A DNA stretch of 64,000 bases from an uncultured Ectothiorhodospiraceae bacterium (GTDB lineage Bacteria; Pseudomonadota; Gammaproteobacteria; XJ16; Halofilaceae). The position numbers and the translations under genes are program-made. The stretch covers positions 1-64,000 of the forward strand of contig CAJXKK010000013.1 of assembly GCA_913055615.1 (NCBI GenBank). The letters run 5' to 3'. Numbering within the stretch: the stretch's first letter is position 1; the number at the start of each line of letters is the position of its first letter. The notes beneath the pieces were generated by a model that saw nothing but the letters and a program-made list of their open reading frames with translations, searched no databases and had not been told where the DNA came from. Below, piece by piece: positions 1 through 64,000 of this stretch.

Positions 1-202
1 CTGTAACTTCCCATGCAACACCTCCCATATCCCGATCGGGTAAAGTGTTGCACTGCAAAGTTGAGACCAGCTGTGTTTATCTGTGTTCATCTGTGGTTCT
101 TTTACAACGGTTCCGTTGAGACCACCTTTCAGCATAGCTCCCGGGAGCCATGAACCTCGCGCGGCAGCCATTCGTGTTCATTCGTGGTTCCGGTTTCTGG
201 AC
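1..202. repeat. Non-coding edge with tandem-like CTGTGTTCATCTGTGG repeats and a stem-loop
   Basis: No gene is supported here. Positions 71-98 and 170-193 carry related motifs of the type CTGTGTTCATCTGTGG and ATTCGTGTTCATTCGTGG, a kind of short intergenic repeat found in many bacteria. Both are preceded by a copy of TTGAGACCA or lie close to one. Positions 14-21 (TGCAACAC) and 47-54 (GTGTTGCA) form a perfect 8-bp inverted repeat around the palindrome CCCGATCGGG, a plausible hairpin downstream of tldD. The function is unknown. Confidence 0.5.
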
Positions 203-1651
<1,449 letters not shown>

Positions 1652-1726
1652 GGGTTCCTCCATCCGACATCGCGGATGCGGTGGTGGGGTCGCCGGCCCT
1701 GCATGGGCCGCGACCGTGCGATCGGA

Positions 1727-2563
1727 TTACTGCGGTTCGCGGGAACCGTTGCCGATCCGGCGGTGGCTGATCGCCGGGAACCGGCGGCGCGTGGCCTCCA
1801 GGCGCTCGCGGTCGAAATCGGCGGCGACGAAACCGTTGCCGTTGGCGCGCTCCGCGACGACCGTGCCCCAGGGATCGACGATCATCGTGTGCCCCCAGGT
1901 CTCACGCCCACTGACATGGTATCCGCCCTGCGCCGGTGCAACCGTCCAGGCGAGATTCTCGATCGAACGGGCGCGCAGAAGGACCTCCCAGTGGGCCCGA
2001 CCAGTCGCCTTGGTAAAGGCGCTGGGCACGACGAAGATCTCCGCGCCGCGGTGAAGCAGCTCCCGATACAGCTCCGGGAACCGCAGATCGTAGCAGATCG
2101 TCAGCCCCACCCGCCCGATCGGCAGATCAACGGTCACGACCGTGTCGCCCGGCTCGATCCCCGACGATTCCCGGTAGGTCTCACCGTTGTCCAGTTGGAC
2201 GTCGAACAGATGGATCTTGTCGTATTTCGCCACGCAGGCGCCATCCGGACCGAAGACCACCAGGCGCTGGCGCACACGCTCACCGCCCGGCGTCGCAATC
2301 GGCAGCGATCCCCCGATCAGCCAGACGCCGTGACGCCTGGCCGCCGCCGCCAGATAGTCCTGCTGCGGGCCGCTGCCGTCCGCCTCGGCGTGTTCGCGCT
2401 TGGCCTTCTCGGTTTGCCCGATCAGGCCGAAGTTCTCAGGCAGGACGATGACGCCGGCGCCATCGGCGGCGGCCGCCGCGACCAGTTTCCCGGCCTCATC
2501 CAGATTCGCCCCCACGTTCGACCCGGAGGCCATCTGAATCGCGGCCATCCGCGTTTCGGTCAT
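1727..2563 (-). CDS. Carbon-nitrogen hydrolase (Nit1/deaminated glutathione amidase type)
   Basis: A 278-aa member of the nitrilase superfamily. The Glu-Lys-Cys triad is visible as PENF (Glu near residue 43), the Lys of KYDKIHLFDV and the Cys of ICYDLRFPELYR. These contexts, with DVQLDNGETYRES, match the Nit1 branch, whose known role is metabolite repair by hydrolysis of deaminated glutathione. A broader omega-amidase activity cannot be excluded. The start ATG overlaps the stop of the upstream small gene (ATGA), indicating translational coupling in the yhdP operon. Expected to be cytosolic. Confidence 0.9.
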   Translation of the reverse strand: MTETRMAAIQMASGSNVGANLDEAGKLVAAAAADGAGVIVLPENFGLIGQTEKAKREHAEADGSGPQQDYLAAAARRHGVWLIGGSLPIATPGGERVRQRLVVFGPDGACVAKYDKIHLFDVQLDNGETYRESSGIEPGDTVVTVDLPIGRVGLTICYDLRFPELYRELLHRGAEIFVVPSAFTKATGRAHWEVLLRARSIENLAWTVAPAQGGYHVSGRETWGHTMIVDPWGTVVAERANGNGFVAADFDRERLEATRRRFPAISHRRIGNGSREPQ

Positions 2564-2910
2564 GTCCCGCTGCCCTCCGTGATTTCGAGTTCAAGGTGTT
2601 CCGGCCGGCCGCCGGGGGTAAGCGTGATCGCGCTGCCCGGGACGCCCAGCGCGACCAGCCAGTCGCCGAGTTCGGTCGCCCAGAGCTCACCGTCTTCGCC
2701 GCCCGCATAGCGCACGACCAGTTGCGCGTCGCCGCGCCGGGACCAGCTGCGCACGACCGTGGGCAACGGCGCCATGGTCACGACGGCGCGGCCATCACGT
2801 GGCCGCGCCCAGGAACCGGCCTCCAGGGTCCAGGATTCGGCCACCGCGGTCGCGGGCAGCGACAGCGCGGCCATGAAGATCATTCGCGGGAAGATGCGCA
2901 TCCGTTTCAT
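2560..2910 (-). CDS. Small exported protein between yhdP and nit
   Basis: A 116-aa protein of unknown function. The first 27 residues read as a signal peptide: Lys/Arg-rich start, hydrophobic MIFMAALSLPATAV, then AES. The mature part is short and contains two Trp-rich stretches (SWTLEAGSW, VVRSWSR). The start at 2910 is favoured because its ATG overlaps the yhdP stop as ATGA. The longer frame to 2997 lies inside yhdP. Its own stop overlaps the nit start in the same way. It is therefore locked between two envelope/repair genes and probably acts in the periplasm. I recognise no family. Confidence 0.7.
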   Translation of the reverse strand: MKRMRIFPRMIFMAALSLPATAVAESWTLEAGSWARPRDGRAVVTMAPLPTVVRSWSRRGDAQLVVRYAGGEDGELWATELGDWLVALGVPGSAITLTPGGRPEHLELEITEGSGT

Positions 2911-5900
2911 CGACCCTGACGGCCCGGTCGCGATGCCTCGTAGGTACTCGTGTTTTCGCGGGGCCGGCTCACCAGCTGGACTTTGGGATCGGCCCATGTG
3001 CCTGTCAAGCTGTAACGGAATTCGCTGGCCTCCTCGACATCGGCCCCGATGTTGCGCAGCACACCCTGTATCAGCGCAACGGCGAGACCGGTAACCGGGC
3101 CACCGGTCAGCGCGCCGATCACCGGCAGCGAACTCGAAAGTTCCGGCTGGAACCGCACGATCTGGTCGTAATCGCGCGCGACCAGCCCGGTGCGGCCGGT
3201 GATGATCATCTTCCCGGCCGGGCCATCCACCTCGAGACCGCGGCTGAACGCGTTGCCGGCATCGAAATCGACGCGGCCGCTGATCGTATCAAAGGCGTAA
3301 CCACGCTGAACGAGATTACCGAAATCCAGTGACAGCATTTGCGGCAGCGCGCGCAGTGATACCAGCCCCAGCAGGCGTGCCGGTCCCGGATCCACTTCCG
3401 GGATCAGGCCATCCTGCAGTCGCAATTGGGTGTATCCGCCCAGGCCCCCGAATGTCGGGGACCACGGCGGCCCATCCCAGTCCAGACTGGCCGTGACCTT
3501 GCCCTCGCCGCCGACCAGCGCGCCGCCATAACCGAGCTCGCTCAAACCGCTGCCAAAGTCGCTGCCGCGCAAGTTCATGCGCAGGGACGTCCGGTTGCGT
3601 GGCCGATCACGCCATTGCCCCTGCCCCTCGAGGCGCAGATCGCCATTATCGAACCCGAGCCGATGAATCGTCATACCCTCCGATGACGGCCGCGTCACGA
3701 GCGTGATGTCATTGAGGAGCGCATTGCGGGTTTTCAGGCGCCCCACCTGCACGTCCAGCGGCGGCACACGGGCGGGGTCGATTGCATCGAGCGCGTCCTC
3801 CCCCCGCTCCCGCGGGCCGGCCGCCTCATCGTCACCGGCCTCCGATTCCCTGGCGAGCAGGCCGAGATCGATCCAGTCGTAACGGACATGGATCGGCTCA
3901 CCGGCGCCGACATTGACGGGGATCCGGATCTGGCCACGCGCCTCGTCGCTTTTGAGGTCCACCAGCCAGTCTTCGTCCACCTGGCGGGCGCGCAGCCGCG
4001 CATCCGTGAACGCGTAGCCGGCATAAACGGCGGATTCCACCTCAAGGTCGGCACCACCGAATCCGGGTGCCGCCGAGAAACGGGCCGTACCGGCCGTCGC
4101 GGACGAGCCGCTCGCCGCGGTGCGGGCGGTGCGTACCCAACCGCGCAGATCGAGCCGCTCAACGGCCCCCGTCATGAACAGACCCGGCTCCTCCCGCAGC
4201 CAGACCTCGCCATCGCCGAAATGCATCGTCGCCCGATCGCAGACGATATCGCCGTCCCCGTCTTCCAGCAGCTCGATGAGCGCGCGCATATCGTCGCCAT
4301 ACTCGACACGCACGAGGCGCGCCCCGGAATCCCCGTCCAGTGGCACCGAGAACGCGAGTCGATGGGTGTCGTCGCGGGCCTTTTTCAGCGGGCTCGGCAG
4401 ATCGATCGCGGTGCCCCGCAGTTCGCTGCTGCCGCTCAGCACGACGGGCGCTTCATTACCGGACGGGATACGGATATCGATACGCCACGGTGCGGCCCCG
4501 CTGACATAACCTTCGAGCGCCCCGGACAGGTGCGGCAGCAGGGCGTCGGGTTCCATGGTGCCGCGCGCCTCAATCAGGTTATCCGGATCGGGGCCATCCT
4601 CGACCCGGGCATCCACGGTCAGGCGCTGACCGCGAACCGTTGCACCCAAGCCTTCCATCTCCACGCCGCGGCGGGTGAAACGCAACGCGCCATCGAGATC
4701 ACGCAGGTCGAGATCGAAGCGTGGCTGCACCAGGCTGTCGCCGCTGAACGCGAGACGACCCGAGACCGTCGTCTGTTCCGGCGCCCGCACCGGCACCTCC
4801 AGATCGAGGTCGAACGGCGCATCGCCGCCACCGCGCGCCCCCTCGAACAACCGCCCCAGTTCCTCCTCCAGCGGGCTCTCGTTGACCAGCCGGATCAGAT
4901 CCGGGATGGGGGCGTCGGCCTCGGCGCTTACGCTGAGCCGGCCTTCCTCCAGGTCGGGGATACTGGCCGTCAGTCGCCGTGACCGGATACCGAACAGGCG
5001 CGCCGCATCGACTTCGATGCGCATGGACGGCCCATCGAAGCGCACACGTCCGGTCACCTGCTCGAGCGCGGGCCAATCCGGTGCGAATTCGACCCGGGCG
5101 TCACGCGCCGCGATGTCCACCGTGAACCTGCCCTCGCCATCGCGGTAGGGGAAATCGCGCGCCGCCCCCTGCAGCCGCAGCTCGCCATGGTCCACACGGC
5201 CGTCCTGCAGGGCCCGGTCGAGGTACGCCATCACCTCGTCGGGGATCTCGCGTGCGGGTATGTAGCGGGTGATCGCGGGTACCGGTACATCGTCGAAGCC
5301 GGCCTCGACATCGAGCAGTACACGCCCGTCGCCCGGCACGAGCGCCTCGACCCGGCCACTCGCGGTCCCGTCCGCGTTCTCCGCGCGCAGGCCCTGAGCG
5401 CGGATCCGCAGACCCTCATCCGGCCAGGCGACATCGACACGGCCCGAGACCCGGTCGAAATCCAGCGGTGCGGCCATAAAACGCGGCGCATCTACGTTGG
5501 CCTCGCGCGCGGCCAGATCGATGCGCGCGCCGCCCTCGTCGGCCTCGATCCGGCCATCGAAGCCACTGATGCCTGGCACGTCACCGGCCGCGGTCCAGCC
5601 CATATCCTCGAACCGGGCCCGCAGGGCAACCGGGCCGGCCGGTGCCCCGATGGCCTGCAGATCGTGCAGGTCGCCCCGCGGCGCGAGCGGCCGCAGCTTC
5701 AGTGGGAGCGCATCGGCCAACGGCGTCAATCGCGCCAGCGCCAGGGCATCGTCGACCCGGAGAAACCCGGCACCGACGTGCCAGCGGGCCTCGCCGTCGA
5801 CGGACCGGCGCGCCACACTGAGCCCAGTGGCGGGCCAGGCACGGCCTTCGCGCTGAACCTCCACATCACCGACATCGACCTGCCAGTCGCCATCGGCCCG

Positions 5901-6845
5901 ACTATGCCAGCGCAATCGACCGGCGATGCGCTCGAACGCGACCGGCGCCTCCATCGGCGCACCGGCGAGGGCGAGATTATCGCCACCGCCCTGCAGGGCG
6001 ACCTCCTTGAGCCGGCCATCACCGAAGCCGATCCAGGTGGCGAATGTCGCGCGCCCGTCACGCACATGGATCGGGAGTTCGGGATACAGACCGGACCAGC
6101 GCCGCAGCGCGAGTTCGGATCCATCGACCCAGATCCGACCGCTCCACTCGGCCCAGTCGCCGATGGCGGCACCGTTTACATCGAATACCGCCTCGATCGA
6201 CCCGCCCCATTCCGGCGGCAGCCGCATCGACAGCGAGGCACGGTGGTGATCGTCTTCATTGACGAGGCGCAGATCGATATCCGAGACGCGGGAGCGCTCG
6301 CCATCGTCGGAGACCAGATCGATCGATGCGTCGAGTAATTGCAGACGGCCGGTGCCCAGCAACCAGTCACCGATCCGCTGGACGAACGGCGGCGGCGTCT
6401 CACCCTTCGGGATCACCTCCTCGACCGGGACACGCTGGCCGAGCATGGCCAGCTGACCGCTGTCATCCAGCGCGACCTCGAGGTTCAGGCCGACCAGTGA
6501 CATGCTGCGGATGGACACCGGCAGATCGTCGCCGCCCCCCGGCGCCAACCCGATATCGACGAACGCCTCGTCGAAGCGGACCGGCCGGCGGGCGGGCGGC
6601 GGTCCCTGGAGCTGCAGATCGACCAGCCGCAACCGCGGGCCGAGGCCGTGCCACTCCACCTCCATGGCCCCGATCGACACGGGTGAATCAAGGTACTCGG
6701 CAACCCGGTCCTCGAGCGCGGCCCGGTAGTCGCCAGCGAACGGCAACGCGAGGCGCAGTACGGTCAGCAGTACGGCCGCACCGATCAGCACGAGCGCGGC
6801 CGTCCCGCCGAGCCACCGCCACAGAAGCCGCCATCCGTTCCTCAT
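2907..6845 (-). CDS. yhdP: AsmA-like envelope protein YhdP
   Basis: A giant AsmA/DUF3971 family protein, 1312 aa, close to the roughly 1270 aa usual for YhdP. One N-terminal transmembrane helix (about residues 8-32, rich in Leu, Ala and Val) precedes a long repetitive beta-rich periplasmic part. The C-terminus carries the family end, an FRYSLTGTW-type motif followed by DPKVQLVSR. YhdP, with TamB and YdbH, is implicated in phospholipid transport from inner to outer membrane and in outer-membrane permeability. The start at 6845 fits the membrane anchor; an upstream ATG at 6905 would overlap rng. It follows rng by 25 nt in the same operon. Confidence 0.9.
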   Translation of the reverse strand: MRNGWRLLWRWLGGTAALVLIGAAVLLTVLRLALPFAGDYRAALEDRVAEYLDSPVSIGAMEVEWHGLGPRLRLVDLQLQGPPPARRPVRFDEAFVDIGLAPGGGDDLPVSIRSMSLVGLNLEVALDDSGQLAMLGQRVPVEEVIPKGETPPPFVQRIGDWLLGTGRLQLLDASIDLVSDDGERSRVSDIDLRLVNEDDHHRASLSMRLPPEWGGSIEAVFDVNGAAIGDWAEWSGRIWVDGSELALRRWSGLYPELPIHVRDGRATFATWIGFGDGRLKEVALQGGGDNLALAGAPMEAPVAFERIAGRLRWHSRADGDWQVDVGDVEVQREGRAWPATGLSVARRSVDGEARWHVGAGFLRVDDALALARLTPLADALPLKLRPLAPRGDLHDLQAIGAPAGPVALRARFEDMGWTAAGDVPGISGFDGRIEADEGGARIDLAAREANVDAPRFMAAPLDFDRVSGRVDVAWPDEGLRIRAQGLRAENADGTASGRVEALVPGDGRVLLDVEAGFDDVPVPAITRYIPAREIPDEVMAYLDRALQDGRVDHGELRLQGAARDFPYRDGEGRFTVDIAARDARVEFAPDWPALEQVTGRVRFDGPSMRIEVDAARLFGIRSRRLTASIPDLEEGRLSVSAEADAPIPDLIRLVNESPLEEELGRLFEGARGGGDAPFDLDLEVPVRAPEQTTVSGRLAFSGDSLVQPRFDLDLRDLDGALRFTRRGVEMEGLGATVRGQRLTVDARVEDGPDPDNLIEARGTMEPDALLPHLSGALEGYVSGAAPWRIDIRIPSGNEAPVVLSGSSELRGTAIDLPSPLKKARDDTHRLAFSVPLDGDSGARLVRVEYGDDMRALIELLEDGDGDIVCDRATMHFGDGEVWLREEPGLFMTGAVERLDLRGWVRTARTAASGSSATAGTARFSAAPGFGGADLEVESAVYAGYAFTDARLRARQVDEDWLVDLKSDEARGQIRIPVNVGAGEPIHVRYDWIDLGLLARESEAGDDEAAGPRERGEDALDAIDPARVPPLDVQVGRLKTRNALLNDITLVTRPSSEGMTIHRLGFDNGDLRLEGQGQWRDRPRNRTSLRMNLRGSDFGSGLSELGYGGALVGGEGKVTASLDWDGPPWSPTFGGLGGYTQLRLQDGLIPEVDPGPARLLGLVSLRALPQMLSLDFGNLVQRGYAFDTISGRVDFDAGNAFSRGLEVDGPAGKMIITGRTGLVARDYDQIVRFQPELSSSLPVIGALTGGPVTGLAVALIQGVLRNIGADVEEASEFRYSLTGTWADPKVQLVSRPRENTSTYEASRPGRQGR

Positions 6846-6870
6846 ATCGATTCCCGGCCAGACTCTCCGA

Positions 6871-8385
6871 TTAGACCAGTACGACGTCGAACTGTTCCGG
6901 CGCATACAGGGCCTCGGCCTGCAGGCGCGTGGGGATGCCGATAAAGGCCTCGAGCTCGGCCAGGCTGGTCGATTCCTCGTCGAGCAGCATGTCGACCACC
7001 TCCTGCGCCGCCAGCACCATCAACTGGCGCGCATCGAACTGGCGCGCCTCGCGCAGGATCTCGCGGAAGATCTCGTAGCAGACCGTCTCCGGCGATTTGA
7101 TTGAACCGCGCCCGCCGCAGGTCGGGCAGGTCTTGCAGAGCACGTGCTCGAGGCTCTCGCGCGTGCGCTTGCGGGTCATCTCGACCAGCCCCAGCGCCGA
7201 TACGTCGCAGACCTGGGTGCGGGCGTGGTCGTTCTCCTGCGCTTTCCCGAGCGCCCCTAAGACCTTGCGCCGGTGCTCGGGTTCCGACATGTCGATGAAA
7301 TCGATGATGATGATCCCGCCGAGGTTGCGCAGTCGCAGCTGGCGCGCGATGGACTGGGCCGCCTCGAGATTGGTCTTGAAGATCGTCTCCTCGAGATTGC
7401 GGTGGCCGACGAACGCGCCGGTATTCACGTCGATGGTCGTCATCGCCTCGGTCTGATCGATGATCAGGTAGCCGCCGGACTTGAGCTGCACGCGGCGATC
7501 CAGCGCCCGCTGGATCTCGTCCTCGATGCCATAGATCTCGAAGATCGGCCGTTGGCCGCCGTAATGCTCGATCCGTTCGCTCGTCTCCGGCAGGAACTCG
7601 GTGGCGAAACGCTGCATGCGCTCGAACGCCTCCAGCGAATCGACCCGGATCCGGTCGATACCGCCGCCGACGATATCGCGCAGGGTCCGCAGCGCGAGTG
7701 GCAGGTCCTCATGCACGAGCGTCCCCGGATTCGCATGGCGCGCGCGCTCCTCGGCCGCCCGCCAGATGCGGGCGAGCAGGCGCATATCGGTGTCGATGGC
7801 GCTCTCCGCAGCCCCTTCGGCGGCCGTGCGCAGGATCCAGCCCCAGCCGGGCTCGGCCTCGACCCGTGTTTCGACCAGTTCGCGCAGGCGAACGCGCTCC
7901 CCCTCTTCTTCGATCTTGGTGGAGACACCGACATTGGGATCGTTGGGCATCAGGACCAGGCAGCGCGACGGGATGGTCAGGTGGGTCGTCAGGCGCGCGC
8001 CCTTGGTCCCGAGCGGCTCCTTGATTACCTGGACGATCAGGTCCTGGCCTTCGTGAAGCAGGTCCTGGATGGGCGGATAGCCATTGCCCGCGGGGATCGG
8101 CTGCGCCGGCGGCTCCTCACCCTCCTCACTGCGGGCGACGGCGGCGGCCGCTTTGTGGGCCCCGGCGACATCGGATACGTGCAGAAAGGCCGTGCGCTCG
8201 AGCCCAAGATCGACGAAGGCCGCCTCCATGCCCGGCAGCACGCGCACCACACGGCCCTTGTAAATATTGCCGACGATGCCGCGCCGACGCGCGCGTTCGA
8301 TACTGACCTCGGCCAGCACGCCGTTCTCGACCAGCGCCACGCGCGTCTCCTGCGGCGTGACATTGATCAGGATTTCCTCATTCAT
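6871..8385 (-). CDS. rng: Ribonuclease G
   Basis: RNase E/G family endoribonuclease, 504 aa, the usual length for RNase G. It lacks the long C-terminal scaffold of RNase E. The N-terminus (MNEEILINVTPQETRVALVE) leads into an S1 domain with GNIYKGRVVRVLPGMEAAFVD. The Zn-link cysteines appear as CKTCPTCGGRG near residue 405. RNase G processes the 5' end of 16S rRNA and degrades some mRNAs in the cytosol. It is the first gene of the operon running into yhdP. A plausible sigma70 promoter lies just upstream. Confidence 0.95.
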   Translation of the reverse strand: MNEEILINVTPQETRVALVENGVLAEVSIERARRRGIVGNIYKGRVVRVLPGMEAAFVDLGLERTAFLHVSDVAGAHKAAAAVARSEEGEEPPAQPIPAGNGYPPIQDLLHEGQDLIVQVIKEPLGTKGARLTTHLTIPSRCLVLMPNDPNVGVSTKIEEEGERVRLRELVETRVEAEPGWGWILRTAAEGAAESAIDTDMRLLARIWRAAEERARHANPGTLVHEDLPLALRTLRDIVGGGIDRIRVDSLEAFERMQRFATEFLPETSERIEHYGGQRPIFEIYGIEDEIQRALDRRVQLKSGGYLIIDQTEAMTTIDVNTGAFVGHRNLEETIFKTNLEAAQSIARQLRLRNLGGIIIIDFIDMSEPEHRRKVLGALGKAQENDHARTQVCDVSALGLVEMTRKRTRESLEHVLCKTCPTCGGRGSIKSPETVCYEIFREILREARQFDARQLMVLAAQEVVDMLLDEESTSLAELEAFIGIPTRLQAEALYAPEQFDVVLV

Positions 8386-8431
8386 GGGCCGGGGTCCGGT
8401 GGCTTATGGCGGGTACTGCACTCAGTGCGCG

Positions 8432-8461
8432 ATTATCGTGCGCAGGCTCCGTTGCGCTCAA
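8432..8461 (-). promoter_or_regulatory. Probable sigma70 promoter of the rng-yhdP-nit-tldD operon
   Basis: Read on the minus strand: TTGAGC (8461-8456), an 18-nt spacer, then GATAAT (8437-8432). These match TTGACA at four and TATAAT at five of six positions. Transcription would begin near 8425, about 40 nt before the rng ATG. Confidence 0.5.
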
Positions 8462-8488
8462 GAAACCCACGTCCGGCGGCCGGTGGCG

Positions 8489-8640
8489 GGGCCAAGGGCC
8501 AAAGATCGCAGGCCGGCTCTTGCCGAAGGCAACAGCCGGCATGAACCTGTTCAGGGCCGTGCCCTCGTCCGCCGACTGGCTCCTGCCGCGTCGCCTTCGG
8601 CTCCTCGCAGCGATGCCTTCGCTCGTAAGCCGGCTTACGG
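8489..8640. repeat. Dispersed palindromic repeat, copy A
   Basis: About 150 bp between rng and maf. It opens with GGCCAAGGGCC and AGGCCGGCTCTTGCCGAAGGC, and closes with CGTCGCCTTCGGCTCCTCGC and TAAGCCGGCTTACGG. The ends are complementary (GCCGGC/TTGCC modules). Related copies lie at 15304-15417 (same orientation, internal deletion) and 16912-17062 (inverted). No ORF inside is credible. Confidence 0.7.
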
Positions 8641-8647
8641 TAAAGCC

Positions 8648-9253
8648 CTAATAGGATACATACCGCGCGAGCGGATCGACGCCCTGTTCGCGCAGCAGTG
8701 CCAGCGTCTCGAACAGGGGCAGACCGACCACGTTCGAATAACTGCCCTCCAGGCGTTCGACAAACACCGCCCCCAGGCCCTGGATGGCGTAAGCGCCGGC
8801 CTTGCCATCCGGCTCCCCGCTGGCCCAGTACGCCCGGCGTTCCGCTTCCGTCGTCGGCCGCAGCGTAACGATGGATTCGACGACCCGGCTGGCGACTGCG
8901 CCACCGGCGGCGACGGCGACACCGCTGACGACCACGTGGCTACGCCCCGAAAGGCCTTCGAGCATGGCCAGAGCGTGCGCCTCGTCCACCGGCTTGCCCA
9001 TGGCGACCCCGTCGGCGACCACCGAGGTGTCGGCCGCGAGAACCGCCAGTCCGTCCGCGAAGTCCCGCACCGCCTGCGCCTTCGCCCGTGCGAGGCGTTC
9101 GACCAGCGCCTGCGGCGATTCGCCCGACTCGGCCGTCTCGTCGACATCCGGCGCCAGAACGGAATACGTGATGCCGACCTGGTCCAGCAGTTCCCGCCGC
9201 CGCGGCGAGCGCGAGGCGAGCAGGAGATCAACGGTTTCGCTCGGTTTCGACAT
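8648..9253 (-). CDS. maf: Maf-type nucleotide pyrophosphatase (YhdE-like)
   Basis: A 201-aa Maf/HAM1-fold pyrophosphatase. Visible motifs are SRSPRRRELL near the N-terminus, DETAESGESP, the catalytic Asp region LAADTSVV, GKPVDE, and GEPDGKAGAYAIQG, typical of the YhdE group that hydrolyses dTTP, UTP and modified pyrimidine nucleotides. It begins 3 nt after rlmH and ends the holA-proA-nadD-rsfS-rlmH-maf cluster. Cytosolic housecleaning enzyme. Substrate range is inferred from family signatures. Confidence 0.9.
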   Translation of the reverse strand: MSKPSETVDLLLASRSPRRRELLDQVGITYSVLAPDVDETAESGESPQALVERLARAKAQAVRDFADGLAVLAADTSVVADGVAMGKPVDEAHALAMLEGLSGRSHVVVSGVAVAAGGAVASRVVESIVTLRPTTEAERRAYWASGEPDGKAGAYAIQGLGAVFVERLEGSYSNVVGLPLFETLALLREQGVDPLARYVSY

Positions 9254-9256
9254 GGA

Positions 9257-9724
9257 TTACCGGTGGTACGGCTGGTTATGGAGAATGGACATGGCGCGGT
9301 ACAACTGCTCCGCCAGCACGACCCGCACCAGTGCATGCGGCAGCGTCAATGGCGACAGCGACCAGCGCTCGTCCGCCTCTTTCAGCAGGCCGGGATCGAG
9401 CCCATCCGGCCCACCGACCAGGAACGCGACCTGTTCACCGGTGCGGTTCCATTCGCGCACCCGCTCGGCGAGCCCGTCCGTGCTCATGCCGCGGCCACCG
9501 AGATCGAGCGCGATCCGGTAGGCCCGCGCCGGCACCGCCGCGCGCAGCCGCTCAGCCTCTTCGGTGCGCGCCTTATCGGGCTCGCTCGCGCCGCTCCGAC
9601 GCGCCGCGGCCACCGCATGCAGCTCCAGCCGCGCGCCGCCCTGCAGACGCTTCGCGTAATCGGCGAAACCCTCGGCCACCCAGTCCGGCACCCGCGTGCC
9701 GACGGCAACAAGATGAAAGCGCAT
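9257..9724 (-). CDS. rlmH: 23S rRNA (pseudouridine1915-N3)-methyltransferase RlmH
   Basis: A 155-aa SPOUT-class methyltransferase, exactly the family size. The N-terminus MRFHLVAVGTRVPDWV and the C-terminal SAM-knot segments FLVGGPDGLDP and LSPLTLPHALVRVVLAEQLYRA are diagnostic, as is the last His-Arg pair (QPYHR). It methylates pseudouridine 1915 in helix 69 of 23S rRNA on assembled ribosomes. As in most gammaproteobacteria it follows rsfS, here after a 119-nt gap holding a repeat. Confidence 0.95.
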   Translation of the reverse strand: MRFHLVAVGTRVPDWVAEGFADYAKRLQGGARLELHAVAAARRSGASEPDKARTEEAERLRAAVPARAYRIALDLGGRGMSTDGLAERVREWNRTGEQVAFLVGGPDGLDPGLLKEADERWSLSPLTLPHALVRVVLAEQLYRAMSILHNQPYHR

Positions 9725-9843
9725 GCGGGCTCCGAGATTCTATTGGTTCGACTGGTGTGGTCGGGCTGGTCCGGCGTTGCAGGTTTCTCCGCGCCTCTAC
9801 GAGAGAACAAACGGCGCCAGGGAAACCCGCTCGGCCGGATCGG
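9725..9843. repeat. Intergenic repeat of the CTCCGCGCCTCTRCGAG family
   Basis: Separates rsfS from rlmH. Positions 9788-9809 read TCTCCGCGCCTCTACGAGAG, matching in reverse complement the stretch near 28085-28115 (TCGCAGAGGCGCGGAGTTCG). Such short repeats are common intergenic litter in proteobacteria. No gene is seen. Confidence 0.5.
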
Positions 9844-10218
9844 TCAGCCGGACCCCGCGGCCGAGTCGTCCACGTGCATCGACCAGAGCTTTTCGAGGTT
9901 GTAGAAGTCGCGCTTCTCGCGGCTCATGACATGCACCACAACGTCCCCGAGATCAACCAGGTACCAGTCTGCGCCGCGTTCGCCCTCTATGCCGAGCGGT
10001 TTGAAACCCGCCTCGCGCGAACGCTCCAGCACGCGGTCGGCGAGCGATTTCAGGTGGCGCTGGGAGGTGCCGCTGACAACAACGATGGTGTCGGTAATCG
10101 AGGTCTGGTCGCGTACATCCAGCGTGCGTACATCGACGCCCTTGAGTTCGTCGATCGCGGCGAGCACGACCTCGGCAATGGCGCCCGGTTCGGGCGGCGG
10201 GGCTTGTTCACGCGTCAT
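9844..10218 (-). CDS. rsfS: Ribosome silencing factor RsfS
   Basis: A 124-aa RsfS/Iojap family protein. Motifs include GVDVRTLDVRDQTSITD, VVSGTSQRHLKSLAD and the terminal GDVVVHVMSREKRDFYNLEKLW. It binds ribosomal protein uL14 and blocks subunit joining during starvation. The start ATG at 10218 is preferred because the upstream frame belongs to a shadow of nadD. It overlaps the end of nadD by 11 nt. Confidence 0.93.
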   Translation of the reverse strand: MTREQAPPPEPGAIAEVVLAAIDELKGVDVRTLDVRDQTSITDTIVVVSGTSQRHLKSLADRVLERSREAGFKPLGIEGERGADWYLVDLGDVVVHVMSREKRDFYNLEKLWSMHVDDSAAGSG

Positions 10219-10831
10219 AGAGTCGATGTTCCTCGAGGTGGTGGCGTGCGGGTTCGGGCAGCAGCCAGCGCAGATCGCCGCCCCGGGCGGCGAGGCCGCG
10301 GATGGCGGTCGCGCTGATGTCGAGCTGGGTGACCGGCTGGATCCAGATCCGGCCGGCCGGCGTTTCTTCGAGCCGTTGCGGTGCATCGACGAGGGCATCG
10401 CACACCGCGGCCGGGGCCGTCGGCGCTGCACCGGGGCGATGCGTGGCGACGATATGGGCGCTGGCGAGGATCTGCCGCCAGCGGTCCCAGCGGTCGAAGG
10501 CGGCGAAGGCGTCACCGCCCATGATCAGGTACAGCCGGTCGTCGGGGTATTCCGCCCTGAGTTCGGCGAGGGTATCCGCGGTGTACGACGGCCCGGGGCG
10601 ATCGAGTTCGCGGCCATCCACGATCAGATCCGGTTCGCCGGCAACAGCGGCCTCGAGCATGGCCAGCCGGTGCTCCGGTGCGGCCGCCGGCTCATCGCGC
10701 AGGGGCGATACGCGACACGGCAGCAGCCGAATGGCATCGAGCGAGAGCGCCGCCCGTACCTCGACGGCCGGGCGCAGATGGCCGAAATGGATCGGATCGA
10801 AGGTACCGCCGAGGATGCCGATGCGCCGCAT
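10208..10831 (-). CDS. nadD: Nicotinate-nucleotide adenylyltransferase
   Basis: A 207-aa nucleotidyltransferase-fold enzyme that adenylates nicotinate mononucleotide in NAD biosynthesis. GGTFDPIHFGHL near residue 8 holds the HxGH signature. LPCRVSPLRDEP, GPSYTADTLAEL and LIMGGDAFAAFDRW are the standard NadD blocks, and a C-terminal ISATAIR motif is present as well. It lies 32 nt after proA and overlaps rsfS. Confidence 0.95.
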   Translation of the reverse strand: MRRIGILGGTFDPIHFGHLRPAVEVRAALSLDAIRLLPCRVSPLRDEPAAAPEHRLAMLEAAVAGEPDLIVDGRELDRPGPSYTADTLAELRAEYPDDRLYLIMGGDAFAAFDRWDRWRQILASAHIVATHRPGAAPTAPAAVCDALVDAPQRLEETPAGRIWIQPVTQLDISATAIRGLAARGGDLRWLLPEPARHHLEEHRLYDA

Positions 10832-10863
10832 TCAGGCACCCGGCCGGAGCGGTTGCGCGCGCC

Positions 10864-12147
10864 TCATGCGCGGATCTGGCCCTCGCCCAGGACCACGTAT
10901 TTCTGTGTCGTCAGGCCCTCGAGCCCGACCGGGCCGCGCGCATGCAGCTTGTCGGTGCTGATGCCGATTTCGGCCCCGAGGCCATACTCGAAACCGTCAG
11001 CGAAGCGGGTCGAGGCATTGACCATGACCGAGGCGGAGTCCACCTCGCGCAGGAAGCGCTGGGCGCGTGACCAGTCTTCGGTGACGATCGCATCCGTGTG
11101 GTGCGAGCCGTGTGCCGCAATATGCTCAAGCGCCGCATCGATGCCGTCGACCACACGCACGGCCAGCACCGGACCGAGATACTCGGTATCCCAGTCTTGC
11201 GCGGTCGCCGGCACCATCTCCGGCACGATCGCCTGGCTGCGCGGGCAGCCGCGCAGCTCGATCCCGTGTGCGGCGATGGCGGTGGCGATACCCGGCAACA
11301 GGGCGTCCGCCACCGCGCGGTCGATCAGCAGCGTCTCCATCGCGTTGCAGACCCCCAGGCGGTGGGTCTTGGCATTGACCGCGATCGCCCGCGCGCGCTC
11401 GGCGTCGGCGCCCCCGTCGATGTAGACATGGCAGATGCCATCGAGGTGCTTGAGCACAGGGATGCGCGAGTCGCGCGCCACGCGCTCGATCAGGGGCTTG
11501 CCACCACGCGGGATGATGAGATCGACGTGCCCCTCGGCGGCCAGCAGTTCGCCGACCGCGGCCCGATCGGTCGTGGCCAAGACCTGCGCGGCCTCGCCCG
11601 GCAGACCGGCGTCGGCGAGACCGTCGGCGACGCAGTCACCGATGGCGCGGTTCGAGTGATACGCCTCGGAGCCGCCGCGCAGGATGCATGCGTTGCCCGC
11701 CTTCAGGCACAGGGCGGCGGCATCGGCGGTGACGTTGGGGCGCGATTCGAAGATGATCCCGATCACACCGAGCGGTACCCGCATCCGCCCCACACGGATA
11801 CCGGTCGGGCGCGGCTGCAGATGCTCTATGGCGCCGACCGGATCCGGCAGTGCGGCGACCTGGCGCAGGCCGGCGATCATGGCATCGATGCGGTCGTCGG
11901 TGAGCGTGAGTCGATCCAGCGTCGCCGCATCGAGGCCATTCGCGCGGCCCGCCTCGAGATCGCGTTCGTTGGCCTCCGCCAGCGCCGAACGCCGGGCGTG
12001 CAGCGCCCCGGCGATCGCCTCCAGCGCGGCGTTGCGCTCGGTGGTCCCGGACCGGGCCATGGCGCGCGCGGCCGCATGCGCGGCGGCGGTGACCGACGCC
12101 ATGTATCCACGGATGTCGGGTGCGGCGACCTCGGCGGGCACGCTCAT
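10864..12147 (-). CDS. proA: Gamma-glutamyl phosphate reductase
   Basis: A 427-aa NADPH-dependent aldehyde dehydrogenase-fold enzyme of proline synthesis, converting gamma-glutamyl phosphate to glutamate semialdehyde. Conserved blocks are [29 protein letters not shown]-like [14 protein letters not shown], and [13 protein letters not shown] with the catalytic Cys. The C-terminus ends in [12 protein letters not shown]. The ATG at 12147 gives the normal N-terminus; the longer frame to 12306 runs into holA. It sits 17 nt after holA. Proline can act as an osmolyte in halophiles, though nothing here shows salt control. Confidence 0.94.
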
Positions 12148-12164
12148 GCTCGAATCACTCACGG

Positions 12165-13208
12165 TTACGGTGCAACAACACGCGAGGGCGACAACGGGGT
12201 ACGCCGCGCCCCCGCGGCGGTGAACGCCAATTCTAGCAGTTCGTCCCGGAAACTGCCCTGTGCCGCGCCCTTGGCGAGGCGCTCCAGGCGCGCGGCGCGT
12301 GCGCACAGCCGCTGCCAGCCGGCGACATCCATGCGCCCCAGCGCCTGGGCGAACGGGCGCTGCCGGCGCTTCCAGACCCCGACGGCATCCGCGGCCCGTG
12401 CGGCCGGCATGCCGGCGGCCACCCGGGCGGCGCCGTCGGCCAACAGGGCGAGTTCGCGCTGCAGCGCCCAGACGATCACCGGCTCCGGCGTCCCTTCACC
12501 GTGCAGGCCGGCCACGATGCGCCCGACGCGGGCAGTCGAGCCGGCAAGAATGGCGTCGCTCAGATCGAACACGGACCAGCGCGCCGAGTCCGCGACGACC
12601 TCGGCCACCCGATCGGCATCGACCGGGCCGGTGCCGCCAAGCAGGAGCAGTTTGTCGATCTCCTGGGCGGCCGCCAACAGATTGCCCTCGACCCGGGCGG
12701 CGAGCAGCGCCACCGCCTCGCGGGTCGGTTTCAGCCCCTTCGCCTGCATGCGCCTGTCCAGCCACTGCGGCAGCTGGCCCGGGTCGATCGGCCAGACCTG
12801 GACGACCACGCCGGCCTTTTCCAGCGCACTGAACCAGCGTCCACGCCGCGCCTGCTGTTCCAGTTTCGGCAATGTGAGCAGCAGGACCGTGTCCTCGGGG
12901 GGGCGTTCGGCCCAGGCCGTCAGGGCGGCACCGCCCTCGCGCCCGGGCTTGCCTGACGGCAGGCGCAGATCCACCAGGCGCTGCTCGGCGAACAGCGATA
13001 GACTGTTGGCCGACTCGCTGAGCCGATTCCAGTCAAAGTCGCTGGCGGCGTCGAACACCTCGCGCGAGCCGAAGCCGCGTTCACGCGCCGTGCGGCGGAT
13101 CATGTCCGCGGCCTCCACGTGCTGCAGCGGCTCATCGCCGGTCACCACATAGATCGGTGCGAGCCCTTTCGCGAGCTGGGCGGCGAGCTGGTCGTAGCGA
13201 AGCGGCAT
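12165..13208 (-). CDS. holA: DNA polymerase III delta subunit
   Basis: A 347-aa HolA, the clamp-loader wrench subunit that opens the beta clamp. The N-terminus has [20 protein letters not shown] in the usual place, then [25 protein letters not shown] and the lid-region block [19 protein letters not shown]. The length and order match the family. It is the first gene of the holA-maf cluster in this window. The commonly adjacent lptE/leuS genes are absent; a plus-strand HAD gene faces away instead. Confidence 0.92.
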
Positions 13209-13444
13209 CGGGCCTCCGGGCGTGGCCCTGCATTGTAGCGCCGCGCGGCCAAGTGGGCGATCGCCTTGCGGGGGTTGTCGTCACGATATCCCGGCCCGGC
13301 ATTTCGGGTTCGGCGGTCGATGGATGTTGCACCCCCGGCGATTCGCCAGCACCATTCGCCCGATTGCGCGCCCGGGATCGTTCCACTCCGGGCCGCCCAA
13401 CCGAACCGGGCCCCGGGCCCGGCAGTCAGGAGACGCCCGAAATC

Positions 13445-14167
13445 ATGCGGCTCGATACGATCACCACGCTGACCTTCGACGTGGTCGGCACCCTCATCGA
13501 CTTCGAAACCGGTATCGTCGAGTGGTATCACCCGTGGCTGCGTCGCCACCGCCAGCGCGTCGACGACGAGGAAATCCTGCGGGCATTCGCCGCCGCCGAG
13601 GACCGCCTGCAGCGCTCCAATCCGGAAATGCCGTTCACCTCGATGCTGCCCCGCATCCATGACGCGCTGGCCGAGTCGTGGTCGCTCGAAAGCGATGAAT
13701 CCGAGTCGCTCGATTTCCGCGATTCCATCCGCGACTGGCCGGCGTTCGCCGATGCCGTCACCGGCCTGCGCACCCTGCACGGACGGTTCCGGCTGGTGGC
13801 GGTCACCAACGCCGACAGCTGGGCGCTGGAGCAGATGGGCCGGACCCTCGGCGAGCCCTTCGATGACGTGATCACCTGCGACATGGTCGGGGTCAACAAG
13901 CCGGACCCACGCGTCTGGGAATTCACCCTGGATCGCCTGGGGGCGAAGCGCGAACAGATCCTGCATTGCGCCCAGAGCAAATATCACGACCTCATCAGCG
14001 CCCGGAACTTCGGGCTCGCGACCGCATGGATCGAGCGCCGCCATGATCGCGAGGGCAATGGCGCCACCCCCGATACCGGCGAGAGCGTCAAGACGAATCT
14101 GCATGTCCACTCGCTGTCCGAACTGATCAGCGCGCTCGAGCCACCGAAGCCGGAGGAACACCCGTAA
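13445..14167 (+). CDS. Haloacid dehalogenase-like hydrolase (type II)
   Basis: A 240-aa HAD-superfamily protein. Motif I is FDVVGTLID, with the second Asp of DxDGT replaced, as in L-2-haloacid dehalogenases. Motif II is VTNADSW, motif III the Lys of GVNKPDPRVW, and motif IV CAQSKYHDL. This points to the type II dehalogenase-like group, but the substrate is unknown and physiological dehalogenation is not implied. The start at 13445 has GGAGA a short way upstream. It is followed 31 nt later by pyrD on the same strand. Confidence 0.85.
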   Translation: MRLDTITTLTFDVVGTLIDFETGIVEWYHPWLRRHRQRVDDEEILRAFAAAEDRLQRSNPEMPFTSMLPRIHDALAESWSLESDESESLDFRDSIRDWPAFADAVTGLRTLHGRFRLVAVTNADSWALEQMGRTLGEPFDDVITCDMVGVNKPDPRVWEFTLDRLGAKREQILHCAQSKYHDLISARNFGLATAWIERRHDREGNGATPDTGESVKTNLHVHSLSELISALEPPKPEEHP

Positions 14168-14198
14168 CCGGATCCCCCGGCGACGGGACCGCTGATCC

Positions 14199-15221
14199 AT
14201 GCCCTACCCGCTGCTGCGCCGCGCGCTGTTCACGCTCGAACCGGAACGCGCCCATGACGTCGCCCTCGCCAGCCTCGACCGAGCCGGGCCGGCCCTGCTC
14301 CGCCGACTGTACGGCCGCCGGGTACCGAACGCCCCGGTGCGCGCGCTCGGGCTCGAGTTCCCCAACCCGGTCGGGCTCGCGGCCGGTCTCGACAAGAACG
14401 CCGACCATATCGATGCGCTGGGCGCGCTCGGCTTCGGCTTCATCGAGGTCGGCACGGTCACGCCGCGCCCCCAGGACGGTAATCCGCGCCCGCGCCTGTT
14501 CCGCCTGCCCGGCCATGAGGCCCTGATCAACCGGCTCGGTTTCAACAACCGTGGCGTCGATCACCTCGTCCAACGGCTCGAGGGACGGCGCTACCGCGGC
14601 ATCGTCGGCGTCAACATCGGCAAGAACCGCGATACGCCCCTGGAACAGGCGCTGGACGACTACCGCCATGGCCTGGAACGGGTGCATGCGGTGGCCGACT
14701 ACGTCACTGTGAACGTGTCATCGCCGAATACGCCCGGGCTGCGTTCGCTGCAGTCGGGTGATGCGCTGACGGAACTGCTCGCCGGGCTGGACGCGACGCG
14801 GCGCTCGCTCGATGCGACCGCCGGGCGGCGGGTCCCGCTGCTGGTCAAGATCGCCCCCGATCTCGACAACGAAGAAATCGACGCCCTGGCCACGGCCGCG
14901 ACCACGCACGACATCGATGGCCTGATCGCCACCAACACGACGGCCAGCCGCGGCCGTGTGGCCGGCGCCCGGCATGCAGAGGAAGAAGGCGGTCTGTCCG
15001 GCGCGCCGCTGCTGCAGCCCTCGACCGGCGTGCTCGCCCGGCTGGCCACGGGAATCGATGAGCACACCACCCTGGTCGGGGTCGGCGGGGTCGTCGATGC
15101 GGCCGGCGCAACGGCCAAGTTCCTCGCCGGCGCGCAGTTGATACAGATCTACACGGGGCTGATCTATCGCGGGCCCGGCCTGATCCGGGACGCGGTTCGG
15201 GCCGCGCAGCGCGCTGGCTGA
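14199..15221 (+). CDS. pyrD: Dihydroorotate dehydrogenase (quinone), class 2
   Basis: A 340-aa class 2 PyrD, a membrane-associated FMN enzyme oxidising dihydroorotate with quinone in pyrimidine synthesis. The amphipathic N-terminal helix (MPYPLLRRALFTLEPERAHD) marks class 2. FMN/substrate blocks include NPVGLAAGLDKNADHID, GTVTPRPQDGNPRPRLFRLP, INRLGFNNRG, VNVSSPNTPGLRSLQ with the catalytic Ser, and GAQLIQIYTGLIYRGP. A strong, full-length match. Confidence 0.95.
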   Translation: MPYPLLRRALFTLEPERAHDVALASLDRAGPALLRRLYGRRVPNAPVRALGLEFPNPVGLAAGLDKNADHIDALGALGFGFIEVGTVTPRPQDGNPRPRLFRLPGHEALINRLGFNNRGVDHLVQRLEGRRYRGIVGVNIGKNRDTPLEQALDDYRHGLERVHAVADYVTVNVSSPNTPGLRSLQSGDALTELLAGLDATRRSLDATAGRRVPLLVKIAPDLDNEEIDALATAATTHDIDGLIATNTTASRGRVAGARHAEEEGGLSGAPLLQPSTGVLARLATGIDEHTTLVGVGGVVDAAGATAKFLAGAQLIQIYTGLIYRGPGLIRDAVRAAQRAG

Positions 15222-15260
15222 GCGGGCCGGGTGCCCGACCGCAAGTTCCTGGCAAGCGAT

Positions 15261-15294
15261 GCGCGCGTTCGCCTTCGGCGAAAACGCGCCTACG
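15261..15294. repeat. 34-nt palindromic repeat, identical to 28177-28210 in reverse complement
   Basis: Palindrome centred on GTTCGCCTTCGGCGAAAAC. The 34 nt from GCGCGCGTTC to GCGCCTACG recur exactly in reverse complement at 28177-28210. This is a REP-like dispersed element; no gene is present. Confidence 0.75.
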
Positions 15295-15303
15295 ACTGGC
15301 GGC

Positions 15304-15417
15304 AGGGCCAAGGATCGTAGGCCGGCTTTTGCCGACAGGCAACAGCCGGCGTGCCGTTGCACAAGACCGCCGCCTTGACTGCCGGCTGACTCCTTTCGGT
15401 CGCAAGCCGGCCTACGC
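15304..15417. repeat. Dispersed palindromic repeat, copy B (internally deleted)
   Basis: Shares GGCCAAGGATCGTAGGCCGG and GACAGGCAACAGCCGGC with the other copies, and ends in GGTCGCAAGCCGGCCTACG. It lacks about 40 bp of the middle found in copies A and C. A short CATCCGGGCTACGG REP-like piece follows at 15438-15452, just before the 3' end of the deacetylase-fold gene. Confidence 0.65.
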
Positions 15418-15444
15418 GCCCATCCCCGTTTCACTCCATCCGGG

Positions 15445-16371
15445 CTACGGCTGGCGCAGCAGGGCGCGGACGTGTGCAGCGGCCCCGCGGCCGAGTGCGT
15501 CGAGCTCGTAGCCGCCTTCGAGGACCGAGACGATACGGCCGCCGGCGTGGCGATCGGCGACGTCGCCGATGCGCTCGGTCACCCAGTGGAAGTCTTCCTC
15601 GCTCCAGACGAGCCCGCCGATCGGATCGTCCCGATGGGCGTCGAAGCCAGCCGAAATCAGCACGAGTTGCGGCGCGAACGCGTCCAGCGCCGGCAGCCAG
15701 CGCCGCTCGACGGCCTCACGCATGGCCTCGCCACCGGTGCCGGGGCTCAACGGGCAGTTCACGCGCTGGCCCGGCACGTCTTCGCCGTAGTAACCGGGGA
15801 ACTGCGGGAACTCGAAGGTGGAGCAGAACAGGATCCGGGGATCGTCGGCGACCAGATCCTCGGTGCCATTGCCGTGGTGGACATCGAAGTCGCAGATCGC
15901 CACGCGTTCGAGGCCGTGCACCTTCAGGGCGTGGCGGGCGGCGGCGGCCACGTTGCCGAAGAAGCAGAAGCCCATCGGCCGTTCGCGCTCCGCATGGTGA
16001 CCCGGCGGACGGACGCTGCAGAACGCCGCCTCGCACTCGCCCGCCAGCACCGCCTCGGTCGCCGCGATCGCGGCGCCGGCGGCCCGCCGCGCCGCCGACA
16101 GCGTGGCCGGCATCATCAGCGTATCGCCATCCAGGCGCCACTCGCCGTGCGTCGGCGCGTTGTCGAACAGCCGCTCGACATGCGCCGCCGGGTGGACCCG
16201 CAGCAGCGCCTCGCGCTCGACCAGCGGCGCGTCGCGCCACTCGAGCCAGTCCGCCAGGCCGGCCGCGGTCAGGGCATCGTTGACCGCCGCCAGGCGCGCC
16301 GGGCGCTCGGGGTGACCGCCGCCCATGTCGTGGGCGGCGCAGTCGGGATGACTGAACACAGCGACCTTCAT
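15445..16371 (-). CDS. Histone deacetylase family protein
   Basis: A 308-aa arginase/deacetylase-fold enzyme of the class II HDAC-like group. Landmarks: HPERPARL near residue 20, [18 protein letters not shown] with the catalytic His pair, the zinc ligands in [11 protein letters not shown], and [14 protein letters not shown]. In bacteria these enzymes act on acetylated polyamines or acyl-lysines; the substrate here is unknown. The start at 16371 gives the family N-terminus MKVAVFSHP. It is 5 nt downstream of the SirB2 gene, so the two are co-transcribed. Confidence 0.9.
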
Positions 16372-16376
16372 GGGAC

Positions 16377-16754
16377 TCAGGCGAAAGGTACGACGAGCTT
16401 GCTGGTCGCGATCGAGAAGATCCACGCGAACACCGCCACCGCGGCGAAGAACGCCGGCAGCCGGACAGTCGCCCCATACCAGGGTTTGAGTGCCACGAGC
16501 CCCAGGCCGATGTAGACGATCAACAGCACGATCTTGGCGACCAGCCAGCCCTGCGCGAACGGGTTCCAGCCGTAGGCGAACAGCAGCGCGATCGCGCTCG
16601 CGAGCAGCAGCGTATCGATCACGTGCGGCAGGATCTTCACCGGTTTGCGCTGGAGCAGACCGGGCACGCGCCATGCCCAGAAACCGCGCAACAGGAATCC
16701 GAGGATCGATAATCCCGCCATGAGCATGTGCAGGTGTCGCAGGCCGTCGATCAT
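16377..16754 (-). CDS. SirB2-family membrane protein
   Basis: A 125-aa protein with four likely transmembrane helices (around residues 10-30, 46-62, 70-90 and 100-120). It has the SirB pattern: [16 protein letters not shown] near the start, [16 protein letters not shown] in the middle, and [15 protein letters not shown]. The family is widespread in gammaproteobacteria; its biochemical role is not established. It directly precedes the deacetylase-fold gene. Confidence 0.85.
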
Positions 16755-16911
16755 GTTCGCTCCAGGTCAGTGATTCGCAAACGGAACCATTACCCGGCTC
16801 CTGGGGATAAGGCGTGTAACCCTATCAGTCCGGGCGCGGGTTCGGGACCCCGATAGGCTTTCCGGGCATCCTGAACCGCAGCGGGCGAGTGGTACAGCTA
16901 CAGCAAACCGT

Positions 16912-17062
16912 CGTAGGCCGGCTTGCGACCGAAGGCATCGCTGCGAGGAGCCGAAGGCGACGCGGCAGGAGCCAGCCGGCGGCCAGGGCGGAGGCTGTCC
17001 GCAAGGGCATGCCGGCTGTCGCCTGTCGACAAAAGCCGGCCTATGATCCTTGGCACTTGGCC
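16912..17062. repeat. Dispersed palindromic repeat, copy C (inverted)
   Basis: Reverse-complement copy of the element at 8489-8640. It contains GAGGAGCCGAAGGCGACGCG, GGAGCCAGCCGGCGGCC and AAAAGCCGGCCTATGATCC. It is the best-preserved partner of copy A by eye and runs into a heptamer array. ORFs predicted across it are not credible. Confidence 0.7.
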
Positions 17063-17106
17063 CTTCGCCCTTCGCCCTTCGCCCTTTGACCTTTGACCTT
17101 TGACCA
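17051..17106. repeat. Tandem heptamer array, eight degenerate TNGNCCT units
   Basis: Eight consecutive 7-mers: TGGCACT, TGGCCCT, TCGCCCT three times, TTGACCT twice, then TTGACCA. The array joins copy C of the dispersed repeat to the tRNA-Val promoter. A perfect 7-bp hairpin (CGCCCCG/CGGGGCG, 17111-17128) follows. No known function. Confidence 0.75.
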
Positions 17107-17137
17107 ACCGCGCCCCGATACCGGGGCGATCCATCCA

Positions 17138-17166
17138 TTGATCGTCGCTGGTAAAAACCGTAGCAT
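17138..17166 (+). promoter_or_regulatory. Probable promoter of tRNA-Val
   Basis: TTGATC (17138-17143), a 17-nt spacer, and TAGCAT (17161-17166), ending 11 nt before the tRNA. Each box matches the sigma70 consensus at four of six positions. Confidence 0.5.
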
Positions 17167-17177
17167 CCGCCGTTGAT

Positions 17178-17252
17178 GGGCGATTAGCTCAGCGGGAGAG
17201 CGCTGCCTTCACACGGCAGAGGTCGCTGGTTCGAAACCAGCATCGCCCACCA
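17178..17252 (+). tRNA. tRNA-Val(CAC)
   Basis: A complete 75-nt cloverleaf including an encoded CCA. The acceptor stem GGGCGAT (17178-17184) pairs with ATCGCCC (17242-17248). The anticodon stem is CTGCC/GGCAG with loop TTCACAC, giving anticodon CAC for GUG valine codons. The T arm has the usual GGTTCGAAACC. Discriminator A is followed by CCA. No integrase or duplicated 3' end is visible, so nothing marks it as an integration site. Confidence 0.95.
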
Positions 17253-17463
17253 ACTCCTCATCATCGCCGATCGCGGCCATGCGGTCGTGGCTGAATCCCG
17301 CATAACCGATCGATTGCAGTGCCTGGCGGCGGCTGGTGGCAGTCGGCCCCGAGCGTTGTGAGTGCGGGAAATTCCGCGCGGCCGTTCGACCGGACGCGCG
17401 CCCCGGGGCAGGCAGGAATGCCGGGGGTAGGGATACCCCGGGACGCGTCGGACGAGCGCGGCG

Positions 17464-17742
17464 TCAGGAGTCGCTGCCCGAGCCGTCGCCCGAGTCCGGG
17501 CCGTCCATGTCGACGAACTTCCAGTCGGCCTTGGTCAGTTCGCCGTCATTGTCAATATCCTCGCGCTTGGCCTCAGCCTCCGGGATGCCAGCGTCGGTGG
17601 CTTCTTCCACGGTGATGCGGCCGTCGCCGTCACTATCGGCCTTATCGAATCCCGGCCGATCATCCCCTTCCGCCGCACCGGCGATGAGCGGGAACGACAA
17701 CAGCGCCGCCGCGAGCGCTGCGGCCGTCGGCGTTTTCGTCAT
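17464..17742 (-). CDS. Exported EF-hand calcium-binding protein
   Basis: A 92-aa protein with a signal peptide of about 23 residues (hydrophobic AAALAAALLSFPLIAGA, then AEG). Two EF-hand-like loops follow: DKADSDGDGRITVEEA and DIDNDGELTKADW. The tail is very acidic (DMDGPDSGDGSGSDS). It probably binds Ca2+ in the periplasm or outside the cell. The partner and role are unknown. It stands alone between the tRNA and the ABC exporter genes. Confidence 0.85.
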   Translation of the reverse strand: MTKTPTAAALAAALLSFPLIAGAAEGDDRPGFDKADSDGDGRITVEEATDAGIPEAEAKREDIDNDGELTKADWKFVDMDGPDSGDGSGSDS

Positions 17743-17862
17743 ACAGCACCTCCTTACACTTCTTGTTGAACCGTTCGCGTTCGGCGCAAAAAACGGTAAC
17801 GAAGGCGTCTGGCGGGCGACAAGTGACCGTTTTGTAACCGTGAGCCCGCATCACACCGCCAT

Positions 17863-18648
17863 TCAGGAGGCCAGCCGACGGCGCAGACGATGCGTCGCGA
17901 AGACCCATGCCGCCGCCCCGTAGGCGATGACCACGGACAGATGCAGGAGCACGTCCGCAGGCACCGTACCGGTCATCAGTGGGCGCACGATCGCGACCGC
18001 GTTGGCCAGTGGCAGCAGGTGGGCGATACCGGCAACGACGGTCGGCAGTTCGCTCAGGGGAAAGAAGACACCCGACAACAGCAGCATCGGGGTCAGGATC
18101 AGCGTGAAGTAATAGAGGAAGAAATCGTAGCCGGGCGCGATCGCGGTCACCACCATCGCCAGAGAGGCGAAACACAAGCCGATGAGCAGCATCATCGGCA
18201 GCACCCAGAGCGCGGCCGGGCCGGCGACGAAACCGGCGAGCGTGGCCACCACCAGAATGGCCACCCCGCTGAACGCGCCCTTGGTCGCGGCGAACGCGAT
18301 CTCGCCGAGCACGATGTCGTCGACGTTCAGCGGTGCATTCAGCATGTTCGTCCAGGTCTGCTGCTCATGCATGCGCGTGAAGGCCGAGTACAGCGCCTCG
18401 AAACTGGCCGTCATCATGATCGAGGAACAGACGATCCCCGATGCCAGGAAGTCCATGTAGGGCATGCGCTCGACTTCGCCCACCAGGCGCCCGAAGCCAT
18501 AACCGAACACGAACAGGTACAGCAGCGGTTCACCGAAGTTGCCCAGCACGGACGGCACCATGAGTTTGCGCCATACGCGCAGGTTGCGCCGCCAGACCGG
18601 GACAAAGCGCAGGCTGGGTACGGGCAGCAGCTGGTCGGGTCGGGCCAT
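17863..18648 (-). CDS. ABC-2 type exporter permease (NodJ family)
   Basis: A 261-aa integral membrane protein with six likely helices and the ABC-2 fold. The segments EPLLYLFVFGYGFG, PYMDFLASGIV and the late LLSGVFFPLSELP, where the conserved Pro-rich loop lies, match the NodJ-type permeases. The start at 18648 (MARPDQLLP) is chosen; an ATG 33 nt upstream is possible. It lies 59 nt after the ATPase gene, forming a two-gene exporter. NodIJ exports lipo-chitooligosaccharide in rhizobia, but most homologues have unknown substrates. Confidence 0.88.
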   Translation of the reverse strand: MARPDQLLPVPSLRFVPVWRRNLRVWRKLMVPSVLGNFGEPLLYLFVFGYGFGRLVGEVERMPYMDFLASGIVCSSIMMTASFEALYSAFTRMHEQQTWTNMLNAPLNVDDIVLGEIAFAATKGAFSGVAILVVATLAGFVAGPAALWVLPMMLLIGLCFASLAMVVTAIAPGYDFFLYYFTLILTPMLLLSGVFFPLSELPTVVAGIAHLLPLANAVAIVRPLMTGTVPADVLLHLSVVIAYGAAAWVFATHRLRRRLAS

Positions 18649-18707
18649 GCCTTGTCTCCGGGGATTCGTCGGGCCGCCCATGCGAGCGCGCCTGGCGGGC
18701 CGTGCTG

Positions 18708-19616
18708 TCAGTCGCGCAGATCGTGCCCGGTCAGGCGCAGGAAAACATCCTCCAGATTGGCGCGCCGGCTGAGGTACTCGATCGTCGGCGCCGCGCCCAG
18801 TGCGGCCAGCAGTTCGCTGTCGTCATGGGCGTACAGCAGGAGCGTGTCACCGACATCCTCGCTGCGCGCGGCCAGCGCCATGCCCTCGCCGCGCCCCCAC
18901 TGCCAGGCGGCCCCACCGCGCAGCTCGAGCACGCAGGGTTCGATATGCCGTGCGATGAGATCGCGCGGGCGTCCCTCGGCGACGATGCGGCCCCCATCGA
19001 CGATCGCCAGCCGATCGCAGAGGCGCTCGGCCTCTTCCATGTAATGCGTCGTCAGGATCAGCGTGCGGCCATCATCACGCAACCGGCGCAGGCGCTGCCA
19101 GATATGTTGCCGCGCCTGCGGGTCGAGACCGGTCGTGGGCTCATCGAGCACGACGAGTTCCGGGTCGTTGATCAACGCCCGCGCCAGGCTGAGGCGGCGG
19201 CGCATGCCCCCGGAGAGCGCGGCCACCCCGGCGCCCTCGCGCCCCTGCAGGGCGGCAAACCCGATCATCTCATCCACACGCGGCCCGATACCCTGCTCGA
19301 GGCCGAAATAACTCGCCCAGGTCAGCAGGTTCTCGCGGACGGTGAAATCCGGATCCAGTGCATCGGTCTGCGGCACCACGCCCACGCGGGCCCGCATCGC
19401 TCGGGCCTGCTCGGGAACGGCATGACCGAGCACGGTCAACTCACCCGCGCTCGGATGGGTCAGCCCGAGCAGCATGCGCAGGGTGGTCGTTTTGCCGGCG
19501 CCATTGGGGCCGAGCAGGCCGAAACACTCGCCGGGCTCGATGGCGAGATCGACGCCATCGACGACCGCGTGCCCGTCGTACTCCTTCGCGAGCGCGCGCG
19601 CTGCAACCACGGTCAT
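18708..19616 (-). CDS. ABC-2 type exporter ATP-binding protein (NodI family)
   Basis: A 302-aa ATPase. Walker A is GPNGAGKTTT, the signature LSGGMRRRLSLARAL, and Walker B VVLDEPTTGLDP, followed by the switch His in LTTHYMEEAE. The roughly 80-residue C-terminal extension ending YLSRRANLEDVFLRLTGHDLRD is typical of NodI/DrrA-like subunits. The start at 19616 removes an unlikely N-terminal extension. It works with the permease downstream. The substrate is unknown. Confidence 0.92.
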   Translation of the reverse strand: MTVVAARALAKEYDGHAVVDGVDLAIEPGECFGLLGPNGAGKTTTLRMLLGLTHPSAGELTVLGHAVPEQARAMRARVGVVPQTDALDPDFTVRENLLTWASYFGLEQGIGPRVDEMIGFAALQGREGAGVAALSGGMRRRLSLARALINDPELVVLDEPTTGLDPQARQHIWQRLRRLRDDGRTLILTTHYMEEAERLCDRLAIVDGGRIVAEGRPRDLIARHIEPCVLELRGGAAWQWGRGEGMALAARSEDVGDTLLLYAHDDSELLAALGAAPTIEYLSRRANLEDVFLRLTGHDLRD

Positions 19617-19730
19617 GTTGATGCCCCGGCTATGCGACGCCCCGTGCGGAGCGTCGGCCCAATCGGTACCGACCGGGACGCGCAACGGCCGCCCGGTCGA
19701 GGCGTGACGACCGAGAAACGGCCGCAGAGA

Positions 19731-20417
19731 TCAGGTCCGCGGCGGCGGCGTATAGGCCTCGCGCTCTTCGCCCTCGACGATCGGCTTGATGATGATCTCG
19801 ACGCGCCGGTTCTGGCGCCGACCCTCTTCGGTTTCGTTGCTCGCGACCGATTCGCTCTCGCCACGGCCATCGTAGATCAGACGATCGCCCTCGACACCGC
19901 GATCGCGCAGGTACAGACCGACGGATTCCGCGCGCCGCTCGGACAGGCGCATATTGTAATCCGCGGAACCGGTCGAGTCGGTATGCCCGATGATGTGGAC
20001 GATGGTCTGCTCGTAATCGCGCAGCACGTCCGCGATCTTGCGGTAGGTCGGCCGGTACTGGGTCTGGAGCTCGGCGCTGTCGACGGCGAAGGTCGCGTCG
20101 CTGGCGATGCCGATCCTGAGCGCATTGTCGCCGACCTCGGTGATTTTCAGTTCGTCGCGCTGCTGCTCACCGGCGAGGCTGTTCTCGAGATCGGCCCGCT
20201 GGCGGTCCATATAGCTGCCCACGGCGCCGCCGGCGAGCGCACCCACGGCGGCACCGGCATAACGCTGGGTATCGCTGCTGCCCTGGTTGCCGATCACGGC
20301 GCCCACGACGGCGCCGAGTAGCGCACCCCGCTTGGCGCTGCGATTGGGATCATCGGCCGCACACCCGACAACGAGGGTAAGAGCCGTGGCGGCAAGAAGG
20401 GTTCGGTACTGTTGCAT
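19731..20417 (-). CDS. OmpA-family lipoprotein (YiaD-like)
   Basis: A 228-aa predicted lipoprotein. The signal peptide ends in a lipobox LVVGC (Cys19). A glycine-zipper segment (GALLGAVVGAVIG, then YAGAAVGALAGGAVG) follows, and then a C-terminal OmpA peptidoglycan-binding domain with IIGHTDSTGSADYNMRLSE, RRAESV and RRVEI. It is expected to be anchored in the outer membrane and to bind peptidoglycan. The start at 20417 places the lipobox correctly. It is divergent from the methyltransferase gene. Confidence 0.92.
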   Translation of the reverse strand: MQQYRTLLAATALTLVVGCAADDPNRSAKRGALLGAVVGAVIGNQGSSDTQRYAGAAVGALAGGAVGSYMDRQRADLENSLAGEQQRDELKITEVGDNALRIGIASDATFAVDSAELQTQYRPTYRKIADVLRDYEQTIVHIIGHTDSTGSADYNMRLSERRAESVGLYLRDRGVEGDRLIYDGRGESESVASNETEEGRRQNRRVEIIIKPIVEGEEREAYTPPPRT

Positions 20418-20508
20418 CGGAGTATAGCCTCGCCATGGATGCGGCAATCAGAATTGAAACCCGATTGTCCCATAAAATCGCACACAACCGTTCACCCCTT
20501 GGATCGCC

Positions 20509-21081
20509 ATGCCGAAAGCCGCAATCGATCTGACCGCCCGCGCCCACGCCTGGCTCAGGCCGGTACTCGCACCCGGCGCTACGGCGCTGGACGCCACCTG
20601 CGGCAACGGCCACGACACCCTGTTTCTGGCCCGGGCGGTGGCCCCGGGCGGCAGCGTACACGCGTTCGACCTGCAGGACGTGGCGATCGAGCGCAGCCGA
20701 CGCCGCCTTGATGGCGCCGCAACGGGGGCACAACTCCACTGGTACCACCAGGATCACGCCGGGCTCGCCGCCGAGCTGACCGGCGTGCGGCTCAATGCGG
20801 CAATGTTCAACCTCGGCTGGTTGCCGCGCAGCGACTCGGATCTCATCACCACGCCCGGCTCGACCACGGCGGCGCTGACCGCGGCCGTGGCGTTGCTGCG
20901 TCCAGGTGGCCGGGTAACGATCATCTGCTATCGCGGCCACGCGGGTGGCGCCAGCGAAACCGCAGCGGTACAGGCATGGCTGGAGCGCACGCAGGCATGC
21001 GTGCTGGCCCGCGAACCGGACGAACCGGCAGACCCGGCTCCACTGCTCTACGTGCTCACGAAAGAGCGCGAGACCGACTGA
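20509..21081 (+). CDS. MnmM/YtqB-like class I methyltransferase
   Basis: A 190-aa Rossmann-fold SAM-dependent methyltransferase. Visible are DATCGNGHDTLFLAR (SAM-binding motif I), AFDLQDVAIERSRRRL (motif II), FNLGWLPRSD (the NLGYLPGG-like motif of this family) and CYRGHAGGASE. In Bacillus and plants MnmM methylates nm5(s2)U34 in tRNA; the motifs support this family, but the exact reaction here is inferred. It precedes the photolyase gene by 69 nt on the same strand. Confidence 0.85.
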   Translation: MPKAAIDLTARAHAWLRPVLAPGATALDATCGNGHDTLFLARAVAPGGSVHAFDLQDVAIERSRRRLDGAATGAQLHWYHQDHAGLAAELTGVRLNAAMFNLGWLPRSDSDLITTPGSTTAALTAAVALLRPGGRVTIICYRGHAGGASETAAVQAWLERTQACVLAREPDEPADPAPLLYVLTKERETD

Positions 21082-21150
21082 ACAGCCGGCCGGCGGAATC
21101 CATATCGCACCACCACCGAATGCAACGGGTATCAGCAGCCCGGACCTGGC

Positions 21151-22692
21151 ATGCCCATGCGCCCCCTCATCCCCATCTTCGGCGATCAACTGACCCCGAC
21201 ACTCGCCAGTCTCGCGGACTGCCGGGGCGCCGATGGCGTCGTCCTGCTCGCGGAGGTCGACGCCGAGGCCACATATGCACGACACCACCCGCAGAAGATC
21301 GCATTGATCTTCGCCGCGATGCGTCATTTCGCGGAGGAACTGCGCGGCGACGGATGGCGCGTCGATTACGTCACACTCGACGACCCGGACAATACCGGCA
21401 CGCTCACCGGCGAAGCCGAGCGGGCGCTCGCCCGCCACGGACTCGATGCGATCCATGTGACGGAACCCGGCGAGTGGCGCCTCGCCCGCGACATCGGCGG
21501 CTGGACCGAGCGCCTCGGGGTGGCGGTGCACGTGTACACGGATCGCCGTTTTTTCGTCAGTGCAGGGCAGTTCGCCGAATGGACCCGGCACCGCCGGCGC
21601 CTGCGCATGGAAGACTTCTATCGGCAGCTACGCCGGCGCCACACGGTATTGCTGGACGCCGATGGCGGCCCCGCGGGCGGGAGCTGGAATTACGACCGCG
21701 AGAACCGCAAACCGCTACCGCGGACCGGATTGGCGTTGCCGCCACCGCCCCGGTTCACCCCGGACGCCATCACGCGTGATGTATTGGCGCTTGTGCAGGC
21801 GCGCTTCGGACACCATTTCGGCAGCCTGGACGGTTTCGCCTGGGCCACGACCCGACGGGCCGCCGAGCGCGCGCGCGATCACTTCTTCGCGCATGCCCTG
21901 CCCTCGTTTGGCGACTACCAGGACGCCATGCGCAGCGGCGAGCCGTGGCTGTTCCACGCGGTGCTGTCACCCTATCTGAATCTCGGCCTACTCGAGCCGG
22001 CGGACCTGATCGAGCGTGCCGAGGCCGCCTGGCGTGGCGGTGCGGCGCCCCTGAACGCCGTCGAGGGGTTCATCCGCCAGATCCTCGGCTGGCGCGAATA
22101 CATCCGCGGGGTCTACTGGCGTTATATGCCGGAGTACGCCGAGCGCAACGCCCTCGACCACCACCAGCCGCTGCCGTCGCTGTACTGGAGCGGCGAGACC
22201 GGCATGAACTGCCTGCGCGAGACGATCATCGACACCCACGAACACGCCTGGGCCCACCACATCCAGCGCCTGATGGTCACCGGAAACTTCGCGCTGCTGG
22301 CCGGCGTTGAACCGGCGGCGGTCTGCGACTGGTACCTCTGCGTGTACGCCGACGCCTACGAATGGGTCGAACTCCCCAACACGCTCGGCATGGCGCTCTA
22401 CGCCGACGGAGGCCTGCTGGGGTCGAAACCCTATGCGGCGAGCGGCAAATACATCCATCGGATGTCGGACTATTGCAAGGGTTGTCGGTACAACGTCCAG
22501 CAGGCGACCGGGCCCGACGCCTGCCCGTTCAACGCCCTGTACTGGCATTTCCTCATGCGCCAGCGCCCGCGGCTCGGAACCAACCAGCGCCTGGCCATGC
22601 CCTACCGTAACCTCGACCGCATGCATCCGGACCGGCGGCAGGCGCTGTTTGAACGGGGCGAGGCGGTTGTCGCGGACCCCGACGCCTATTGA
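21151..22692 (+). CDS. Iron-sulfur (6-4) photolyase/cryptochrome (FeS-BCP, PhrB-like)
   Basis: A 513-aa cryptochrome/photolyase-family protein. The N-terminal domain (LIPIFGDQLTP) would hold the antenna chromophore. The C-terminal half has the FAD-binding helical domain with EGFIRQILGWREYIRG and EWVELPNTLGMALYADGG. Four Cys suited to a 4Fe-4S cluster are seen: GMNCLRET, YCKGC and DACPFN. The spacing matches PhrB of Agrobacterium. Such proteins repair (6-4) photoproducts using light. It is one of several light-related genes in this window. Start choice ATG 21151 (MPM); an in-frame ATG two codons later is equally possible. Confidence 0.9.
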   Translation: MPMRPLIPIFGDQLTPTLASLADCRGADGVVLLAEVDAEATYARHHPQKIALIFAAMRHFAEELRGDGWRVDYVTLDDPDNTGTLTGEAERALARHGLDAIHVTEPGEWRLARDIGGWTERLGVAVHVYTDRRFFVSAGQFAEWTRHRRRLRMEDFYRQLRRRHTVLLDADGGPAGGSWNYDRENRKPLPRTGLALPPPPRFTPDAITRDVLALVQARFGHHFGSLDGFAWATTRRAAERARDHFFAHALPSFGDYQDAMRSGEPWLFHAVLSPYLNLGLLEPADLIERAEAAWRGGAAPLNAVEGFIRQILGWREYIRGVYWRYMPEYAERNALDHHQPLPSLYWSGETGMNCLRETIIDTHEHAWAHHIQRLMVTGNFALLAGVEPAAVCDWYLCVYADAYEWVELPNTLGMALYADGGLLGSKPYAASGKYIHRMSDYCKGCRYNVQQATGPDACPFNALYWHFLMRQRPRLGTNQRLAMPYRNLDRMHPDRRQALFERGEAVVADPDAY

Positions 22693-22806
22693 CTCGGCAC
22701 CCGGTTCGCAGCAGTTTGCGACTACATGGAAGCGAGGACGCGCCGAGGGTTGCATCGCGCTACGGGCACCGTACGCTCGCACGGACATCATCGGAGACGG
22801 TACGCA

Positions 22807-23658
22807 ATGCGCAATACGATCGTGGCCAGAGTCGCCCTCGGCGCCCTGCTCGCAACGGCCACCGGGTGCACGGGCCTGGGCGGCATCTCCGAAAGCCTCG
22901 GTGAATCGATCGCCTCGCAGCGTGATCCGGAGATCGTCCGCGACGGGGCGCCGTCGTACCTGATCCTCGCGGATACACTCGCGCGCCGCTCGCCCGACGA
23001 CGCGGGCGCCCAGTTCACCGCGGGCCGCCTCTACGGGACCTACGCCGGCAGCTTCGTTGAGGATCCCGAGCGCCGGCGGATCCTGTCGCAGACGGCCTAT
23101 GACTATGCGCGCAGCGGTCTGTGTCTGCGCCTTGAAGAGGTCTGCGCGGCCCTGGACGGGCGCTTCCCGGCGTTCCTGACCGCGGTCACCGATACGGTCG
23201 AAGACGAAGACGACGCCGAGGGCCTGTACCGCTTCGCCGCCGTCTGGGCCAGCTGGATGCAGGCACGCTCCGATGACTACGCGGCGCTCGCCGATCTGCC
23301 CAAGCTCGAGGCCGCGTTCGACCGCGTGCTCGAACTCTCGCCGGAGATCGACGACGGCTTCGCGCACGTATACAAGGGCGTACTCCTGGCCCAGCGCCCG
23401 GCGTCGCTGGGCGGCAAACCGGAGGAGGCGCGCGCGCACTTCGAGCGCGCGATCGAGATTTCCAACGGCCGCAACCTCATGGCCAAGGCGTTATTCGCCG
23501 AGAATTACGCCCGTCTGGTCTATGACCGGGAACTTCACGACCGTCTCGTCACCGAAGTCATCGAGGCGGATCCGGAGGCCGGTGACCTCACGCTGTCCAA
23601 CAGGCTCGCGCAGGAGCGCGCGGGTGAGCTGCGCGCCAGCGCGGACTCTTTCTTCTAG
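22807..23658 (+). CDS. TRAP transporter TatT-like lipoprotein
   Basis: A 283-aa lipoprotein: signal peptide with lipobox ATGC (Cys21). It resembles the TatT family, TPR-like trimeric proteins that partner TRAP solute-binding proteins (described for Treponema TP0956). Helical repeats and FEDP/GFAHVYKGVLLAQRP-like blocks fit that family. It lies 23 nt before the dctP-like gene, the order seen in tatT-containing TRAP operons. It probably docks with the binding protein at the outer or inner membrane surface. Ligand unknown. Confidence 0.8.
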   Translation: MRNTIVARVALGALLATATGCTGLGGISESLGESIASQRDPEIVRDGAPSYLILADTLARRSPDDAGAQFTAGRLYGTYAGSFVEDPERRRILSQTAYDYARSGLCLRLEEVCAALDGRFPAFLTAVTDTVEDEDDAEGLYRFAAVWASWMQARSDDYAALADLPKLEAAFDRVLELSPEIDDGFAHVYKGVLLAQRPASLGGKPEEARAHFERAIEISNGRNLMAKALFAENYARLVYDRELHDRLVTEVIEADPEAGDLTLSNRLAQERAGELRASADSFF

Positions 23659-23681
23659 TCGCCCTGTCCTGGAGTAGACCG

Positions 23682-24704
23682 ATGGCTCGCCGATTCCGAC
23701 CACTGGCCGCGTTCGCGCTCGCCTGCGCGCTGCTGGGCGTTACCGCGCACGCGGGCGCGGCCCGCACACTCAAGATCGCCACCTCGGTGCCGGCGGGGAC
23801 CGCCTTTATCGAGGCACTGAAAAAGGCCGGCGAGACCATCGCCGAGCGCACCGACGGCCGGGTCGAACTGAAGCTGTTCCCCGGCGGCGTCATGGGCAAT
23901 GACCAGGCGGTGTTGCGCAAGATCCGGATCGGCCAGCTCCACGGCGCCGTCATTACCGCCAATGCCCTTGCGGAAATCCACCCGGACGCACAGGTCTACG
24001 GCCTGCCGTTCGTCTTCCGCGACCGCCAGGAGGTCGAGTACGTGCGTGAGCGGATCGATCCCGTGATCCGCGAACGCGTGCGCTCCGAGGGCTTTGTCAT
24101 CACCGGGATCAGCGAGGGCGGCTTCACCTACCTGTTCAGCAAAGACCCGATCGACCGGGTGGATGACCTCGCGGAGGCCCGCGTGTGGGTACCGCAGGGG
24201 GACGAGATCACCGCGCGCATGTTCAAAAGCGCGGACAGCCAGGCTGTCTCCCTGCCGATTTCCGACGTATATACCTCCCTGCAGACGGGACTCGTCGATA
24301 CCGTGACGATCAACCCATCCGGCGCGATCGCGCTGCAGTGGCATACCGGCGTCAACCATTTTACCGACGCACCGCTGCTGTTCCTGGTCGCAATGATGGT
24401 GGTCGACGAACGGATCATCGAGCAACTCGACGCGGGCGATCGCGAGATCGTACGCGGGGTGCTGGAAGACGCGTTCGAACGCCTCGACGAGACCACCGCC
24501 GACGACAACCGCGAGGCCCTGGCCGCGCTCGAGGACCGCGGGATCTCCCGGATCGAGCCGGCGCGCCCGCCGGACGAGCGTGAATGGGAGGCCATCGCCC
24601 GCCGGACCCTGCAGGCGCTGGAGGAGGAAGGCCGCTTCGACTCGACGCTGCTCGAGCGCGTGCGCGGCCTCGTCCAGGAATACCGCGCGCAGAATGACGA
24701 CTGA
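23682..24704 (+). CDS. TRAP transporter solute-binding protein (DctP family)
   Basis: A 340-aa periplasmic binding protein with signal peptide (AFALACALLGVTAHAGA). Its mature start is RTLKIATSVPAGTAFIEAL, then GRVELKLFPGGVMGNDQAVLR and the conserved Arg region around SLPISDVYTSLQTGLVDTV. It delivers an unknown, probably anionic, substrate to the membrane subunits. It overlaps the next gene by 11 nt. The TatT-linked group differs from the usual C4-dicarboxylate DctP, so the substrate should not be assumed. Confidence 0.9.
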   Translation: MARRFRPLAAFALACALLGVTAHAGAARTLKIATSVPAGTAFIEALKKAGETIAERTDGRVELKLFPGGVMGNDQAVLRKIRIGQLHGAVITANALAEIHPDAQVYGLPFVFRDRQEVEYVRERIDPVIRERVRSEGFVITGISEGGFTYLFSKDPIDRVDDLAEARVWVPQGDEITARMFKSADSQAVSLPISDVYTSLQTGLVDTVTINPSGAIALQWHTGVNHFTDAPLLFLVAMMVVDERIIEQLDAGDREIVRGVLEDAFERLDETTADDNREALAALEDRGISRIEPARPPDEREWEAIARRTLQALEEEGRFDSTLLERVRGLVQEYRAQNDD

Positions 24705-25203
24705 CAGGCTCATCGAGCGCCTGCGCCTCGGCCTGCACCTGACGGAGAACGGCCTGCTGGTCGTGGCCGTGCTGACGATGGTTGTCCTCGCCGCCCTGCA
24801 GATCGTGCTGCGCAATCTGCTCGGCGTCGGCCAGATCTGGATCGAACCGGTACTGCGTTCGCTCGTACTGTGGATCGGCCTGCTGGGCGCGGTCACCGCC
24901 AGCCGCGACGGCAGCCACATCGCGATCGACATCCTCACCCGCGCGCTGCCCGCACGATGGCGCCGCCGCATGCAGGTGCTGGCCTGCCTGTTCACCGCAC
25001 TCGTGTGCGCCGCCATCACCTGGCATGCGGTCCGCTACGTCCTGCTTGAATACGAGTTCGCCGGCACCGCCTTCGCCGGGGTGCCCACCTGGGCGGTCGT
25101 GACGATCCTCCCGCTGGCGTTCGGCCTGATCGGCCTGCGTTACGCGCTCTTCGCGCTGGCCTTCCTGCGTGGCCGGGATCCCCTCGCCAGGGCCGAAGCA
25201 TGA
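24694..25203 (+). CDS. TRAP transporter small permease (DctQ)
   Basis: A 169-aa protein with four likely transmembrane helices. The segment RNLLGVGQIWIEPVLRSLVLWIG carries the conserved Glu and Trp of DctQ proteins, and ASRDGSHIAIDI is the next family block. The start at 24694 overlaps the binding-protein gene; the stop overlaps the DctM start (ATGA). It bridges the binding protein and the large permease. Confidence 0.88.
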   Translation: MTTDRLIERLRLGLHLTENGLLVVAVLTMVVLAALQIVLRNLLGVGQIWIEPVLRSLVLWIGLLGAVTASRDGSHIAIDILTRALPARWRRRMQVLACLFTALVCAAITWHAVRYVLLEYEFAGTAFAGVPTWAVVTILPLAFGLIGLRYALFALAFLRGRDPLARAEA

Positions 25204-26486
25204 CGACGCTGGTCGTCACCCTGATCCTGCTGCTCGCCGCGCTCGCCGGTGCGCCGCTGTTCGCCGTGATCGGGGCCAGCGCCCTGATCGGCTTCCATCT
25301 CGCCGGCATCGACGGACAGGCCGTCGTCATCGAGATCTACCGGATCGCCGACATGCCGATACTGGTGGCGATCCCGCTGTTCACGCTCGCAGGGTATATC
25401 CTCGGCGAGAGCGACGCCCCACGGCGCCTGGTGCGCCTGACCGACGCCCTGCTCGGCGGCTTCGGCGGCGGGCTCGCGATCGTCGCGCTGGTCGCCTGCG
25501 CGCTGTTCACCGCGTTTACGGGTGCGTCCGGCATCACCATCGTCGCCCTGGGCGCGCTGCTCTACCCGGCACTGAAGACGGCCGGCTATGGCGACCGCTT
25601 CAGCCTTGGGCTGGTCACCAGTTCCGGCAGCCTCGGCATCCTGTTCGCCCCCAGCCTGCCGCTGATCCTCTACGGCGTGGTCGCCCAGCAACTCGACCTG
25701 CCGATCAGCATGAGCATCAACGAGCTCTTCCTGGCGGGCCTCCTGCCGGGGGTGTTGATGCTCCTGATACTCAGCGCCTACAGCGTCTACCACGGCCGCG
25801 TGCTGCGCTCGCCGGATCATCCGGGGTTCGACCGCCGCGAGGCATGGGCCGCGATCCGTGACGCCGGCTGGGAACTGCCGCTGCCGTTGTTCGTACTCGG
25901 CGGCATCTACGGCGGGCTGATCGCGATCTCCGAGGCCGCGGCACTCGCGGCCGTCTACGCCCTGATCGTCGAGGTCGTGATCCGCCGCGATATCCACTGG
26001 CGACGCCTGCCGGACGTGCTCGTGGATGCCATGAAACTCGTCGGCGCGATCCTGCTGATCCTCGGCGTGTCGCTCGCCTCGACCAACATCATGATCGACG
26101 CCCGGGTACCCACACGGTTGTTCGAATGGATCCAGTCGGTCGTCGACAACCGCTGGACGTTCCTGATCCTGCTGAATATCTTCCTGCTGGTCCTGGGGAT
26201 GATGCTGGATATCTTCTCGGCACTGGTCATCATCGTGCCGATCCTGCTGCCGGTAGCGCTCGGTTACGGGATCGACCCGCTGCATCTCGGCATCATCTTC
26301 CTCGCCAACATGCAGATCGGTTACTTCACCCCGCCGGTCGGGATGAACCTGTTCATCGCCAGCTTCCGCTTCGGCAAGCCGGTCATGACGCTCTACCGCG
26401 CGACCCTGCCGTTCTTCTTCCTGTTGCTGGCGGCCGTGCTCATCATCACCTACGTCCCGGCACTATCGCTGTGGCTGCCGCGCTAA
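25200..26486 (+). CDS. TRAP transporter large permease (DctM)
   Basis: A 428-aa membrane protein with about twelve helices, the sodium-coupled transport subunit. Typical blocks: IPLFTLAGYILGESDAPRRL, GASGITIVALGALLYPALK, GLVTSSGSLGILFAPSLPLI and FLANMQIGYFTPPVGMNLF. Full length for DctM. It ends the tatT-dctP-dctQ-dctM operon. Na+-driven uptake is the family mechanism and suits a saline habitat. Confidence 0.93.
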   Translation: MTTLVVTLILLLAALAGAPLFAVIGASALIGFHLAGIDGQAVVIEIYRIADMPILVAIPLFTLAGYILGESDAPRRLVRLTDALLGGFGGGLAIVALVACALFTAFTGASGITIVALGALLYPALKTAGYGDRFSLGLVTSSGSLGILFAPSLPLILYGVVAQQLDLPISMSINELFLAGLLPGVLMLLILSAYSVYHGRVLRSPDHPGFDRREAWAAIRDAGWELPLPLFVLGGIYGGLIAISEAAALAAVYALIVEVVIRRDIHWRRLPDVLVDAMKLVGAILLILGVSLASTNIMIDARVPTRLFEWIQSVVDNRWTFLILLNIFLLVLGMMLDIFSALVIIVPILLPVALGYGIDPLHLGIIFLANMQIGYFTPPVGMNLFIASFRFGKPVMTLYRATLPFFFLLLAAVLIITYVPALSLWLPR

Positions 26487-26520
26487 GGTCATACCGACGC
26501 GCCTGCGGCTGCGACCCCCG

Positions 26521-27018
26521 ATGACATCCCGGTCGTCCCCGGTGCTGCCTTCACGCACCGGGTCGTGGCATCCTGCGCGGCCACGCCTCGACCGGGCCTC
26601 CCGCGTGCATGACCGCAGACTGGAACGACAGCTCCGACGCATCAACGGCGAGGGGCCATTGATCCGCGTACTGTGCGCGGGGGTCGCGCTCGCGTGTATC
26701 GCAGCGGCCGTGCTGGCGCACCGCACGCCAGGGACCGCAGTCCTGGCAGGACTCGCCGCAGTCATACCGGCGGGGATCTGGCTGCGCCGCTACCACGACG
26801 CGCGCCCCCGACACGGCGCCATGGTGTATGACCTCGCCACCGGCGCCTTCCTCGGTGCGCTGGTGGCCGCAGTCTGGCTCCACACCCCCGAATCGCTGCA
26901 TGAGTGGCTGCAGATACCCGGCCTGCGCGCGGCGCCGGCCGCCGTCTTCGTGCTTGTGGCCGCCATGCTGGAGGACCTCGGCCGCGAACTGCTCTGGTAC
27001 TTTGGCGCCCGCGACTGA
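26521..27018 (+). CDS. Hypothetical membrane protein
   Basis: A 165-aa frame with three hydrophobic segments (about residues 48-65, 70-85 and 105-120, with a fourth weaker one near 138-150). I recognise no family. The ATG at 26521 lacks a clear ribosome site, and a GTG at 26605 would give a shorter, more compact protein, so the start is uncertain. It follows the TRAP operon by 34 nt and may be read through from it. Codon use looks like its neighbours. Confidence 0.5.
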   Translation: MTSRSSPVLPSRTGSWHPARPRLDRASRVHDRRLERQLRRINGEGPLIRVLCAGVALACIAAAVLAHRTPGTAVLAGLAAVIPAGIWLRRYHDARPRHGAMVYDLATGAFLGALVAAVWLHTPESLHEWLQIPGLRAAPAAVFVLVAAMLEDLGRELLWYFGARD

Positions 27019-27130
27019 ACGCGTGCCGATCCACCTCGCCCCCATCTGCATACGCAGCGCATCATGCTGCGACCGGGCTCCACCACCGGTATAGTCGCCG
27101 CCCGCCCCCGCAAGATATGGAGGAAGCCCC

Positions 27131-28027
27131 TTGTCACCCGATCATGGCAACACCGGCACGCCACTCTGGCTGCGCGCGGCGCCCGTGCTGTTTCTCCTGT
27201 TCTGGTCGGCGGGTTTCACCTTCGGCAAGCTGGGGCTCGAGCATGCCGAGCCGATGACCTTCCTGGCCATGCGCTATGGCAGCGTGTTGATCGTACTGCT
27301 GCCGCTCGTGCTGTTGATGCGGCCTGCGCTGCCGACGCGAGCGGTCGACTGGGGCCATCTGGCCGCGGTCGGCATTCTCATCCAGGGGATCTATTTCGGT
27401 CTGACCTATTACTCGTTCGAACTCGGCATCTCCGCCGGCGGCGTCGCCCTGATCGTCTCGCTGCAACCCATCCTGGTGGCGCTGTTCGTGCCGTGGACCG
27501 CGGGCGAACAGGTGGGGCTGCGCCGCTGGGTCGGCCTGATCCTGGGGCTTGGCGGTGCGATGCTCGTGATCGCGGCGCGCTCGAGCGTGGGCGCGACCTC
27601 GATGATCGGCATCCTGGCCGCGGTCGCGGCGCTGGCATCGATCACGGCCGGGACACTGTACGAGAAGCGCTTCGGCGTAACCCATCACCCGGTCACGTCC
27701 AACACCATCCAATACCTGGTCGCCTTCGCGCTGATCCTCCCGGTCGCGATGCTCACCGAGAGCATGCAGGTGGAATGGGTGCCCGAACTCTATATCTCGC
27801 TCGGGTACCTGGTCGTCTTCAACTCGCTGATCGCGATCACCCTGCTGCTGGCGATGATCCGCCACGGCGAGGCCGCGCGGGTCTCGGCGCTGTTCTTCCT
27901 CGTGCCACCGGGGGCGGCGCTGATCGCCTGGGGCGTCCTCGGCGAGACCATGCCGCTGCTGGCGTGGCCCGGGATTATCCTGGCCGCGATCGGTGTGGCG
28001 ATCGCCGCGCGGACCTCGCGGGCTTGA
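27131..28027 (+). CDS. EamA/DMT-family permease with TTG start
   Basis: A 298-aa drug/metabolite transporter-superfamily protein with ten likely transmembrane helices in two EamA repeats. The repeats start around APVLFLLFWSAGFTFGKLGL and ASITAGTLYEKRFG. The start is TTG at 27131: GGAGGAAG stands at 27119-27126, 4-7 nt before it, and no in-frame ATG lies nearby. The substrate is unknown; this family exports amino acids and metabolites. Confidence 0.85.
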   Translation: MSPDHGNTGTPLWLRAAPVLFLLFWSAGFTFGKLGLEHAEPMTFLAMRYGSVLIVLLPLVLLMRPALPTRAVDWGHLAAVGILIQGIYFGLTYYSFELGISAGGVALIVSLQPILVALFVPWTAGEQVGLRRWVGLILGLGGAMLVIAARSSVGATSMIGILAAVAALASITAGTLYEKRFGVTHHPVTSNTIQYLVAFALILPVAMLTESMQVEWVPELYISLGYLVVFNSLIAITLLLAMIRHGEAARVSALFFLVPPGAALIAWGVLGETMPLLAWPGIILAAIGVAIAARTSRA

Positions 28028-28084
28028 TGGTACGAGGCGTTGTTGAGCTTCCATGCGCCGTGGCCTGATGGGGTCCCCGTGCGT

Positions 28085-28120
28085 TTTTCTCGCAGAGGCG
28101 CGGAGTTCGCGGAGGACGCG
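28085..28120. repeat. Short dispersed repeat (TCGCAGAGGCGCGGAG)
   Basis: Reads TTTCTCGCAGAGGCGCGGAG followed by TTCGCGGAGG. Its reverse complement resembles 9788-9809. It begins the gene-free stretch 28028-28500, which otherwise holds the 34-nt palindrome and the REP pair listed separately. Confidence 0.5.
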
Positions 28121-28176
28121 AAGAACGAGATAACTGGGGTCTGGGACACATGGAATCTTCCCGCGGGTATCAACGA

Positions 28177-28210
28177 CGTAGGCGCGTTTTCGCCGAAGGC
28201 GAACGCGCGC
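28177..28210. repeat. 34-nt palindromic repeat, second copy
   Basis: Exact reverse complement of 15261-15294. The core TTTTCGCCGAAGGCGAA is self-complementary. It lies 21 nt upstream of a REP pair. Confidence 0.75.
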
Positions 28211-28231
28211 GCATTGCGTCAGGCCGGGCTG

Positions 28232-28396
28232 TAGGAGCGGGCTTGCCCGCGAACCGCTCTCCAGTGGCGCTCACCGCTCTGGCGTCTCGCCGTTTTCATT
28301 CCCCGGGGACCATGGTGCCCCGCGGCAGCCATGCCGCGTCGACTACCTGGCCCCCTGTGGCTGCAGGAAAACGGTTCGCGGGCAAGCCCGCTCCTA
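28232..28396. repeat. BIME: two REP units in inverted orientation
   Basis: TAGGAGCGGGCTTGCCCGCG (start of the unit at 28232-28256) recurs as its perfect 25-nt reverse complement at 28372-28396, with 115 nt between. The unit is of the well-known TAGGAGCGGGCTTGCCCGC REP type seen in Pseudomonas and relatives. No transposase is present in the window. Confidence 0.85.
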
Positions 28397-28500
28397 CGAA
28401 CGCCATCTGATGCCGGATACGCCTCGCACCGCTACGCCCGGGCGATTACCATCGTGATCATTCCGGCCATGAACCCCGCCGGCGAACCGTTTCCACCGGG

Positions 28501-29019
28501 ATGACCGATATGCAGGACTCGCTGCGGGCGCTGGGACCGGTGATCGCGACTTTCGCGCTACTGTTCGCCGTGCTCTGGTTCGGCATGGACGCGCTGGTCG
28601 ATCGACGCGACAACCCGAACCGGGACCTGTCGACGGGCGCCGATGGACCACAGCGGATCGAACTGGAGGCCGGGCCCGGGGGGCATTACCGGGTGCCGGG
28701 GCGGATCAACGATCAACGCGTGTCGTTCCTGGTCGATACCGGCGCCAGTCACGTCGCCGTGCCGCAGGGCGTCGCCGAGGAACTCGGCCTGGAGCGCGGT
28801 GCCGAGATCCGGGTGGTTACCGCCAATGGCACGACGACCGCCTATAACACCCGTATCGACCGCATCTCCGTCGGCGGCATCGAACTCCGCGATGTCCGCG
28901 GCTCGATCAACCCCTCCATGGGCGGCGACGATATCCTGCTCGGCATGACCTTCCTGGGGGAGCTTGAATTCCGCCAGGTCGGCGGGCGGCTCATCCTCGA
29001 ACAGCGTTCGGGGTCCTGA
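28501..29019 (+). CDS. Membrane-anchored retropepsin-like aspartic protease (TIGR02281 type)
   Basis: A 172-aa protein with one N-terminal transmembrane helix (about residues 12-30) and a C-terminal clan AA aspartic protease domain. The active-site motif is FLVDTGASHVAVP, followed by a flap region and DDILLGMTFLGELEF. Proteins of this layout are common in proteobacteria and sit in the periplasm attached to the inner membrane; their substrates are unknown. Stand-alone gene flanked by repeats. The start ATG at 28501 or the next Met at residue 4. Confidence 0.88.
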   Translation: MTDMQDSLRALGPVIATFALLFAVLWFGMDALVDRRDNPNRDLSTGADGPQRIELEAGPGGHYRVPGRINDQRVSFLVDTGASHVAVPQGVAEELGLERGAEIRVVTANGTTTAYNTRIDRISVGGIELRDVRGSINPSMGGDDILLGMTFLGELEFRQVGGRLILEQRSGS

Positions 29020-29047
29020 AAGAACGGCCCGGGGCCTGGAGAGTCGT

Positions 29048-29067
29048 GTGCCGGCATTGCCCGGCAC
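29048..29067. terminator. Hairpin downstream of the aspartic protease gene
   Basis: GTGCCGG (29048-29054) and CCGGCAC (29061-29067) form a 7-bp stem with a 6-nt loop, 29 nt after the stop codon. There is no T-run, so intrinsic termination is only possible. Confidence 0.35.
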
Positions 29068-29104
29068 GCCGTCTCACGCTCCCTGGGTGGTTACCTCAGA
29101 ATAA

Positions 29105-29205
29105 AAAGGCGATCTCCCGCCAAGACGCCAAGCCCGCAAAGAAAACCGACAATTAAAGTCGGTGAAATGCCTCTCTTGGCGAGCCTGGCGTCCTGGCGAG
29201 AAAAC
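29105..29205. repeat. MITE-like imperfect inverted repeat
   Basis: The left arm contains CGCCAAGACGCCAAGCCCGC; the right arm CTTGGCGAGCCTGGCGTCCT, roughly its reverse complement. A small stem ACCGAC/GTCGGT lies between (29145-29163). This is the CCAAGACGCCAAG type of dispersed repeat. It is the only content of the gap before the dehydrogenase 3' end. Confidence 0.5.
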
Positions 29206-29240
29206 GATTGAGGCCCGATCCCGGACCCACGACATCCGAT

Positions 29241-31682
29241 TCAGCCTTTCACCCGCTCGCGCCGGGGATCGTAAAACGGCTTCAGCGACAGCCGCGCCGC
29301 GACCGGCTCGCCCGCGACCTCGACCTCGAAGCCATCGCGTTCCAGGAAGGCGGAATCGATGTGAACGCCGTCCGGATGCTCGACCCAGCCGAGCGCGACC
29401 GCGGCGCCCACACTGTGCCCGTAGCGCCCGGAGGTCGTGCGCCCCACGATCCGGCCGCCTAGCCGGATGGGTTCATCGTGATAGAGCAGGGGCTCCGGGT
29501 CCTGCAGGCGGATCGAGACCAGGCGTTTCGAACGGGGTTGTTCGCGCAGCGCATCCACGGCCTCGCGGCCGATGAAATCCTTGTCGCGGGCGACCGCGAA
29601 ACCGAGGCCCGCGGCCAGCGGGTCGTCCTCGTCGGTGATGTCGTGGCCCCAGTGGCGATAGCCCGATTCGGTGCGCAGGGAGTGCAGCGCATGGAAACCG
29701 GCCAGCCGCGGTGCATCCTCCCGGGCCATGATCGTATCGAACACGCCGGCGGCGAATTCGCTCGCAACGTAGAGTTCCCAGCCGAGTTCACCGACGTAGG
29801 TCATGCGCACTGCGCGCACTCGGGCATAACCGATATCGAGTTCGACAAAGTGTCCGAACGGGCAGGCCGCATCGCACAAATCGGCGCCAGTCAGGGCCTG
29901 CAGGAAGTCGCGCGAGCGCGGCCCCATCAGCCCCATGACCGCCTCGGACGAGGTGGTATCGGTCACCGTCACGCGCAGATCGCGGGACAGGTTCGCGCGC
30001 AGCCACTCGTAGTCGCGGCGCTGTGCGGTCGCCGGTGAGACGACCAGGAACCGCTCCGTATCGAGACGGGTGATGGTCACGTCCGACTCGATCCCGCCAC
30101 GGGCGTTGAGCAGCAGCGTGTAGATCGAACGCCCCGGTTCGACATCCACCCGGGCGGAACTGACCCACTGCAGCGCCACCTCCGCATCCGGTCCCTGCAC
30201 CAGCAGCTTGGCGAAGGCGCTCTGGTCGAACAGCACGAGATCCTCGCGTGTGGCGCGGTGCTCGGCGGCGTGGTCCTCGAACCAGCCGGGGCGGGCGAAG
30301 CTGTAGTCGTAGGTCGGCGTCGTGCCGGGTTCGCCGTAGAAATCCGGCCGCTCCCAGCCGGCCGCCTCACCAAAGGCGGCGCCGCGCGCTGCGAGGCGCT
30401 CGTGCAGGGGCGAGCGGCGCACGTTGCGGGCCGTGGCGTACTGGCGATACGGCCAATGCATGGCGTAGAGCAGCCCCAGGCCCTCGACGGTCCGGTCGTG
30501 CAGGTAGTTGCGGTTGTTCTGGAAGCCGAGCATGCGCCGGATATCGACATCGGCGAGATCCATCGGCGGATGGCCGTCGACGATCCAGTCCGCGAGCACG
30601 CGCCCGGCCCCGCCCGCGGACTGCACGCCCACGGAGTTGAACCCGCTGGCGACGAAAAAGCCGGGCAGTTCCGGCGTCTCGCCGAGCAGATAGCGGTCGT
30701 CCGGGGTGAAGCTCTCCGGGCCGTTGAAGAACAACTGGATGCCCGCCTCGCCGATCGCCGGCACCCGCTCCATCGCCGCCTCGAGCTGCGGGGCGAGGTG
30801 ATCCCAGTCCTCGGGCAGTTGCGTGAATGAACCGTCTTCCGGGATCCCGTCCATGCCCCAGGGCTTCGCCACGGGCTCGAACATGCCGACCAGCAGCTTG
30901 CCGGCATCCTCCTTGAAGTAGATCGCATGGTCCGGGTCGCGCAGCACCGGCAGCGCGCCCGGCGCCTCGGGCAGGTTCTCCGTCACGACGTAGAAATGCT
31001 CGGCCGCGTGCAGGGGCACGTCGACGCCGGCCATGCGCCCGAGTTCGCGGCCCCACATCCCGGCGCAGTTGACCACGTACTCGGCCTCGACGGTGCCCTC
31101 GTCGGTATCGACGCCGGCGACGCGGCCATGCTCACGCCGGATCCCGCGGACAGGCGTCCGCTCGCGCACGGTCACTCCCAGCTGGCGCGCGCCACGGGCC
31201 AGCGCCTGGGTCAGATCGGCCGGGTTGATCTGGCCGTCTTTCGGGAGCCAGATTCCGCCGCGCACACCGTCCGTATCGACGAGCGGCCAGCGCTGCTGGA
31301 TCTCTTCCGCTGCCAGCAGGTGCGTCTCGAGGCCAAAACAGTTCGCGGTCGAGTGCGCGCGGCGGATTTCATCCATACGGCCGTCCGAACTCGCCAGCAT
31401 GATCGAGCCGCGCTGCAGGAAGCCGGTCGGCTGACCGGTCTCGGCCTCGAGCGCACCGTAGAGTTCCGTGCCGTACTGAGCGAGCCGGGTCATGTTCGGC
31501 GTCGCGCGCAACTGCCCGACCAGCCCGGCGGCGTGCCAGGTGGTACCACTGGTCAGCTGATCGCGCTCCAGCAGCAGGACGTCGCGCCAGCCGCGATGGG
31601 CCAGATGGTAGGCCACTGAGCAGCCGACGGCGCCGCCGCCGACGATGACGACCTGCGCGCGTTCGGGCATAGGCTTTGCCAT
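29241..31682 (-). CDS. FAD-dependent dimethylglycine/sarcosine dehydrogenase-like protein with GcvT domain
   Basis: An 813-aa two-part enzyme. N-terminal DAO-type FAD domain: VVIVGGGAVGCSVAYHL near residue 10. The segment TSGTTWHAAGLVGQLR contains the His that carries covalent FAD in dimethylglycine and sarcosine dehydrogenases. The C-terminal half is an aminomethyltransferase (GcvT) fold that would pass the methyl carbon to tetrahydrofolate, with MGPRSRDFLQ, TYVGELGWELYV and GRTTSGRYGHSVG. It probably demethylates a methylated glycine, a step in glycine-betaine breakdown. The XRE-cupin gene diverges from it. Confidence 0.88.
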   Translation of the reverse strand: MAKPMPERAQVVIVGGGAVGCSVAYHLAHRGWRDVLLLERDQLTSGTTWHAAGLVGQLRATPNMTRLAQYGTELYGALEAETGQPTGFLQRGSIMLASSDGRMDEIRRAHSTANCFGLETHLLAAEEIQQRWPLVDTDGVRGGIWLPKDGQINPADLTQALARGARQLGVTVRERTPVRGIRREHGRVAGVDTDEGTVEAEYVVNCAGMWGRELGRMAGVDVPLHAAEHFYVVTENLPEAPGALPVLRDPDHAIYFKEDAGKLLVGMFEPVAKPWGMDGIPEDGSFTQLPEDWDHLAPQLEAAMERVPAIGEAGIQLFFNGPESFTPDDRYLLGETPELPGFFVASGFNSVGVQSAGGAGRVLADWIVDGHPPMDLADVDIRRMLGFQNNRNYLHDRTVEGLGLLYAMHWPYRQYATARNVRRSPLHERLAARGAAFGEAAGWERPDFYGEPGTTPTYDYSFARPGWFEDHAAEHRATREDLVLFDQSAFAKLLVQGPDAEVALQWVSSARVDVEPGRSIYTLLLNARGGIESDVTITRLDTERFLVVSPATAQRRDYEWLRANLSRDLRVTVTDTTSSEAVMGLMGPRSRDFLQALTGADLCDAACPFGHFVELDIGYARVRAVRMTYVGELGWELYVASEFAAGVFDTIMAREDAPRLAGFHALHSLRTESGYRHWGHDITDEDDPLAAGLGFAVARDKDFIGREAVDALREQPRSKRLVSIRLQDPEPLLYHDEPIRLGGRIVGRTTSGRYGHSVGAAVALGWVEHPDGVHIDSAFLERDGFEVEVAGEPVAARLSLKPFYDPRRERVKG

Positions 31683-31744
31683 GATTCGGTCTCCCGATTT
31701 TTACGGCCCCTTGGCGGGGAAGCGCTATGAACAAGGGGGTTGAA

Positions 31745-31786
31745 ATTTTCACCTGCGTGATGAAAATACCAATAATTTCACGAAAT
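31745..31786. promoter_or_regulatory. Candidate operator palindromes between dehydrogenase and XRE-cupin regulator
   Basis: In the 123-nt divergent gap, ATTTTCA (31745-31751) faces TGAAAAT (31761-31767), with TCAC/GTGA nested inside. A second palindrome ATTTC-AC-GAAAT lies at 31775-31786. The shared half-site is about TTTCA. The AT-rich stretch stands out in this GC-rich region. They are likely binding sites for the adjacent regulator, by inference. Confidence 0.5.
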
Positions 31787-31805
31787 GGACAGGGAGGTAC
31801 AACCG

Positions 31806-32384
31806 ATGGTCGAGGAAGCCATGCATGATCGGATCCGCGCGGGCGTCGGTCACGACATCCGCCGCCTGCGCCGCCTCAAGCGCATCACGATCAAGGAACT
31901 GGCGGCGGCCACCGGACGCTCGGTCGGCTTCCTCAGTCAGGTGGAGCGCGGGTTATCGGAGATATCGGTCGCCGATCTGCAGCGGGTCACTCGGGTACTC
32001 GATGTGCCGCTGAGCTGGTTCTTCATCAACGATCCGGCGCCACCGGCAGAGCGCGGCCACGTGGTGCGGAGCAACGCACGGCGACAGGTCGGCGCCCGTG
32101 AGGGCGGTCTCGTCGAGGAGCTCCTGTCGCCCGATCTCGGCGGCGGTTTCGAGATCTTCCGCAGCGTTTTCGAGCCCGGCGCGGAGATGGCCGTGGCCGA
32201 GCGGCGCAACACCGAAGATGCCGGTTATCTCGTCAGTGGCCGGCTGCGGCTGTTCATCGAGGATCGGGTATTCGATCTTGAGGCCGGCGACAGCTTCCGG
32301 TTCAGCGGCGAGCGCTATCGCTGGCACAACCCGTGGGATGAGAGCACGGTCGTCATCTGGGTGATTTCGCCGCCCTTCTACTGA
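31806..32384 (+). CDS. XRE-family transcriptional regulator with cupin domain
   Basis: A 192-aa regulator. N-terminal helix-turn-helix: DIRRLRRLKRITIKELAAAT and GRSVGFLSQVERGLSEISV. C-terminal cupin_2 domain with a DAGYLVSGRLRLF block and a LEAGDSFRF block, which would bind a small ligand. The ATG at 31806 has GGGAGG 8 nt before it, better than the ATG at 31785. It diverges from the dehydrogenase, so it may control it in response to a methylated amine or amino acid. This is inference from position. Confidence 0.88.
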   Translation: MVEEAMHDRIRAGVGHDIRRLRRLKRITIKELAAATGRSVGFLSQVERGLSEISVADLQRVTRVLDVPLSWFFINDPAPPAERGHVVRSNARRQVGAREGGLVEELLSPDLGGGFEIFRSVFEPGAEMAVAERRNTEDAGYLVSGRLRLFIEDRVFDLEAGDSFRFSGERYRWHNPWDESTVVIWVISPPFY

Positions 32385-32543
32385 AGGACCCTGACGGACT
32401 CCGGAAACGAACGCCCGCGGCAGGCAGCCGGCCGCGATTCCGGAAACGCCCCGATAGGATCAACCACCCGCCAGGGTCTACAATGGAGCCATCTTGCACG
32501 AGCCGACGTGCCAGCAAGCGGTGGTCACCGCGGGAGCAGCGTA

Positions 32544-33842
32544 ATGAACAATGCGGAACTGAATGAACTGAGCAAGCGCTACGTCGCCGCCGGAGCAGCC
32601 AGCGGCTCGGCGGCGTTCGCCGATCACGCCGAGAACGCCGAGGTGTGGGACGCCGACGGCAACCGCTACATCGATTTCGGCGGCGGCATCGGCGTACTGA
32701 ACCTGGGACACCGCCACCCGAAGGTGGTCGAGGCGGCCAAGGGCCAGCTCGACAAGGTGATGCACACCTGCCAGACGGTCATGCCGTACGCGCCGTTCGT
32801 GCAGCTCTGCCAGCGCCTGTGCGAGGTCACCCCCGCACGCGGCGAGCGCAAGGCCATGCTGGTCAATTCCGGTGCCGAGGCGCTGGAGAACGCCGTCAAG
32901 ATCGCGCGCGCCGCGACCGGGCGCAGCGGCATCATCGGCTTCGACGGCGGTTTCCATGGCCGCACCATGATGACGCTGGCGATGACCGGGAAGGTGTTGC
33001 CGTACAAGAACGACTTCGGCCCGATGCCGGGGGACATCTTCCGGGCCCCGTTCCCGATGCCCTATTACGGCATTACCGAAGAGGATTCGCTGCACGCCCT
33101 GAAGACCCTGTTCAAGACGGACATCGCGCCGCATCGAACGGCCGCGATCGTGATCGAGCCGGTCCAGGGCGAAGGCGGTTTCCACATCGCCTCGAAGTCG
33201 TTCCTCGAATCCGTGCGGGCGATCTGCGACGAACACGGCATCATGCTGATCGCCGACGAGGTCCAGTGCGGTTTCGCGCGCACCGGCAAGCTCTTCGCCA
33301 TTGAGCACAGCGGCGTCCAGCCGGACATCGTCACCATGGCGAAGAGCCTGGCCGATGGCATGCCGCTGTCGGCGGTCGTCGGCACCGCCGGAGTCATGGA
33401 TGCCTCCGGGCCGAATTCGCTCGGCGGCACTTACAGCGGCAATCCGGTCTCCTGTGCGGCGGCGCTGGCGGTACTGGATGTCATCGAGGAAGAGAACATC
33501 CTCGAACGCAGCCGGAAACTCGGCGAGCAACTGGTCAAGCGCTACGAGTCGTGGCGGGAGCGCTTCGAGTGCGTGGATCACGTGCGCAACCTCGGCGGCA
33601 TGACCGCATTCGATCTGGTCACTGACAAGAAGTCGAGCACACCCGACGCGCAACTCACCCAGGCCGTCGTCGCCAGGGCGCGCGAGAATGGGCTGATCCT
33701 GCTGTCGTGCGGGTTCTACGGCAACACGATCCGCAATCTGGTACCGGTTACGGTGGAAGAGGATGTCCTCGAGGAAGGCCTCGGCATCATCGAGCAGGCA
33801 CTCGAGGAACTGACCAGCAGCAAGGTCCGGGCGACCGGCTGA
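32544..33842 (+). CDS. gabT: 4-aminobutyrate aminotransferase-type class III aminotransferase
   Basis: A 432-aa PLP enzyme. Diagnostic parts: GNRYIDFGGGIGVLNLGHRH, the cofactor region LVNSGAEALENAVKIAR, GFHGRTMMTLAMTGK, EPVQGEGGFH, and IADEVQCGFARTGKLF. The PLP Lys is in TMAKSLADGMPLS. The pattern fits GABA transaminase (GabT), which makes succinate semialdehyde. No gabD is adjacent, so another omega-amino acid is possible. GABA-type enzymes also feed diamine and ectoine breakdown. It follows the XRE-cupin gene by 159 nt. Confidence 0.88.
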   Translation: MNNAELNELSKRYVAAGAASGSAAFADHAENAEVWDADGNRYIDFGGGIGVLNLGHRHPKVVEAAKGQLDKVMHTCQTVMPYAPFVQLCQRLCEVTPARGERKAMLVNSGAEALENAVKIARAATGRSGIIGFDGGFHGRTMMTLAMTGKVLPYKNDFGPMPGDIFRAPFPMPYYGITEEDSLHALKTLFKTDIAPHRTAAIVIEPVQGEGGFHIASKSFLESVRAICDEHGIMLIADEVQCGFARTGKLFAIEHSGVQPDIVTMAKSLADGMPLSAVVGTAGVMDASGPNSLGGTYSGNPVSCAAALAVLDVIEEENILERSRKLGEQLVKRYESWRERFECVDHVRNLGGMTAFDLVTDKKSSTPDAQLTQAVVARARENGLILLSCGFYGNTIRNLVPVTVEEDVLEEGLGIIEQALEELTSSKVRATG

Positions 33843-33851
33843 AGGGCATGA

Positions 33852-33876
33852 CCGGGGGTGGCCGACCCACCCCCGG
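33852..33876. terminator. Strong hairpin after gabT
   Basis: CCGGGGGTGG (33852-33861) pairs perfectly with CCACCCCCGG (33867-33876) around a 5-nt loop, 10 nt after the gabT stop. There is no T-run. It overlaps the start of a REP-like pair. Confidence 0.45.
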
Positions 33877-33955
33877 ATTCCGCTTCGCTGCATCCGGGCT
33901 ACGCGCTAGCGCAATCCCCGTAGCCCGGATGCAGGCGCCAGCCGGAATCCGGGGA
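33871..33955. repeat. REP pair of the CGGATTCCGCTTCGCTGCATCC type
   Basis: CCCCCGGATTCCGCTTCGC with CATCCGGGCTACG is mirrored by CGTAGCCCGGATG and CCGGAATCCGGGG. The arms are inverted around CGCTAGCGC. This repeat type is widespread in gammaproteobacteria. Confidence 0.7.
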
Positions 33956-34027
33956 GTCGTCAGCTCTGGCGGCTTCCCGGATCCCATCCCGGCGCCACCC
34001 GTCAGAACCGCGGACGCGATAAAGCCT

Positions 34028-34046
34028 GCCGGGTCATCGGCCCGGC
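34028..34046 (-). terminator. Probable terminator of the antiporter gene
   Basis: On the minus strand, AAA-GCCGGG-7 nt-CCCGGC-AGGCTTTAT: a 6-bp GC stem 5 nt past the antiporter stop, followed by a TTTAT stretch. Confidence 0.5.
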
Positions 34047-34050
34047 TTTG

Positions 34051-35238
34051 CTATTCGTGTTTGCGCCGCCCGGTTTCACCGGCCCGTTGCAGCGCCATGC
34101 GTGTCCCCGCGGGGCCCAGCAGTTCGAACATCACCGTCGCGGCAATCACCAGCGGCAGGAGCGTTTCACCGAGCGCCGGGAAACGCTGATCGGCGAGCAG
34201 CGCGAGCCCGAGGGCGACGCCCGCCTGCGGCATCAGCGCCAGTCCGGTCCAGCGCCTGATCGCGGGTTCCGCACCGGCTACTCGCGCACCCAGCGCGGCA
34301 CCGGCGACTTTGCCCGCCACGCGCAGCACGATATATCCCGCCCCGAGCAGCCCGACCCCCAATAAGGCCTCGATGTGCAATGAGGCACCCGCGAGGACGA
34401 AGAACAACAGCATGAACGGCCACTCGAGGTGCTCGATCTCGTGGAAGGCGCTGTCGTGGTGGCGGGCGACATTGGTCATGACCGCCCCGAGCACGATCGC
34501 GGTCAGCACGAACGAGAGTTCGAACAGCGTGGCGAGACCCGCGGTCAGCAGCACGATCGCCGCCGCCTCGAGCAGGGTCGGCTCACCGGGGGCGATGCGC
34601 TGCGTCAGCACGCCGGCGGCCAGGCCGAGAACCACGCCCAACAGGATCCCGCCCCCGATCTCCCTGACGGCCTCGAACAGGAATACGCGCCCGCCGACGT
34701 CGCCACCAAGCGTCGCGGCGGCAGCGGCCGCCGCCAGGGCGAAGATCAACAGGCACCAGGCGTCATCGACGCCGACGACACCGAGCAGGGTTTCGGTAAA
34801 CGGTCCTTCGGCCCGACTTTCGTTGACCACATCCCAGGTGGAAGCAGGCGCAGTCGCGGGTGCGATACCGCCGAGCAGCAGCGCTAACGGCAGCGACACC
34901 CCGAGCGCGAGCATACCGAGCGTCACCAGCACCGCCGTGCCCACTGCCTCGATGACCGAGATCGTCACCACGAGCCGTCCGCGGTCTCGCAGGCGATCGA
35001 TCGAGAAACGCTCGCCGACCAGGAAACCGACCATCACCAGGGCCAGCGTCGTGACCGGCTCAAACCAGCGCTCAGAGGCGCCCTCCGGCAGCAGGTCGAG
35101 CACCTCCGGCCCGATCAGCGCACCGAACAGGATCAGCAGCGTAACCCGCGGTAACGGCAGATGGCGCCCGGCCCATTCGACGGCGAGGCCACCCAGCAAC
35201 AACGCCCCGAGGGTCGTGAATATGATCGGCGTTTCCAT
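34051..35238 (-). CDS. Cation:proton antiporter (CPA family)
   Basis: A 395-aa membrane protein with about twelve hydrophobic helices. Helix 5/6 region has GVVGVDDAWCLLIFAL, where the DD pair corresponds to the ion-binding residues of CPA antiporters. ILFGALIGPEVLDLLPEG near the start is the usual early loop. Probably exchanges Na+ or K+ for H+ and helps pH and salt balance. There is no C-terminal TrkA domain. The start at 35238 (METPIIF) is chosen over a longer frame without a membrane signal. Confidence 0.85.
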   Translation of the reverse strand: METPIIFTTLGALLLGGLAVEWAGRHLPLPRVTLLILFGALIGPEVLDLLPEGASERWFEPVTTLALVMVGFLVGERFSIDRLRDRGRLVVTISVIEAVGTAVLVTLGMLALGVSLPLALLLGGIAPATAPASTWDVVNESRAEGPFTETLLGVVGVDDAWCLLIFALAAAAAAATLGGDVGGRVFLFEAVREIGGGILLGVVLGLAAGVLTQRIAPGEPTLLEAAAIVLLTAGLATLFELSFVLTAIVLGAVMTNVARHHDSAFHEIEHLEWPFMLLFFVLAGASLHIEALLGVGLLGAGYIVLRVAGKVAGAALGARVAGAEPAIRRWTGLALMPQAGVALGLALLADQRFPALGETLLPLVIAATVMFELLGPAGTRMALQRAGETGRRKHE

Positions 35239-35344
35239 TACATGGTCCGGCTGAATTCGGATTCCGCTACGCGTATCGACCCGTTCCGCTGATGGGCGCA
35301 AAAGGGCCGTGGATCGTCGCGCGAGTCACGGGACGGCGACCGCG

Positions 35345-35821
35345 TCAGGCGGAAGACGCGTCCGCGCCCAGGGCCTCGGCGCTGCACCAGCCGACGTCAT
35401 CGATCCCGCCGGCGACCTGATACCACTCGACGGCGAGGCACATGAGCACGCAGTCTTCATCGTGGGCGAAGCCCTCAAGGTCGGGATGCCGTGCAACGAG
35501 GATGGAACGTACGGCCTCGGCGTCAGCGTCCGCGACCTCGCAGGCCCTGCCGATCGCGGTCAGGGCGAGCCGCCGGGCCGTTCGCAGCCATGCCGTCTCC
35601 CGATGGTCGATCAGCAGTGCGACCTGCGGATTGGCAACAAGATTGCGATGCTTGCGGGTACCGCGATACGTGGCGAACACGAGCCTGCGGCCACCGTCGA
35701 TGACCGCGAAGGCCATCAGACTCGCGTGCGGCTGACCGCCAGATTCCGTTGCCAGCACCGCATAGCGGCTGTCCTCGAGCGCCGCCTGCACGATGCGTCG
35801 GGTCGATCCATCATTCGTCAC
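35345..35821 (-). CDS. Pyridoxamine 5'-phosphate oxidase-fold (PPOX) protein
   Basis: A 158-aa split-barrel flavin-binding-type protein. The N-terminal helix and strand RRIVQAALEDSRYAVLATES, GQPHASLMAFAV, and RKHRNLVANPQVALLIDHR are typical of the PPOX superfamily. It may bind FMN, F420 or heme; the function is unknown. The frame extends upstream into the aminotransferase gene, so I place the start at GTG 35821, 25 nt after that gene. No in-frame ATG is nearer. Confidence 0.72.
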   Translation of the reverse strand: MTNDGSTRRIVQAALEDSRYAVLATESGGQPHASLMAFAVIDGGRRLVFATYRGTRKHRNLVANPQVALLIDHRETAWLRTARRLALTAIGRACEVADADAEAVRSILVARHPDLEGFAHDEDCVLMCLAVEWYQVAGGIDDVGWCSAEALGADASSA

Positions 35822-35846
35822 TTTACGAAGCTTCCATGAAGTATTG

Positions 35847-36764
35847 TCAGTTCTCAGCGCGCGCCCGGGCGTAATCGACAGGCAGCGTATAGCCGGGCTC
35901 GTCATGCAGCGCCCAGTAGGCATCCCGAAGCAGCCGCGTGACCGGCCCCGGCGAGCCGTCGCCGATCGTCCGGCCATCCACCGTGGTAACCGGCATGACA
36001 CCACCCGCGGTACTCGTGATAAACACCTCATCAGCCGCATGCACCGCCTCGGTGCCCACGGGCCGCGCCTGCACCGCATAACCGCGCGCCTGCGCGAGTT
36101 CCATGACGGTACGGCGCGTGACGCCGGGCAGGACACCGGTCGCCGGTGTGGCGAGCGTTCCATCGCGGACCATGAACAGATTGAATCCGGGCCCTTCCAC
36201 CACGTTGCCGTGACCATCGACGGTGATCGCCGTCTCGCCGCCGCGATCATAAGCCTCGAACAGTGCCTGCACCATGTCCAGCCAGTGGTAATTCTTCACG
36301 GCCGGATCGACCGACGCCGGCGGGATGCGCTGCATGCGGCTGATCGTCAGATGCAGTCCCGTTTGCTGTTTGGCCGGATCGGCGATCCAGACGAACGGGA
36401 CCGCGAACGCGAGGAAGCGGTTCGTGCAGGTGCGCGGATCGCGGGATCCCGCCCGCGGCTGCCCGCGCGTGCAGATCATCTCGACATAGGCCTCGCGCAG
36501 CCCCGAAGCGGCGACCAGATCCTGCAGGCGGTCGCGGAGCGCGTCGCGGTCGTGCGGGATCCGCATCCGCAGCGCCTCCATCCCCGCGAAGAAACGGTCC
36601 AGATGGTCTTCCAGACGGAAGAAGCGGCCCCGCCATACATGTGCGACATCGTAAGTCGCATCGGAATGCAGGAACCCCCAGTCCAGGATCGGCAGGCGAG
36701 CCTCCGAGACCGGCACGGTTTCGTCTTCGATCAGCGCGACGCCCGCGCCCGGATCCGCATTCAT
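35847..36764 (-). CDS. Class IV aminotransferase resembling (R)-selective amine transaminases
   Basis: A 305-aa fold-type IV PLP enzyme. The PLP Lys is Lys157 in DPAVKNYHW. The segments LDWGFLHSDATYDVAHVW, GRFFRLEDHLDR, AYVEMICTRG, VVEGPGFNLFMVRDG, STAGGVMPVT and the C-terminal YTLPVDYARA closely follow remembered fungal and bacterial (R)-amine transaminases. They are unlike IlvE or D-alanine aminotransferase. A natural amine or amino-acid substrate cannot be named. It is upstream of the PPOX gene in a minus-strand pair. Confidence 0.8.
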   Translation of the reverse strand: MNADPGAGVALIEDETVPVSEARLPILDWGFLHSDATYDVAHVWRGRFFRLEDHLDRFFAGMEALRMRIPHDRDALRDRLQDLVAASGLREAYVEMICTRGQPRAGSRDPRTCTNRFLAFAVPFVWIADPAKQQTGLHLTISRMQRIPPASVDPAVKNYHWLDMVQALFEAYDRGGETAITVDGHGNVVEGPGFNLFMVRDGTLATPATGVLPGVTRRTVMELAQARGYAVQARPVGTEAVHAADEVFITSTAGGVMPVTTVDGRTIGDGSPGPVTRLLRDAYWALHDEPGYTLPVDYARARAEN

Positions 36765-37096
36765 GACCAGGTCTCCCGTGGGTGTTTCGTCGCCGCGGCC
36801 CGGCGACTGTAATGCAACGGTGGCCAGTGGCTCCAGTCTATGCCCCGGCGATGACCAGCGGGGTATGGTTCGCCAGCATCACGCCGACGGATGGGCGCGA
36901 GGTGGAGTACGGACAGCCGGGTCATACGATACACTCAACGACGGAAACCCATTACAATCCCGTCTCGCCAGGATGGTCAAACCGCCTGTCGGACAGCCAG
37001 CGGTACATCACACCGACTCGCGACCATCATCCCCCGGGGCATGACCAGACGGATCCCCGGCGACACGTTCGCCGCCGGCAGCGCAGATTGACCACT
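36765..37096. other. Gene-free stretch before pagL
   Basis: About 330 nt with no supported gene or RNA. Overlapping frames here have no recognisable protein. It separates a minus-strand from a plus-strand gene and probably holds promoters; I could not place them with confidence. Confidence 0.4.
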
Positions 37097-37636
37097 GTGA
37101 ACACGACAATCCGATTCACGCTGCTTGTCCTGTCAGCGGCAACGCCCGGCCTCATCCATGCGCAGACAGGCGAAAGCGCCGCTGTGAATGAAGTCGGCCT
37201 GCGCACCGCCACAGGCGACGGCGTGAATACCGCGGAAGCCTATGTGCGCTGGCCCGCGCAGTTCGTGCAGGAACACGTGCTGGAGCCGTATCTCCCGGCG
37301 GGTGGCACCGCACGCTGGGAGGCCGCGCTCAGTTACTGGAAAGGCGACGACGATCACGCGGTCGTGTTCATGCTCGGTCCCTCGGTCGAATATCCGCTGC
37401 CGGCGGATCACTGGCGCCTGTCGTTCGGCATCCAGCCGACGCTGTTGTCCGATTACGAGAGCGATAACCGCAGCCTGGGCGGCCCGTTCGAGTTCACGAG
37501 CCACATCGGTCTGCGCTGGCAGCCCGAGGCGGACTGGTATCTGGGCGCGCGCATTCAGCACACGTCCAATGCCGGCATCTACGACACCAACCCCGGGGTC
37601 GATCTGTTCGCAGTGGAACTTGGCGGGCGGTTCTGA
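37097..37636 (+). CDS. pagL: Lipid A deacylase PagL family
   Basis: A 179-aa outer-membrane beta-barrel. Signal peptide MNTTIRFTLLVLSAATPG ends near HAQ. The C-terminus has RIQHTSNAGIYDTNPGVDLF, with the catalytic His155-x-Ser157 pair, and Glu174 in VELGGRF. The terminal Phe is normal for barrel insertion. PagL removes the 3-O-acyl chain of lipid A and remodels LPS. GTG at 37097 is the likeliest start because it gives a proper signal peptide; TTG at 37088 is an alternative. A PagL C-terminal remnant lies at 51289-51447. Confidence 0.82.
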   Translation: MNTTIRFTLLVLSAATPGLIHAQTGESAAVNEVGLRTATGDGVNTAEAYVRWPAQFVQEHVLEPYLPAGGTARWEAALSYWKGDDDHAVVFMLGPSVEYPLPADHWRLSFGIQPTLLSDYESDNRSLGGPFEFTSHIGLRWQPEADWYLGARIQHTSNAGIYDTNPGVDLFAVELGGRF

Positions 37637-37714
37637 CCGGGCAGTCACTTGTCACTCCCGGCGTGCTCCGCCACCCTGTAAGCAATTCACCTTGAACCAT
37701 AAGGCACGAAGACC

Positions 37715-38260
37715 ATGCCCCGCCATTTCGATGACGCACCCGGCCTCTGCGAACGGCCGGACGCGGAGACCGATCAGTACCGGCTCAATCACACCATGGT
37801 CCGGATCAAGGACCCCGAGCGCAGCATGGACTTCTACACCCGTGGCCTGGGGATGCGTCTGATCCGGCGCCTCGATTTCGGGGATATGCAGTTCAGTCTC
37901 TATTTCCTCGGTTATCTCAGCGAGACGGAGGCGGCCAGCGTTCCCGGCGACGACGCAAAACGCACGACTTTCAACTTCGGCCGTGAGGCGCTGCTGGAAC
38001 TGACCCATAACTGGGGCGACGAAGAGAAACCGGACCTGCAGTTCCACAGCGGCAATGAGCAACCGAAGGGTTACGGCCACATCGGGATCACCGTACCGGA
38101 CGTGTACTCGGCGACCGCGCGGCTGGAGAAGCTCGGCACGGAATTCGTGAAGCGCCCCGAGGACGGCAACATGAAGGGGCTGGCGTTCGTGAAGGATCCG
38201 GACGGCTACTGGATCGAGATCCTGCAGGCCGACACGCTCGAGCGCCTGGGCAAGGCCTGA
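37715..38260 (+). CDS. gloA: Lactoylglutathione lyase (glyoxalase I)
   Basis: A 181-aa glyoxalase I of the longer, eukaryote-like type (E. coli GloA has 135 aa). Metal ligands: His26 (LNHTM), Glu95 (LLELTHNWG), His122 (GHIGI), Glu168 (YWIEIL). DPERSMDFYTRGLGM near residue 35 is characteristic. It converts the methylglyoxal-glutathione hemithioacetal to S-lactoylglutathione. The longer form is usually zinc-dependent. Followed directly by a broken gene on the opposite strand. Confidence 0.93.
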   Translation: MPRHFDDAPGLCERPDAETDQYRLNHTMVRIKDPERSMDFYTRGLGMRLIRRLDFGDMQFSLYFLGYLSETEAASVPGDDAKRTTFNFGREALLELTHNWGDEEKPDLQFHSGNEQPKGYGHIGITVPDVYSATARLEKLGTEFVKRPEDGNMKGLAFVKDPDGYWIEILQADTLERLGKA

Positions 38261-38263
38261 TAA

Positions 38264-38480
38264 TCGACCAGCGGCAGCTCGTCAGCCAGGACGATCGCGC
38301 CGCGCGCCCTGAACGTGCCGGTGCGCTGGAACAACTCCAGCTCCAACTGCACCCCGGTGCCGGCATCAACGGCGTGGTTGATCTCCGGCGTGTCCCGGCG
38401 CAACACCGGCGTCTCGACGACCGCGTCGCCGATCGAATCGGCCGCAAGGGGCGATGGCCGCGATCGCGGGATACCCGTTC
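38264..38480 (-). pseudogene. N-terminal remnant of a PLP-dependent threonine/serine dehydratase
   Basis: On the minus strand the frame reads GDAVVETPVLRRDTPEIN, then VQLELELFQRTGTFRARGA. This matches the start of threonine dehydratases (TPL...LKxExxQxTGSFKxRGA). The usual PLP Lys (SFK) is Arg in FRARGA. The frame then runs into the 3' end of gloA and stops, so only about 60 residues remain. It is downstream of the class V aminotransferase and may be the relic of an operon partner. Confidence 0.55.
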
Positions 38481-38503
38481 ATGTCTGCGTCGCTCCGTTG
38501 CCG

Positions 38504-39733
38504 CTATCGCAACACGGCATCCAGCGCCGTGATGACCCGGTCGATCTCGTCCGGATGGGTATAGTGGACGAAACTCAACCGCAGCACGCCATGATCCGGG
38601 TCGATCCCGAGCGCCTGGAGCAGGCGGACGGCGTAGAAATCACCGCCACCGGCCATGATCCCGTGAGGGGCGAGCGCCGCGGCCACCTCCACGCCCGGAC
38701 GCTCCAGATGCACGGCCACGGTCGGCACGCGCTCCGCCGCCCGGTCCGGCCCGAGCAAGCGTAGATCACTGCGCTCGCGCAGGTACTCGAGCAGTGGCTT
38801 CAGTAAGCGCTTTTCGTGGTCGACCTGCAAGCGGCGCACCGCCGCCGCCCGTTCGGCGGGCGCGGCCTCGTCCTCATGGTGATGCGCGTACAGGGTGTCG
38901 ACATAATCCGCCATCCCGGCACTCGCCGCGATCTGTGCGTGATCGGGACCGGCCGGCGCGAAGCGTTTGGTCGGAGTGTCCGCATTGAACCAGTGCCCCT
39001 GATTCGGGAGCCATTGGTTGACCTCGGGGGTCATCACCATAAGGCCCTGATGCGGGCCGTAGGTCTTATAAGCCGAAAAGAGGTAGATATCGGTGCCGAG
39101 CGCGCGGACATCGGGCAATCCGTGCGGCGCGAACGAGACCGCATCGACACAGGTCACCGCCCCGACCGCATGGGCCATGCGGCACAGCTCGGCGACCGGA
39201 TTCTCCTGGCCGACGATATTCGAGCAGTGCGGAAAGCAGACCAGCGCGACATCGTCGTCCAGCAACGCGGCGAGACCGGCGGGATCGAGCCACCCACTGA
39301 CCGGGTCGACCCGCCATTCGCGGATCTCGACGCCGCGGCTGGCGAGCCGCCGCCATGCGCCCGAGTTGGCCTCGTGATCCTGGTCGGTCACGACCACCGC
39401 GTCGCCCGTCCCGAGGCGTTCACCGAACGCACAGGCGAGCACATAGGTGTTCTGGCTTGTGGACGGCCCGAAGTGCAGTTCGTCCGGATCCACGTTCAGC
39501 AGCGCGGCCAGCCGCTCATGCGCCTCGTCCATCTCCGCGCCGGCGGCCTCGGCGGCGGCGTAAGGGGCATACGGCTGGACCTTGCGCGCGCGGTAGTAGC
39601 GATCCAGGCGATCGATCACCTGACCGCATGCATATGAACCGCCGGCGTTCTCGAAAAACGCCTGCCCCTGCAGGGACGGCTCAACGAAAGCGGGGAACTG
39701 ATCGCGGACAAAGTCGATGTCGAGCGTGCTCAT
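38504..39733 (-). CDS. Cysteine desulfurase-like class V aminotransferase
   Basis: A 409-aa class V aminotransferase. The PLP Lys is in LFSAYKTYGPHQG. Other blocks are FENAGGSYACGQVIDRL, HFGPSTSQNTYVLA, TDQDHEANSGAW and VDAVSFAPHGLPD. The group is annotated as cysteine desulfurase-like (TIGR01976), but true IscS/SufS function is not shown and the characteristic catalytic Cys loop is not evident. The start at 39733 is preferred to an extension to 39871 that would overlap a P-type ATPase remnant. Confidence 0.85.
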   Translation of the reverse strand: MSTLDIDFVRDQFPAFVEPSLQGQAFFENAGGSYACGQVIDRLDRYYRARKVQPYAPYAAAEAAGAEMDEAHERLAALLNVDPDELHFGPSTSQNTYVLACAFGERLGTGDAVVVTDQDHEANSGAWRRLASRGVEIREWRVDPVSGWLDPAGLAALLDDDVALVCFPHCSNIVGQENPVAELCRMAHAVGAVTCVDAVSFAPHGLPDVRALGTDIYLFSAYKTYGPHQGLMVMTPEVNQWLPNQGHWFNADTPTKRFAPAGPDHAQIAASAGMADYVDTLYAHHHEDEAAPAERAAAVRRLQVDHEKRLLKPLLEYLRERSDLRLLGPDRAAERVPTVAVHLERPGVEVAAALAPHGIMAGGGDFYAVRLLQALGIDPDHGVLRLSFVHYTHPDEIDRVITALDAVLR

Positions 39734-39744
39734 TGGGTCTCCAG

Positions 39745-39905
39745 AGTCGGCGGCGTGCAGCCTGTTCCGACGAAAGCCCGGCCCGCGTGGACTCCAGTCG
39801 GGCCAGTACGGTATCGGCGTCGAGCGCGTGCCAGGTGACGGAATCATCCGCGCGATACGCAGCCTGTTCACGTCCCGCGTCAGATTGGTCCATCACGCCT
39901 GTCAC
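39745..39905 (-). pseudogene. N-terminal remnant of a P-type cation ATPase
   Basis: About 50 residues. VTWHALDADTVLARLE and GLSSEQAARRRLW match the cation-ATPase N-terminal domain (WHALSxEEVLxxL...GLSxxEAxxRL). No transmembrane or P domain follows; the frame runs into the next gene's start. A broken 5' end. Confidence 0.55.
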
Positions 39906-39962
39906 CCATGCGCTGATCGGTTACCCGATGACAGCGCCCAGTATCCCCGCAACCGATGGCGA

Positions 39963-41501
39963 TCACATCGAGGCCGGGCCGACACCGGCCACCTTATACT
40001 CGCGCCGCAAGGCACGCGTGAGATTGGCGCAGGCGAATAAGAGGATCACGGCGACCGGCAGGCCGGCAGTCACCGAGGCGGTCTGCAGGCTGTCCAGGGC
40101 CTGCTCGCCACCGACGACGAGCAGTGTTGCCGCCACCGCGCCTTCGGTAATACCCCAGATCACGCGTTGACGTTTGAGCGAGTGTTCACTGCCGCGCGAC
40201 ATCAATGCATCGACGACATGTGTACCGGAATCGGACGAGGTGACGAAGTACACGGCGATAAGCAGCGTCATGACCGTCGATGCAAGCGTCGCCAGCGGCA
40301 ACTGCTCCAGCGTAAGATACAGGGCCACGGTAGTGTCTTCCGCGACGGCCGCGGCAATGCCCGCATCACCAAACAGTTCGAGTTCCAGGGCGGTGCCGCC
40401 GAACACGGACAGCCAGGCGAAGACGAACAGGCACGGCAGCGCCAGCACGCCCAGGATGAACATGCGGATCGTCCGCCCGCGCGAGACGCGTGCGATGAAC
40501 ATGCCGACAAACGGCGACCAGGCGATCCACCACGCCCAGTAGAACATGGTCCAGTCCTTCTGCCATGCGGAGCCGGATATGGCGTCGGCGGTCAGGCTCA
40601 GGCCGATCAATTGCTGGAAGTAACTGCCGGTCGAATCGATAAAGAAACGGATGATGAACAGCGTCGGCCCGACGATAAGCACGAACAGCAGCATGATCAG
40701 CGCCAGCACCAGATTGAACACGCTGAGCCATTTCAGCCCGCGATCCAGCCCTGAGATCACCGACAGCACCGCCACCGTGGTGATCGTCGCTATGACACCC
40801 ACCTGCCAGCCCGGTGACACCGGCAGGCCGACCAGGCGGTTCAATCCGGTATTGAGCTGCATCGCCCCGAAGCCGAGCGAAGTGGCGAGCCCGAACAAAG
40901 TGCCGAACACGGCCAGGATATCGATGACGTGCCCGATCGGACCGTAGATCCGATCGCCGAGCAACGGGTAAAAGATCGAACGGATCGTCAGCGGCAAACC
41001 ATGGCGGAAACTGAAGTACGCGATCGACAGACCCAGCACCACATACACGGCCCAGGCGTGCAGTCCCCAGTGGAAGAACGTGTAGACCATCGCCTGACGG
41101 GCGGCCTCCGGCGTCCCGCCCTCGGCGTAGGGAGGCTGCTGGTAGTGCAGCATCGGCTCCGCCACGCTCCAGAACACGAGACCGATGCCCATGCCGGCAC
41201 TGAACAGCATCGCGAACCAGGCGAGGAAACCGAACTCGGGCCGATCCTCGGCCTGGCCCAGGCGGATGCCTCCGTAACGGCTGAAGCCAAGCCAGACGAG
41301 GAATCCGACGAAGAAGGTCGCGACAATGAGGTACACCCAACCGAGGTACTCGGTGATCCAGGCATGGATGTCCTCGAACACGGCGCTGGCGGTCGCCGGG
41401 AAGCCGATCCCGAAGCCGACGAATGCGACGACGATAAGTGCCGAGGCCGTGAACACCGTGAAGTTCACGGTCGCGAAAAATGCGCGGAAGCGGCCAGTCA
41501 T
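39963..41501 (-). CDS. BCCT family betaine/carnitine/choline transporter
   Basis: A 512-aa membrane protein with twelve likely helices. The substrate-site region is FYWAWWIAWSPFVGMFIARVSRGRTIR. GMGIGLVFWSVAEPMLHYQQPP and HWGLHAWAVYVVLGLSIAYF are typical of the family. It takes up glycine betaine or similar trimethylammonium compounds, usually with Na+. This suits osmoprotection and may feed the dimethylglycine-type dehydrogenase upstream. The C-terminal tail is short, so tail-based osmosensing as in BetP is unlikely. Confidence 0.92.
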   Translation of the reverse strand: MTGRFRAFFATVNFTVFTASALIVVAFVGFGIGFPATASAVFEDIHAWITEYLGWVYLIVATFFVGFLVWLGFSRYGGIRLGQAEDRPEFGFLAWFAMLFSAGMGIGLVFWSVAEPMLHYQQPPYAEGGTPEAARQAMVYTFFHWGLHAWAVYVVLGLSIAYFSFRHGLPLTIRSIFYPLLGDRIYGPIGHVIDILAVFGTLFGLATSLGFGAMQLNTGLNRLVGLPVSPGWQVGVIATITTVAVLSVISGLDRGLKWLSVFNLVLALIMLLFVLIVGPTLFIIRFFIDSTGSYFQQLIGLSLTADAISGSAWQKDWTMFYWAWWIAWSPFVGMFIARVSRGRTIRMFILGVLALPCLFVFAWLSVFGGTALELELFGDAGIAAAVAEDTTVALYLTLEQLPLATLASTVMTLLIAVYFVTSSDSGTHVVDALMSRGSEHSLKRQRVIWGITEGAVAATLLVVGGEQALDSLQTASVTAGLPVAVILLFACANLTRALRREYKVAGVGPASM

Positions 41502-41537
41502 GGAGTTCCCTCCCCGACCGCATGAAAAGGCACGGCG

Positions 41538-42002
41538 TCAATCACCGTGCGGTGCTTCGGGTTCCGGAGGCTCTACGATTGCCGTCAGCCGTGCGCGCTC
41601 AACAAGATGCCCGCGCAATGACCGATCAAGCTGAACGCGTGAAGCCCCTGACGGCAGATCGAGCACCGCATCCAGGGCGAGGATCTCCCATCGATAGTGA
41701 CGGCGTCCGTTGGGCGGCGGCGGCCCCATTTCACCGGCCTGGCCGAACGTATCCATGCCCACACACGTACCGGCGGGGAGATCCTGCGGGTCGAGATAGC
41801 GGGTCTCCGGCGGGATATTCCACACGAGCCAGTGGGTCGCCGTACCGAGCGGCGAGTCCGGATCCTCGAGGATCGCGACCAACGATACGGCCTGCGCCGG
41901 GACATCCTCGATCTCGAGTCGCGGCAGGGTATCACTGGCGGGCGCGCACCAGTGTGCCGGGATCATCTCGCCGTCCTCAAAAGCCGGACTGAAGACACGC
42001 AT
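41538..42002 (-). CDS. YbhB/YbcL family PEBP-like protein
   Basis: A 154-aa phosphatidylethanolamine-binding-protein fold. Motifs: MRVFSPAFEDGEMIPAHWC, VSLVAILEDPDSPLGTATHW, PPPPNGRRHYRWEILALD. The DPDxP and GxHRY-like (GRRHYRW) elements form the anion-binding pocket of the family. No signal peptide is seen. It lies 36 nt before the BCCT gene, so the two are likely co-transcribed. Function unknown. Confidence 0.87.
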   Translation of the reverse strand: MRVFSPAFEDGEMIPAHWCAPASDTLPRLEIEDVPAQAVSLVAILEDPDSPLGTATHWLVWNIPPETRYLDPQDLPAGTCVGMDTFGQAGEMGPPPPNGRRHYRWEILALDAVLDLPSGASRVQLDRSLRGHLVERARLTAIVEPPEPEAPHGD

Positions 42003-42146
42003 GGACTGGACTCGCGGCGCAGAACAACAGGCCTGTGGAACACCGCGGCGACAACAGCGCCGCACTGTCAATGCAGCGTACCATCCTCCGCCGCGAGCAA
42101 CTTGATCCGGGTCAAACGCGGAGCGCGCTTGCCAGGCACGCATCCA

Positions 42147-42455
42147 CTACGGAGCCCGACCGGGGACCGCTTCCTCCCGCGCACGTTTGGCCGTATACAT
42201 TGCGTTGTCGGCATCCCCGATCAGTGCACCGGCATTCCGTCCGTACCCCCGGATACACGGCGATGCCGAAACTCGATGATACCCGTACAGTACCGGACCA
42301 CGGGATGCGCCTACCTGCGGGCCCCCGGTAGCGGCGGACTCGAGGCGATCCAGAAGGAGGGCCGACTCGACGCATTCCAAAATTGGCCCGACATTTGCTT
42401 TAGCAACACATAACGCCACCAATTCCGCGTCATGGCGCGCATAACAGCCGACAGA
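42147..42455 (-). pseudogene. Degenerate GGDEF domain remnant
   Basis: The minus-strand frame carries ARHDAELVALC, a decayed RxGGDEFxxLL motif, and ends with VSASPCIRGYGRNAGALIGD and ADNAMYTAKRAREE, equal to the usual GGDEF C-terminus (ADxAMYxAKxxGR). The glycines of the active site are lost and no start or N-terminal domain is found. A relic of a diguanylate cyclase. Confidence 0.6.
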
Positions 42456-42495
42456 TGACCGTTCGCCGTCACCGGCGGAACAGGAGAGATGAAAA

Positions 42496-42777
42496 ATGGA
42501 TATCAACGCGATCCTGCGAAAAACCCCACGCGGCCGCGAGGAGATCCGCACCCGCTCGTACCGGCTGTCAGCGATGGCGCGTCGCCTGCTCATCATCGCT
42601 GATGGTCAGCGCACGGTCACCGAGCTGGCGGCCGATCTCGCGTGCGGGAAACGCGACCGCGACTTGCATGACGCGCTCGAAGGCCTCGTCGAGGGGCAGT
42701 TCCTGCACATCCGGGACGATTTCGACGGCCTCACGCGCGGGACGCCGCAACGCGCCGGCTGGCACGCGGTTTGCTGA
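42496..42777 (+). CDS. Small conserved-type cytosolic protein
   Basis: A 93-aa protein without signal or membrane segment. LRKTPRGREEIRTRSYRLS and RRLLIIADGQRTVTELAADL recall a short winged-helix-like family found in many beta- and gammaproteobacteria, in which a DG-TV-EL pattern is common. The role is unknown. GGAGAG stands before the ATG at 42496. It is isolated between a GGDEF relic and the dehydrogenase gene. Confidence 0.65.
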   Translation: MDINAILRKTPRGREEIRTRSYRLSAMARRLLIIADGQRTVTELAADLACGKRDRDLHDALEGLVEGQFLHIRDDFDGLTRGTPQRAGWHAVC

Positions 42778-42918
42778 CCCCGGGGACCGCACGGCCGGAC
42801 CGTTCGCGGCCGGGACCGCTCGCCTGATGTGCCCTTCGGCGGATCGGGTGTGGCTCTGGCACGGCCCTGTTCAGTAGGCTGTGCGCCGGTGACTACCTGC
42901 ACATGGGGGATACCATCA

Positions 42919-43911
42919 GTGACCGACCAGCAGCCCGACAAGATCCGCATAGTCCATCTCGACCCGGATGGCTTCGGCGACGCCAGCATGGAGCGGGCCG
43001 TATTCGAGGCGGCCTACGGGGACATCATCTTCGATGCGATCTGGCCCGATGAACGCAGCGACCTCGCCGGAATCGGGCCGGCCCACGTACTGCTGACCCA
43101 CTACACCGAGATCGATGATGCCGCCATGGAGGCCATCAGTCCGGAGGTGATCGTCCGCTACGCGACCGGCGTCGACGGGGTCGATCTGGAAGCGGCCACC
43201 CGGCGCGGCATCCGTGTGACGCGGATCCCCGAGTACTGCGATGCCGAGGTCGGTGAGCATGTCTTCGCCATGGCACTCGCGCTCTGGCGCCGTCTGCCCC
43301 AGTACGATGCCCACGTCGATGCGGGCGGCTGGGACTTCCACCACGCCGCACCCGGCGGCTCGATCGCCGAGGCGACATTCGGCTTCCTCGGTTACGGCCG
43401 CAAGGCCCGTTCGGCCGCCAGACTGGCCCGCGCGCTGGGCTGCCCCATCATCGCGCACGACCCGCACATCCCCGGCGACGCGATCGCCGCAGCCGAGGCC
43501 GAGCCGGTCGCGTTCGATGACCTCTTCGCCCGCGCCGACGTCCTCTCGTTGCACAGCCCGCTTACACCGGAAACGCAAGATATGGTGAACGCGCGCACGC
43601 TGGGCCTGATGCGCCCCGGCGCCGTGCTCGTGAACTCCGCGCGCGGGCGCATCATCGATGAGCACGCCCTTGTCGCCGCACTCGACGCCGGCCAGCTGGG
43701 CGGCGCGGGGCTCGACGTCCTGACCGCGGAACCGCCGCCGGCGGAACACCCGTTACTGGGACGCGAAGACGTCATCGTCACACCGCACGCGGCCTGGTAC
43801 TCGCGGGAGGCCGAACGCCGCTGCCGCGAACTGGGTTCACAGTACGCCGTCGAGGCGCTGGAGGGCCGCGTTTCGGAGGGGCTCGTCAATCCGGAGGCGC
43901 TGAACGAATAA
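42919..43911 (+). CDS. D-2-hydroxyacid dehydrogenase family protein
   Basis: A 330-aa NAD-dependent dehydrogenase. The Rossmann motif is seen as GFLGYGRKARSAARLA (Gly-rich loop altered). The catalytic Arg is in NSARGRIIDE, the Glu in LTAEPPPAEHPLL, the His in VTPHAAWYS. YATGVDGVDLEAATRRGI is the CtBP/phosphoglycerate dehydrogenase-like block. The substrate is unknown. The GTG at 42919 has GGGGA 8 nt upstream, and no in-frame ATG gives a better N-terminus. Confidence 0.85.
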   Translation: MTDQQPDKIRIVHLDPDGFGDASMERAVFEAAYGDIIFDAIWPDERSDLAGIGPAHVLLTHYTEIDDAAMEAISPEVIVRYATGVDGVDLEAATRRGIRVTRIPEYCDAEVGEHVFAMALALWRRLPQYDAHVDAGGWDFHHAAPGGSIAEATFGFLGYGRKARSAARLARALGCPIIAHDPHIPGDAIAAAEAEPVAFDDLFARADVLSLHSPLTPETQDMVNARTLGLMRPGAVLVNSARGRIIDEHALVAALDAGQLGGAGLDVLTAEPPPAEHPLLGREDVIVTPHAAWYSREAERRCRELGSQYAVEALEGRVSEGLVNPEALNE

Positions 43912-43943
43912 AGAGCGCACCAGCAGACGCCGATGCGCTCTCT
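43910..43943. terminator. Bidirectional-looking terminator between the dehydrogenase and katG
   Basis: AAAGAGCGCA (43910-43919) and TGCGCTCTTT (43934-43943) form a perfect 10-bp stem with a 14-nt loop. It ends in TTTA on both strands and lies between two converging genes. Confidence 0.7.
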
Positions 43944-44009
43944 TTACTGTTACCGACCCGGGCGCGACCGCGGGGATGCGCTCGCGCCCGGGGATTCTCC
44001 CGGTCGGGA

Positions 44010-46307
<2,298 letters not shown>

Positions 46308-46604
46308 TCACGTGCTGGTCCGCTCTGCGGTTGCCGTGGGCACCGACGAACGGGACACGGCAGCCAATCACCCGCCCGGAATCTGGCGGACGCTTGCCGG
46401 CCTCTGTAACCGGAAGGCCTGCGCGACTGCTTCGATCGAGTTCGTCTGCTTTGACCGGCGACCCCGGGCGGCGGCCCGGTGCCGCCGGGTCCGCGACCGG
46501 TCGATCCGCCTGAAGCAGGTAATGGCGGGCGCGCTTTTGCGTTTGCCGGCAGTCGGATAGGGTAACGCCGCGGGCACGATCGTTCCAATTGAATATGACC
46601 GACG

Positions 46605-46629
46605 TTTTGATAGGCATTCTCTATCAAAA
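46605..46629. promoter_or_regulatory. OxyR-like binding site
   Basis: A perfect inverted repeat TTTTGATAG-7 nt-CTATCAAAA. It contains ATAG-N7-CTAT, the core of the OxyR half-site consensus. It stands in the 811-nt gap between katG and the GGDEF-EAL gene, about 373 nt from the former and 415 nt from the latter. The rest of the gap shows no gene I can support. Control of katG would need a long leader. Confidence 0.5.
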
Positions 46630-47043
46630 GGGAAAGTCGCCCTGCACGGCAAACACCTGCGGAGCCGATGAACCACACAGGCAGCGCTCACTTCAGGGCC
46701 TTTTTTCGAGTCACCGGCTCCTGCAGCCAGCACCCCTTCCACCCGTCACTGAAATGACACCTTCCGTCAGTCGCCCCATTTGTGTATCAACGCGGGTCAA
46801 GTATTGTCTTGAACAAGTGCGCCCCCTGGACGGGCCTGTCAGGCCGACGGATGACCGCGGCGGGGCGGTCAAGCATCCGTCGGGACGAACACCCGCGCTC
46901 GACGCCGGCCAACCGCCGCAGGTGCAGTGGATGGCCGGGGGGCTCCCCACCATGCGGTCGTCGCGTACGGCAGACCACGCCGCTGTGCGCGCCTGACAGG
47001 CCGGGCCCGACCCTGATCACCGCTGCGAAAAAAGGCGGACTCT

Positions 47044-49299
47044 ATGGATGACAAGCCGGACTCGAAAGGACTTGCGCTCGAAGATGCGCATGTCCGGACA
47101 CTCAACCTACGGGCCCTGCTCGCGCTCTCGATTATCGCGGTCTGCGTGCTGATCGGCATCGCCGCGCTCTGGTTTATCCCTATCACACTCGATTCGCGAC
47201 ACCAGAGCCAGACGAAGAATCAATTCGGTCACCTGCTCGAGGCCGAGCGCCAGGCCATCGGCAAACTCAGTCTCGAATATTCCTACTGGAACGAAGCGGT
47301 CGAAAAGATCATCTACGAGCGGGACACCACGTGGGCGGACTCGGCTCTGGGCAGCTATCTGCACGACTCGTATGGCATCACCAACATTCGGGCCGAAAGT
47401 CCGGACGGAGAGGCGCGATACGTTTACGCGCCGGGGGAATCGAGGGGCGGAGATTTCTGGAAACAGGCGAGTTCCGATCTGAAGGACATGAAACAGGCCG
47501 CCCTCGCATCCGACCCATCATCGCCGGAGGTCGCCCACACCTTCACCGTGGTCGACGGGACGCTTTACCTGCTCGGTATTACACCGTTTGTTGCCTATCA
47601 ACCGACCGATCTCGATCCTTCGCAGATCCACGGCGTACTCCTTATGGCCCGTGCCGTCGACGAAAGCACCCTCGCCGCGTGGTCGCAGCGATATGGGCTG
47701 ACCGGACTTACGCTCGACACCGGCGAAGGCGAAGGGACCGACAACCCCGAAGGCAATACCGCCATCGCCGTTCGCGATGCCGCAGGCACGCCTGTTGCGC
47801 GCCTGACGTGGCAGCCTACGCGGCTCGGGCGCGATATGCTTTTGCAGGCCACACCATGGGGAGTCAGCGTCGGTATCCTGTTCCTGTTCGCCACGACCGT
47901 CTTGATCATGAACCTCGGGAAACTGGTCCGGTTCGCCCGCAGCAACATCACGGAACTCGACCAGCAGAAACAGAAGCTGTACCGCCAGGCCATGTTCGAT
48001 GACGTGTCGAATCTGCACAACCGGAACTACCTCATCAGCCGCCTGGAGGAAGAGCTATCGAGAATCCGACGCACGGGCAATTCCTCGATCTTCATCTTTC
48101 TGGACCTCGATGGCTTCAAGATGATCAACGACACGATGGGACACTCCGCCGGCGATGACCTTCTGCGACAGGTAGGGAGCCGGCTCGTTGCAGCGGTGCG
48201 CAGCGAGGATGTGGTCTGCCGATTTGGCGGTGACGAATTCTGTCTTCTCATAACGGGCATCGAGGACGGGAACGCCAATAACGCCCGTGAAGTGGCGGAG
48301 AAGATCTCCAGACAGGTCATCTCCGAACTGGAACAGCCGTTCACCGTGGATGATAAACCGGTCAACATCGGCGCGAGCGCGGGGGTTGTCGTCATACCCG
48401 ACGACACGGCGAATATCGAGGATATCCTGCGTTTCGGCGACCTCGCGATGTACAAGGCGAAACTTGTCAGCGGGAACATGTTTATCTATTACGATCGCGA
48501 CTTCCTGCATGACATCAATTACCGCAATGCGATCCGCCACAAACTCGAATTCGCGGTCCCCAAAAAGGAATTCGGCCTCCATTATCAGGCGATCCATGAC
48601 ATGCAGACCCATCGCATCGTCGGCTTCGAGGCGCTGGTCCGATGGGAAAGCGACGAGCTCGGACAGATCCGTCCGAGCCAATTCATAGCGATTGCGGAGG
48701 AGTCCGATACAATCGTGCGCCTTGGGCGCTGGGTTATCGACGAGGCGCTCCGGGATGCCCGCGCCCTCGAGCAAGTCGCGGGCGGACGCTGTTTCATATC
48801 GATCAACATCTCGGGCAAGCAGTTGATGGATCCGCAGTTCTGCGAGTATCTGGACGAACGCATGAGTCTCTATGGCGTCTGCGCCGATGACATCTACCTC
48901 GAACTGACCGCGGGCCATGAAGTGTGTCGCGAACCGCAGGGACTGGACATGCTGCATGAGATCCGGTCACGCGGCATCCATCTTTCACTTGATGACTTCG
49001 GGACCGGCTATGCCTCACTGAACTATCTCCAGCAATACCCGCTGAGCTCGGTCAAGGTCGACCAACACTTTATCGCCAACATGATGGACGATACCAAGGT
49101 TAAGGGGATCATCCGCGCACTCGTCGAGATGGGCGAGTCACTGGACATTCGGATCGTCGCCGAGGGCGTGGAGACCAAGGCCCAGGAACAGCTGCTTGTC
49201 GAGCTGGGCTGTCACTGGGCACAGGGCTACTATTACATGGAGCCCAAACCGATGAAATCACTGACGCAGAACGTGTCGACCGCGCGCACGGACAGCTGA
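47044..49299 (+). CDS. CHASE4-like/GGDEF/EAL cyclic-di-GMP protein
   Basis: A 751-aa signalling protein. N-terminal helix (about residues 25-48), a periplasmic sensor of about 230 residues with LSLEYSYWNEAVEKI recalling CHASE4, and a second helix near 280-300. Then a GGDEF domain with intact RFGGDEFCLL, and an EAL domain with FEALVRW, ISINISGKQL, LDDFGTGYASLNYL and VAEGVE. Both active sites look largely complete, except LELTAG in place of the usual ETE/S motif. It could make or degrade c-di-GMP. The signal is unknown. Stand-alone gene. Confidence 0.9.
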   Translation: MDDKPDSKGLALEDAHVRTLNLRALLALSIIAVCVLIGIAALWFIPITLDSRHQSQTKNQFGHLLEAERQAIGKLSLEYSYWNEAVEKIIYERDTTWADSALGSYLHDSYGITNIRAESPDGEARYVYAPGESRGGDFWKQASSDLKDMKQAALASDPSSPEVAHTFTVVDGTLYLLGITPFVAYQPTDLDPSQIHGVLLMARAVDESTLAAWSQRYGLTGLTLDTGEGEGTDNPEGNTAIAVRDAAGTPVARLTWQPTRLGRDMLLQATPWGVSVGILFLFATTVLIMNLGKLVRFARSNITELDQQKQKLYRQAMFDDVSNLHNRNYLISRLEEELSRIRRTGNSSIFIFLDLDGFKMINDTMGHSAGDDLLRQVGSRLVAAVRSEDVVCRFGGDEFCLLITGIEDGNANNAREVAEKISRQVISELEQPFTVDDKPVNIGASAGVVVIPDDTANIEDILRFGDLAMYKAKLVSGNMFIYYDRDFLHDINYRNAIRHKLEFAVPKKEFGLHYQAIHDMQTHRIVGFEALVRWESDELGQIRPSQFIAIAEESDTIVRLGRWVIDEALRDARALEQVAGGRCFISINISGKQLMDPQFCEYLDERMSLYGVCADDIYLELTAGHEVCREPQGLDMLHEIRSRGIHLSLDDFGTGYASLNYLQQYPLSSVKVDQHFIANMMDDTKVKGIIRALVEMGESLDIRIVAEGVETKAQEQLLVELGCHWAQGYYYMEPKPMKSLTQNVSTARTDS

Positions 49300-49369
49300 C
49301 AGGATGCTGTCGCGCCACCTCGACTTCGAGGCGCGCGCGGCGGCGCTTATGGCGGAACGGCGTGGACCA

Positions 49370-50305
49370 TCAACACCGCCCGAGGATCCAGCCCTCCACG
49401 TGACGGGCCTCGCGATCGCCAGGACCACCTTCGGGCTGCACACCGAGCAGGACGGCCAGCATCCCCAGCAGCCCGACCCACGCATCGAACGGGTCCTCGC
49501 CTGCCGCAGCTGTTCCAAAACCATCTTCCACTCTGCCCCGCACCGCTGAGAGATCGATCCGCCTGTCTGCGGCCCATCCAAGCAGCCGCTGGCCCTGTTC
49601 CCGTCGACCCGCGGTATCGCGCTTGCTCCAGCCCCGTCCCGGCGCACGCAACCCCAGCTGTACGCAGGCGTCGGACGGATACGTCTCGGCAACCACGCAG
49701 GCGCGCGTCGCCAGCAACGCCTGGAGATCCCCCTCGAACGGCCACATACCGAGTTCCGTTCCCATCCGTTCGCCCGCGGGCACCAGCACCTGCCGCCAAC
49801 CCGCGATCGCCGCCCGGCCGACCTGGTTGCCACCCAGCGTCCAGAACAACGAACACGCGCGCCTGCGATCCCCGCCGCCGCGCTCGCAATCGCGCAGCAG
49901 ATCGTCCATGGACGCTACGCCAAGCCCCGCGACCAGATGCGCCTGTCGGGTGCCGCCCGGCCGCGCGGGATAGAACGGGCGCTCGAGGGCGATTTCCTCC
50001 GCCCGCTCGGCCGGATCATAGAAGCGATTCCACGTGCCAGAGCCGAACGCCGGCAGCGCCCCGCGGAAATCCACGATACCCGCCCGCCGCGCATACGCCC
50101 GCGGCAACCCGATGGGAAAATCGAAACCGACGAACAGACCACCGCCGTCGGCATCGCAAGCGAGAGACTCGAGGAGCGTTTCCGGCCTCCGTACCGGTTC
50201 CGGGGGCTCCACCCGATAGACACCGTCGCGCAGCCGCGCCGTCGCCATCCAGCGTTTCGCCGGCGCCGTGCTCCAGTCGGAATGGACTACCAGTTCAGGA
50301 AGCAT
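49370..50305 (-). CDS. RNase H-fold protein, DUF429-like
   Basis: A 311-aa protein. LVVHSDWSTAPAKRW near the start, GGLFVGFDFPIGLP, VVAETYPSDACV and EDPFDAWVGLLGML carry the acidic residues (Asp, Asp, Glu, Asp) expected of a RNase H-like fold as in DUF429 proteins. The biochemical role is not known. The start at 50305 (MLPELVV) is chosen; an ATG at 50347 is possible. It converges on the GGDEF-EAL gene. Confidence 0.65.
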   Translation of the reverse strand: MLPELVVHSDWSTAPAKRWMATARLRDGVYRVEPPEPVRRPETLLESLACDADGGGLFVGFDFPIGLPRAYARRAGIVDFRGALPAFGSGTWNRFYDPAERAEEIALERPFYPARPGGTRQAHLVAGLGVASMDDLLRDCERGGGDRRRACSLFWTLGGNQVGRAAIAGWRQVLVPAGERMGTELGMWPFEGDLQALLATRACVVAETYPSDACVQLGLRAPGRGWSKRDTAGRREQGQRLLGWAADRRIDLSAVRGRVEDGFGTAAAGEDPFDAWVGLLGMLAVLLGVQPEGGPGDREARHVEGWILGRC

Positions 50306-50440
50306 TTCAACGCCAGCACCACCACTACGTCCCCGATTCTTGAGCACGATCGTAACCCGCGCGACGAATACACGGGGACCGCCCGTACCGTGCGCTGATC
50401 AAAGGAAAGACTGTAACCCCGGCTTTTTGGCGTCGAAAAC

Positions 50441-50648
50441 GTCATCGCGAGGAGCCGACAGGCGACGTGGCGATCCAGTGCGGGCGGAACCTGAACGCCG
50501 GTACGCAGTGGCACGGAGTCCACTGCATTTTGCGAAGCCGTGAACGCTCCGCCGGACGCCGTGTGGCGCTGTGCAGATTCGATCCGCGATGCACGCTCTG
50601 GATTGCTTCCTGCCGCGTCGCCTGTAGTTCCGCGCAATCGAACTGCTC
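50441..50648. repeat. MITE-like element with GTCATCGCGAGGAGC ends
   Basis: The left end GTCATCGCGAGGAGCCGACA, followed by a CGACGTGGCGATCCAG block, is mirrored at the right by CTGGATTGCTTCCTGCCGCG, a TCGCCTGT block and CGCGCAATCG. These are imperfect terminal inverted repeats of a type common in many bacterial genomes. The interior codes for nothing convincing. It interrupts the DUF748-like gene described next. Confidence 0.6.
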
Positions 50649-50993
50649 CTCGTGCACGCGCGCGCCCTGCAGGCGCGCCGCTGATATCACCGGCGTCCAT
50701 CTGAACAGGCTGGACCATGACAGATCGATGAACAGGCGCTTGAACCCCATGAGTTAGTGACCGTCGAACTCGTCCAGCGCGACATCCTCGACCTCGAAGG
50801 TGAGCGTGAACGGATTGGTGCGGACGGTCTCGATGCGCACCTCACGACCGAGGTCCTCCTCCAGCACGCTGATCGTGTACCAGGTGGTCGCCCACGGCAG
50901 GACAAGGAAACCCACCCGCGTGTACAGGATGGCGATGGCGACAGCGACAAGCCAGAAACGAACCCGGCGGGGATTGAGCCAGTACTCGCGCAA
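50649..50993 (-). pseudogene. DUF748-family gene remnant with in-frame stop, cut by a MITE
   Basis: The minus-strand frame starts near TTG 50993: YWLNPRRVRFWLVAVAIAIL (membrane anchor), LEEDLGREVRIETVRTNPFT and LTFEVEDVALDEFDG, the N-terminus of AsmA-like DUF748 proteins. A TAA at 50754-50756 breaks it, but the same frame continues with MGFKRLFIDLSWSSLFRW and ISAARLQGARV, again family sequence, until the repeat element. The remaining several hundred residues are missing. Confidence 0.7.
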
Positions 50994-51221
50994 CCACGCC
51001 CCAACAGGAACGGACGGTAAACGTACTCATGGATATTTCTTCGCCACGTCCGGTGCCTGTGGAGGCAATAAATGGGCTCGCATCAGCCTCTTTGGCGCGC
51101 AGCCGGCGAAGTCTGATCCGCTCCCCTTTAGTGGAGCATTCACTCCGGGACCTCACAAACGAAAAGACCAGTACCCGGATAACGGCCCTCACGCCGGGCA
51201 TGGGATCCGCTACCTCCATAT

Positions 51222-51270
51222 ATAGGGAACGTCTGATTATCGGGAGTCCTGACAATCGGACGTTCCCTAT
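51222..51270. repeat. Head-to-head inverted repeat with 20-nt arms
   Basis: ATAGGGAACGTCTGATTATC (51222-51241) and GACAATCGGACGTTCCCTAT (51251-51270) are reverse complements with two mismatches, separated by 9 nt. There is no T-run. The half AGGGAACGTCTGATTA resembles GGGGAACCTCTGATTA at 63685-63700. It looks like two joined ends of an insertion element. Confidence 0.6.
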
Positions 51271-51288
51271 GTGGTGACGCCGTTTATT

Positions 51289-51447
51289 TCACAGCCGATA
51301 GCCCACCTCCACCAGCACCACATCCGCGCCCGGATTCCGGTCGGGATCCCCGAGGATCCCGCCATTCGAGTTATGCCGCCAACGAATGCCGACCGTCCGG
51401 CGGCTTTGCTGCCCGAAGCGGCGCGCGATCGAGAGATCGCGGGTGGA
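51289..51447 (-). pseudogene. C-terminal remnant of a PagL-type barrel
   Basis: Directly after the dioxygenase stop and in the same frame: DLSIARRFG, then VGIRWRHNSNGGILGDPD, NPGADVVLVEVGYRL and stop. It has the His-x-Ser (HNS) motif, NPG and the Glu of VEVGYRL found at the end of PagL proteins. There is no start codon or signal peptide. A fragment of about 52 residues. Confidence 0.6.
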
Positions 51448-52500
51448 TCAATTCTGCATCCGCGCGCGATCGTCCCATCGAAAGCCGACCCCCCCGCCGT
51501 GCCAGACACCATCGCCAAAGGGACTGGCCCCACGGATGTTGAGCTGGAGCGGCAACCCGAAGCCCGGCGCAAGATCCTGCACGCCACGCACGGTGCTGCG
51601 GTGCATGATCCGCAGGCCCTGTTCCTCCACCGGCAAGTGGGCCTCGGGCGCTGCCCGGTGTGCCACGGCCAGATTGTCGATAAAGACGCAGTCGTTCTCC
51701 TGATACTCGAACGCGATGGCGTAGCCGTTGTCGAGCCCCGCATTGAGGATGTCGTTGTATTCACGGCAGAGTTGCCTGAGCTCGTCCGCATTCAACAGGC
51801 GAAAGCCCGCCTCGTTCGGCAGCTTCTCGATGACCGCACCGGTCATCCCCAGGTGCAGCCAGATACTCCTGCGCCCGGAAACGGGGTGCACATGGACCAG
51901 CGGATGAACCACGCCGGAGCCCGAATTGACCGATGAGAGCCGACTCCAGAATTCCTTTCGATCCTCCGGCAGGGCATCGTAGGCGGCCCCCTGGTGCGCG
52001 AAGTACGTCCCCCCGCCTTTCTCGGGCGGCCGAATGATGTGGTAGCCCGCGTGGGAGAAGGTGGAGGTGTTGAAGCTGCCATCGTTATGCCATTGCGGTC
52101 CCACACCGGGGATACCGTGCCGGCTGTCGTTCGACAGGCGGAAGATATGCGGATTGCCGCCAGGCGTTGCCGGGTGCACGCCATGGGTGCTGTGCAATTC
52201 CTTGCCGCCCCACCAGCGGCTGACGCGGAGGAAGTCGTCGACTTCCAGCTGCTGATCATTCCTGAACACGAGAAACCCGCGTTCGGCCATCTCGCGTTCG
52301 AGCGCCTCGACCACTTCGACCGGCGGCCCTTCCTCTGAGCTCAGGTCGATGCCCTCCACCTCGGCGCCGACAGGGTCCAGCGGCGTGATCTTCGCGCCGA
52401 ACTTTTCGATGGTGGCAACGCGGGAGGTGTCAAGCGGCGGCAGCGTCGATGCATGCGTAGTCAAAACAAGGCTCCTGGGGTTGATGTCGATTCGGATCAT
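51448..52500 (-). CDS. TauD/TfdA family Fe(II)/2-oxoglutarate dioxygenase
   Basis: A 350-aa non-heme iron dioxygenase. Facial triad: His138 and Asp140 in QWHNDGSF, and the distal His in NLAVAHRAAPE. The 2-oxoglutarate Arg is in RIMHRSTVRG. The substrate (taurine, sulfonate, aryloxyacetate, carnitine-like) cannot be read from this. The ATG at 52500 has no ribosome site and sits in an AT-rich TATAAAAATATG; a TTG at 52464 has AGGAG 7 nt upstream and may be the true start. Divergent from the aldo/keto reductase. Confidence 0.82.
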   Translation of the reverse strand: MIRIDINPRSLVLTTHASTLPPLDTSRVATIEKFGAKITPLDPVGAEVEGIDLSSEEGPPVEVVEALEREMAERGFLVFRNDQQLEVDDFLRVSRWWGGKELHSTHGVHPATPGGNPHIFRLSNDSRHGIPGVGPQWHNDGSFNTSTFSHAGYHIIRPPEKGGGTYFAHQGAAYDALPEDRKEFWSRLSSVNSGSGVVHPLVHVHPVSGRRSIWLHLGMTGAVIEKLPNEAGFRLLNADELRQLCREYNDILNAGLDNGYAIAFEYQENDCVFIDNLAVAHRAAPEAHLPVEEQGLRIMHRSTVRGVQDLAPGFGLPLQLNIRGASPFGDGVWHGGGVGFRWDDRARMQN

Positions 52501-52687
52501 ATTTTTATACCGATCAGTCTAACACCATGTACCGCCGCGTATCGAACCCCGGTCGTATGCCCGGCCCCGATCGGGCGGCATCAAGGCACCCATCCGCGGG
52601 GACTGCGTTGCGCCAGCCCCTGCGTCCCCGGACAACCGTTACAATCCGCGCGGGCGGCCACGCATCGGCCGGGAATCAGGAGTTGCG

Positions 52688-53521
52688 ATGAAACACATCG
52701 AGCTGCCGGGCGGCGAACGCGTCCCCGCGCTGGGCCAGGGGACCTGGCACATGGGCGACAGGCGCGGCGAGCGCGAGCGTGAAGTCGCGGCCGTGCGCGC
52801 CGGCATCGACGCCGGCCTGACGCTGATCGACACGGCGGAGATGTACGGCGATGGCGAGGCCGAGCGCGTGGTCGGCGAGGCCATGGGGGCCAGGCGCAAG
52901 GAACTCTTCCTCGTCAGCAAGGTGTTCCCGCACAACGCCTCGCGCGCCGGCGTCCGCGCGGCCTGTGAGGCGAGCCTTGAACGCCTCGGCACCGACCAGG
53001 TCGACCTCTACCTGCTGCATTGGCGCGGCGGCGCCGATCTCGCCGAGGCGGTGGCCGGCTTCGAGGACCTGCAGCGCGAGGGACTGATCCGCTACTGGGG
53101 TGTGAGCAACTTCGACGCGACCGACCTGGCCGACCTCTGGCGGGTGCCGGGCGGCGACGCCTGCAGCGCCAACCAGCTCCTGTACCACCTCGGCGAGCGC
53201 GCCATCGAGCGCGACCCGCTGCCGTGGATGCGGGAGTACGGGATCCCCGCCATGGCCTATTGCCCGCTCGGCCAGGGCCGTCTGCTGAAACAGCGCGCCC
53301 TTCGCGACTTCGCCGGACGCACCGGGATCACCCCCGCGCAGGCCGCACTCGCGTGGCTGCAGGCGCGCGCCGAAGTCATCGCCATTCCGAAGACGAGCGA
53401 TCCGGACCGGCAGACCGAGAACCGCGCCGCGGCCGAGATTACGCTCGACCGGGAACAGCTCGCCGAGCTGGATCACATGTTCCCGCCACCCAAAGCCAGC
53501 GGCCCATTGCCGATTGTCTGA
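52688..53521 (+). CDS. Aldo/keto reductase
   Basis: A 277-aa NADPH-dependent oxidoreductase. Catalytic tetrad Asp48, Tyr53 (LIDTAEMYG), Lys78 (VSKVFP) and His111 (LLHWRGG). GVSNFDATDL and IPKTSDPDR are the usual later motifs. Substrate unknown; reduction of small aldehydes is typical. Part of the 5' region and a short central piece are repeated at 61507-61606 and 63064-63110, showing a second, broken copy. Confidence 0.92.
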   Translation: MKHIELPGGERVPALGQGTWHMGDRRGEREREVAAVRAGIDAGLTLIDTAEMYGDGEAERVVGEAMGARRKELFLVSKVFPHNASRAGVRAACEASLERLGTDQVDLYLLHWRGGADLAEAVAGFEDLQREGLIRYWGVSNFDATDLADLWRVPGGDACSANQLLYHLGERAIERDPLPWMREYGIPAMAYCPLGQGRLLKQRALRDFAGRTGITPAQAALAWLQARAEVIAIPKTSDPDRQTENRAAAEITLDREQLAELDHMFPPPKASGPLPIV

Positions 53522-53742
53522 CCCTGCCACGGCACTGCTGCCAACGCAGGACCGTCCGGGCTTGATATCGAGCAGCGATATCCAGTGAGGCCCGGATCAA
53601 AACCCGCCAGCGGGTGGTGGGGACGTAAGACAATGCAGGTCGGGCTTCCAGAGTCCGAAGCCGGCAACGGCGCCTATGCCCATTGGCTTCGCGCCACCAC
53701 CACAAAAGCCTTTGGGCGCTGCAGACCCTGCCGTTGGCCCTG

Positions 53743-54198
53743 TCAGACGCCCCGCTGGTCCGCCAGCAGCCGCTGGAGGCGCTCGACCTCCTTCCGTGCC
53801 TCGACTTCCCTGGTGACGTCGTACTGCACCCCGAGGAAGTAGATCAGCCCACCGTTGCGATCGGTCAGCGGCTTTATCGTAAACCGGTTCCAGAAAAGCT
53901 CGCCGTTGCGGCGATAGTTACGCAGCGTGACCGTCGCCTCGCTTTGTGCCGCGATCGCTCGACGGATATCGTCAAGGCCGGTCTGATCCCGGTCATCGCC
54001 GTGAAGGAATCGACAGTTGCGCCCGATGATTTCCGCGTGCGAATAGCCGGTAACCCGCTCGAAGGCGGCATTCGCGTAGACGATCGGGTTGTCCGCCTGA
54101 TCAGGATCCGACACCGTGATACCCGTGACGCAGGCATCCAGTATCTGCGCCAGCACGAACGGGATCGGACCTTCGTCCTTCTCTACCGTGAAATCCAT
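53743..54198 (-). CDS. Short LOV blue-light receptor
   Basis: A 151-aa PAS protein almost entirely made of one LOV domain plus a C-terminal helix (EARKEVERLQRLLAD) that could form a coiled coil. The photoactive Cys is Cys62 in GRNCRFLHGDD. FMN-binding residues are visible in YANAAFERVTGYSHAEIIG, NYRRNGELFWNRF and YFLGVQYDVTREV. There is no output domain, so it would act by dimer change or by binding a partner. It lies 20 nt after the SRPBCC gene and divergent from the rhodopsin. Confidence 0.9.
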   Translation of the reverse strand: MDFTVEKDEGPIPFVLAQILDACVTGITVSDPDQADNPIVYANAAFERVTGYSHAEIIGRNCRFLHGDDRDQTGLDDIRRAIAAQSEATVTLRNYRRNGELFWNRFTIKPLTDRNGGLIYFLGVQYDVTREVEARKEVERLQRLLADQRGV

Positions 54199-54218
54199 AC
54201 TCGCCCTCGCCCGTCAGG

Positions 54219-54674
54219 TCAGTTTTCGCGCTCGATCAAGCCCTTGATGTCGCGCACGGTTTTGTCGGTGCCTTCCTGGATGGCGTGCCGGATCAGTTTC
54301 TCAAAAGGACGCATGAACAGGTCGAGCTGCTTGAGCTCGAACTCCAGGTGCAGCGTGGATGATTGTGCCCCATTCGCCTCGAAACGGTAGCGGATCGCGA
54401 AGCGCGCCTGGCGGTCGCCATCGAAGTCCACGGCCCGCTCCGGTTCGAGGCGCGTCACCTCGAACGTCGTCTCGCTGCGCCGGCCATGGTCGACGCGGAC
54501 CTGACGCCCGCGCGTGCCCAGGCGAACGGGCCCGTCACTGATCGCCCGCAGTTCACGCACCTCGGGTGACCAGCGCGGGTAGTTCTCGAAAAACCGCACC
54601 ACCACGAAGTCGTACACCGTTTCCACGGGGCGCGCGATCTCTACACTGGAGCGGCCCTTGATCAATGCATGCAC
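54219..54674 (-). CDS. SRPBCC (START/Bet v1-like) protein
   Basis: A 151-aa protein of the polyketide cyclase/dehydrase and lipid transport type. SSVEIARPVETVYDFVV, FENYPRWSPEVREL and RYRFEANG precede a C-terminal helix (FMRPFEKLIRHAIQEG) that lines the pocket in this fold. It may bind a hydrophobic ligand. GTG at 54674 with GAGG close by is the likely start; the longer frame to 54905 would include a Thr-Ala hexanucleotide repeat and is doubted. It forms a pair with the LOV gene. Confidence 0.75.
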   Translation of the reverse strand: MHALIKGRSSVEIARPVETVYDFVVVRFFENYPRWSPEVRELRAISDGPVRLGTRGRQVRVDHGRRSETTFEVTRLEPERAVDFDGDRQARFAIRYRFEANGAQSSTLHLEFELKQLDLFMRPFEKLIRHAIQEGTDKTVRDIKGLIEREN

Positions 54675-54825
54675 CTCACAATCGCCAGTTCGAGCCGAGC
54701 GCGCCAGCGGTTGCAACGCCACCACGGCGTCGATTTCCCGAACCCCGGATTCACCAGGACCCGGGCGTACGCCCGGGAATATGCCAGTCCACTCCCCGGT
54801 TAACCAGAGGGTGGCCGCCATCGCG

Positions 54826-54859
<34 letters not shown>

Positions 54860-55192
54860 AGTGGACACCATCCGTATTGGAGACGGCGCGGATGCACACG
54901 CTCACCGCCGCAAACAGCCGACAGGCATCGAGCGGGGGAGTGGATTCCTCGGCGACCGCCCACCACGTTGAATCCGTACCTTACCAGCAAGCGAAACGCC
55001 AGAAGAGCGTTCAAAACGTTCATTTACGGGCCCAAGAGCGCCGGCTTTGAGGCGGGGATGAATGCGGACTGGAGTGGCCATCTCATGTCCATACGGCCGA
55101 GTGTGAAATGCCACGCGCAGCCGCATCGTTGACCAGCTGGCTGAATGGGCAGCACCAGCAACCGAAAATGACCTTCCGCGAAGGGGAATAAA

Positions 55193-55951
55193 ATGGATGG
55201 ATTGACAGTTTCCACCGTCGGCCAATATGACCTTATATACAACGCTTTTTCCTTTGGCATCGCAACCTTTGCGGCCGCCACTCTTTTCTTTTGGTTCGGA
55301 CTGGCGCGCGTGTCGCAGGAATACCGCACGGCGATCGTGATAACCGGTCTCGTTACGTTCATTGCGTTCTACCATTACTTTCGCATTTTCGAGAGCTGGC
55401 AGAGCGCCTACGAAGTATCCGACGGGGCGGTAGAACTGACCGGTGTCGCCTTCAACGAGGCCTACCGATACGTCGACTGGCTCCTGACCGTACCGCTGCT
55501 TCTGATCGAATTGATCCTCGTGATGCGGTTGTCGCAGTCGGAGACCGTTCGCCGCAGTGTAACGCTGGGCGGCGCCGCTGCATTGATGATCCTCCTCGGC
55601 TATCCCGGCGAGGTCAGTGAAGGGATCGGCGGCAGCCGGCTCTTGTGGGGCGTGCTGTCAATGATCCCATTCCTCTACATCGTTTACAGCCTCTTCTCCG
55701 GACTCTCCGACGCCATAGCTCGGCAGCCCGCCAACGTGCGGCATCTGGTCAGTGCGGCCCGCTCGTTGACGGTCGTGGTCTGGTTCTTCTACCCGATCGT
55801 TTACTTCGCGCCTTTCGTTCTGCCAATGGACGGTGGCACCGCGAAGGCGACGATCGAAGTGGGGTATACGCTGGCCGATATCTTCGCCAAGGCCGGATTC
55901 GGTCTGCTGATCTTCACGATCGCTGTCCGCAAGTCCGAGGCCGGTCACTGA
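55193..55951 (+). CDS. Xanthorhodopsin-like light-driven proton pump
   Basis: A 252-aa seven-helix retinal protein. Helix C holds Asp95 (acceptor), Thr99 and Glu106 (donor): YRYVDWLLTVPLLLIELILV. His61 (FYHYFRIF) is the counterion partner. Helix G has Asp229 and the retinal Lys233 in LADIFAKAGFG. Leu103 at the tuning site predicts green absorption. The sequence follows Salinibacter xanthorhodopsin over its length (GYPGEVSEG, LWGVLSMIPF). Gly153 replaces the Trp138 of bacteriorhodopsin, so a carotenoid antenna may fit. GGGGA stands 6 nt before the ATG. Confidence 0.95.
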   Translation: MDGLTVSTVGQYDLIYNAFSFGIATFAAATLFFWFGLARVSQEYRTAIVITGLVTFIAFYHYFRIFESWQSAYEVSDGAVELTGVAFNEAYRYVDWLLTVPLLLIELILVMRLSQSETVRRSVTLGGAAALMILLGYPGEVSEGIGGSRLLWGVLSMIPFLYIVYSLFSGLSDAIARQPANVRHLVSAARSLTVVVWFFYPIVYFAPFVLPMDGGTAKATIEVGYTLADIFAKAGFGLLIFTIAVRKSEAGH

Positions 55952-55959
55952 TGGGACTG

Positions 55960-56047
55960 GGGGCGACCGGTTCGCGTGCCGGTCGCCCCGGCCCCGTTTT
56001 GCCGTTGTCGCCGTCGCTTGCCCGACGACCACAACGGCAAAACGGGG
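55960..56047. terminator. Two consecutive perfect hairpins between rhodopsin and crtE
   Basis: Hairpin 1: an 11-bp stem GGGGCGACCGG/CCGGTCGCCCC (55960-55970/55979-55989). Hairpin 2: a 17-bp perfect stem, CCCCGTTTTGCCGTTGT (55992-56008) with its reverse complement at 56031-56047; the 22-nt loop has an inner CGTCG/CGACG stem. No T-run follows. They may terminate or attenuate, or protect the rhodopsin mRNA end, so that crtE onward is made at a lower level. Confidence 0.65.
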
Positions 56048-56088
56048 TGCACGGAACCGTCAATCGTTATCGGCCCACGAAGGAGCAG

Positions 56089-56985
56089 GTGGATGGTCCT
56101 TGGGCTGTTACGGGGGCGAAATTGGATCCGGATGCTTTGATGGATCGCGAGATTGCGCGCGTCGAGGCGCACATGACCGAGCTCTGTGAAACGACCGGGC
56201 CGACGGTCACGGCGGCGGCGGTTCGCGATCACCTCGCCGCCGGGGGCCAACGGTTCCGGGCTCGTCTCGCTCTGGACGCGGGCCGCCGTCTGGGCCTCCC
56301 GCCGGATCGGCGCGTTGCCATCGCCAGTGCGAGCGAATTGCTGCACAACGCATCGCTTGTCCACGATGACATCCAGGATGGCGACACCGAGCGGCGCGAC
56401 CGACGGGCCATCTGGGCAGAGTACGGCAGTTGCGTCGGCATCTGCGTGGGCGACCTGTTCCTCTCCGCTGCCTACGCGGCCCTGGCCGGGGCGCATGCGA
56501 ATACGGCCGAGCTGCTGGTCCACGCCCATAGCCGCGTAGCGACGGCAATCGACGGCCAGACCGCTGACCTGCGCGCTGCGCCCGGGATGTCCGATATCAA
56601 CACCTACTTCTCCATAGCCGGCGCGAAGTCCGGGGGCCTGCTTGCCCTGCCCCTGGAGCTTTCACTGCTGGCGGTCGGTCGGCGCGATGCACTCGCCATG
56701 GCCGCCGCGGCGGCCGAGGCTTTCGCTATCGGATACCAGATCGTCGACGATCTTGCGGACAGGCATGACGACTGCCTGCGGGAACAGCTCAACATCTTGA
56801 CTGTGCTGGCCGCCGGGGGCGAACCCGACCCGGCGGCGGCCGCGACGGCGCTGGCGATTACATGCTTCGATGACAGCCTGGCCACGTCCTGCAACCTGCC
56901 GGCGGCCAGCGGTACGCTTGTCGGTCAACGGGCGCGGAGCCTGCGCCGCGCGGTCAACGCGTCGACGACCGGGGTACCGGCATGA
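56089..56985 (+). CDS. crtE: Geranylgeranyl diphosphate synthase CrtE
   Basis: A 298-aa isoprenyl diphosphate synthase. The first Asp-rich motif is in LVHDDIQDGD and the second in QIVDDLADRHDD; GGQRFRARL near the start binds diphosphate. It makes C20 geranylgeranyl diphosphate for the carotenoids. The ATG overlapping the rhodopsin stop (55951) is in frame but would translate the hairpins; GTG at 56089 with AGGAG before it, or ATG 56140, are better starts. Overlaps crtI by 4 nt. Confidence 0.88.
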   Translation: MDGPWAVTGAKLDPDALMDREIARVEAHMTELCETTGPTVTAAAVRDHLAAGGQRFRARLALDAGRRLGLPPDRRVAIASASELLHNASLVHDDIQDGDTERRDRRAIWAEYGSCVGICVGDLFLSAAYAALAGAHANTAELLVHAHSRVATAIDGQTADLRAAPGMSDINTYFSIAGAKSGGLLALPLELSLLAVGRRDALAMAAAAAEAFAIGYQIVDDLADRHDDCLREQLNILTVLAAGGEPDPAAAATALAITCFDDSLATSCNLPAASGTLVGQRARSLRRAVNASTTGVPA

Positions 56986-58478
56986 CCCGCTCTGTAGTGA
57001 TCGGAGGTGGATTTGGCGGGATCGCGGCCGCACTGCGCCTCCGGGCGCGCGGGCACGATGTCGCACTGGTCGATCGCTGCAAGCGACTCGGGGGGCGGGC
57101 GCAGGTGTTCGAGCACGGCGGTTATCGACACGACGCCGGGCCAACCGTGATCACCGCGCCCTTCCTGCTGCGCGAGCTGTTCGCACTTTTCGGACGTGAA
57201 CTCGATGACTACGCGACCCTTGTGCCGCTGGCCCCGTGGTACCGGTTTTACTTCGACGACGGCACCGAGTTCGATTACGGCGGCACGATTGACGACACGC
57301 TGCGGGCGATCGAGCGGATCGAGCCACGCGACGTCGAGGGTTACCAGCGACTGGTCGAGGACTCGCGCCGTCTTTACGAAGTCGGTTTCAGCGGACTGGG
57401 CGACCAGCCATTCCACCGATTCGGTTTCATGCTGCGTCAACTGCCGGCTCTGGCGCGTCTGCGCGCCGACCGCAGCGTATGGCGGATGGTTGAACGCCGT
57501 CTGCAAAGCCCCAAGCTGCGCCAGGCGTTTTCCATCCAGCCGCTGCTGCTTGGCGGTAACCCCTTCGATACGACCAGTATCTATGGCCTGATTCACTACC
57601 TTGAGCGCGCGCACGGCGTTCACTTCGTCATGGGCGGAACGGGGGCCCTGGTGGATGGACTGACCCGATTGATGCGGGAAGTCGGAATAGAAATCCACAC
57701 GGATACCACGGTCGGAGCAATCGATGTACGCAACAACGCCGTCAGCGGCATTACCACCTCGGCAGGGACGCACATGGGCGCTGATCACGTCGTGGCGGAC
57801 GTCGATCCATTCCACCTTTACACCCGATTGCTGCCGGCGAATACGAGTCGCTGGTCGGCGCGCCTGAAGAGCCGGTACGGCAAAGCATCGATGGGGCTTT
57901 TCGTCCTGTTCTTCGGCACCGCACGCAGCTATCCGGGTATCGCCCACCATACGATATGGATGGGGCCACGGTATCGTGGACTGCTGGACGATATCTTCCA
58001 CAACGGCGTCCTCGCCGAGGATTTCTCCATCTATCTGCATAGGCCCACGGCGACCGATCCCGATTTTGCCCCCGCCGGGCACGACAGTTTCTACGCCCTT
58101 GTCCCAGTGCCGAACATGGAGACGCCCATAGACTGGGCGGTCGAGGGTCCAAGGCTGCGCGATCGGATCGTAATGGCCCTCGGGCGCACGATCCTGCCCG
58201 GATTGCAGGATCACATCCGCGCCGATTTTTACATGGCACCGCCAGACTTCGCCGAACGCTATCTGGCGCACACCGGATCCGGTTTTTCGATGGCGCCGCT
58301 GTTTCGCCAGTCGGCGTGGTTCCGCTTCCACAACCGGGCCGAGGGACCGGCACATCTGCATCTGGTTGGCGCGGGCAGCCATCCGGGCGCCGGGCTGCCG
58401 GGGGTGCTGAGCTCGGCCAAGGTGGTCGAACGCCTGCTTGACGCATCGCCGCCTCCATCGACGAGGACCGCAGCATGA
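56982..58478 (+). CDS. crtI: Phytoene desaturase CrtI
   Basis: A 498-aa FAD-dependent CrtI. The dinucleotide motif is VVIGGGFGGIAAALRLRARG at the start, followed by GGRAQVFEHGGYRHDAGPTV. The C-terminal FAD block is HLVGAGSHPGAGLPGVLSSA. The bacterial CrtI type normally makes lycopene from phytoene in four steps; three-step forms exist and cannot be excluded. Starts within the crtE stop (ATGA) and ends in the same way on crtB. Confidence 0.94.
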   Translation: MTRSVVIGGGFGGIAAALRLRARGHDVALVDRCKRLGGRAQVFEHGGYRHDAGPTVITAPFLLRELFALFGRELDDYATLVPLAPWYRFYFDDGTEFDYGGTIDDTLRAIERIEPRDVEGYQRLVEDSRRLYEVGFSGLGDQPFHRFGFMLRQLPALARLRADRSVWRMVERRLQSPKLRQAFSIQPLLLGGNPFDTTSIYGLIHYLERAHGVHFVMGGTGALVDGLTRLMREVGIEIHTDTTVGAIDVRNNAVSGITTSAGTHMGADHVVADVDPFHLYTRLLPANTSRWSARLKSRYGKASMGLFVLFFGTARSYPGIAHHTIWMGPRYRGLLDDIFHNGVLAEDFSIYLHRPTATDPDFAPAGHDSFYALVPVPNMETPIDWAVEGPRLRDRIVMALGRTILPGLQDHIRADFYMAPPDFAERYLAHTGSGFSMAPLFRQSAWFRFHNRAEGPAHLHLVGAGSHPGAGLPGVLSSAKVVERLLDASPPPSTRTAA

Positions 58479-59431
58479 CCGTCCTGGCGCGCGAGAATGA
58501 CTGCCGGCTGCGGAACCCGCGCGACGACCGTGCGGCGCGTGCAACGCTCCGCAACCACGGTCGTTCATTCCACTTCGCCAGCCAGCTGATGGGGCGACGC
58601 CATGCAAGTCGGGCGGCACGCCTGTATTCCTTCTGCCGGCATGTGGACGACCTCGCGGACAACGCGCGTGTACCCGCGGACGCCGCCGCGCAGTTGGCCG
58701 AAGTGCGCCGCGGCATCGCCGAGTACAGTCCGCGCAACGCGATATCGGCGGACTTCCTCGAGCTTGCCGAAGAGACCGACATGCCGCTGGCGCCGGCACT
58801 GGCGCTGATCGACGGCGCGTGCGACGACCTCGCGGGTGTCACCATCGCCGACGAATCCGATCTTCTGCGCTACGCGCACTCCGTCGCCGGAACGGTCGGT
58901 GCCATGATGTGCCACGTACTCGACGTCAGCGATCCCGCCGCCGTGCCGCACGCGGTCGACCTGGGGATCGCCATGCAGTTGACCAATATCGCCCGGGACG
59001 TCGGCGAGGATGCGCGTGCGGGTCGGCGCTACCTGCCAGCGAGCTGGGTGGATGGCGCCGATGCCGCGCTGATCCAGGATCCGGATGAGGCACTGCGGCC
59101 GCTGTTGCGCAGCGCCATAGCACGCAGCATCCAGCTCGCCGAATCCTACTATGCCAGCGGTGAGGCGGGTCTTTCCTACATTCCGCCGCGCGCCCGCCCT
59201 GCAATCCGCGTCGCCGCAAGGGTTTATCGCGCGATCGGCGGCCGGGTCGCCGCCAACGATTACTGCAGCTGGCGAGAGCGCGCGATCGTCGGTCACGGGC
59301 GCAAACTTGTACTCGCCGCCGGCGCACTCGCGGCTCCCCGCACGGGCAGTCGGAGACGGCCGATGCATGATCCGGCCCTGCACCAGTGTCTGGCGGGATG
59401 CTACGGGGTGGACAAGCGGGCGCAGCGTTGA
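58475..59431 (+). CDS. crtB: Phytoene synthase CrtB
   Basis: A 318-aa trans-isoprenyl diphosphate synthase-fold enzyme joining two geranylgeranyl diphosphates to phytoene. Asp-rich motifs: CRHVDDLADNA and NIARDVGEDARAGRRYLP. The segment FHFASQLMGRRHASRAARL near the start is typical. It overlaps crtI by 4 nt and crtY by 1 nt (TGATG). Confidence 0.94.
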   Translation: MTVLARENDCRLRNPRDDRAARATLRNHGRSFHFASQLMGRRHASRAARLYSFCRHVDDLADNARVPADAAAQLAEVRRGIAEYSPRNAISADFLELAEETDMPLAPALALIDGACDDLAGVTIADESDLLRYAHSVAGTVGAMMCHVLDVSDPAAVPHAVDLGIAMQLTNIARDVGEDARAGRRYLPASWVDGADAALIQDPDEALRPLLRSAIARSIQLAESYYASGEAGLSYIPPRARPAIRVAARVYRAIGGRVAANDYCSWRERAIVGHGRKLVLAAGALAAPRTGSRRRPMHDPALHQCLAGCYGVDKRAQR

Positions 59432-60579
59432 TGACAACCGACGTCGATATCGAAGGGGTCATCCTCGGCGGCGGCTGCTCGGGACTGTCACTGGGTATGC
59501 AGCTCGCCCGGCGCGGGAGTCGCCGCCGGGTGGTCATCATCGAGCCGCGCACCGAGTACGGCGACGACCGCAGCTGGTGCTTCTGGGCCTCTCCCGACCA
59601 TGGGCTTGCACGGCGGACAACACGGCAATGGCCTGAATGGCTATTCGGCGCTGCCGGCCGCTCACCGATCCACCACCGGTGCGAACACGCACCCTATCAA
59701 TACCTGCGGGCCCGGGACTTCTACGCCGAGGCCGGCGCGTGGATCACCGCGGATCCGAACATCGAACTCCGGCAAGGCACCCGGGCGGGCGCCGTGCATC
59801 GCTCTGGCGATGGCGTGGCAGTGCAGACGAGCGCCGGCATGCTCAGCGCCCGCTGGGTAATCGATACGCGACCGCCGGGCGCCTCCGCACAAGCGCTTCT
59901 GTATCAATGTTTCGAGGGACATGAGGTGCGGCCATCTCCGGCCACGGCGCCGGACCCGTACCGTATCGAGCTGATGACCGATATGCGTGCGGATGACCTC
60001 GGCTTCGTTTTCAGTTATGTCCTGCCACTGACGCGCGAACGCGTTCTCGTGGAGTCGACCCGATTCGCTCCCGAACCGGTCGCGCCCGCGCGTCTGACGG
60101 CCGATACCGAGGCATTGCTGGACGCGCGTGGCTGGCGCGGCGCCCCGCGCGAGCGCACGGAACGGGGCGTTCTGCCCATGGGGCTTGTCACCGACAGCGC
60201 ACCGGAAACCGCGGGTATCGTGCGTGCCGGCATCGCCGGTGGGGGCCTGAGGGCGGCGAGCGGCTATGGCTTCATGCGGATTCAGGAGTGGGCCCACTCC
60301 TGCGCGGAGCACCTGGAGCGCACCGGCCGTCCACTCGGTCATCCGCCCGAACCGTTGGTTCGACGCGTTATGGATCGCGTATTCCTGCAAGCCGTGCGAT
60401 CCAACCCGGAGCGGGCGGCCGACTTCTTCCTCGGGGTTGCAGGGGGCCTGGACGCAGCCGCGTTCGTACGCTTCATGACTGATGGCGCGCGCCCGCGGGA
60501 TTACCTGAAGGTGGCGGCAAGCCTGCCGCCAGGTCCGTTCCTGCGCGCAGTGATGAAACCGAGGGGAGGCCGGGAATGA
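59431..60579 (+). CDS. crtY: Lycopene beta-cyclase CrtY
   Basis: A 382-aa CrtY-type flavoprotein. N-terminal dinucleotide site GVILGGGCSGLSLGMQLARR and the motif DDRSWCFW are diagnostic; YGFMRIQEWA is a later block. It closes both ends of lycopene to give beta-carotene. The start at 59431 overlaps the crtB stop. An earlier in-frame Met at 59386 lies within crtB. Confidence 0.9.
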   Translation: MTTDVDIEGVILGGGCSGLSLGMQLARRGSRRRVVIIEPRTEYGDDRSWCFWASPDHGLARRTTRQWPEWLFGAAGRSPIHHRCEHAPYQYLRARDFYAEAGAWITADPNIELRQGTRAGAVHRSGDGVAVQTSAGMLSARWVIDTRPPGASAQALLYQCFEGHEVRPSPATAPDPYRIELMTDMRADDLGFVFSYVLPLTRERVLVESTRFAPEPVAPARLTADTEALLDARGWRGAPRERTERGVLPMGLVTDSAPETAGIVRAGIAGGGLRAASGYGFMRIQEWAHSCAEHLERTGRPLGHPPEPLVRRVMDRVFLQAVRSNPERAADFFLGVAGGLDAAAFVRFMTDGARPRDYLKVAASLPPGPFLRAVMKPRGGRE

Positions 60580-61493
60580 ACACGCGCGCCCGGCTGCTTC
60601 CGGGCTGGCCAGTCGAGACCTGGCTGTTCCTGTCCGGTTCCGTGCTGGCATTGGCGGTTGCGCCGATCGCCAGCGAGCTGGCGAGCAGGACATTCTGGAT
60701 CGGCATTCTGGCAACCGGCGTGGCGTTTGCGGGCCTGCCGCACGGCGCGCTAGACCCGTGGATCGCCTACCGTGCCGGAGTCTGGCGGCACGCGCCGGAT
60801 TTTGTGGTGTTCAATCTCGCCTACCTGCTGCTGGCCTGCGCCCTGGCGCTACTGTGGTGGACATTCCCCGCGCTTGCGCTGGCACTCTTCCTCGCCTACG
60901 CCACCTGGCACTTCAGCGCCGACTGGCGCGACACCCTTGACGTGGGCTGGCGCCTCGTCGCCGGCATCGGCCTGATCGCACTGCCCGCGGTCTTCCACGA
61001 GGCCAGGGTCAACGAAGTCTTCAGCGTGCTCGCCGGCAGCGGCGGGCAGTCGATCACGGCGGCCATGGCATGGGCCGGTCCGGCAGTCATCGGCGGCTAT
61101 GCGCTAGCCACCGTGGCCGCGATACGCAGGGCGCCACGGGTGGGGCTGGAGCTTGCAACGATCGCCTTGCTTGCCTTCGCCTTGCCGCCGCTCGCTTATT
61201 TCGCCGTCTATTTCTGTCTGCTGCACAGCAGCCGCCACCTGCGCCACCACGTAACCGCCGGCGAGGCAGGCGAGCGGCGCCTCGCGGCGATGATCGCGAT
61301 CGCCTACACGATCGTGACCCTCTTGCTGGCGGCAATTCTGTGGTATGCGATCGGCGCGAATGCCGCAATCGACGAGGCGCTGCTGCGTGTCGTGTTCATC
61401 GGACTGGCCGCACTCACCGTGCCCCATATGGCGCTCACACTCTATCTGGAACATCGGGGCGAAGGTGATTTCACAGCCGATACCCCTCCTTGA
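60576..61493 (+). CDS. blh: Beta-carotene 15,15'-dioxygenase, Brp/Blh family
   Basis: A 305-aa membrane protein with about eight helices. Conserved His residues appear in GLPHGALD, ATWHFSADW, LLHSSRHLRHH and VPHMALTLYLE, the metal-ligand set of the Blh family. It cleaves beta-carotene into two retinal molecules. It is the last gene of the cluster and overlaps crtY by 4 nt. It completes retinal supply for the rhodopsin. Confidence 0.92.
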   Translation: MNTRARLLPGWPVETWLFLSGSVLALAVAPIASELASRTFWIGILATGVAFAGLPHGALDPWIAYRAGVWRHAPDFVVFNLAYLLLACALALLWWTFPALALALFLAYATWHFSADWRDTLDVGWRLVAGIGLIALPAVFHEARVNEVFSVLAGSGGQSITAAMAWAGPAVIGGYALATVAAIRRAPRVGLELATIALLAFALPPLAYFAVYFCLLHSSRHLRHHVTAGEAGERRLAAMIAIAYTIVTLLLAAILWYAIGANAAIDEALLRVVFIGLAALTVPHMALTLYLEHRGEGDFTADTPP

Positions 61494-61506
61494 GCGGCGC
61501 CAGCCG

Positions 61507-61612
61507 CGCATCGGTCGGGAATCAGGAGTTGCGATGAGAAACGTCGAGCTGACCGGCGGCAAAGGCGTCCCCGGGCTGGACCAGGGGACCTGGCACATGG
61601 GCGACAGCCGCC
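61507..61612 (+). pseudogene. 5' fragment of a second aldo/keto reductase
   Basis: Positions 61507-61606 match 52661-52760, including the leader CGCATCGG, the ribosome site ATCAGGAG and an ATG at 61534, with about ten mismatches by eye. The reading frame gives MRNVELTGGKGVPGLDQGTW and then leaves the family at about residue 25. A further piece of the gene is at 63064-63110. Confidence 0.75.
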
Positions 61613-61617
61613 GGATC

Positions 61618-61935
61618 GACGGTATCGGCTGTGCCGGCCGGCACCGAGGCGATCATCGTGGAGTTGATCACACGGGATGCCGACCCATTCGGTTCCGGAA
61701 TCGCGGCAGCGTGCAGAACGCCCTGCCACACAGGCCGCGCGTCCGACCCGGATGCACACGAGTTGTTGATACAGACGATCCGGTAGTCGTGCGGTGAGAA
61801 GCAGGGCACGCGCGTTATGTAATCACGCAGGATATCGTCTGCACGCCCGAACATCGGATTGTGTTCCGACATGAACTGCCGGGGCGACAACCCGAGATCG
61901 AACGCGCATGATGAGGTGCAGCAGCTTGGCCATTC
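61618..61935 (-). pseudogene. Broken gene of unknown family
   Basis: On the minus strand a frame reads FDLGLSPRQFMSEHNPMFGR, ADDILRDYITRVPCFSPHDY, RIVCINNSCASGSDAR and SASRVINSTMIASVP, with an even, protein-like composition. A possible start MAKLLHLI lies in another frame near 61935, so a frameshift is likely. The 3' end merges into the aldo/keto reductase fragment. I do not recognise the family. Confidence 0.4.
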
Positions 61936-61955
61936 GGTTGCTCTTTGACCCGTAC

Positions 61956-62957
61956 TCACCGGAAGAATGCCTCGAATGCCTCGATCGTGGTTTCGACATC
62001 GTCGCGGCTGACGTCCAGGTGAGTGACCAGGCGCAATGGATTACTGTCGAGGATGCGGATGCCCCGGTCGGCAAGATGACGCCCGAGCGCACTGCCGCAA
62101 GCCTTGGGTAGCCGGACAAAGACCATGTTGGTCTGCTGGTCCAGGAGCTCCACTTCGCCGATCGTCGCAAGGCCCTCGGCCAGTCGCTCGGCATTGGCGT
62201 GGTCGTCGGCAAGCCGTTCCACGTGTTCGTCCAGGGCTACCAGGCCGGCCGCCGCGATGACGCCGGCCTGGCGCATCCCGCCGCCGGTGACCTTGCGCCA
62301 GCGAACCGCCTCTTCGACGAACCCGCGTGGCCCGCAGACCACCGAACCCACGGGCGCGCCGAGGCCTTTGGACAGGCACAACGACACCGTATCGAAGTGA
62401 CGGGTGATCGCGGACACGGGCACGCCACACGCGACCGCGGCGTTGAATACGCGCGCCCCGTCCAGGTGGCGGCCCAGGCCGTGATCCCTGCACAACGCCC
62501 CGTAGTGCCCGAGGTACTCCATGGGCAGGGGCCGGCCGTGATGGGTGTTCTCGAGACACACGATCCGCGTGCGCGCGAAATGCGGATCCCGCGGCTTGAT
62601 GGCGGCGGCGACCCGGTCGAGATCGAGGCTCCCATCCGGCTCGAACTCTAATGGTTGCGGCTGGATGCCGCCGAGAACCGCCGCGCCCCCGGCTTCGAAT
62701 CGGTAGGTGTGCGCCTGCTGGCCGACGATGTACTCGTCGCCGCGTCCGCAGTGGGTCAGCAGCGAGACCAGGTTGCCCTGCGTCCCGCTCGGCACAAACA
62801 GCGCCGCCTCGGTGCCGAGCATCTGCGCCACGCGGTCCTGGAGCCGATTGACCGTCGGGTCATCGCCGAATACGTCATCGCCTACCTCGGCCTCCGCCAT
62901 GGCCTTGCGCATGGCGTCGGTGGGTTGCGTGACGGTATCCGACCTGAGATCAATCAT
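61956..62957 (-). CDS. ltaE: Low-specificity L-threonine aldolase
   Basis: A 333-aa fold-type I PLP enzyme splitting threonine or allo-threonine to glycine and acetaldehyde. [20 protein letters not shown] and [18 protein letters not shown] at the start are diagnostic, LENTHHG and [10 protein letters not shown] follow, and the PLP Lys is in [14 protein letters not shown]. The Met at 62957 gives the family start; another Met lies 6 nt upstream. It is flanked by broken genes, yet looks intact. Confidence 0.93.
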
Positions 62958-63063
62958 GTCCACCGGATTATCCTACGTTGTCTGCCGGGCACAAACCATT
63001 TGCGGCGCCCCCCGCCCTCTCCGGAAACACAGGCCGGGTCCCATTTCGCCCCGGGTACTCCAG

Positions 63064-63110
63064 GTGCTCGGCCACCGCACCATCGAGCGCGACCCGCTAC
63101 CCAAGACGGG
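63064..63110 (+). pseudogene. Internal fragment of the second aldo/keto reductase
   Basis: The frame reads VLGHRTIERDPLP, matching HLGERAIERDPLP near residue 170 of the intact enzyme. Nineteen nucleotides (63080-63098) are identical to 53202-53220. The fragment lies downstream of, and in line with, the 5' piece at 61507-61612. The gap 62964-63167 holds nothing else. Confidence 0.55.
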
Positions 63111-63167
63111 ATATGTTGGGTCGGAGTAGGTACTGGCACGGTCCCGTGAATGAGTCTTCACTCTGAT

Positions 63168-63193
63168 CCCGATCATCCATCCCGATCATCCAT
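63168..63193. repeat. Two tandem copies of CCCGATCATCCAT
   Basis: Exact 13-nt direct repeats at 63168-63180 and 63181-63193, immediately after the stop of the DUF6122 gene. Confidence 0.8.
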
Positions 63194-63535
63194 TTATCTG
63201 CAGTCGATCCAGTCGAGGGCCATGTGGATCAGCAGCCCGAGGCCCACCAGGTGCAGCACACGCACGGCTGACCGTACACTCTTACTGTCGTTCTCCCGCA
63301 CCACGATCAGCGGAAGAACGAACAGAACCGCGTAGATCACAATCGCGGGCGCGGTATGCAGTGGATGAAAGCCGATGGAGCACCGATCCGGATCGTAGAT
63401 CGGATCAGCCAGCAGGTGATCGACATCGACGATCATGGTAACCACCATGATCACTGTCGCGTTGCGCCAGTGGCTACGGTAGAACGCGAGCGCGACCAGC
63501 AGCGGGACGGTGAAATGCAGGGCAATGTGGATCAT
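63194..63535 (-). CDS. DUF6122 family membrane protein
   Basis: A 113-aa protein with three or four hydrophobic helices. HIALHFTVPLLVALAFYR at the start, VTMIVDVDHLLADPIYDP and CSIGFHPLHT in the middle are the family hallmarks, with conserved His and Asp that could bind a metal, somewhat like YdjM-type metal-dependent hydrolases. Function unknown. It has no clear ribosome site of its own and begins 3 nt after a tiny lipoprotein-like ORF. Confidence 0.85.
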   Translation of the reverse strand: MIHIALHFTVPLLVALAFYRSHWRNATVIMVVTMIVDVDHLLADPIYDPDRCSIGFHPLHTAPAIVIYAVLFVLPLIVVRENDSKSVRSAVRVLHLVGLGLLIHMALDWIDCR

Positions 63536-63538
63536 TAT

Positions 63539-63601
63539 TTACTGGTCTGCACAGGCACTCAACACCGCCACCATCCCCATGACCACAAGTGACCGCCACA
63601 T
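63539..63601 (-). CDS. Possible 20-residue mini-lipoprotein
   Basis: An ORF of 20 codons plus stop. It starts with MWRSLVVMGMVAVLSAC and ends ADQ, so an almost complete lipoprotein signal with lipobox LSAC and only four mature residues (CADQ). A strong ribosome site CGGAGG lies 7 nt before the ATG. Its stop is 3 nt before the DUF6122 start, suggesting coupling. It may be a leader that drives translation of the next gene, or a genuine small lipoprotein like entericidin. Confidence 0.45.
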   Translation of the reverse strand: MWRSLVVMGMVAVLSACADQ

Positions 63602-63684
63602 CCTCCCCCCTCCGATTCATCGTTATTGTTTACGTATCGATTCGCTTCAGGAGGGCCGCGATCGCTCTCTCGTGCGCTGCCCCT

Positions 63685-63700
63685 GGGGAACCTCTGATTA
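63685..63700. repeat. Partial copy of the inverted-repeat arm
   Basis: GGGGAACCTCTGATTA matches 14 of 16 nt with the arm at 51224-51239. It is alone here, without the second arm. Confidence 0.4.
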
Positions 63701-63775
63701 CAACCGACCGGCCGACTGAAGAATGATCACGGCATCCGGCGGCGGGACGCTTGAGCCCGGCACACGCGGACCGGC

Positions 63776-64000
63776 TTACCCGGCTCGCGCCTCCTCGGGC
63801 GGGTTCCCCTCCCGCTCCAGCACGTAATCCAGCCACATCGAAGTCAGCCGATCAGGCAGCCGATTCTGCTGCTGCCGTGCCTGGAGGTTGTCGAGGTCGA
63901 TCCACGCCAGCGGCTGGTCCTGTTCGGCGCAGGAGAAGACGGGTCTGGTGCGCTCGCCGGTCTCCGGGTCCTTCTGCCATTGCAGGCACTGGGCGCAGAC
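63776..64000 (-). CDS. C-terminus of an unidentified probable oxidoreductase (partial)
   Basis: The last 74 residues plus stop of a gene that continues beyond the window. It contains CAQCLQW, VFSCAEQDQPLAWIDLDNL and a basic/Trp-rich end (LTSMWLDYVL). The close Cys pair suggests an iron-sulfur or metal site; I associate this tail loosely with flavin-dependent oxidoreductases but cannot name the family. Codon use is normal. Confidence 0.6.
   Translation of the reverse strand, partial: VCAQCLQWQKDPETGERTRPVFSCAEQDQPLAWIDLDNLQARQQQNRLPDRLTSMWLDYVLEREGNPPEEARAG

What the first reader, a model, noticed from the sequence alone, without database searches (positions are those of the whole stretch)
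53743..61493. Light-sensing and light-harvesting island: SRPBCC-LOV pair divergent from xanthorhodopsin and a complete retinal pathway
A short LOV receptor with its photoactive Cys62 and an SRPBCC protein form a minus-strand pair facing a xanthorhodopsin-like pump, followed by crtE-I-B-Y-blh. The rhodopsin-carotenoid order is known. The adjacent LOV plus ligand-pocket protein is, to my knowledge, not a standard part. It could sense blue light and adjust rhodopsin or carotenoid production, with the SRPBCC protein binding retinal or carotenoid.
Basis: partly seen in the sequence, partly recalled or inferred. Interest (0 to 1): 0.75.

Follow-up and report, generated by a model that had tools for sequence, protein, structure and literature searches.

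The report
Conserved START–LOV pair beside rhodopsin cassette
A blue-light sensor protein (short LOV) is almost always encoded right behind one small ligand-pocket (START/SRPBCC) protein, which makes that protein its likely missing partner; the light-driven pump next door in this genome is a widely spread cassette that sits there only in this species.

Summary
The genes are as described: a short LOV (53743-54198, -) with Cys62, an SRPBCC protein (54219-~54665, -), and a divergent xanthorhodopsin-type pump with crtE-I-B-Y-blh. The rhodopsin link does not hold up. A congener (G001) keeps the pair at the same locus with no rhodopsin in its genome. No rhodopsin lies near the pair in 44 other contexts, and other copies of the same rhodopsin cassette lack the pair. 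An aldo-keto reductase remnant abuts blh, consistent with insertion.

The pair itself is the finding. This LOV belongs to a monophyletic subfamily (100/100) carrying the N-cap signature of the characterised Methylocystis "McLOV" photoreceptors. Of 70 distinct subfamily genes, 67 have the SRPBCC gene immediately upstream on the same strand; 0 of 13 other short LOVs do. LOV and SRPBCC trees are congruent even between tandem paralogous pairs. In methanotrophs the pair usually heads an operon with a membrane fatty-acid-hydroxylase-family enzyme, often followed by MsrP-MsrQ.

The best reading is that SRPBCC is the cognate partner or effector of this effector-less photoreceptor. I found no description of the pair in the open-access library searched. 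The partner role is inferred from genome context; no binding, ligand or light response was measured.

The parts
53743..54198 (-). short LOV photoreceptor, McLOV type (151 aa; N-cap P13/D21/C23, T28, photoactive C62, Q125)
   Evidence: McLOV signature from PMC4416707
54219..54665 (-). SRPBCC/START (Polyketide_cyc2) protein, 148 aa from the likely TTG start at 54665; cognate partner of the LOV
   Evidence: (AF2 pLDDT 94.7)
54666..55192 (.). divergent intergenic region, 527 bp; no sigma-70-like promoter found; no similarity to the region upstream of SRPBCC in congener G001
55193..55951 (+). xanthorhodopsin-type proton pump (separate, incidental neighbour)
56140..56985 (+). crtE polyprenyl synthase (ORF open from 55945; start 56059 or 56140)
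56982..58478 (+). crtI phytoene desaturase
58475..59431 (+). crtB phytoene synthase
59386..60579 (+). crtY lycopene cyclase (start may be later)
60576..61493 (+). blh beta-carotene 15,15'-dioxygenase
61521..61629 (+). remnant of the 5' end of an aldo-keto reductase gene (direct repeat of 52688 region, 89% over 109 bp), edge of the inserted cassette

Best explanation
LOV and SRPBCC form a self-contained two-protein blue-light module, and the xanthorhodopsin cassette is an unrelated cassette that came to lie beside it in this species. SHOWN by sequence: the LOV belongs to a distinct subfamily with intact photochemistry residues and the McLOV N-cap signature; 67 of 70 members have the SRPBCC gene directly upstream in the same orientation; the two trees agree, also between paralogous pairs in one cell; the pair is under purifying selection with or without rhodopsin. 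INFERRED: blue light forms the Cys62-flavin adduct, the N-cap/dimer rearranges, and the LOV changes its binding to the SRPBCC protein, which is the effector that the short LOV lacks in its own chain. The SRPBCC protein most likely carries or senses a hydrophobic ligand (lipid, isoprenoid or quinone). In methanotrophs it would serve the membrane FA-hydroxylase-family enzyme and the quinol-linked MsrPQ repair system of the same operon, that is, a light/photo-oxidative-stress response at the membrane. In the window organism the pair has no linked output gene and its target is unknown.
For: 67/70 linkage, and 67/68 of those with at least 600 bp of upstream sequence, against 0/13 short LOVs outside the subfamily. 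Monophyly 100/100. Tandem pairs a and b of the G250 genus fall into matching places in both the LOV and the SRPBCC tree. Conserved operons SRPBCC-LOV-FA_hydroxylase-MsrP-MsrQ and FAD-oxidoreductase-SRPBCC-LOV-RatA/COQ10-like, with FA_hydroxylase also beside two pairs in G738, outside Gammaproteobacteria. LitR/CarH, photolyase and BLUF genes beside some clusters. Purified McLOVs are dimeric, flavin-binding and photoactive (PMC4416707). Another short LOV binds its gene neighbour in a light-dependent way (PmSB-LOV/PmlR2, PMC9758184). dN/dS 0.09 (LOV) and 0.08 (SRPBCC) between congeners. SRPBCC models as a helix-grip fold like START and PYL hormone-receptor proteins. Rhodopsin absent from congeners and from other contexts.
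Against: No interaction, ligand or light response was measured. Solo SRPBCC relatives (Nitrosomonas, Nitrosospira, Thiodictyon, the degP-linked paralogue) show that the fold has light-independent roles. Of the three exceptions, one is an AraC-LOV fusion, so at least one member signals otherwise; one is an extra LOV copy without SRPBCC; one is cut off by a contig edge. The sample is dominated by Methylococcales. Shared ancestry explains part of the tree agreement.
Confidence: 0.62

Rival explanations
1. One reading: the pair senses blue light and adjusts expression or chromophore supply of the adjacent rhodopsin/carotenoid operon, with SRPBCC binding retinal or carotenoid.
For: Divergent arrangement with a shared 527-bp intergenic region; both are light-related. 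A new local co-option in this one species cannot be excluded.
Against: Pair without rhodopsin in G001 and 43 further contexts; same cassette without pair in G055, G280, G363; neither protein has a DNA-binding domain; cassette edge marked by an AKR remnant; overlap of pair-bearing and rhodopsin-bearing genomes in a 369-genome sample is the window genome alone.
Confidence: 0.07
2. Competitive-dimerisation model: the short LOV dampens a LOV-containing transcription factor by forming mixed dimers (as proposed for Methylocystis McLOV with an AraC-LOV regulator); SRPBCC only works in the same pathway.
For: Proposed in PMC4416707; an AraC-LOV of this subfamily exists in G738 (L166).
Against: The window genome has only one other LOV-like gene at E<=1e-20 (562 aa), outside the subfamily and with only PAS hits in Pfam; only one AraC-LOV among 70 subfamily members, whereas SRPBCC accompanies 67.
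Confidence: 0.12
3. The pair is only co-transcribed: SRPBCC is a light-induced lipid/ligand protein of a photo-oxidative-stress regulon and never touches the LOV, which acts on another regulator (LitR-like).
For: Some clusters sit beside LitR/CarH-type MerR genes, photolyase and MsrA/MsrPQ; class II LitR is the effector of PmSB-LOV (PMC9758184).
Against: Linkage 67/70 with fixed order and strand, while LitR, FA_hydroxylase and Msr genes come and go; matching subtypes of LOV and SRPBCC among paralogues.
Confidence: 0.2

Closest known systems
McLOV short LOV proteins of Methylocystis (El-Arab et al. 2015, PMC4416707)
   Same: N-cap Pro/Asp/Cys-turn signature, Thr next to N5 (T27 = window T28), short LOV architecture; an AraC-HTH-LOV of the same subfamily is found in G738
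   Different: The SRPBCC neighbour is not mentioned (words operon, cyclase, gene cluster absent); their model relies on an AraC-LOV factor, not found in the window genome
PmSB-LOV/PmlR2 and PpSB1/PpSB2-LOV of Pseudomonas (PMC9758184)
   Same: Short LOV without effector domain; encoded next to its interaction partner; about 110-bit PDB match to PpSB1
   Different: Partner is a MerR-type LitR regulator, not SRPBCC; those LOVs lack the N-cap signature and fall outside the subfamily
Proteorhodopsin/retinal cassette pR-crtE-I-B-Y-blh (e.g. Vibrio campbellii, PMC3380642)
   Same: Same genes in the same order in the window and in G055, G280, G363
   Different: Pump is xanthorhodopsin type; no light-sensor pair belongs to it
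START/SRPBCC superfamily (PF10604; TTHA0849, MSMEG_0129, PYL receptors)
   Same: Predicted helix-grip fold with C-terminal helix, Foldseek E about 1e-8, TM up to 0.78
   Different: Only weak sequence match to a solved structure (best E 0.04); conserved NYPRW, RQVRxDxGRR and MRPFEKLIR motifs are specific to this family

Membership tests
McLOV-type short LOV subfamily | Photoactive Cys in GxNCRFLQG and flavin-binding residues | tested here: met
   C62, N61, R63, N94, N104, Q125 invariant in the subfamily; window has H for Q at 66
McLOV-type short LOV subfamily | N-cap Pro12, Asp20, Cys turn (21-24), Thr27, Gln124 in McLOVr numbering | tested here: met
   window P13, D21, C23, T28, Q125; 100/100/90/100/100% conserved among paired members; definition from PMC4416707
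McLOV-type short LOV subfamily | Phylogenetic clustering | tested here: met
   all subfamily rows incl. window and the AraC-LOV homologue on one side of a 100/100 branch
McLOV-type short LOV subfamily | Flavin binding, dimer, 38-180 s photocycle | not testable with these tools
   needs purified protein
McLOV competitive-dimerisation system | AraC-HTH-LOV transcription factor of the same subfamily in the genome | tested here: not met
   only one other LOV-like gene at E<=1e-20 in the own genome, not AraC
START/SRPBCC (PF10604) | Profile match above cut-off and helix-grip fold | tested here: met
   58 bits vs 27.4; AF2 pLDDT 94.7, Foldseek hits to START/Bet v 1 folds
START/SRPBCC (PF10604) | Bound hydrophobic ligand | not testable with these tools
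   no ligand modelling done
Proteorhodopsin-retinal cassette | rhodopsin followed by crtE-I-B-Y-blh on one strand | tested here: met
Xanthorhodopsin | helix-C D/T/E, retinal Lys, Gly156 fenestration | tested here: met
   alignment to 3ddl: DWLLTVPLLLIE, ADIFAK, LWG; XR F157/T160 are V/M here
Xanthorhodopsin | bound carotenoid antenna | not testable with these tools
   no ketolase/hydroxylase in the cluster; genome not searched for one

The most novel reading that the evidence does not exclude
SRPBCC-LOV is an undescribed class of bacterial photoreceptor complex: a short LOV dimer that, on blue light, grips or releases a START-fold lipid/quinone carrier and so switches a membrane lipid hydroxylase and periplasmic methionine-sulfoxide repair, most developed in methanotrophs.
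Probability: 0.3. Interest if true: 0.8.

Novelty: new variant of a known kind. Interest (0 to 1): 0.57.

Why it matters
Short LOV proteins carry no output domain, and how most of them signal is open; the held literature names one partner type (class II LitR). A START-fold gene fixed beside 67 of 70 members of one LOV subfamily names a specific, cheaply testable partner. It would add ligand-pocket proteins to the outputs of blue-light sensing, link light to membrane lipid or redox repair in methanotrophs, and could supply a new optogenetic pair.

Tried and rejected
Rhodopsin-pair co-function: rejected on genome contexts. First-listed SRPBCC start (GTG 54905, 228 aa): rejected, the N-terminal 80 residues have no homologues and are in part a CGTCGC hexanucleotide repeat read through. 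SRPBCC as RatA/Rv0910 toxin: NCBIfam hit far below cut-off (22 vs 100 bits). Promoter scan of the divergent region: nothing found. AraC-LOV partner in the own genome: not found. LOV structure model: only pLDDT 77 with six sequences, not used. Mirror-tree correlation (r 0.76) not used alone because shared species history inflates it. Codon bias as evidence of recent transfer of the rhodopsin cassette: inconclusive (GC3 0.74-0.81 vs 0.82 +/- 0.04). Literature searches for LOV with SRPBCC or polyketide cyclase: no relevant paper.

Full report
WHAT IS THERE. The window (contig C13 of a 3.0-Mb genome) holds, on the minus strand, a 151-aa short LOV protein (53743-54198) preceded by an SRPBCC/START protein, and on the plus strand a xanthorhodopsin-type pump followed by crtE, crtI, crtB, crtY and blh. 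The SRPBCC start given by the ORF list is too early: homologues align only from about residue 80, DNA similarity to the congener ends at 54677, and a GAGG box precedes TTG 54665, giving 148 aa (the last step is my reading of the sequence).

THE PAIR DOES NOT DEPEND ON RHODOPSIN. The genome collection holds two other genomes of the genus, which is also the only genus held of its family and order. G001 has the pair (SRPBCC 89%, LOV 83% identical) at the corresponding locus and no rhodopsin gene anywhere; G002 has neither. Both genes evolve under purifying selection (dN/dS 0.08-0.09). Aligned to G001, the window carries the rhodopsin cassette between SRPBCC and a stump of an aldo-keto reductase gene (61521-61614) that continues into a neighbouring gene fragment; a full copy of the reductase lies on the other side of the pair. 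G001 has unrelated genes in that gap. DNA similarity between the congeners stops 12 nt upstream of the SRPBCC start codon, so the shared divergent promoter region is not conserved. In a sample of 369 genomes of the class, pair-bearing genomes (G000, G001, G250, G323, G343) and rhodopsin-bearing genomes (15) overlap only in the window's own genome, which is no more than chance would give. Three other genomes with 60-69% identical rhodopsins carry the same rho-crtE-I-B-Y order, with blh next, and no LOV or SRPBCC beside it. This is the known retinal cassette, described for example in Vibrio campbellii next to transposases (PMC3380642).

THE PAIR IS A UNIT. A search of 201 genomes of the order of G250 (it includes Methylomonas-like and other methanotroph loci) found this LOV type in 104 genomes and 27 of 48 genera. 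Together with class- and phylum-wide searches and a genome-contig scan with the SRPBCC alignment I could inspect 70 distinct LOV genes of the subfamily. 67 have an SRPBCC gene immediately upstream on the same strand, mostly 0-100 nt away; among the 68 with at least 600 bp of upstream sequence it is 67. The exceptions are one LOV cut off by a contig edge, one extra copy in a genome that also has a complete pair, and one LOV fused to an AraC-type regulator (L166). None of the 13 short LOVs outside the subfamily has SRPBCC beside it. The subfamily is one side of a 100/100 branch in the LOV tree (that tree holds 13 of the other LOVs, several on long branches). In genomes with two tandem pairs (G250 genus), pair a and pair b fall into corresponding, different groups in both the LOV and the SRPBCC tree. 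So the two genes were inherited as a unit through duplication, beyond what shared species history gives.

NEIGHBOURS OF THE PAIR ELSEWHERE. In 31 of 45 contexts of at least 9 kb a membrane protein of the FA_hydroxylase family (PF04116; its best NCBIfam hit, far below cut-off, is the ornithine-lipid hydroxylase OlsE) is nearby, usually directly downstream. In about 20 of these MsrP and MsrQ follow. A second arrangement is FAD-oxidoreductase - SRPBCC - LOV - RatA/COQ10-like protein. Some clusters adjoin MsrA, photolyase, a LitR/CarH-type MerR regulator or a BLUF protein. In G738, outside Gammaproteobacteria, FA_hydroxylase stands divergently beside two pairs. Carotenoid and rhodopsin genes are not among the recurrent neighbours. 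In the window genus, Marichromatium and G343 the pair stands alone.

HOW IT LIKELY WORKS. The LOV keeps all photochemical residues and, shifted by one residue, the N-cap Pro, Asp and Cys turn plus the Thr next to flavin N5 that define the Methylocystis McLOVs, which bind flavin, photobleach in blue light, dimerise and recover in 38-180 s (PMC4416707). Those authors proposed mixed dimers with an AraC-LOV factor; the window genome has none. For another short LOV, PmSB-LOV, the effector is its gene neighbour, bound in the light (PMC9758184). By that precedent and by the fixed linkage, the SRPBCC protein is the most likely partner. It is predicted with high confidence (pLDDT 94.7) as a helix-grip fold, the fold of START carriers and of the PYL receptors, which bind a small ligand and then a partner protein (the PYL function is my own knowledge). 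I infer that light changes LOV-SRPBCC binding and thereby the availability of a hydrophobic ligand or of the SRPBCC protein itself to membrane enzymes. Which ligand, and what the output is in the window organism, is not shown. The link to quinones (MsrQ, COQ10-like and FAD-oxidoreductase neighbours) is a suggestion only.

LIMITS. Genome sampling is uneven and rich in Methylococcales; adjacency for LOVs outside the subfamily was judged on +/-1.5 kb; the literature library is open access only; no complex could be modelled with the tools.

VERDICT. Observation confirmed. The 'light-sensing plus light-harvesting island' is a chance or very recent neighbourhood. The SRPBCC-LOV pair is a conserved, apparently undescribed two-gene blue-light module and is worth an experiment on its own account.

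Noticed in passing
L017:8990-9667 (G000:C24, about 25.0-25.7 kb): Second opsin of the own genome lacks the retinal lysine (Leu at that place in YTVADLVNL) and the helix-C Asp (Gly). It is followed 55 bp on by a flotillin-like gene and preceded by sugar-ABC-transporter genes: resembles FArhodopsin/Rh-noK (PMC10308929, PMC4915679).
   Followed up: partly
G000:C14:6526-6972 (L015), G001:C4 (L014), G002:C198 (L016): Paralogue of the SRPBCC protein in all three congeners next to degP-response regulator-histidine kinase, without LOV.
   Followed up: partly
L166:1480-2952: DJ-1/AraC-HTH-LOV fusion of the same LOV subfamily; matches the Methylocystis LOV transcription factor architecture of PMC4416707.
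   Followed up: partly
L110:9696-10568: BLUF domain fused to a PsiE membrane domain, next to an SRPBCC-LOV-FA_hydroxylase-MsrPQ cluster and a LitR/CarH-type gene; BLUF proteins of the same family next to two more clusters (L127, L137).
   Followed up: no
window 61521-61909: Fragments of an aldo-keto reductase and of another gene abutting blh, with an intact reductase copy at 52688-53521: footprint of the rearrangement that placed the rhodopsin cassette.
   Followed up: partly
window 54828-54862: Short GTCGCC hexanucleotide repeat in the SRPBCC-rhodopsin intergenic region.
   Followed up: no
L101:4732-5193 and homologues (6 loci): Small secreted Cys-containing protein of unknown family recurring beside the SRPBCC-LOV/Msr clusters; no NCBIfam hit.
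   Followed up: no
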